IMG/VR virus record: IMGVR_UViG_3300025603_000096
Coordinates: 1-21,808 of that record
Direction: 5' to 3' (one strand)
Origin: a virus
Length of the DNA: 21,808 nucleotides
The notes under the pieces were generated by a model. That model saw nothing but the letters and a program-made list of their open reading frames with translations, was not told the origin of the DNA and made no database searches. Every line of letters begins with the position of its first letter. Within the stretch, counting starts at the first letter, position 1. Below, one piece after another: positions 1 to 21,808 of the stretch. The translations under genes were made by a program, and so were the position numbers.

Positions 1-5
1 GGATT

Positions 6-674
6 ATGGCTACATCCGGAAGCAAAGATTTTGAACTTGATGTTGCAGAGTATGTCGAAGAGGCATTTGAACGCTGCGGTCTTGAAGTTCGGACGGGTTA
101 CGATTTAAAATCCGCAAAGCGGTCTTTAAACCTTTTGCTGGCAGACTGGGCTAATCGGGGTCTGAATCAATGGACTATTAAACAGCGTACTCTTCCGATG
201 GTCACTGGAACAGGCGAATATGCTGTGGGCGCGGACGTTATTGATATTTTATCGGTAGTGGTTCAACGCGACGGCACGGATTTCTCTTTGTTACGGTTGA
301 GCCGGGATGGCTTTTTAACGATACCCAATAAAACGACACAAGGTCGTGTTAATCAATTTTTCTTAGATAGACAAGTTACACCTCAGTTAAAGCTTTGGCC
401 TGTTCCGGACAATAGCACCGATGTTGTCTATTACGACGCTTTAACGCGCATGGACGACGCGGACATATACACGAACACAATGGACATGCCCTTCAGGTTT
501 TATCCATGTTTAGCGGCAGGTTTAGCCTATTATATTGCCTTAAAAAGGGCTCCCAATCGCGTTCAGGTCCTAAAAGGACTCTATGAGGAGGAGTTTGAAA
601 GAGCTGCTACTGAAGATAGAGACCGCGCATCCTTTAATGTTGCACCTCAGTTCAACTATTATGGGAGGGGCTGA
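6..674 (+). CDS. Head-tail adaptor / connector protein (P22 gp4-like)
   Basis: A 222-aa protein that I take to be a ring-forming adaptor between portal and tail. What can be seen: a helical N-terminal third (about residues 8-60, with the motif ADWANRGLNQW at 46-56), a beta-rich middle (65-145) containing LKLWPVPD at 128-135, and a helical C-terminal part (165-205). This layout and size are typical of the adaptor or tail-accessory proteins of short-tailed marine phages. The next large gene but one (973-1623) has the same layout. The ATG lies five bases from the window edge, so its ribosome binding site is not visible. The stop overlaps the next start (TGATG), which implies translational coupling. 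The family is assigned by layout, not by a diagnostic residue; the virion role is fairly safe, the exact gp4 equivalence less so. Confidence 0.72.
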   Translation: MATSGSKDFELDVAEYVEEAFERCGLEVRTGYDLKSAKRSLNLLLADWANRGLNQWTIKQRTLPMVTGTGEYAVGADVIDILSVVVQRDGTDFSLLRLSRDGFLTIPNKTTQGRVNQFFLDRQVTPQLKLWPVPDNSTDVVYYDALTRMDDADIYTNTMDMPFRFYPCLAAGLAYYIALKRAPNRVQVLKGLYEEEFERAATEDRDRASFNVAPQFNYYGRG

Positions 675-976
675 TGGCCAAGTTTGCTTCTGGAAAGGAA
701 TCGTGGGCTATCTCCGACAGATCGGGATTTCGCTATCCCTATCGCTTAATGAAGCGAGAATGGAATGGCCTGTTGGTTGGTCCAGATGAGTTTGAACCCA
801 AACAGCCTCAGTTAGGACCTTTCCGTAAGGTAAATGATCCTCAAGCACTCCAAAATGCGCGACCTGATAGGGTTGAGCCTTTGGATGTTTACGTTGGATT
901 GCCTTTAGTAATTGCACCAAATTTAAGACCGGTACAAGGTTTTGGCCAAACTGGATCAGTGACGGTAACAACATGA
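674..976 (+). CDS. Small conserved virion-module protein, unknown function
   Basis: A 100-aa protein starting inside the stop of the preceding adaptor gene and ending in an ATGA overlap with the second adaptor, so it sits between two connector genes and is probably co-translated. The N-terminal half is rich in aromatic and basic residues (SGFRYPYRLMKREWNG, residues 17-32). The C-terminus, GQTGSVTVTT (91-100), resembles one unit of the 22-residue repeats in the protein at 2371-3075, and also the end of the small protein at 7790-8086. No enzyme motif, signal peptide or membrane segment is visible. A minor structural or assembly role next to the connector is an inference from position. I do not recognise a named family. 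Confidence 0.75.
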   Translation: MAKFASGKESWAISDRSGFRYPYRLMKREWNGLLVGPDEFEPKQPQLGPFRKVNDPQALQNARPDRVEPLDVYVGLPLVIAPNLRPVQGFGQTGSVTVTT

Positions 977-1623
977 GTTTTACTTACGCACAGCTTAAAC
1001 AAGTTATTCAGGACTACACCGAGAATAACGAAACGTCTTTCGTCAATAATTTGCCTATTTTTATTACGCAGGCAGAGGAAAGAATCCTTAAGAACGTCCA
1101 ATTAAGCCTGTTCCGAAAGAACGTTAACGGCGCAATGACCGCTAGTAACCGGTTTTTGGCGGCCCCCAGTGACTTTTTAGCGCCTTTTTCGCTATCTTTT
1201 GTGGATGGAAACAGCGACCACGTGTTTTTACAGTTTAAAGACCCGGATTTCGTTCAAACTTTTAACCCAAAAGCTGCCACTACGGGTGATCCACGGTTTT
1301 ATGCGGTATTTGACGTAGATAACTTTATACTAGGCCCTACCCCTGATGGCGCGTATACTGTAGAGCTTCATTATTTCTACCGTCCGGCTAGTTTGACGGC
1401 TGGTGCCGAATCTGCGACAACATGGCTTAGTACAAACGCTGAGATAGCCTTATTATATGGTTGTTTGGTAGAAGCGTACATATACATGAAGGGTGAAGCC
1501 GATATGATGGCCATTTACGAGAAACGGTTTGTCGAAGCGCTTACTGGAATGAAGATGTTAGGTGAGGCTAAAGAAGTAACGGACGAATACCGTACTGGCC
1601 AAGTAATCAGGCCTAAACAATGA
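973..1623 (+). CDS. Second head-tail adaptor protein (SU10-adaptor/gp4-like)
   Basis: A 216-aa protein likely to form a second ring or the next stage of the connector. It has an N-terminal helix that begins like many phage adaptors (SFTYAQLKQVIQDYTEN, residues 2-18), then LPIFITQAEERILK (27-40), a beta-rich centre with FLAAPSDFLAPFSL (61-74) and FILGPTPDGAYTVELHYFYRP (118-138), and a C-terminal helical region (155-190). The pattern of helix, beta strands with a P-x-PD turn, then helices repeats that of the 6-674 gene, so the two are probably diverged paralogues. It overlaps both neighbours through ATGA. The role as a virion adaptor is well supported by family resemblance. Which of the two binds the portal cannot be told from the sequence. 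Confidence 0.75.
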   Translation: MSFTYAQLKQVIQDYTENNETSFVNNLPIFITQAEERILKNVQLSLFRKNVNGAMTASNRFLAAPSDFLAPFSLSFVDGNSDHVFLQFKDPDFVQTFNPKAATTGDPRFYAVFDVDNFILGPTPDGAYTVELHYFYRPASLTAGAESATTWLSTNAEIALLYGCLVEAYIYMKGEADMMAIYEKRFVEALTGMKMLGEAKEVTDEYRTGQVIRPKQ

Positions 1624-1916
1624 GTGCCGTCGCCTTAGAACTAACCGTCCCTGTCTTCAAGGTGAATGTACACACCACTAGCGGACGAGGTTTTACCCCG
1701 CAGGAAATTGCGGAGAGATGCGCTAATTCAATTATTGCCATTTCGGACGACGCTAACCCTGCCATTAGGGCGCAAGCCCATGCTTTTCGTGGGCAACTAC
1801 TAAAAACCCTAGAATTTTACATGCGTGAAGCTATTAAGTCTGATAGGACGACGGTGCATAACGCTTTAACTGACGCAGGCCATACCGAGCTTGCTAACTA
1901 TATAAGGAGAATGTGA
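1620..1916 (+). CDS. Conserved small helical phage protein
   Basis: A 98-aa mostly helical protein. Its most distinctive part runs from FTPQEIAERCANSIIAI (residues 26-42) to LTDAGHTELANYIRRM (83-98), and includes REAIKSDRTTVHNAL (69-83). From memory, similar short proteins are common beside connector genes in marine phages, but I know of no experimental function. It has no signal peptide or membrane segment. It starts in an ATGA overlap with the preceding adaptor and ends with ATGTGA, just before the ATG of the next gene. A role in capsid or connector assembly is inferred only from location. The gene itself is very likely real because of the overlaps and the good codon structure. Confidence 0.75.
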   Translation: MSAVALELTVPVFKVNVHTTSGRGFTPQEIAERCANSIIAISDDANPAIRAQAHAFRGQLLKTLEFYMREAIKSDRTTVHNALTDAGHTELANYIRRM

Positions 1917-1918
1917 CC

Positions 1919-2371
1919 ATGTCTTTTTCAGGAAACTTCATGTGTACCAGTTTTAAGAAAGAACTGATGTATGGTGCCCACGACTTCGACGCTTCCACCG
2001 GCGATACATTTAAGATCGCTCTCTATACTAACTCGGCGACGATGACTGCGGCGACAACGGCGTATTCAGCGAGCAACGAAACTAGCGGAACAGGTTATGT
2101 GGCGGGCGGCGAGGTATTAACTGCGGTAGACCCGACATCTTCTGGAACTACCGCTTTAACTGATTTCACTGATGCAACGTGGTCAACGGCTACGATTACG
2201 GCTCGTGGGGCGTTGATTTATAATACTACGCCTAACACAACCTCAATCGCTCTCACCAACCCTGCTGTAATAGTGTTGGATTTCGGTGGAGATAAGACTT
2301 CAACGGCGGGTGATTTTACCGTAGTTTTTCCAGCGGCTGATGCCAGTAATGCGATTATTCGGATAGCCTAA
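1919..2371 (+). CDS. Beta-rich virion structural protein
   Basis: A 150-aa Thr/Ala/Ser-rich protein with short alternating strands and almost no charge, typical of a phage surface or tail component. Recognisable stretches are FKKELMYGAHDF (residues 12-23), GDTFKIALYTNSA (29-41), an ATWSTATITARGALIY stretch near residue 95, and the end DASNAIIRIA. From memory, proteins of this pattern are widespread in phage virion modules and are usually annotated only as structural. The start is set at ATG 1919 rather than GTG 1913: AAGGAG at 1904-1909 is 9 bases from the ATG but only 3 from the GTG. The stop overlaps the next gene (TAATG). It could be a head decoration or tail protein; I cannot tell which. 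Confidence 0.75.
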   Translation: MSFSGNFMCTSFKKELMYGAHDFDASTGDTFKIALYTNSATMTAATTAYSASNETSGTGYVAGGEVLTAVDPTSSGTTALTDFTDATWSTATITARGALIYNTTPNTTSIALTNPAVIVLDFGGDKTSTAGDFTVVFPAADASNAIIRIA

Positions 2372-3075
2372 TGGCTAATGTAACCGTCTCCTTCAAAGGT
2401 TGGAATTCTTCCAGTCAAAGTTGGGGCGGTGGGCCATGGGGCCAAGATGAAGGACTTCCTGCATCAACCGGAACTATAGGCACAGTAAGTGTTGTTGCTG
2501 CGGCTAATGTTCCGGCTACGGGACTACAAGCCGCAGGCAGCGTTGGATCGGTCACGATTAGTGCAGATGCAAACGCCGTTGTTACAGGTGTTGCTGTTAC
2601 AGGTGCCGTGGGTTCCGTCACGATTAGTGCAGATGCAAACGCCATTGTTACAGGTGTTGCGGCTACAGGTGCCGTGGGTTCCGTCACGATTAGTGCAGAT
2701 GCAAACGCCATTGTTACAGGTGTTGCGGCTACAGGTGCTATTGGTTCCGTCACGATTAGTGCAGATGCAAACGCCATTGTTACAGGTGTTGCGGCTACAG
2801 GTGCTATTGGTTCTGTTACAGTGGTGGCCGAGGCAAACACCGTTGTTAGTGGTGTTTCGGGAACAGGGCAAGTGGGTAGTGTTACGGTTGAATCCGACGC
2901 TATCGTTAGTGTAACAGGAGTCTATGCAACAGGTGTTGTGGGGCAAGTGCTGGTTTATGGGCGTATTGTGCCGGATCAAGATCCGAACTATACTGAGATA
3001 ATACCTAGTCAGTCGCCAACATGGTCGGACGAAGTGCCGAGCCAAAGTGCAAATTGGACACAAATAGCAGCGTGA
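2371..3075 (+). CDS. 22-residue-repeat beta protein of the virion module
   Basis: A 234-aa protein in three parts. The head (residues 1-31) is rich in Gly and Trp (SWGGGPWGQDEG). The centre (32 to about 197) has seven full 22-residue repeats and a partial eighth, with the core pattern GSVTISADANAIVTGVAATG. The tail (198-234) holds copies of a P-S-Q-S-x-x-W motif and ends WTQIAA. The regular V-x-V spacing with glycine turns suggests a stacked beta fold, perhaps a fibre shaft or appendage. It has a TAATG overlap with the gene before and lies just upstream of the tail fibre gene. Function is not known. A tail appendage or surface decoration is an inference from composition and position. The repeats make several spurious open frames on both strands here. 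Confidence 0.75.
   Translation: MANVTVSFKGWNSSSQSWGGGPWGQDEGLPASTGTIGTVSVVAAANVPATGLQAAGSVGSVTISADANAVVTGVAVTGAVGSVTISADANAIVTGVAATGAVGSVTISADANAIVTGVAATGAIGSVTISADANAIVTGVAATGAIGSVTVVAEANTVVSGVSGTGQVGSVTVESDAIVSVTGVYATGVVGQVLVYGRIVPDQDPNYTEIIPSQSPTWSDEVPSQSANWTQIAA
2464..2967 (+). repeat. Tandem 66-bp repeat array inside the 2371-3075 gene
   Basis: Units begin at 2464, 2530, 2596, 2662, 2728, 2794 and 2860, with a partial unit from 2926. Units starting at 2596, 2662 and 2728 are almost identical in DNA, including silent positions, while outer units are diverged. This points to recent expansion of the middle by unequal exchange or slippage. The period is a multiple of three, so copy number can change without breaking the frame. 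Confidence 0.9.
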
Positions 3076-3085
3076 GGAATTAGAA

Positions 3086-5308
3086 ATGCCTAGTACATAT
3101 ACCGTCAATCTTGGTATTGAACAACCAGCAACCGGTGAGCAGTCGGGAACGTGGGGAGATACGATCAATGACAACTCTACTATCCTAGACGAGGCCATTA
3201 ACGGCGTCGTTACGATAACCCTTGCCGCTGCAGGCTCTTTCGGCTCACCTAATCAAATCGCGATTACTAATGGTGCCTCTTCTGCGGGTCGTAATAAATG
3301 GATTGAATTTGCCGATGACGGCGATTTAGGGGCAGCGGCTTATGTTGAGCTAATTCCAAACGACGCGGAGAAAATATGCTTTATTCGCAATAGTCTCGCG
3401 GGTAGTCGATCAGTTTTCATTTTCCAAGGAACGTATGACGCGGCCCGCGACCTTGAGATTGCTGCGGGCACTGATGTGCTGGTTAAATTCAGCGGTGGTG
3501 GAAGTACGGCTACTGTCATTAACGTTTACGCCAACTTAAAGGTTGACGGAATAGTGGCTACTACGGCAGACATCAATGGTGGCACGATGGATTCGACCAC
3601 GATTGGTGGATCTACCGCTGCGGCGGTTACTGGTACAACAATTGTTGCTAACACTAGCCTTAACATTGCCGCCGATGGCGCGACGGTTACCGGCATCAAA
3701 GACGAAGACAACATGGCGTCTAACAGCGCCACCAAACTGGCCACTCAGCAGTCTATTAAGGCGTATGTTGACGCACAGGTAGCCACGGTCGATACGCTTT
3801 CGAAAGTCCTTGCTATTGGCAACACTTCTGGCAGCACGGATATCGACATGGATAATGCACAGAAGGTGCAATTCCGTGATGCCGCCATATACATTAACTC
3901 CAGCGTAGACGGCCAGCTAGATATTGTGGCAGATACTGAAATACAAATTGCAGCCACTACTATAGACATTAATGGGGCGGTCGCGCTTAATAGCGCATTA
4001 ACCACCACCTCTACTATAGATGGTCGGGACGTAGCCGCAGATGGTGTGACAGCAGATGCAGCACTACCAAAATCTGGCGGCACTATGACAGGTGCTATTA
4101 CAACGGCAGGAATATCATCGGTCACAGCAGGAACAGGCAATTTTGTGGCAGGCGCTGGCGCTGGCGACTCAATCGTTGCAGGTGGTAATAATAACACGCT
4201 GATTGGAAATGGTGCAGGAACTGCGATTACCACTGGATATAGCAACACAGCTAGTGGACAAGGCGCACTTTATAGCAACACGACAGGCGCTAATAACACA
4301 GCAAGTGGGTTTCGGGCGCTCTATACCAACACTACAGGTAGTACCAACACAGCTAGTGGGTTACAAGCACTCTATAGCAACACCACTGGTAGTGGAAACA
4401 CAGCTAGTGGAAAAAGCGCACTCTATAGCAACACCACGGGCGCTAATAACACGGCTAGTGGACAAAGCGCACTTCAAACCAACACTACTGGTACTAGCAA
4501 CACGGCTAGTGGAGTTAACGCACTTTATAACAACACCACGGGCGCTAATAACACGGCTAGTGGGCAAAGCGCACTTTATAGCAACACGACTGGATATAAT
4601 AACACGGCTAGTGGCCACACATCCCTTTATAACAACACCACGGGTCATAGCAACACGGCTAGTGGACAAGGCGCACTTTATAGCAACACGACAGGTCATA
4701 GCAACACAGCTAGTGGACTTAACGCGCTCTATAGCAACACGACAGGTCATAGCAACACAGCTAGTGGAAAAAGCTCGCTTTATAACAACACCACTGGTAG
4801 CGGAAACACAGCTAGTGGACTTAACGCACTCACGAGCAACACCACGGGTAGCGGAAACACAGCAATCAATCCGCTTAATTCAGCAGGCTCTAACGCACCA
4901 GTCTTCAACCCAACAACCGAAAATAACCGTTTTTGCATGGGTTCAACGGGTGTCACCAATGCCTACATTCAAGTGGCATGGACAGTTGTTTCAGATGCGA
5001 GGGACAAGATTAACTTCGCGCCTGTTCCCCACGGCCTTGAGTTTGTCAAAGCGTTGCAGCCCACGGCGTATCAGTTCCGCACTGCGCGGAACTCTGAAGA
5101 AACCAATGGCGGTGTGCGCTATGGCTTCAAAGCTCAAGACGTATTGGCGCTTGAGGGTGATAGCCCAGTCATTGTAGACAATGAAGACGAAGACAAACTT
5201 CGCATGGTGGATACAGCATTAATCCCAGTGCTTGTCAAAGCGTTACAAGAACTATCAACCAAAAACGATGCGCTTGAAGCGCGTTTAACCGCACTAGAAG
5301 GTAAATAA
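3086..5308 (+). CDS. Tail fibre with repeat shaft and C-terminal intramolecular chaperone (Peptidase_S74)
   Basis: A 740-aa trimeric-fibre-type protein. Residues 1 to about 155 look like the N-terminal virion-attachment domain of marine phage fibres (YTVNLGIEQPATGEQSGTWG at 5-24). A linker carries NSATKLATQQSIKAYVDAQV (213-232) and LPKSGGTMTGAITT, both usual in fibres. Residues 387-590 are twelve 17-residue repeats of the NTASGxxALYSNTTGxx type, which should form a stacked beta-roll. The last ~105 residues match the S74 self-cleaving chaperone: Ser636 and Lys641 in SDARDK fit the catalytic pair, followed by PTAYQFR, YGFKAQDV and a terminal coiled coil. In known members the chaperone guides trimer folding and is then cut off at that serine. 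GAGGA at 3074-3078 gives a good ribosome site. It is probably the receptor-binding fibre. Confidence 0.88.
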   Translation: MPSTYTVNLGIEQPATGEQSGTWGDTINDNSTILDEAINGVVTITLAAAGSFGSPNQIAITNGASSAGRNKWIEFADDGDLGAAAYVELIPNDAEKICFIRNSLAGSRSVFIFQGTYDAARDLEIAAGTDVLVKFSGGGSTATVINVYANLKVDGIVATTADINGGTMDSTTIGGSTAAAVTGTTIVANTSLNIAADGATVTGIKDEDNMASNSATKLATQQSIKAYVDAQVATVDTLSKVLAIGNTSGSTDIDMDNAQKVQFRDAAIYINSSVDGQLDIVADTEIQIAATTIDINGAVALNSALTTTSTIDGRDVAADGVTADAALPKSGGTMTGAITTAGISSVTAGTGNFVAGAGAGDSIVAGGNNNTLIGNGAGTAITTGYSNTASGQGALYSNTTGANNTASGFRALYTNTTGSTNTASGLQALYSNTTGSGNTASGKSALYSNTTGANNTASGQSALQTNTTGTSNTASGVNALYNNTTGANNTASGQSALYSNTTGYNNTASGHTSLYNNTTGHSNTASGQGALYSNTTGHSNTASGLNALYSNTTGHSNTASGKSSLYNNTTGSGNTASGLNALTSNTTGSGNTAINPLNSAGSNAPVFNPTTENNRFCMGSTGVTNAYIQVAWTVVSDARDKINFAPVPHGLEFVKALQPTAYQFRTARNSEETNGGVRYGFKAQDVLALEGDSPVIVDNEDEDKLRMVDTALIPVLVKALQELSTKNDALEARLTALEGK
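4244..4855 (+). repeat. Twelve tandem 51-bp repeats in the fibre shaft
   Basis: Twelve in-frame units of 51 bp encode NTASGxxALYSNTTGxx, where x positions vary (QG, FR, LQ, KS, VN, HT; AN, ST, SG, TS, YN, HS). A thirteenth degenerate start (NTAINP) follows at 4856. Neighbouring units around 4679-4780 share long identical stretches, so the array has probably been changing copy number. The variable residues occupy fixed places in each unit, which would put them on the same face of a beta-roll. Confidence 0.9.
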
Positions 5309-5309
5309 A

Positions 5310-5558
5310 ATGAACGAAAAAAGAACTGAAGTAGAATTACTAAAAGACTTTACAGCAATGGGTCACTCAATAGCACTCATCAACGATGTTATTGCAGGAG
5401 TAAGAATGGTCGATGAGACCGCTGAAGAAAGACAATCATGTGTAGATAGAAATGTCGAGCATCTTGTCTTAATGAAAGCAAAAGACGATTGGGGTAACGA
5501 AAGTATGGTAGACGCAGATAACGCTATCACTACAGGCAACGGTTACACAGCGGGTTAA
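5310..5558 (+). CDS. Small hypothetical phage protein (82 aa)
   Basis: An 82-aa acidic, mainly helical protein starting one base after the fibre stop, with AGAAGG at 5296-5301 as ribosome site. Visible features are a helix around ELLKDFTAMGHSIALINDVIAG (residues 9-30) and a C-terminal stretch with DDWGNESMVDADNAITTG. There are two cysteine-free halves joined near a single Cys (about residue 45), and no membrane segment. I do not recognise a characterised family. The tight spacing to the fibre gene suggests a fibre-assembly helper, or simply an accessory gene in the fibre-lysis gap; this is inference from position only. Confidence 0.65.
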   Translation: MNEKRTEVELLKDFTAMGHSIALINDVIAGVRMVDETAEERQSCVDRNVEHLVLMKAKDDWGNESMVDADNAITTGNGYTAG

Positions 5559-5578
5559 TAACAGATAGAGTACCCTAA

Positions 5579-5692
5579 GTGAGCGATACCGCCAAACGTA
5601 ACTTATTTAACGAGTTGCAAGAAGCTTTTAAAGCACTTACCGAGAGGAAACTAAAAGGATCACATGGAACTTATAAACTGGATAACAGCTAA
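5579..5692 (+). CDS. Possible 37-aa small protein (GTG start)
   Basis: A 37-codon frame beginning VSDTAKRNLFNELQEAF (first residue Met if GTG is used) and ending YKLDNS. Its last 29 bases overlap the start of the membrane protein at 5664, a normal arrangement in this genome. The composition is that of a short amphipathic helix with a basic end (ERKLKG). The upstream bases have no clear ribosome site, so translation would be weak or coupled to the preceding gene. It fills the otherwise empty gap after 5558. No family recognised. Confidence 0.4.
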   Translation: MSDTAKRNLFNELQEAFKALTERKLKGSHGTYKLDNS

Positions 5693-5843
5693 CTGGATGA
5701 TCTTGCTTGGGGCTGGCGTCAGTATCGCTTATATAATAGTGACAGTGACCCCCACTAAAAAAGATGATACGGTCTTTTGGAAGTATTACTCCAAGCTGAA
5801 GGCCGTATTGCCCACGCTGCCTAACTTTAAGAAAGACGACTAA
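5664..5843 (+). CDS. Small single-span membrane protein, holin-like
   Basis: A 59-aa protein. Residues 4-29 form one hydrophobic span containing ILLGAGVSIAYIIVTVT. A charged, lysine-rich tail follows (TKKDD at 31-35; FKKDD at the end). Size, a single N-terminal span and a polar C-terminus fit the small membrane proteins often found in phage lysis or tail regions, such as class III holins, but holins cannot be proved from sequence and no endolysin gene is visible nearby. Its ribosome site, AAAAGGA just before the ATG, is nearly the same as the one of the next gene (GAAAGGA), which supports the start. It could instead be an inner-membrane channel or anchor used during DNA entry. Confidence 0.65.
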   Translation: MELINWITANWMILLGAGVSIAYIIVTVTPTKKDDTVFWKYYSKLKAVLPTLPNFKKDD

Positions 5844-5867
5844 ACCCCTAATGAGTGAAAGGATCAA

Positions 5868-7793
5868 ATGCCGCTTACTAAGTTACAGTTACGCCCCGGA
5901 GTAAATCGAGAAACTACTTCGTACACAAATGAAGGGGGTTGGTACGACGGGGACAAGATAAGGTTCCGCTTTGGTACGCCTGAAAAAATAGGCGGATGGC
6001 AAAAGTTGTCCGAAGCCAGCTTTTTAGGCACCTCCCGAGCGCTTCATGCGTTCGTTGCGTTAAACGGCGACCGCTTTCTAGGTAATGGCACAAACCTAAA
6101 GTATTATATCGAAGAAGGTGGGGGCTATAATGACATTACGCCTTTACGACTCACTACATCTGCGGGAGACGTCACGTTTGCCGCGACCAACGGCTCTTCT
6201 ACTATCACTGTTACGGACACGAACCACGGGGCTAATGCCAACGATTTCGTGACTTTCTCCGGTGCAGCCTCGCTGGGCGGCACTATTACAGCGGTGGTCC
6301 TAAACCAAGAATATCAGATTGCAACGGTTACCAGTACGTCCGTTTTCACGGTAGTTGCCCGGGCCGTGGCCACTTTAAACGACATCACCGTTGACGGCCA
6401 ATATACACCTACGCCTGTTGTAGCTAACGCTTCCGACACGGGGAACGGCGGAGCGTCGGTCGTGGGCAACTACCAAGTTCAAACAGGATTAGACACCACT
6501 GTGTCTGGTACAGGTTGGGGTGCGGGAGCTTATTCTCGCGGCACGTGGGGATCGGGCTCTAGTCTTACGGCGGTTGGCGACATCCTGCGAATCTGGACCC
6601 ACGACAACTTTGGAGAAGATTTAATCCTTAACGTCCGCGATGGTGGTATCTACTATTGGGACAAATCAACAAGCTCGGCTCCTTTTGAGCGGGCCGTGGC
6701 GCTTTCTGAATTAGCGGGTGCTGACTCCGCTACGCCCACGATAGCCAAGCAAGTTTTAATTTCAGACCGCGACAGTCACGTTCTGGTGTTTGGGTGCGAT
6801 GCGCAGGACAATATTGGCGTACAAGACCCACTTTTGATCCGTTTTTCCGACCAAGGAAACCCTCTAATATGGTCGTCGCAAGCCACTAATACTGCTGGCG
6901 ATTTGCGTATTGGTACTGGTTCCGAAATTATTACAGCGGTTGAAACGCGTCAGCAAATCATAGTGTTCACCGACAGGTCGCTACATGCTATGCAGTATTT
7001 AGGTCCACCCTTTACCTTCGGTATTAGTATGCTGGCGGAAAACATCACTATAGCAAGTCCGCTTTCAGCGATTGCGGTAGATGACATGGTGTTTTGGATG
7101 GGTATAGAAGAGTTTTACGTTTATTCAGGGCAGGTACAGAAGTTACCTTGTTCTGTCCGCTCGTATGTGTTTAATGATTTTAATTATTCTCAAACAGAAA
7201 AAGTGGCTGCGGGCGTTAACTCTAGCTTCTCCGAAATATGGTGGTTTTATCCTTCGGCAACTTCAGAATCGATTGACCGCTATGTTATTTATAACTACCA
7301 AGAAAAGGCATGGTACTACGGCACCTTGACCCGCTCGGTGTGGATAGATCGGGGAATAGCCCCGTATCCTATTGCGGCGGCTCTGGATGGGTATCTGTAT
7401 TACCAAGAAATGGGTTCGGATGATGGCAGTAACAATCCGCCTTCGGGCATAGCGGCTTATATTGAAAGCAGTCAAATGTCTATTGGTGCGGGGGATGGTT
7501 TTGCTTTCTTAACGAGGCTTATACCAGACGTTACTTTTGAGGGGTCTAGTTCCCCTTCACCCGCCGTTTTAATGACGCTTGAAACTAGAAACTTCCCCGG
7601 TGCGGCATATACTGGCACAAAGAGTAGTACGGTTACGCGCTCCGCAACGGTGCCTGTAGAGCAGTTTACTGAGCAGGTATTTGTTCGGCTACGAGGCCGT
7701 TCTTTTGCCTTTACGATTAATTCGTCAGACACGGGCGTGGAATGGCGGTTGGGCACACCTCGTGTTGACATTAGGCAGGACGGTCGTCGATGA
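5868..7793 (+). CDS. Packaged-DNA stabilisation / tail hub protein (P22 gp10-like)
   Basis: A 641-aa beta-rich structural protein. Its N-terminus, PLTKLQLRPGVNRETTSYTN (2-21) followed by GGWYDGDKIRFRFGTPEKIGGW (23-44), is the hallmark opening of the gp10-like family in many short-tailed phages. In P22, gp10 forms the tail hub or nozzle below the gp4 ring and keeps DNA inside the head. The body shows repeated strands of a beta-propeller style (for example LVFGCDAQD, IIVFTDRSLHAMQYLGP, VFWMGIEEFYVYSGQV) and a GWGAGAYSRGTWG motif. It has a good ribosome site at 5858-5863 and an ATGA overlap with the next gene. The virion hub role is well supported by family; the nozzle geometry is inferred. Confidence 0.8.
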   Translation: MPLTKLQLRPGVNRETTSYTNEGGWYDGDKIRFRFGTPEKIGGWQKLSEASFLGTSRALHAFVALNGDRFLGNGTNLKYYIEEGGGYNDITPLRLTTSAGDVTFAATNGSSTITVTDTNHGANANDFVTFSGAASLGGTITAVVLNQEYQIATVTSTSVFTVVARAVATLNDITVDGQYTPTPVVANASDTGNGGASVVGNYQVQTGLDTTVSGTGWGAGAYSRGTWGSGSSLTAVGDILRIWTHDNFGEDLILNVRDGGIYYWDKSTSSAPFERAVALSELAGADSATPTIAKQVLISDRDSHVLVFGCDAQDNIGVQDPLLIRFSDQGNPLIWSSQATNTAGDLRIGTGSEIITAVETRQQIIVFTDRSLHAMQYLGPPFTFGISMLAENITIASPLSAIAVDDMVFWMGIEEFYVYSGQVQKLPCSVRSYVFNDFNYSQTEKVAAGVNSSFSEIWWFYPSATSESIDRYVIYNYQEKAWYYGTLTRSVWIDRGIAPYPIAAALDGYLYYQEMGSDDGSNNPPSGIAAYIESSQMSIGAGDGFAFLTRLIPDVTFEGSSSPSPAVLMTLETRNFPGAAYTGTKSSTVTRSATVPVEQFTEQVFVRLRGRSFAFTINSSDTGVEWRLGTPRVDIRQDGRR

Positions 7794-8086
7794 GTCGAGG
7801 TCTAGTATTACCTTTATTTCCAAACCCTCCTGCGGATTATGAGCAGATGTATCAAACGGAGGTTATGCGGGCTTTTTCAGTATTTTTGCAACAAGTCAGT
7901 AATCCGGGTCCTTGGCAAGCGTCTGCACTAACACTGCCAAACCTGCAAACAGACAACTATAACCTTCCATTAGGTGGAATATTTCAATATGGCGACGAAT
8001 TGCGTATTACAGTAGCAAACATGCCTTACCTAAGAGGATCACAAGCAACAGGAGCCGTGGGTCAAGCTACGGTAACAATATCATGA
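7790..8086 (+). CDS. Small virion-module protein, unknown
   Basis: A 98-aa protein translated from an ATGA overlap with the tail hub gene, and itself overlapping the zinc-ribbon gene by ATGA. The first half has a helix (YEQMYQTEVMRAFSVFLQQV, residues 17-36). The middle is LPLGGIFQYGDELRITVANMPYL, and the end is ATGAVGQATVTIS. That ending is nearly one unit of the 22-residue repeat found at 2464-2967 and also recalls the end of the 674-976 protein. No enzyme motif is visible. Tail or connector assembly is likely from the neighbours; the precise role is unknown. Confidence 0.75.
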   Translation: MSRGLVLPLFPNPPADYEQMYQTEVMRAFSVFLQQVSNPGPWQASALTLPNLQTDNYNLPLGGIFQYGDELRITVANMPYLRGSQATGAVGQATVTIS

Positions 8087-8316
8087 GTAAACCTACTGTT
8101 TTAACCATGCCTGACGGCAGTAAATGGAGTCCTTCTACAAGCCTCGACGCGATTTATTGTGTTACGTGTAGTAACGCGGTCGATACGCCGGATGAAATTG
8201 CTTCTTATCCCGATGGAAATTGCCCTCAATGCGGTTCTTCATGGACGGGAGACGAGAAGAGAAGTACAATAATACAAGTTACTATGCCTACAAGCATAAC
8301 AGGCGGAGCAGGATAA
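8083..8316 (+). CDS. Small zinc-ribbon protein
   Basis: A 77-aa protein with a four-cysteine zinc-ribbon pattern: C26-x2-C29 and C47-x2-C50, separated by 17 residues, the second pair followed by Gly. The N-terminus (VLTMPDGSKWSP) forms a short beta hairpin and the C-terminus is Thr/Ser-rich. Zinc ribbons of this type usually bind nucleic acid or stabilise a small fold. Here the gene lies within the virion block between the hub-associated protein and the large internal proteins, which is an odd place for a DNA-binding factor, so a structural zinc site is also possible. The start overlaps the stop before it, and its stop overlaps the next ATG. Confidence 0.7.
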   Translation: MSKPTVLTMPDGSKWSPSTSLDAIYCVTCSNAVDTPDEIASYPDGNCPQCGSSWTGDEKRSTIIQVTMPTSITGGAG

Positions 8317-9929
8317 TGGCGTCGAAAGCAGAACTGATTAAAGATATTGAAGAACTTGAGGAAGTCGAAGAGCTGGAACCTGTCGAAAAGATAGAGCTTC
8401 CTGCGGGCGGCATAGCAGATTTTATCCCGGACGACGACGATGAAGATGACGACGCTGATTTTGAAGCGGGCGAAGCCGTTGGTATTGCACAATTCCCCGA
8501 GCTTGCCAAAAAAATGGCTGCTTACGGTCGGAACGAAGATAAGTTTCTGGCACACGTTGCCGCAGGTGAATTGATTATACCTTATCAATACCTTGAAGAC
8601 GATGTAATAAGACAACGCATTTATGACATCTTGACAGAAGCCGGTGTGGATGACCCCGAGGCTTATGTTGTAGGGTCTGATGCAAACGATCTTAACCCTA
8701 CCACCGGATTACCGGAGTTTTTTCTTAAGAAAGCTTTTAAAAAGATTGGTAAAGTATTTAAAAAAGCCCTTCCAATTATCATAACAGTGGGTTTAACCTC
8801 TATGGGCGTTCCTCCTATATATGCCGCTGGACTTAGTTCAGGCATTGGAGCGCTTGCTACCGGTGGGGATATAGAGGATGCCTTAAAGGCGGGCGTAACC
8901 GGAGCGGCAACAGCCGGAATAATGGCCGGAGCCACGGGTGCCGTTATGGGTGATGGATTTTCCGCTGGTGTTAAACAGGGTTTTGCCGACCAAAGCGTTC
9001 CATTAAGGAGTTCTTTAGGCTTTGATAATCCTTCAACCAGTGTTGATACGTCAAACATTATTAACAGCCCCTCTATAAACGAAATGGCGGGGGTCAATAC
9101 TACGGATGTTGTACTGTCTGATTTAAGCCCTAATCCGAACTATGTCCCCGAGATAAAAGGGGGCAACTTCAATATGGACGACACTTGGACCAAGACTAAA
9201 AACTTTTTGACGCAAGGTAACCTTACCGACGCGCAGATGGCCGAGCGACAAATAACCGCAGGACAGACCGCTTACGACGCTGCTATAAAAGCAAAGCAAA
9301 GTGTGGAAATGGCACAAAAAGCCTCCGCTACGGCGTATGCAAACGCAGGAGCCTCAGTCCTTGAAACCTATGGTCCGTCTGCGGCACTTGCAGGTACTGC
9401 GATGTACTTTGGTGGTGCTTTCGATACACCCGAGCAAGAAAAGCCCGAAGATTTACCCACAGGTTCAGACCTGATTGCGGGTAATCCGGGTAAATATTTA
9501 TTACATAACATAGGCGACCGTCAGTTAGACCTTGAAACAGGCGAATATGTAACGGCAGACCCTTTGCCTCCAACTTATACTGCTGACCCCGTACCCATGC
9601 AACAACCTATACCCAATTCGGGCTACGCTCCGCAATACGACGCTAATGGCGAGCTAATCCCGGTTACCGATCCGCGCTATAATCCTTTTACTAACCCCGT
9701 CCAGACCGCTGCCGCAGGCGGGCCTGTTTTTCCCCGCCGTAATGGTGGGATTGCTCCGGAAGAGGGTGTTCAAGGAGAAGACAGTGTTAGGGCGATGTTA
9801 ATGCCCGGCGAGTTTGTCATGACCACCGACGCCGTTCGAGGACTAGGTGAAGGAAACCTTAATAACGGAATTAAAAACATGTACGCTGTTATGAGAGACT
9901 TAGAAAGTCGCGGAAGGGGTGCAGCATAA
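8316..9929 (+). CDS. Large internal/structural virion protein (537 aa) with glycine-rich hydrophobic region
   Basis: The start is placed at ATG 8316 (TAATG overlap), giving 537 aa; an upstream in-frame ATG at 8220 would add 32 residues that lie wholly inside the zinc-ribbon gene. Parts in order: an acidic, helical N-terminus (EELEEVEELEPVE, then a run of Asp/Glu near residues 40-50); LAHVAAGELIIP near 78 and AYVVGSDANDLNPTTGLPEF near 115; and a lysine-rich then very hydrophobic Gly/Ala segment (about 140-215) that could insert in a membrane. A Pro-rich part follows, and the C-terminal block has VRAMLMPGEFVMTTDAV. The end motif is seen in marine phage virion proteins. I suggest an internal protein ejected with DNA, or a tail-length type protein, without proof. 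Confidence 0.68.
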   Translation: MASKAELIKDIEELEEVEELEPVEKIELPAGGIADFIPDDDDEDDDADFEAGEAVGIAQFPELAKKMAAYGRNEDKFLAHVAAGELIIPYQYLEDDVIRQRIYDILTEAGVDDPEAYVVGSDANDLNPTTGLPEFFLKKAFKKIGKVFKKALPIIITVGLTSMGVPPIYAAGLSSGIGALATGGDIEDALKAGVTGAATAGIMAGATGAVMGDGFSAGVKQGFADQSVPLRSSLGFDNPSTSVDTSNIINSPSINEMAGVNTTDVVLSDLSPNPNYVPEIKGGNFNMDDTWTKTKNFLTQGNLTDAQMAERQITAGQTAYDAAIKAKQSVEMAQKASATAYANAGASVLETYGPSAALAGTAMYFGGAFDTPEQEKPEDLPTGSDLIAGNPGKYLLHNIGDRQLDLETGEYVTADPLPPTYTADPVPMQQPIPNSGYAPQYDANGELIPVTDPRYNPFTNPVQTAAAGGPVFPRRNGGIAPEEGVQGEDSVRAMLMPGEFVMTTDAVRGLGEGNLNNGIKNMYAVMRDLESRGRGAA

Positions 9930-11668
9930 TGGCTACCACAACTACCACGCAGATTGTCCGCGAAGCGGCAGAAATTGAAGCTATTAAGGTAGGACTTTTA
10001 CAGTCCGCCAAAGCCCTCGCCGATCAAGGTATTACAATACCCCCGCAGATGGTTGCGCAAATGTCGGGGCTTCAGATAAAAGCCACGGAACTTGCCGAAG
10101 CAGGAATTGGCGGATACCAACCTTATCTACAAGAAGCCGGTTACACGTTAGGTGACGCCGCAGCCACGTTGGGCAGTACGATGTCCGACGCTGACGCTTA
10201 CAAAAATCAAGCGTTAGGCCTTATGACGGAATCTGCGGGTAATGTCCCCGGTCAGTTGTCCACTGCTCAAGCGGGTATGCAGAGTGCTATTAATTATGGG
10301 GAGGGCGCTACTCAATCGGCCATCGATAAATCACAACAAGCGGTCAATACCGCCGGACAAACGGGGGTTGGTACGACGCTAGGCCAATCTTTATCCGGCG
10401 CGACTGACGCAGCACGAGCTAGTACGTCTAACGCGGGTATTGCAGCGTTAGAATCTGCGCGTCAATCCCAAATTGGAGGAGATAGCGCGGTCCAAGGCGC
10501 TCGGAACATCACCAGCACTGCCGCTCAAGCTTTACAACAAGCGGGAGCGTTTGGCACGGATACTGCTAGGCAAGGCATTGCTGGACTAGCCGAAACTACT
10601 GGCGCTTATGATCCTGCAAGTGCAGGGGCATATATGAATGAATATGAAGATGCCGCAGTGCAGCAAGCGCTTGCGGACATTCGACGCTCTGGAGATATCC
10701 AGCAACAAGCAATTGGCGCTCAAGCAGTTGGCGCAGGCGCTTTTGGCGGATCACGCCAAGCAGTAGCGGAATCTGAACTAGGTCGAAACATTCTTGAACA
10801 ACAAGGTCGTACTGCGGCGGGAATGCGCCAGCAAGGTTTTGAAAGCGCAGCTCAACGCTCTCAACAGGGTTTTGAGTCTCAGCAAGGTCGAGCACAGCAG
10901 GCGGCACAGCTTACAGGTGCTCTGGGTTCCCAAGGTGCTCAATCGGGTATATCTGCTGCACAATCAGCAGGTCAATTAGGCTTATCCGCAGAACAACTTG
11001 CCGCGCAGACTGCGCAACAGGGGGGTCAGTTAGGCGTAACGGCGGCTCAAACGTCAGGTCAGTTGGGTCTTTCGGGAGAACAGTTAGCCTCCGCGAATGC
11101 ACAGGCTTTGGCACAGACAGGTATGAGTTTGCAACAACTTTCAGCCTCTACAGGTATGAGTGCGGCACAGTTAATCGGTCAACTAGGACAATCACAAGCC
11201 CAAATGGGTATGCAAGGAGCGCAGCAATCAGGTCAAATGGGGCTGCAAGCTCAAGAGTTATCGAGTAAGATAGGGCAAGGTATTGGCGGTCTCGGAACAG
11301 ATTACGGACAGCTAAACATTGCTCAAGCGGGGGCTCAAAGTGAACTAGGTGTTCGTCAAGCGGCTCTGGGTGAACTAGGACAAAGTCTACAGCAGCAAGA
11401 GACAGGGTTCTTGTTTGATGTTGGTAAGCAGCAGCAAGCACAACAACAAGCGGTACTGGAAGCGACGCGTCAGAACGAACTGGCTCAAAAATACGAGCCC
11501 TACCAGCGCGTTGGTTTTCTGTCCGATATATACAAGGGTGCTCCGACCAGTCAGCAGACGCTTACGTCTGCCACAGCACCTAATGTTTCACCTGCCCAAC
11601 AACTACTTGGTTTGGGCGTAGCCGGACTGTCCGCATCAGCCGGTGCTAAAAAAGCGGGGTTATTTTAA
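9929..11668 (+). CDS. Ala/Gln-rich internal virion protein (579 aa)
   Basis: A 579-aa protein that is mostly Ala, Gln, Gly and Ser, with few aromatics. From about residue 290 to 480 it runs as a loose repeat of the type GQLGLSxEQLAAQxAQ, at a spacing near 11-18 residues, suggesting long helices or a rod. The conserved C-terminal part contains EPYQRVGFLSDIYKGAPTSQ and ends with a Gly/Ala-rich hydrophobic stretch (LLGLGVAGLSASAGAKKAG). It lies between two other large internal proteins with TAATG overlaps at both ends. Ejected proteins of short-tailed phages are often this helical and low in complexity, so that role is likely, but there is no diagnostic motif. A scaffold-like role is an alternative. 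Confidence 0.68.
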   Translation: MATTTTTQIVREAAEIEAIKVGLLQSAKALADQGITIPPQMVAQMSGLQIKATELAEAGIGGYQPYLQEAGYTLGDAAATLGSTMSDADAYKNQALGLMTESAGNVPGQLSTAQAGMQSAINYGEGATQSAIDKSQQAVNTAGQTGVGTTLGQSLSGATDAARASTSNAGIAALESARQSQIGGDSAVQGARNITSTAAQALQQAGAFGTDTARQGIAGLAETTGAYDPASAGAYMNEYEDAAVQQALADIRRSGDIQQQAIGAQAVGAGAFGGSRQAVAESELGRNILEQQGRTAAGMRQQGFESAAQRSQQGFESQQGRAQQAAQLTGALGSQGAQSGISAAQSAGQLGLSAEQLAAQTAQQGGQLGVTAAQTSGQLGLSGEQLASANAQALAQTGMSLQQLSASTGMSAAQLIGQLGQSQAQMGMQGAQQSGQMGLQAQELSSKIGQGIGGLGTDYGQLNIAQAGAQSELGVRQAALGELGQSLQQQETGFLFDVGKQQQAQQQAVLEATRQNELAQKYEPYQRVGFLSDIYKGAPTSQQTLTSATAPNVSPAQQLLGLGVAGLSASAGAKKAGLF

Positions 11669-14367
11669 TGAATAGAGAAGTAATGGGGCGTAAAATGTTT
11701 GCTCACGGGGGCACCGTCTTCCCGATGCAAGAAGGGGGTATGGCTCCGCCTCCTATGGCTCCGCCTCCTATGGCTCCGCCTCCTATGGCTCCGCCTCCTA
11801 TGGCTCCGCCTCCTATGGCTCCGCCTCCTATGGCTCCGCCTATGGCCGGAATGCAACCAGAATTAGACCCTGCCATTTTAGAGCAAATGCTCGGTAGTGC
11901 TTCTCAACAAATGAATACCATCGACAACGCTGCCGACGCCACAACCATGATTAATGGTATGCGAGGCGACGAACTTCCTCTGGAAGCGCGGTACGCGGAA
12001 CTCGCATTAATTGTCGGCCCTGAAGACGCCAATGCTACACCTGAATCGGTTCTTACTTTGATACAGCCTGTCCTGCAAATTGCGGCGGTTGACCAAGGAA
12101 TTGGCGGATTAGCGGAACAACAAATGATGACCCCGATTGAGGGTCCGATGGCAGAGGGAATTATGTCTACGGTCAATATCGGTGCCCCGGAGGGTCCCGA
12201 CTCTGTAAATTTTAACCAAGGAGGTGCCGTTCAGTACATGCAGGCGGGTGGCCCTCCAGTACCCAACATAGCGGGACGTCAAGGAGAGATTTTTAGAGAG
12301 CAGCAGTCTTTATACCAGTCTTTACTTAACCCTGCGGACGAAGCAGCGGATTTAGAAGAACAAAAGAATTTAACACAGGCGCAAATGTTATTTGATGTCG
12401 CTCAAGGGGCTTTAGCGTTTGCTTCGCCCGGTGATCGTCAAATGAGCCCTGCGGAGCGTTTGGCTCAATCCTTTACGCCTGTTCTAGGAAACATTGGAGC
12501 AAGAGCTGGGGAGCTTGGTAAGTTCAAGCAGGCCCAAAAAGCTCAGACAAAACAGATGGACATGGCGGCCTTACAGGCGGCAGGGTCCTTGTACGGCGCT
12601 GAAAGAGGTGCCGCGCTTACTGCAGAAAACAAAGATATGGGTGAAGTTTTTCAGATCACGGTTACAGGTGCAGACGGCACAAAGACCACGACCACGGGAC
12701 CTGCGACGCGTAAGAGTTATGCTGATTTGCAGCAGCTACATGGTGCCGGAAACGTGAACATCATGGCGATTGCCAAGCCTACTAACGTTAGTCAGAAGGC
12801 CGAAAACCTTATGATTAATGGTGGTTTCGTTGCTGCTGTGCCGGGAACGCCGGGTTACAACGCTCTAATTGCAAAGGGTGCTCTGAGCATGGGCGACGTA
12901 CCTACTTCCGCTATCACCAGCCGGAAGCAATACACCATCCCAACCGATTTAACGATTGGGGATAAAACGTATGCGGCGGGAACGTCTCCTTTCTTTAGTG
13001 AGTTTGAAGCTGCTCAGATTTTTGCCAGCTTTGGTAATGACGCTTTGTCTGAATACGTTAAACCGCTAACCGACAAAGATTACTTGACCGCATACAATAT
13101 GACTAAGGCCCAGTTTGATGCGTTATCAACGCGCAACCAGCAGTATATACAGGGTCTCCCTGTTCTGACGGAAAAAGATTACTTCGGTAAGTTCGGCATG
13201 CTCAAGAACGATTTCTTGGGCCTATCGCCAATCTCACGTCAAAGATTACTTGGCATTGAGACGGAATACGAGTTTAAGCAGATCAACAATGGCGATAAGA
13301 TTGATGTCGTTCGTATTGATAAGAACGATCCAAGCGCTGCCCCTGTTAGTATCTACAGCACGGATATCCTGCAAGACCCTGAGTTATTCAAATTTACTAT
13401 GCCTAATGCTAATGGTGTTTCGGTGGCAACCATTGTTGACCTCACTACTGATTCGGGAAAACGGGCACTGGCCAAAGTTAACGAGCTTAACAAAGCGACT
13501 CCCGGCTCTGCTGTTATGCAGAAACTGGGTACGGAAAGTTTTGTGTCGAAAACCTTCTTGATTCCGGATTCTACCGAAGGTGGTGGCGCAGAAGTGCGTA
13601 TGTCCTTCGACGGTGGTCAAACTTATATTGGATCGGATGGCCTTCCAAGACAGCTTCCACCTAATGCGTTTGAGCTTAGTAACACTATTTCTAACGATGT
13701 TTACCGTAAGGAAAAGGTACGTTCTTCAGCTAAAGATTGGTTGGAACAGAACGACCAAGGTGTTGTTGGCGGAATGACTACGCCACAGGGAAGCGGAATT
13801 TCGCAACCCTCGAATAACGCAGACAAAGCCCTTGTAACAGACACTTTGCAGCAAGTTCGCAACGGTACAGGTTTCTGGTCAGGTTTTAACTCTGCCGTAA
13901 ACGCCGTAGCGGGTGGCATAATTGCCCCTAAAACTTTCTCGGAAATGTACCGAGATACGGAAGAAGGTAGACAGTACGTTCAGATCATTCGCGTAATGGG
14001 TCGTTCCGCTCTAGCCTCGTCACCAAGATTTGCGGTTGCAGACTTGCAGGCTACGGAAGGATTGTTCCCGAGTGAAGAAAATCTGTTCCGTAACCCTGTC
14101 TCTGAAGCAAACAAGCTGTCCTTGTTAGTGGATGCGCTCAATAACGAGGAAATACGCCTGCAAACCCTTAGAGCGTCAGAAGTTCCACAAGACGCTACTG
14201 TTTTAGCGGTCGCGTCTCAAAAGCTTCAAGAAATTGCTCGCTTAAAAGAGCTTCTTGGTCCAGTATTGATTAAAGGTGGCGGCCAAGCCACAGCAAGAGC
14301 TGTTTCAGGTGCTCAAAACTTAATGCGCGGAAATTATCAAACCCAAAGAGCGCCCACAACGCCGTAG
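11668..14367 (+). CDS. Large internal virion protein (899 aa) with N-terminal PMAPP repeats
   Basis: An 899-aa protein. The N-terminus has FAHGGTVFPMQEGG (residues 12-25), then a perfect PMAPP repeat (25-58). A helical region follows, and a second Gly-Gly motif (QGGAVQYMQAGG, about 187-198). Residues 467-499 and 500-532 form two diverged 33-residue repeats that start LTDKDY and LTEKDY. The rest is mixed alpha/beta with no catalytic signature I can identify. Context, between the 579-aa and 1297-aa proteins in a coupled run, points to the ejected or internal protein group. AATG coupling at the start is visible, and the stop is 15 bases before the next gene. It could be a virion enzyme whose active site I do not recognise. 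Confidence 0.65.
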   Translation: MNREVMGRKMFAHGGTVFPMQEGGMAPPPMAPPPMAPPPMAPPPMAPPPMAPPPMAPPMAGMQPELDPAILEQMLGSASQQMNTIDNAADATTMINGMRGDELPLEARYAELALIVGPEDANATPESVLTLIQPVLQIAAVDQGIGGLAEQQMMTPIEGPMAEGIMSTVNIGAPEGPDSVNFNQGGAVQYMQAGGPPVPNIAGRQGEIFREQQSLYQSLLNPADEAADLEEQKNLTQAQMLFDVAQGALAFASPGDRQMSPAERLAQSFTPVLGNIGARAGELGKFKQAQKAQTKQMDMAALQAAGSLYGAERGAALTAENKDMGEVFQITVTGADGTKTTTTGPATRKSYADLQQLHGAGNVNIMAIAKPTNVSQKAENLMINGGFVAAVPGTPGYNALIAKGALSMGDVPTSAITSRKQYTIPTDLTIGDKTYAAGTSPFFSEFEAAQIFASFGNDALSEYVKPLTDKDYLTAYNMTKAQFDALSTRNQQYIQGLPVLTEKDYFGKFGMLKNDFLGLSPISRQRLLGIETEYEFKQINNGDKIDVVRIDKNDPSAAPVSIYSTDILQDPELFKFTMPNANGVSVATIVDLTTDSGKRALAKVNELNKATPGSAVMQKLGTESFVSKTFLIPDSTEGGGAEVRMSFDGGQTYIGSDGLPRQLPPNAFELSNTISNDVYRKEKVRSSAKDWLEQNDQGVVGGMTTPQGSGISQPSNNADKALVTDTLQQVRNGTGFWSGFNSAVNAVAGGIIAPKTFSEMYRDTEEGRQYVQIIRVMGRSALASSPRFAVADLQATEGLFPSEENLFRNPVSEANKLSLLVDALNNEEIRLQTLRASEVPQDATVLAVASQKLQEIARLKELLGPVLIKGGGQATARAVSGAQNLMRGNYQTQRAPTTP
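11740..11841 (+). repeat. 15-bp coding microsatellite (PMAPP)n
   Basis: Six exact copies of a 15-bp unit (ATGGCTCCGCCTCCT) run from 11740 to 11829, with a 12-base partial unit to 11841. They encode a proline-rich linker near the N-terminus of the 899-aa protein. Identity is complete even at silent positions, so the array is young or still changing. Changes by one unit keep the frame. Confidence 0.95.
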
Positions 14368-14382
14368 CGAGGAAAGTTAAAT

Positions 14383-17300
14383 ATGGCCGGAATAACATCA
14401 GTCCTCCCTGACGACACAGACATTGTAGCGCCGGACGATACCGTAGTTGTAGCGCCGGACGATACCGTAGCTCCCGCACCCGTTGCGGATGTAGCGGAAG
14501 CCCCCGGTGCTTTCCGACTAAGTTTTTCGCCTCAAGAGTTTTCGGACCTTTGGGCAACTTATACGGAAGCAGCTAATGCCCCGCAATCTACGTTTAAAAC
14601 ACCGGCACAAGGTTTTGCCTCAAGCTTGGTAGACACGCTGGTGTTTGATCCTTTTTACGAAGGTAAAATGGACTATAACTCCCTTCGTTTAGGAACTGCC
14701 CCTATTTTGCAAGAATTAGGGATTGATGGCGGGCTGTCTGACGCACAGATTATTGAAGTTTTTGCAGAAGACGAGGAAGGCGGCGATATTATTGCTGATC
14801 CCTCGTTTTTTGAAGGACTAAAAAGACGTAGTTTGGGCGCAGCAGGTGGTACAGGCGGTTTCTTTACCGGGATGAAGGCAGGTGCCGCTTTAGTTTCGGG
14901 AATTCCACCCCTAACCCCTTGGACCGCTGCCGCTAGATACGGTGTCCCTATAATCACAGGTGCCATCGGCTATCTTACAGGTAGTACAGCGGGTGACGAA
15001 GTTACCGAAGCCGTAATGGGCCGAGAGCCTATTGTAGTGCCGGGCCAAGGTTCTGCTGACTACAAGGCCGGTAAAGCGGCGGCTGATGCAATAAGTTTCA
15101 CGATTACCCCGTGGATGGCTCCTGTAAGAGGAGCTAATTTGGGCGGACAAATTGCTATGAATAATATAAAAGTTCATGCACAAAAGTTTATGGGCCCTAC
15201 ACTACCGGGCTCTTTCAAAATACCCCTTTCTACTCGAGGTGTGACTAAAGTAGAAAGTATCATAGGTGATATGGGAACTTTAGCGCGAACAAACCCTTTC
15301 AAAACGGCTTTTATAGAAGGGACGGCGGCTAGTTTAAGTGTGAAAGGCACTGAAATAGCGGAAACTATTACTCCGGATAACCCTTGGGTCCGATTTGGGT
15401 TTGAAACAGTAGGCGGATTGTCTGGCGCGGTGGCGGCGGACCTTTCGGCAAATCGAGTACCCCCAGTTTTAAAATGGGGTGGGCGCGGTGTTTACAATAT
15501 TTTTAATAAGTTGCGTGGTAGGGAAAATGTAGACGACATGCAGTTAAGATATGGCATCTCAGAAGAGGAGGTAAGGACTGCCGGAAACTTTATTACAGAG
15601 CAACTTGAGAAGAACGCGGAAAACCCTGCAGAAATACTAAGGATACTAAATGATCCCTCTTTTAACAAGTGGCTTGTTGACGAAAGTGGTAACCAAATAG
15701 AACTGGACCCTGCTACTAGGGCCGCAAGTATTACGTTATTGTCTTTACAGAACCAATTTATTGACGCGGCCCCCGGTGCTTTTAATGCAGATGCGGGCGC
15801 TAAGATGAAATCGTCGGTAGACGCTTTACGCCGCGCTTTGTTGGCGATGTACGCGGACGGTTCTAAAGAATCTCTTAGTGATGCTGCTTTAGTTCAGACT
15901 AGCTTATTTGAGGCTGTGTTAGATTCAAAATTGGCTATGGCTTTCCGTAATACCCAAGAAGCGATGCGTCAAGTAAGACCCCAAGGGGACGATGTTGACC
16001 TTCAAGCGGCGGAGAATATATTTACGTTGATAGGCGGACAATATACGGCAGGTCGCAATGAGGAACAACTTCTTTGGAGAAAAAGCGCACAGGATGTCGA
16101 AGTTACCTCTTTTATTAACGAGGATGGCGTAACACAAAGTACGCCTAATTTTATTTCTAAATGGAATGAACTTCTAGGTAACGAAACCCCTGAAATACGG
16201 GAGTCGATCATTAAAAAAGACGACTTAAGCATCTTAAATAGTTTTGTGATACGGAAGACAGAAGAGCTGGGGTTAGCCCCTGAAGTACCCCAAGCCCCTG
16301 AAGTACCCCAAGCCGCTAAAGAAATTATTGGCGTAAACGCTAATGACTTATTTAGAACCCGTGGTAGGGCTTTGGCTATGGCAAAAAGATTGAATGCAGC
16401 GGGTTTCAGCGAGGAAGCGCGGATAGCTAATGAAATGGCGGATGCCATGCTGGCTGATTTAAACAGCTTTGGCATTGGCTTAAATCAGGCATACGACACT
16501 GCGCGTAGCTATTCTAAAGCATTTAATGACGTTTTTACTCGGGCGTATGCAGGGGAAGTTTTAGGCACAAAGAAAAACGGAGCACCTAAAATACCTGTAG
16601 CAACTATGGCGTATACCCTGATGAAAGGCGATGCGGCATTTATGCGAACTGCGCAATTAGACGGTATAGCTAAATTCCAAGTAACTCAATCTTTAACCAA
16701 TTTGTTGCGGTCAGATAACCCTGACTTTCCCGAACTAGCGGACATAGGCGAAACTTTACTAAAAGATTTTAACGCCAATGTTGACCCGCAATCTATGGTT
16801 TTGGACATGGTTTCGATGCGGGCATGGTATGGTAGAAACGAAGAGTTAATAAAGTCAGTCCCTAACCTGAACACTCGTATTAGTGCCGCAATGAACGGGT
16901 CTGTTCAATTGCGGAGTGCGGAAGAGACACTTTTGCGTACAATACGAGCTAATACGTTAAATCCAGATGGAACGCTAAATGTTGGCGCATTGTCCAATTG
17001 GAGAAATAACGTTAATAACGAAAGGTTGTTGGATGTATTTCCGTCTCTTAAAGCAGACTTGGACAATGTAGACAAAGCTGCAAATTTACTGACTCAAACA
17101 AAAAGAGACAATAAAGCTGCGGACGTAGCTGAAAGAAACGCCGTTGGTTTGTACGAGCTATTACCCAACAAAACCTCAAATGCCGCTACGGCGATTGCTT
17201 TAGCTATTTCAAGTGCTAACCCAAAACCGTTCAACGACATGAACCGACTAATGCGGTTGATTACAGATGTTGGGGAAGACGGTTTTAGTGTCAGTGCTAA

Positions 17301-18276
17301 AAACAGCCCAAACACTGGAAAAACGTGGACTCAAGCAGACCTTAAAGAAGGGATGCGAACTGCCATCTATGACACGGTGTTTAAAGCCGCAGCAGACGGT
17401 AAATCATTTAATTCTGCTGCCGCCTACAACAGGTTATTTGCAAAACACCCTAATGCGGACATTTCCATTGCAGAATGGATGCAGTCAAACGATCTTATAA
17501 GCGCAGACCAGCTCAAAGACACTCAGAAGTTCTTGCGTAAGATGGGTGAAATCCAAGCCTTTACCATGAATGCCAAACCGGGCCAATCGGACGCTTTTTA
17601 CCAAGATATCGGCGAGGGTATTAAAATCGTTGCTGCTATGGGTGGTTCCGTTGCTGGTACAAACCTTCGCCAGTTGTTTGGTGGCGGTGGTTCTGGTGAC
17701 CTTATTGCCTCGGGCCGTGGTGCGTCGCTTGGTCAAAGATTAGCCAACAAATACTTGGCCGTTTTACCTCAATCTTTACAAGCAAGTCGAGTAGCCACCA
17801 TTTTACAAAACGAAACATTACTTAAACAGGTTCTTAAAGCAGGGCGGACTGATCGCGAGAAAAATGCACTGGTGGCGCAGTTAGAACAAATGTTTATAAA
17901 CAACTATATAGTATCCCCTATTCGTAGAGGCGGCGGTGAAGTCATACAGACTTTAACCGACGAATACTCTAGGGATGTAAATGGTGAAGTAATTCCATCC
18001 GCCGACGTTCCCACAGCAAGCGGAGGGAATATCCCCACTACGGTTACACCTAGCGTTGCGCCGGTAACGGTAACTCCCATAAACTCTACGCCAGTTGTAC
18101 CTAGTGGGGTTACCCCTATTCAAAACCCTAACACTTCGGTTAATCCATCACGGACAAGCGCCCAGACAACCCCGATTTCCTATTCAGGACCCGTTGACCG
18201 AGCTAGGTTTGCAGCTCTCTTTCCAGAAGATCGTGAATTATTAGGTATAGGTAGTTTGATGGGAAGTGCTCCGTAA
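14383..18276 (+). CDS. Very large internal virion / DNA-ejection protein (1297 aa)
   Basis: The largest protein in the window at 1297 aa. The N-terminus is acidic with a duplicated VAPDDTV (residues 15-29). Residues about 150-205 are Gly/Ala-rich and hydrophobic (for example GFFTGMKAGAALVSGIPP and GVPIITGAIGYLTG) and could span a membrane. Most of the remainder is long helices. PEVPQA is duplicated at 16279-16314. The C-terminus has a Thr/Pro/Val-rich linker and then a compact end, RARFAALFPEDRELLGIGSL. Size, helicity and place at the end of the virion run resemble the large ejected proteins of T7-like phages (gp15, gp16), but I see no clear lysozyme or transglycosylase motif. The ribosome site GAGGAAAG lies at 14369-14376. 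Confidence 0.68.
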   Translation: MAGITSVLPDDTDIVAPDDTVVVAPDDTVAPAPVADVAEAPGAFRLSFSPQEFSDLWATYTEAANAPQSTFKTPAQGFASSLVDTLVFDPFYEGKMDYNSLRLGTAPILQELGIDGGLSDAQIIEVFAEDEEGGDIIADPSFFEGLKRRSLGAAGGTGGFFTGMKAGAALVSGIPPLTPWTAAARYGVPIITGAIGYLTGSTAGDEVTEAVMGREPIVVPGQGSADYKAGKAAADAISFTITPWMAPVRGANLGGQIAMNNIKVHAQKFMGPTLPGSFKIPLSTRGVTKVESIIGDMGTLARTNPFKTAFIEGTAASLSVKGTEIAETITPDNPWVRFGFETVGGLSGAVAADLSANRVPPVLKWGGRGVYNIFNKLRGRENVDDMQLRYGISEEEVRTAGNFITEQLEKNAENPAEILRILNDPSFNKWLVDESGNQIELDPATRAASITLLSLQNQFIDAAPGAFNADAGAKMKSSVDALRRALLAMYADGSKESLSDAALVQTSLFEAVLDSKLAMAFRNTQEAMRQVRPQGDDVDLQAAENIFTLIGGQYTAGRNEEQLLWRKSAQDVEVTSFINEDGVTQSTPNFISKWNELLGNETPEIRESIIKKDDLSILNSFVIRKTEELGLAPEVPQAPEVPQAAKEIIGVNANDLFRTRGRALAMAKRLNAAGFSEEARIANEMADAMLADLNSFGIGLNQAYDTARSYSKAFNDVFTRAYAGEVLGTKKNGAPKIPVATMAYTLMKGDAAFMRTAQLDGIAKFQVTQSLTNLLRSDNPDFPELADIGETLLKDFNANVDPQSMVLDMVSMRAWYGRNEELIKSVPNLNTRISAAMNGSVQLRSAEETLLRTIRANTLNPDGTLNVGALSNWRNNVNNERLLDVFPSLKADLDNVDKAANLLTQTKRDNKAADVAERNAVGLYELLPNKTSNAATAIALAISSANPKPFNDMNRLMRLITDVGEDGFSVSAKNSPNTGKTWTQADLKEGMRTAIYDTVFKAAADGKSFNSAAAYNRLFAKHPNADISIAEWMQSNDLISADQLKDTQKFLRKMGEIQAFTMNAKPGQSDAFYQDIGEGIKIVAAMGGSVAGTNLRQLFGGGGSGDLIASGRGASLGQRLANKYLAVLPQSLQASRVATILQNETLLKQVLKAGRTDREKNALVAQLEQMFINNYIVSPIRRGGGEVIQTLTDEYSRDVNGEVIPSADVPTASGGNIPTTVTPSVAPVTVTPINSTPVVPSGVTPIQNPNTSVNPSRTSAQTTPISYSGPVDRARFAALFPEDRELLGIGSLMGSAP

Positions 18277-18344
18277 TGCCACTTTTTGCTCTATATAGCG
18301 GGCGTCTAAATATCTACACCGCAGACGAAACCGACCGTCGATGA
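18276..18344 (+). CDS. Possible 22-aa peptide coupled to the ejection gene
   Basis: A 22-codon frame whose ATG overlaps the stop of the 1297-aa gene (TAATG), the same arrangement as most real junctions in this block. The peptide begins MPLFALYSGRLN and ends TDETDRR-like acidic/basic residues (ADETDRR). No family is recognisable. It fills the 81-base gap before the 87-aa gene, and its translation might help ribosomes reach that gene, which lacks a clear ribosome site. It may also be chance. Confidence 0.3.
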   Translation: MPLFALYSGRLNIYTADETDRR

Positions 18345-18349
18345 CGGTC
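18333..18349 (+). other. Short hairpin between two virion genes
   Basis: A perfect 7-bp inverted repeat (GACCGTC, three-base loop GAT, GACGGTC) sits 8 bases before the start of the 87-aa gene and overlaps the end of the 22-codon frame. No T-run follows, so it is not an intrinsic terminator of the usual type. It may act as an mRNA-stabilising or translation-modulating hairpin. Confidence 0.4.
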
Positions 18350-18357
18350 TATTAAAG

Positions 18358-18621
18358 ATGCCTACAAAAAAACCCGCAAAAGGCAAAGCAAAAGTTAAAG
18401 TAACTTCTTCCGGCAAAAAGGTTAGTTACGGACAAGCCGGAAAGGCTAAAGGCGGTGGTCCCAGAGTTCGTGCAGGTACCTCAAAAGGCGACAGCTACTG
18501 TGCAAGAAGCCTTGGCATAAAGAAAGGGCTGTCTAATAAGAAACAAAACGACCCAAACACTCCCAACAATTTGTCACGAAATCGTTGGAAATGTTCAGGC
18601 GCAAAGTCTAAAAAGTCGTAG
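18358..18621 (+). CDS. Small very basic protein (87 aa)
   Basis: An 87-aa protein that is about one quarter lysine or arginine. The N-terminal third is a Lys/Ala/Gly tail (KKPAKGKAKVKV). The rest has a more ordered part with GDSYCARSLGIKKG (residues 42-55) and a Cys-containing end, NNLSRNRWKCSGAKSKKS (70-87). Two cysteines about 30 residues apart might pair or help bind metal. Such charge suggests nucleic-acid binding, for example DNA condensation in the head or a virion-associated protein. From memory, small proteins with a SYCAR and N-L-S-R-x-x-W-K-C pattern recur in marine phages, without known function. Its ribosome site is poor. The stop codon touches the stop of the convergent SNF2 gene. 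Confidence 0.68.
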   Translation: MPTKKPAKGKAKVKVTSSGKKVSYGQAGKAKGGGPRVRAGTSKGDSYCARSLGIKKGLSNKKQNDPNTPNNLSRNRWKCSGAKSKKS

Positions 18622-20103
18622 TTACCTCAACCAGCTCTTAGTGTCTTCGCCTAGAACCTGACCCGCAACATCAATCTTGTTGCGTAGGGCTTCTAGTATT
18701 TTTTCGTCAATCGTTCCCGGCGAAACTAAATCAATATACGTTACCCTGTTCGTCTGACCAATCCGGTGCGCCCGGTCCTCGGACTGCAATCGTATCTCCA
18801 AGTCATAACTATTACTGTAATAGATGACCGTGTTAGCCTCAGTCAAAGTAATGCCATAACCGCCTGTCTTGGGCTGTCCCACAAAGAACCGCAACGGGTT
18901 TTTCGGGTCTTGGAAATCGTTAACAATCTCCTGACGTTCGTCTTGAGGTGTCTCCCCATAATAGGTTGCGACAGAATCTGGCCCGAAACGGTCGCGCAGG
19001 GTAGTTGCTATTTGTTGGAGGTCGTGTGTATACGTCGCCCAAATAATGGCTTTCCCCTGTAACTCTTCTACCACGTCCAAAAGCTCATTTAATCGGTTGT
19101 TCTTTATAAGCTGTATTGCACCATTGTCAGGCATTAAGTGACCGCAGCAAATCTGTTGAAGGCGCATGATCTGAGTTAACACGCTGGCCGTGGTCGCCAG
19201 TTCGCCACTCTCAAGCTTGGCCAACGCTAACTTTTTCATCTGCTGGTATAACTTTTCCTGTTCGGGAGTCAGTTCCACGTCGCGCCGAAGGTACACCTTG
19301 GGAGGCAGGTCTAAGCAGTCTACTTTTAGTACCCGGTTACTGAAGCTATCTAACTTTTCAGAAAGTTCGTCCAAACGACGGTAACCCATGATTTGTTGAA
19401 AACTGCGGTGCCCCATGGTCCGTTGCTGAATGTTGGCGTACCGAGCTTGAAACGCATAGTAAGAATTAAAGCCCAGCGACTTCTCTTCAAGAAACCCGCA
19501 CTGACTAAATAAGTCCATTGGGCTTTTTGTAATGGGTGATCCTGTTAATATGCGGCGATACTTAGACCGTTTCCGTAAGGACATAATGCTCTTGGTCCTA
19601 GCGGCCTTGCGGTTCTTTATCGTCGTTGATTCGTCCACTATCACCATGTTGTCAGGGTTTTGATGAAGAAAAGCAGTGGCCGCGTCAGACCCCCTAACAC
19701 TAGAAAAAGCTTCAACGTTTATGACAAAAATCTTTAAAAAGGGATCCTTATCAACAATAAAATCCAGAAGCTCTTCCTCGAAACGCTTAGTCTTAGCAGG
19801 GGTCCAGCGGCATATCTTGCGAGGGATGCGTTTAGGCAAATGGATAGGTATCTCACCCTTGATCCAGTTGTCATATACCCCTTTGGGCGCTATAATCAAA
19901 GCCGCTTTTAGTTTCCCCGCCTCATACAACACCGCCATCGTATCGATAGCAACCTTGGTTTTTCCCGTGCCCATTTCCATAAACAGCGCGTAGTATTCCG
20001 CAGACCACGAGTCTTCCAGCGCAACTCGTTGGTGGTCATAAGGCATAGTTTCGTAGTTATAGTCCTGCATAATTTTACTACTTTCTTGCTGTGTTAAATC
20101 CAT
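18622..20103 (-). CDS. SNF2-family (SF2) ATPase / helicase
   Basis: A 493-aa leftward gene with the SF2/SNF2 motifs in order: YDHQRVALE (22-30), Walker A MGTGKT (44-49), motif Ib region around IIAPKGVYDNW (70-80), motif II DEST (157-160), motif III LTGSP (186-190), and motif VI QSEDRAHRIGQ (440-450), the RAHRIGQ being typical of SNF2 proteins. This family uses ATP to move along double-stranded DNA; in phages its role is probably in replication, repair or recombination, but the substrate is unknown. At under 500 residues it is the bare two-lobe core with no added DNA-binding domain visible. The start at 20103 is supported by AAGGG about 8 bases upstream. It is downstream of the UvrD-like gene on the same strand. 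Confidence 0.9.
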   Translation of the reverse strand: MDLTQQESSKIMQDYNYETMPYDHQRVALEDSWSAEYYALFMEMGTGKTKVAIDTMAVLYEAGKLKAALIIAPKGVYDNWIKGEIPIHLPKRIPRKICRWTPAKTKRFEEELLDFIVDKDPFLKIFVINVEAFSSVRGSDAATAFLHQNPDNMVIVDESTTIKNRKAARTKSIMSLRKRSKYRRILTGSPITKSPMDLFSQCGFLEEKSLGFNSYYAFQARYANIQQRTMGHRSFQQIMGYRRLDELSEKLDSFSNRVLKVDCLDLPPKVYLRRDVELTPEQEKLYQQMKKLALAKLESGELATTASVLTQIMRLQQICCGHLMPDNGAIQLIKNNRLNELLDVVEELQGKAIIWATYTHDLQQIATTLRDRFGPDSVATYYGETPQDERQEIVNDFQDPKNPLRFFVGQPKTGGYGITLTEANTVIYYSNSYDLEIRLQSEDRAHRIGQTNRVTYIDLVSPGTIDEKILEALRNKIDVAGQVLGEDTKSWLR

Positions 20104-20165
20104 AATATTACCCTTAAAATTGTCCTTGTTTTTTTTACAATTTAGGTTTGCCCGTCTCGGTGTAT

Positions 20166-20171
20166 ATTATA
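20166..20171 (-). promoter_or_regulatory. Weak candidate -10 box for the SNF2 gene
   Basis: A perfect TATAAT reads leftward 62 bases before the SNF2 ATG. No good -35 hexamer lies at the right distance, and the box overlaps the end of the 35-codon frame, so chance in an AT-rich gap is quite possible. The 18-bp direct repeat copy (20177-20194) sits directly upstream. Confidence 0.25.
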
Positions 20172-20274
20172 AAGAGACTCTAATTGAGTGCATTTCACCG
20201 CATTTGACGGGGCTTCGCTTATTACGAACCAAAATCAGTTCGGCATCTGGGCCAGCTCCATGCTTAAACTTTAT
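20167..20274 (-). CDS. 35-aa frame with apparent ATA start
   Basis: Frame beginning at ATA 20274 reads xKFKHGAGPDAELILVRNKR and continues SPVKCGEMHSIRVSL before TAA. The composition is that of a real small basic protein. No ATG, GTG or TTG precedes KHGAG after the in-frame stop. The ATA overlaps the TAA of the 48-codon frame (ATAA), exactly where this genome would use ATGA. One G-to-A change in an ATGA overlap would make this arrangement and keep the upstream stop. A -1 shift from the 48-codon frame could also join the two. I do not recognise the family. Confidence 0.42.
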   Translation of the reverse strand: MKFKHGAGPDAELILVRNKRSPVKCGEMHSIRVSL

Positions 20275-20417
20275 TTATCTTTTTCTATATTAGTTGGTAA
20301 AGTGTTTTGATTGTGGCTGGCAAGGAATCGAACCTTAATATCATCTAAGTATTTACCAAATATCACAAGCCTGAATCGAACAGGAATACCGTCAAAATTT
20401 ACCAAATACAACCACAA
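20271..20417 (-). CDS. 48-aa frame with TTG start; possible small protein
   Basis: A 48-codon frame: with TTG 20417 as Met it begins MWLYLVNFDGIPVRFRLVIF and goes on through GKYLDDIKVRFLASHNQNTL to a TAA at 20271-20273. The pattern of alternating hydrophobic strands and a helix (GKYLDDIKVRFLASHN) looks like a genuine small alpha/beta protein. The weakness is the start: no ATG or GTG is in frame after the preceding TGA, and the only ribosome-site-like bases are TAGAG. The 5' end falls in the repeated patch 20409-20442, so an original ATG may have been lost there. Two copies of GTTCGATTC (both V-R-F codons) also look like tRNA T-loops, see the hunt section. Function unknown. Confidence 0.45.
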   Translation of the reverse strand: MWLYLVNFDGIPVRFRLVIFGKYLDDIKVRFLASHNQNTLPTNIEKDK

Positions 20418-20427
20418 TCAAAACACT
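20301..20427 (-). repeat. 19-bp inverted repeat (arms 20301-20319 and 20409-20427)
   Basis: AGTGTTTTGATTGTGGCTG at 20301-20319 is the reverse complement of 20409-20427 with a single mismatch that becomes a G-U pair in leftward RNA. The arms enclose 89 bases. The left arm encodes ASHNQNT of the 48-codon frame. The right arm overlaps the direct repeat copy by three bases (20425-20427). Confidence 0.9.
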
Positions 20428-20463
20428 CTAATTGAGTGCATTGCCTGTTTGATTTAAAGCCAT
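20428..20463 (-). CDS. 11-codon ORF behind a strong ribosome binding site
   Basis: ATG 20463 is preceded by GAGGAGG (20471-20477) at an ideal 7-base distance, the best ribosome site on this strand. The frame MALNQTGNALN ends at TAG 20428-20430, inside the repeated patch 20409-20442. Either it is a leader peptide or the true 5' end of a gene broken by a rearrangement there. The same phase is open again from 20274. Confidence 0.35.
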   Translation of the reverse strand: MALNQTGNALN

Positions 20464-20534
20464 TTCAACACCTCCTCAAGTTCTGGGGACTCCCACTCTT
20501 TCCAACTCATTTCTTGTTCTTCTTCACGTTCCAT
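20454..20534 (-). CDS. 26-aa acidic peptide
   Basis: A short frame, MEREEEQEMSWKEWESPELE followed by EVLKWL, starting at ATG 20534 inside the end of the 116-aa gene (11-base overlap) with AAGGGA at 20542-20547 as ribosome site. It should form one acidic amphipathic helix with three tryptophans. Such small acidic peptides can bind host enzymes, but that is speculation. Overlap and ribosome site make translation plausible. Confidence 0.45.
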   Translation of the reverse strand: MEREEEQEMSWKEWESPELEEVLKWL

Positions 20535-20874
20535 TTGTGCTTCCCTTAAATAGTTTGCTTTCCCACCGACACACCGCGTTAATATGCGTGTGGCGTGTAG
20601 TCGGTCTGACCATACCTATTTTTTCAATCCATCCTAGAGTTTGTAGAGAGCGTATCATTGCTCCCCAAACATTGTGGTGGTAGGGATCAGCCATCCCTTG
20701 GGCTCTGCAAAAGGCACAAATCTTACCGCCTTCAACAAAGTGGTGTTCTGAGAGATACTTAGCAGCGTTACGATAGTAACCAGCTTTCCAGTCGTCGTCT
20801 GCATGTACAAAGGCCCTGTCTATCTCAGCCTTTATAAATTCAAACCGCATTTGCGGGGTGTCTCGCTGCTTCAT
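20524..20874 (-). CDS. 116-aa protein with possible zinc site and winged-helix-like end
   Basis: A 116-aa protein whose ATG overlaps the stop of the upstream helicase gene (ATGA), so the two are probably co-translated. The N-terminal half is helical (FIKAEIDRAF; DDWKAGYYRNAAKYLSEH). The centre has CAFC (residues 54-57) and HH (about 66-67), which could bind a zinc ion. The C-terminal half, VWGAMIRSLQTLGWIEKIG then an RHTHINAVCRW strand, looks like a winged-helix pattern (recognition helix then a wing). I recall similar small proteins next to phage replication genes, of unknown function. A DNA-binding partner of the helicase is an inference from the neighbour and the fold guess. Confidence 0.65.
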   Translation of the reverse strand: MKQRDTPQMRFEFIKAEIDRAFVHADDDWKAGYYRNAAKYLSEHHFVEGGKICAFCRAQGMADPYHHNVWGAMIRSLQTLGWIEKIGMVRPTTRHTHINAVCRWESKLFKGSTNGT

Positions 20875-21808
20875 AAGTCATAACTCCTTGTGGCGTCTTC
20901 AGCGTCAACGATAAATAGGTTTTGTTTCGTTCGTGTTAAACCAACGTAAAACACTCTGTGCATATCATCCGGGTTAACGCTCATTTCGTTATCGGCGGCT
21001 GGACTAAGGTCAGTGAACAGCACAACGTTATCCGCCTCACCGCCTTTTGACCCGTGGATCGTGGAGGCTGTAATACGGGGTATGCCATTAAATTTCTCGC
21101 CCCGTCGCAATAGTGCCGTGATGTACGCTCGGTCCACTTCGGGCAGTTTGTCCATTGCTTCTGACCATATCATGGTCTTTTCCGCTTTCAACCCGTAGCT
21201 ATCTATCAGGGTTCCCATGGTAACAAGGTCATGATCATTGATGCCGGTTAGCTTCTTATAGCCCCTTAACACTCGGGTGCCGGTAGACATAAAACTGTAT
21301 ATCTTACGTGCTACTTCCCCCGAGATTGCTTTGCCTTTGCGCAACTGCTCCCACCCATTAACCGCTTCAGATAGCTTCTCACTAATGCTCCTATGGCCAC
21401 GGTAGTTGAACAGGTAACCACTTGACTTTAGCTCACCAGCCACCGGCTGTAGGTGATACCCGGCTTGAGCTAAGATGAGCCATGATCCTTCGGCCATGTC
21501 TAGTGCAGAGATGGTGTTGATCCGTGTGACGTTGCCTAAGTCCTTTTTTGGCTCATAGCTCTTGGGGAATCGACGGGCGATACGGCGCACAACATTCTCG
21601 GCGAGGTTGTGGACCCGTTGAGGAACACGATAGGACTGAGACAAGGTTTCAGACCCACCGGGTAAGTTAATAAAGTGGTCCACGTCTGCGCCTGCCCACC
21701 GATAAATAGCTTGGTCATCGTCGCCTGCACAATACATTTTTTTAGAATGCCGGTCGATAGCGTGAGCTAGTTCCCATTGCAGTGGACTTAAATCTTGTGC
21801 CTCATCTA
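20871..21808 (-). CDS. UvrD-like SF1 DNA helicase, 3' part (runs off the right edge)
   Basis: The reading frame is open to the right edge of the window, so the N-terminal part with Walker A lies outside; 311 residues are visible. Motifs in order: motif II DEAQDLSPLQ at the very edge (21806 leftward), motif III GDDDQAIYRWAG (about 21690-21725), motif V TIHGSKGGEADNVVLF (about 21020-21065) and motif VI VFYVGLTRTKQNLFIV (about 20900-20947). These are diagnostic of the UvrD/Rep group of ATP-driven DNA-unwinding enzymes. The internal ATG at 21737 is not the start, since motif II lies upstream of it. In the phage it would act in replication or recombination together with the SNF2 protein on the same strand. 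The visible part is short for the group between motifs III and V, as in reduced phage members. Confidence 0.9.
   Translation of the reverse strand, partial: DEAQDLSPLQWELAHAIDRHSKKMYCAGDDDQAIYRWAGADVDHFINLPGGSETLSQSYRVPQRVHNLAENVVRRIARRFPKSYEPKKDLGNVTRINTISALDMAEGSWLILAQAGYHLQPVAGELKSSGYLFNYRGHRSISEKLSEAVNGWEQLRKGKAISGEVARKIYSFMSTGTRVLRGYKKLTGINDHDLVTMGTLIDSYGLKAEKTMIWSEAMDKLPEVDRAYITALLRRGEKFNGIPRITASTIHGSKGGEADNVVLFTDLSPAADNEMSVNPDDMHRVFYVGLTRTKQNLFIVDAEDATRSYDL

Follow-up and report, generated by a model that had tools for sequence, protein, structure and literature searches.

Two small proteins encoded in the window (the whole stretch of 21,808 nucleotides of viral DNA that we analysed) end in a short sequence that shares the pattern of the 22-residue repeat of a third protein from the same stretch, and this ending is retained at the C-terminus throughout most of both protein families. 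We will henceforth refer to the three as the 674, 7790 and 2371 proteins, after the first position of their genes. Gene position, together with the nozzle and adaptor matches nearby, suggests a virion role for all of them. The features concerned are:

6-674, plus strand: first SU10-type adaptor protein (PF24175, E = 2.7e-14, above the cut-off)
674-976, plus strand: 674 protein, 100 aa, phrog_28581 family (profile E = 2.4e-23)
944-973, plus strand: C-terminal solenoid-type strand GQTGSVTVTT of the 674 protein (translation)
973-1623, plus strand: second SU10-type adaptor protein (PF24175, E = 8.2e-25, above the cut-off)
2371-3075, plus strand: 2371 protein, 234 aa, with predicted solenoid coils (translation, model)
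2473-2961, plus strand: predicted solenoid coils of the 2371 protein, about residues 35-197, 22 residues each (model, 66-bp repeats)
5868-7793, plus strand: nozzle-type hub protein (phrog_3287, E = 1.6e-62; matches solved nozzle chains by sequence)
7790-8086, plus strand: 7790 protein, 98 aa, immediately 3' of the nozzle gene (translation, low-confidence model)
8045-8083, plus strand: C-terminal solenoid-type strand ATGAVGQATVTIS of the 7790 protein (translation)

The hub protein matched the nozzle chains 8zkm/8zkk (E = 3.8e-5) and 9nwi (E = 3.1e-14) by sequence; sequence searches returned no solved relatives of the adaptors, the 674 protein or the 2371 protein.

The similarity of both endings to the repeat core, as claimed in the original prediction, was confirmed by translation at the correct coordinates: the 674 protein terminates in ...GFGQTGSVTVTT, the 7790 protein in ...RGSQATGAVGQATVTIS, and the array in the 2371 gene (66-bp unit, 4.9 copies, with the 66 bp period spanning 2543-2867) translates as ATGAVGSVTISADANAIVTGVA. 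Specifically, the ending corresponds to the TG turn and strand 1 of the predicted 2371 coil, and the 674 and 7790 proteins, whose N-terminal parts are unrelated, both stop at the same point, right after strand 1.

The shared ending in two protein families

We built a repeat profile from 219 unique units of 85 distinct 2371-family proteins and searched it against 10,854 distinct ORFs (2371 family excluded) with a threshold of 8 bits. The 41 ORFs scoring at least 8 bits comprised 17 of the 674 family, 21 of the 7790 family and 3 others, judged by eye to be pieces of solenoid genes; all 38 matches from the two families sat at the C-terminus, so that the C-terminal enrichment in relatives on which the original prediction had staked its case was present (38/41). 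By comparison, 32,562 shuffled ORFs gave 1 match at this threshold and 0 at the C-terminus. The window's own proteins scored low (7790, 7.0 bits; 674, 3.2 bits), meaning that the observation is suggestive in this single genome and is made firm by the family data. A regular-expression scan of the C-termini of all ORFs from 158 sources returned 166 matches, of which 125 belonged to the 674 family and 32 to the 7790 family; the remaining 9 were mechanical ORFs on the opposite strand. Beyond the three families, the strict core occurred in 10 ORFs, which represent 7 distinct sequences including 3 solenoid pieces, and 120 of the 122 matches of an IMG/VR pattern search belonged to the 674 and 7790 families. 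We found no description of the shared ending in titles and abstracts (a search largely outside subscription journals) or in passages of PMC9509320, PMC10149686 and PMC10611076.

The 674 protein consists of an N-terminal domain (residues 1-70, covered by the phrog_28581 profile; zinc-ribbon-like in relatives, with CxxC...CxxC), a variable linker and the C-terminal strand. The ending was retained in 61/62 short relatives, and among 28 non-redundant proteins the tail glycine was invariant (100%) and the V/T/V positions were conserved at 89-93%. Conservation of the strand matches that of the N-terminal domain's core, conservation of the linker does not, and the strand persists where the sequence preceding it differs completely; in 13/75 proteins it is internal rather than terminal. 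Some relatives carry instead an alternative domain, which we tentatively label beta-barrel/FCCH-like, partly because it overlaps weakly with the hub in PHROG (E = 0.012). This domain terminates in a look-alike of the strand, xxGPVT[LV], which the regular expression had matched; four such loci (L465, L466, L478 and L573) were excluded from the strand-bearing set by eye. Other C-terminal domains, presumably cupredoxin-like and C1q-like from the appearance of their sequences, had no match in Pfam.

The 7790 protein is composed of an N-terminal PxFPxPPxxY segment with a helix, a GLPxG-type beta segment and the C-terminal strand. Its ending was retained in 59/60 relatives, while the linker upstream varies. 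In G001, the gene 3' of the nozzle is not matched by the 7790 profile and ends in YLTGLSATGSVGSVTVTT, and L419-type proteins in the same slot carry an additional, second strand. The monomer model of the 7790 protein (pLDDT 42.7) was of low confidence and not interpretable, and, in the sequence search of solved structures, its best hit to rotavirus VP4 (E = 0.33) was rejected as chance.

The predicted solenoid and its distribution

The 2371 protein begins with a WG segment containing three Trp, continues with the 22-residue coils and ends in an IVPDQDPNYTE..NWTQIAA segment. AlphaFold2 modelled it with block means of pLDDT of 83-94 across most of residues 61-190 (pTM 0.71), with regular 22-residue coils in which the strand pattern recurs at high pLDDT; each repeat is thus predicted to form a single coil of a rod-like parallel beta-solenoid. 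With VIA-align, the model matched the beta-helices 3lyc (Z 13.0, 178 aligned, rmsd 3.9) and 4i84 (Z 12.9, 170 aligned, rmsd 3.0). Foldseek against the PDB gave nothing significant (best E = 4.9e-3, TM 0.10), and the phage proteins returned by a BFVD search (best E = 4.2e-8) had uninformative names. Family members have 1 to 34 counted coils, and the one-coil orthologues are 34-61 aa long.

A solenoid gene was found in 14/14 contigs of 53-59 kb with a strand-bearing 674 protein (11 terminal, 3 internal), and in 0/7 contigs of 37-60 kb where both the 674 and the 7790-type proteins are without the strand. For 19/78 strand-bearing 674 loci no solenoid gene was found within 4.5 kb; a search across the whole contig for 13 of these detected the gene or a remnant in 6 and none in 7, the latter being fragments of 6.7-34 kb. 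For the L419 type, the contigs searched were at most 34 kb long. HTVC027P has a solenoid-like gp68, yet its 674 homologue is without the strand. A strand in the 7790 slot was always accompanied by one in the 674 protein (29/29 distinct pairs, including 3 regular-expression misses corrected by eye). The 674 strand also occurred without a 7790-slot strand, namely in the L064 type (L064, L079, L082, L094), L389, L374, DSL-LC04, G042 and, as a fusion, CRP-902. After collapsing the data by eye to 14 lineages, the association between slot and 674 strands was not significant (p = 0.21). These associations largely mirror shared ancestry. The 7790 strand is the optional one, and the 674 strand and solenoid gene are more tightly coupled.

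In 24 distinct proteins, including gp53 of Roseobacter phage CRP-902, the 674 domain is joined to the solenoid, and other relatives carry 1-3 coils on this domain; the coil number on it rises in steps from 0.5 through 1.5 and 2-3 to long arrays, and in some proteins additional domains come after the coils. These graded fusions make an old common origin of the strand likely. This is the part that survives of the earlier suggestion that one module spread by recombination. Recent gene conversion as the main cause was rejected: codon sharing within genomes was close to that between genomes (0.294 vs 0.266, 0.209 vs 0.207 and 0.344 vs 0.377), leaving recent copying within a genome unsupported. The 674-repeat comparison was slightly raised (3/500 permutations), which codon usage may explain.

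Candidate roles of the strand

A lone solenoid strand at a chain end would be unable to fold alone and may act by beta-augmentation, joining a solenoid's open edge, most likely that of the 2371 protein or a homologue. We consider it an evenly balanced question whether the ending is such a docking strand, one that completes a solenoid edge and helps hold virion parts together. The common docking strand of the original prediction is the best reading of the coil match, the conservation and the contrast in solenoid gene content (14/14 vs 0/7). The adaptor-side 674 protein and the fibre-base 7790 protein would each be clipped to the 2371 rod, which would thus be fixed at neck and tail, and the single 674-solenoid polypeptides of some relatives look as expected of a two-gene docking pair when joined. 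More tentatively, the neck/tail joint could be a composite beta-solenoid shared among three gene products, in which the end strands of the 674 and 7790 proteins stack on the coils of the rod (1 to 34 counted) and which gene changes could shorten, lengthen or fuse. If true, docking would allow the way in which parts of a widespread group of aquatic short-tailed phages hold together to be read from sequence: a single strand pattern would mark both partners and predict the small proteins adjoining the rod, a possible exchange of fibres or rods between phages would be explained, and two proteins without an assigned function, phrog_28581 and that encoded 3' of the nozzle gene, would receive a proposed joint role.

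It is less probable, though still a serious alternative, that strands from copies of the same protein (a 674 ring or a 7790 trimer) pair with each other in a small closed beta structure. Such pairing needs no solenoid partner. It is consistent with the 7/13 strand-bearing contig fragments that show no solenoid gene, with the second strand of L419-type proteins, and with parts of PMC9509320 in which the adaptor rings and fibres of SU10 are oligomeric, so that several strands would lie close together. It is at odds with the solenoid gene content of the long contigs and with natural fusions in which solenoid coils follow immediately on the 674 domain.

We regard it as rather improbable that the ending is a remnant of a once-fused, longer solenoid, kept without a partner for the folding of its own domain or by inheritance. 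The graded coil series and the wide range of coil numbers in the 2371 family would fit such a history, but the strand is conserved as strongly as the N-terminal core while the linker is not, and two unrelated N-terminal parts are followed by the identical end point.

Very unlikely is a constraint on nucleotides, whereby the last codons are kept because they provide the overlapping gene with its ribosome-binding site, the amino acids being a consequence. The stop codons of the 674 and 7790 genes overlap the next ATG (at 973 and 8083, respectively), as in 150/169 distinct 674 tails and 49/71 7790 tails; the last Val is encoded by GTG in 127/169 674 tails vs 6/226 internal coils; and GGTGA lies within 13 nt upstream of the overlapping ATG in 95/167 (674) and 21/61 (7790) tails. 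The strand's last codons probably double as a ribosome site for the following gene. However, this constraint covers approximately the last three codons and not GxVGxV, the codons of V1, G and V4 vary, and internal coils and internal 674 strands have the same residues away from gene ends. So far, it accounts for codon choice only.

Chance or low complexity, to which the window's low scores might point, has a negligible probability and is excluded for practical purposes by the shuffled ORFs and the IMG/VR matches.

Likeness to known systems

Chaperone-usher pili assemble by donor-strand exchange, as reportedly does TasA (PMC9674648), and docking would be analogous in that a strand at the end of one chain would fill out the sheet of another; unlike in donor-strand exchange, the proposed acceptor would be a solenoid edge and not an Ig-like groove. 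The predicted stacked-strand coils of approximately 22 residues resemble those of parallel right-handed beta-helix proteins (the HxuA secretion domain 4i84; 3lyc), from which the 2371 protein differs in being a phage protein, here a monomer model, with near-exact 66-bp repeats and a variable coil number.

This stretch shares with the SU10/T7-type short-tail module an ordered set of adaptors (two PF24175 proteins) and nozzle-type hub, and in some relatives the gene adjoining the nozzle is longer and resembles a fibre gene. Unlike SU10, this phage has a small zinc-ribbon-like protein between the two adaptor genes and an extra solenoid gene. In passages of PMC9509320, which do not describe shared terminal strands, the trimeric short fibre of SU10 is held by a nozzle loop with three Trp. 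By sequence alone, a WG-rich pattern like this loop was present in 73/122 hub ORFs, 114/136 solenoid ORFs and 20/2984 others; the window's hub has two Trp, not three, in that loop.

Among named relatives, CRP-902 gp53 has the 674 N-terminal domain fused to solenoid coils and no free terminal strand, and gp65 of Pelagibacter phage HTVC027P has this domain but other C-terminal domains. HTVC027P gp68 is solenoid-like by eye, and the small proteins near the nozzle in both phages are, unlike the 7790 protein, without the strand.

A predicted strand of the repeat protein at the end of two small proteins of a tail module

A short-tail module is present in the window (a 21,808-bp virus record), with the following genes:

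6-674: adaptor 1, matching PF24175
674-976: 674 protein, phrog_28581 (a PHROG entry without known function)
973-1623: adaptor 2, matching PF24175
Between adaptor 2 and the phrog_644 gene: a 98-aa protein
1913-2371: phrog_644 protein
2371-3075: repeat protein 2371
3086-5308: S74-type fibre
5868-7793: nozzle-type hub, with a sequence match to solved nozzle chains
7790-8086: 7790 protein, directly downstream of the hub

None of the 674, 2371 and 7790 proteins had a match in Pfam. The original prediction, that 674 and 7790 end in a segment very close to the 22-residue repeat core of 2371, was confirmed as stated by translation and repeat analysis. We then used a repeat profile (219 unique units from 85 distinct proteins, exclusively of the 2371 family) to search 10,854 distinct ORFs from which that family was excluded, with 32,562 shuffled ORFs as a control and a cut-off of at least 8 bits. 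The matches comprised 17 members of the 674 family and 21 of the 7790 family, every one of them C-terminal, and three pieces of solenoid genes (i.e., genes for 2371-type proteins of stacked coils); a single shuffled ORF reached the cut-off, and none did so C-terminally. The window's own 7790 and 674 scored just 7.0 and 3.2 bits, respectively. An exact-pattern scan of IMG/VR (GxVGxVTVx[ST] preceding the stop) matched at least 120 stretches. The matches listed amount to 122 ORFs: 102 are 674-family members, 18 are 7790-family members, one is by eye a truncated 674 relative, and the last, missed by the 7790 profile, is the gene that follows the nozzle in contig G001.

An AlphaFold2 model of 2371 (25 sequences; pTM 0.71) had block means of pLDDT between 80 and 94 across residues 61-190. 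Its typical repeat runs through strand 1 (VGSVTISA), a turn, strand 2 (AIVT), strand 3 (VAA) and a TG turn; given this modelled order, the shared ending is predicted to be a single coil's TG turn and strand 1 (a coil being one repeat), directly after which the chains end. VIA-align matched the model to right-handed parallel beta-helices, at Z 13.0 and 12.9, and Foldseek alone gave no significant match. A structure model of 7790 was too poor in quality for use. Other repeats in the window are a tandem repeat of the S74-type fibre (type SNTTGxxNTASGxxAL) and a MAPPP repeat close to the N-terminus of a large protein (11668-14367).

Conservation and coding of the ending

The ending was present in all 32 of the 33 loci of 7790 relatives in which the C-terminus was visible and, with distant relatives included, in 59 of 60 distinct ORFs with identities to the window as low as 41%, and was lacking only from a form of 377 aa whose C-terminal part differs. 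Short 674 relatives carried it in 61 of 62 distinct cases, all but L165, apparently a frameshifted fusion. Across 28 non-redundant 674 proteins the pre-tail region is poorly conserved and has indels; the tail has an invariant Gly, with Val/Thr/Val conserved at 89-93%. Of 75 distinct 674 relatives sampled more deeply, the strand was at the C-terminus in 49 (46 once three false calls were dropped by eye), internally in 13 and not at all in 13, some of these being near misses (e.g., L429). Four 674 relatives (L400:6985-7677, L402, L403 and L407) have a linker that is Pro-rich or coil, and their C-terminal domain, which by eye appears cupredoxin-like in sequence, contains a YYYCTNHSGMGG motif; PHROGs links that of L400 to tail fibre proteins.

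At the nucleotide level, 150 of 169 distinct 674 tails and 49 of 71 7790 tails have a stop that overlaps the next ATG. The final Val is encoded by GTG in 127/169 674 tails vs. 6/226 internal coils, and GGTGA lies just upstream of the next ATG in 95 of 167 674 tails. Codon choice in the last codons is thus probably constrained by the ribosome site of the next gene, the region of which is overlapped by strand codons in the window (944-976 and 8045-8086, ATGA overlap); this site is no explanation for the strand residues further in. Spread of the module by recombination had also been proposed, but codon sharing was about the same within genomes as between them, and recent copying is therefore not supported as the cause of the likeness.

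Co-occurrence with the solenoid gene and graded coil numbers

Downstream sequence of 4.5 kb was available for 78 terminal-strand 674 loci; a solenoid-like gene was found there in 59 and none by regex in 19. One of the latter (L095) has such a gene by eye, and contig-wide searches of 13 of the 19 detected a solenoid or remnant in 6 and no solenoid gene in 7, all of them fragments of 6.7-34 kb. In 14 contigs of 53-59 kb the 674 protein has the strand (11 terminal, 3 internal); every one of these contigs has a solenoid gene, and in 13 (one with an extension; L079 without) the strand was also present in the slot gene, i.e., the gene directly after the nozzle. In seven contigs of 37-60 kb 674 has no strand and the slot gene ends in LYNDSGTVKV or similar; a solenoid gene was found in 0/7. 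HTVC027P is a clear exception, with a solenoid-like gp68 present and the strand absent.

Counted as slot/674 pairs, both strands occurred in 29, the slot strand alone in 0, the 674 strand alone in 9 (L064, L079, L082, L094, L389, L374, DSL-LC04, G042 and CRP-902, where the contig end truncates the slot ORFs of L079, L082 and L094, which were counted by likeness to L064) and neither in 13 (11 contigs of a 12-contig set, HTVC027P and 023Pt); L414 and L141 were excluded, their slot gene being cut before its end. The association gave a Fisher p of 1e-6, but the pairs are non-independent; when they were grouped by eye into 14 lineages, p was 0.21. The slot proteins of L419, L423, L425, L427, L435 and L446 contain the strand and one further strand-like stretch (ATASLGFVSVITGGNISVNI).

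The 674 domain carries half a coil in the window, one coil and a second half in DSL-LC04, one to three coils ahead of other domains in most of the 13 internal-strand cases, and long coil arrays in 24 distinct fusions. These include gp53 of Roseobacter phage CRP-902, which ends C-terminally in a three-Trp WG segment resembling the one that opens 2371. No separate solenoid gene was detected within 4.5 kb at the 7 scorable fusion loci. The syntenic 2371 gene itself, whose signature was present in 95 of 216 downstream ORFs (and overlooks several real ones), varies in product size between 34 aa (one coil) and 832 aa (34 counted coils); a one-coil 34-aa protein could presumably hardly fold alone as a rod. 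Such one-coil microproteins (34-45 aa) replace the solenoid gene in L066:2756-2866, L360, L088, L107 and L155. A Laminin_G_3 lectin domain is inserted between solenoid coils in L087:2561-4025 (PF13385, E 1.7e-18) and, by eye, in L103.

A candidate docking strand and fibre dock

Terminal-strand completion is a known principle, of which TasA is reportedly an example, and the beta-solenoid is a known fold; the literature searched showed no case of a single solenoid strand common to adaptor-side, nozzle-side and rod proteins. The common pattern, conservation, graded fusion and co-occurrence observed here are consistent with a docking strand, a reading to which we give roughly an even chance. The strand would join the open edge of a predicted solenoid, most likely that of 2371, and through this putative contact would clip the adaptor-side 674 protein to the rod and, in many phages, do the same for the fibre base that follows the nozzle.

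In SU10, the trimeric short fibre is held by a three-Trp loop on the nozzle (PMC9509320). By sequence pattern, such a loop is present in 73 of 122 hub ORFs (the window hub has just two Trp in that loop), 114 of 136 solenoid ORFs and 20 of 2984 other ORFs, and the 2371 profile matches hub ORFs with its columns 3-32 (E about 1e-3), so that the rod itself may carry a fibre dock. WG-rich Trp segments are common to the solenoid N-terminus (window 2371-2460) and the hubs of relatives, and resemble the SU10 fibre dock loop.

Follow-up and report, generated by a model that had tools for sequence, protein, structure and literature searches.

A stem-loop element and promoter-like box common to two phages lie at the junction of a replication-gene inversion

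How did a short patch of viral DNA come to join an inverted copy of one nearby sequence to a direct copy of another? The patch spans 34 bp (20409-20442) of the window, the 21,808-bp stretch formed by positions 1-21,808 of IMG/VR virus record IMGVR_UViG_3300025603_000096; we call the window lineage lineage A, with contig G002 as A (window position = 37847 - A position). Recomputation agreed with the first-pass annotation on its composition: 18 of the 19 bases of 20409-20427 match the reverse complement of 20301-20319, 20425-20442 repeats 20177-20194 without a mismatch, and the two pieces share a three-base overlap, ACT. Neither repeat appeared in any of 2000 dinucleotide-preserving shuffles of the 1.1 kb from 19800 to 20900, and the 19-bp inverted pair is the sole such pair within 300 nt across the whole window. 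The full inverted arms, 20298-20319 and 20409-20430, are 22 nt long and 91% complementary. The sources had been described as lying downstream of the patch, which is correct for minus-strand transcription only. At a distant site in the window (11690-11860), a tandem MAPPPMAPPP-type repeat in the gene of an 899-aa protein causes local DNA repeats.

The two sources had also been placed in coding frames (ASHNQNT and EMHSIRV), but both frames are probably non-coding. The ASHNQNT frame has neither an ATG nor a ribosome-binding site, and four of the five substitutions inside the stem-loop described below, which separate lineage A from a second lineage (lineage B), change its amino acids; the EMHSIRV frame sits in promoter-like DNA. 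A coding role for the 48-codon frame was rejected, as it has a TTG start, no ribosome-binding site, non-synonymous changes at four of five positions and no Pfam match, and the prediction that relatives would hold an intact, ATG-started version of this gene was not borne out. None of the loci read held a relative of the 11-codon frame MALNQTGNALN. Amplification artefacts classically include inverted repeats, and a chimera or assembly error had been listed among the explanations for the patch. However, the same sequence recurs at about 99-100% identity (99.8-100% over 420 bp) in five further IMG/VR contigs (L003-L007) whose sample numbers differ, three contigs span both junctions of the inversion described below while two more span the far junction, and lineage B has a diverged copy. 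We give an assembly or amplification chimera almost no credence.

The predicted minus-strand fold consists of one long stem (21-22 bp) closing two hairpins with identical UUCGAUU loops (Table 1). The first-pass annotation had overlooked what the arms enclose: these hairpins, which resemble each other, and an internal direct repeat of 12 bp (20351-20362 and 20397-20408). The 34-bp patch is likely the 5' arm of this stem, overlapping a second copy of a promoter-like box. Through pattern scans we found the element in three lineage-B contigs (L116, L123 and L145), where it is 96.6% identical over exactly 146 bp and the adjoining DNA is unrelated on both sides. This bears on the proposal that a double template switch in the window genome copied inverted and direct pieces from minus-strand-downstream DNA into 20409-20442. 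The pieces abut with a 3-bp overlap, which is typical of template switching, and the left AATGCAC of the direct piece occurs in lineage A only, but lineage B has the same arms and inner hairpins between different flanks. The stem therefore predates the window locus, the inverted piece was not made by a template switch there, and local copying is conceivable for the direct-repeat half alone. We consider the double switch improbable; what stood of the earlier rearrangement idea is that the locus marks one end of a ~5-kb lineage-specific inversion.

Table 1. Positions of the features in the window
Feature	Position	Strand	Remarks
Conserved structured element, ~146 bp	20290..20435	minus	Comparison with lineage B; flanks unrelated except sequence X and promoter box
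Closing stem, 5' arm	20409..20430	minus	Holds inverted piece; repeat search, fold
Closing stem, 3' arm	20298..20319	minus	Repeat search, fold
Hairpin 1, CCTG-TTCGATT-CAGG	20370..20384	minus	7-nt T-arm-like loop; sequence and fold
Hairpin 2, TAAGG-TTCGATT-CCTTG	20321..20337	minus	7-nt T-arm-like loop; sequence and fold
Internal 12-bp direct repeat, copy 1, TATTTGGTAAAT	20397..20408	minus	Pairs with copy 2 in predicted fold
Internal 12-bp direct repeat, copy 2, TATTTGGTAAAT	20351..20362	minus	Repeat search, fold
18-bp repeat, copy 1, AATGCACTCAATTAGAGT	20177..20194	minus	ACTC-N5-GAGT palindrome, TATAAT five bases on, upstream of helicase gene; lineage B: ACTCAACGAGAGT-CTT-TATAAT
18-bp repeat, copy 2, AATGCACTCAATTAGAGT	20425..20442	minus	Overlaps left end of element; right 11 bp (TCAATTAGAGT) in element and lineage B, left AATGCAC in lineage A only
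TATAAT, putative -10 box	20166..20171	minus	No good -35
Sequence X	20207..20275	minus	90% identical to lineage B; holds hairpin 20225-20242
SNF2/DEAD-type (SNF2-like) helicase gene	18622..20103	minus	Native divergent promoter lost; comparison with relatives
New helicase start and 11-aa N-terminal extension, MDLTQQESSKI	20068..20103	minus	Ancestral ATG 20068-20070; homology resumes ~20076
11-codon frame MALNQTGNALN	20428..20463	minus	Strong GAGGAGGTG ribosome-binding site
26-codon remnant (MEREEEQEMSWKEWESPELEEVLKWL) of the gene after UvrD in G006	20454..20534	minus	Cut at junction; alignment to G006
116-aa protein gene	20524..20874	minus	Inserted between UvrD and gene remnant; not in G006
UvrD-like helicase, C-terminal part	20871..21737	minus	Near end of inverted block, which continues past window

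The fold of the element was more stable than all 200 shuffles in each lineage (z of -5.2 and -3.9). Each contig holds one element, and the RNA reading draws on thermodynamics together with one pairwise comparison, between the two distinct element sequences known. Five differences between A and B fall inside the stem-loop: three keep pairing, one breaks a closing-stem pair and one breaks a weak inner pair. None is compensatory, and these substitutions do not discriminate well between the readings. The suggestion that the patch belongs to a functional element gained partial support from its presence in two lineages, but the stem holds no true compensatory change. The long stem has no U tract and is therefore not an ordinary terminator; a terminator scan returned only the small ACTC-N5-GAGT hairpin at 20423-20439, which was no better than shuffles.

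Several features are those expected of an independent small RNA, such as a tRNA-like decoy or regulator, whose position in the operon is incidental: the strong fold with its long closed stem and two T-arm-like UUCGAUU loops, the three of five substitutions that retain pairing, the movement of the element between phages as a discrete unit, and an extended -10-like TGGTATAAAAT before the stem in lineage B. However, ARAGORN called no tRNA or tmRNA, the top tRNA-type score in Rfam was 15.6 bits (tRNA-Sec, RF01852) against a threshold of 47, the tmRNA score was 7.1 against 47, lineage A has no promoter for such an RNA, and there are only two variants. The highest-scoring Rfam family overall, mir-3047 (26.8 bits, 53-bit threshold), was rejected as a generic long stem. 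We regard the stand-alone RNA as a possibility of second rank. More tentative still is the idea of a new small phage RNA family, with a ~21-bp closed stem and two T-arm-like hairpins, that is passed between unrelated phages of one habitat and perhaps has a part in infection as a tRNA-like decoy or regulator. Searches of public phage and plasmid records gave nothing beyond chance-like short matches to the element; among 84,980 genomes of bacteria and archaea, a three-part pattern matched twice, and neither match was the same structure on inspection; and a covariance-model search of 578 kb of related loci recovered the element in the two known lineages only. Loci L149-L151 were dismissed as carriers, since they share a single half-motif in a chance-like manner.

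Lineage B is a tailed phage largely unrelated to the window lineage, and its 33-kb contig encodes a terminase and a tape-measure protein of its own. Lineages A and B have only short accessory islands in common, at roughly 78-97% DNA identity and largely collinear. From these islands and the element itself, it follows that the element moved between different phages with other accessory pieces. The shared islands include an HNH endonuclease gene in A (L189:10776-11177) and a zinc-ribbon-like gene in B (L191:4606-5193), both of which might have promoted the exchange between the two. The window also holds a tail-fibre gene with an S74 chaperone end (3086-5308); its lineage-B counterpart contains about ten 51-bp direct repeats, and the fibre end with the adjacent 82-aa gene region in lineage B includes a shared island of 97% identity. 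In L145, the order is an Erf/Rad52-like annealing-protein gene, the element, two small genes, sequence X, the ACTCAACGAGAGT box and TATAAT. At L145:1570-1650 and L116:12140-12250, only a ~20-aa frame follows the ACTC-N5-GAGT/TATAAT box, with a GC-rich hairpin and a T-rich tail (GAGGGTATTGCTACCCTC) that is possibly a second small RNA or a leader.

The window lineage is podovirus-like; judged by the helicase, its closest named phages are 023Pt_psg01, DSL-LC04, HTVC027P and HTVC023P (46-56% identity). All 74 informative relatives (helicase identity 51-90%) have the helicase gene and a 193-aa gene in divergent orientation, and lineage A differs from every one of them in that the adjacent ~5-kb block, comprising the 193-aa gene, a 268-aa gene, a primase gene and the UvrD-like helicase gene, is inverted. 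DNA alignment with G006 (the contig of L010, in coordinates of its reverse complement) placed the break within a few bases at the helicase ATG, with A 12064 corresponding to G006 23275 in inverted orientation and A 17760 to G006 23270 in direct orientation. The native promoter region, with TTGACA and an AGATA-TATCT palindrome, is found in most closer relatives, and in lineage A this promoter remains upstream of the 193-aa gene. In L008-L022 and L027, AGATA(A/T)TATCT is conserved with TTGACA on one side and the -10 on the other, ~70 bases ahead of the helicase gene, and it is likely an operator of the divergent helicase/193-aa promoter. Comparison of these sequences establishes both the inversion and the loss of the native promoter by the helicase gene. 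The seam in lineage A is filled by the element, sequence X and the promoter box, all three of which are likewise established by alignment as common to A and B.

The 18-bp box is present in two copies in lineage A, where seven extra bases (GAAATGC) precede copy 1 and copy 2 has no -10. Lineage B retains the half-sites and TATAAT, and the five-base centre differs (AATTA versus AACGA). A palindromic ACTC-N5-GAGT near TATAAT is consistent with a promoter that carries an operator or activator site. A sigma-70 consensus scan did not report the TATAAT at 20166-20171, and ACTC-N5-GAGT was rejected as a genome-wide promoter motif, with only one or two non-coding occurrences per contig. The AATGCAC at the left of the 18-bp repeat could be a recombination footprint, and on the simplest reading, copy 2 probably acquired its left half when the window lineage underwent recombination or conversion through TCAATTAGAGT. 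In the hairpin of sequence X, a C-G to U-A change between the lineages affects both sides of one pair; sequence X folds no better than its shuffles, and L116 and L123 have lost the hairpin by deletion. Matches to the hairpin pattern outside the two lineages were set aside as chance-like. Another repeated promoter-like motif, TTGACCTGTTAGCACA, occurs four times in B (L191) and once in A (L189), with TATAAT after most copies, and one of the B copies is located ~190 bp upstream of the element. These copies suggest that both phages use a single family of repressor-like sites.

We also considered that the element acts as DNA: a recombination hot spot or a replication origin could favour the exchange of sequences during co-infection by two phages and could have made the inversion possible. 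Its long inverted repeat with nested direct repeats, its position at the inversion junction and the neighbouring islands common to lineage B would agree with such a role. Against it, we found no inverted-repeat partner of the element at the far inversion junction and noticed no integrase, lineage B has no flanking direct repeat, and the fold is equally expected for an RNA. We judge a DNA role unlikely. A MITE-like transposable element was rejected, as the 18-bp flanking repeat is confined to lineage A, being absent from lineage B, and no target duplication is common to independent insertions.

We believe that a shared stem-loop and promoter cassette probably fills the inversion seam, with the box as a substitute helicase promoter and the stem as a processing or stabilizing structure. 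In the ancestor of the lineage, the replication-gene block from the 193-aa gene to the UvrD-like helicase gene flipped. The break fell just ahead of the ATG of the SNF2-like helicase gene and behind its ribosome-binding site, so that the native divergent promoter went with the 193-aa gene and the helicase retained its ATG alone. The seam holds a horizontally shared cassette of the ~146-bp stem-loop, sequence X and ACTC-N5-GAGT with TATAAT, and comparison with relatives shows a new start codon fused in frame to the helicase. With ACTC-N5-GAGT as an operator or activator site, the substitute promoter would now drive the helicase gene. The stem-loop may be transcribed at the end of the upstream (UvrD) operon, its ~21-bp helix acting as a processing or stabilizing structure between two transcription units, or it may be a small RNA.

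This locus illustrates, at the level of single bases, how a phage can survive when an inversion separates a core replication gene from its promoter, and the repair point carries a stem-loop and promoter-like cassette common to another phage. Should the stem-loop prove to be a discrete RNA, it would be a new structured RNA outside Rfam. On either reading, the contribution of small intergenic cassettes to phage mosaicism becomes testable.

Among known systems, phage T7 has RNase III processing stems between its early genes. The long double-stranded stem described here (~21 bp, predicted) likewise lies between genes of the same direction, but it carries two T-arm-like hairpins and moves between phages, and its processing is a prediction. 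The 7-nt UUCGAUU loops beside an acceptor-like stem recall tRNA, tmRNA and tRNA-Sec, whereas the window stem is ~3 times too long and has no recognizable D arm. The helicase and core genes place the window near HTVC023P-type phages, for which cross-family transfer of protein-coding modules has been reported (PMC9599517); the main text of that paper does not mention "inversion", "inverted" or "promoter". The nearest counterparts in arrangement are the promoter-early stem-loop (PeSL) cassettes of T4-type phages (Arbiol et al. 2010; Comeau et al. 2014, cited in PMC4503421). As described in PMC4503421, these are stem-loop and promoter units between genes that are common to different phages and mark gene-shuffling sites. 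On that description, the window stem differs in being long, branched and devoid of a terminator U tract, so that it provides no intrinsic terminator; there is one element per genome rather than the many PeSL copies of shuffling regions; and the phages are not T4-type and their promoter has no clear -35. A linkage of promoter to stem-loop like that of PeSLs would depend on the box and TATAAT kept in two lineages, which the sigma-70 scan did not report. The occurrence in different phages at gene-exchange sites has its parallel in lineages A and B and the inversion junction. With no intrinsic terminator, a single copy and carriers that are not T4-type, the element is not a member of the PeSL family as described there, yet its arrangement resembles these cassettes and it appears to work like them.
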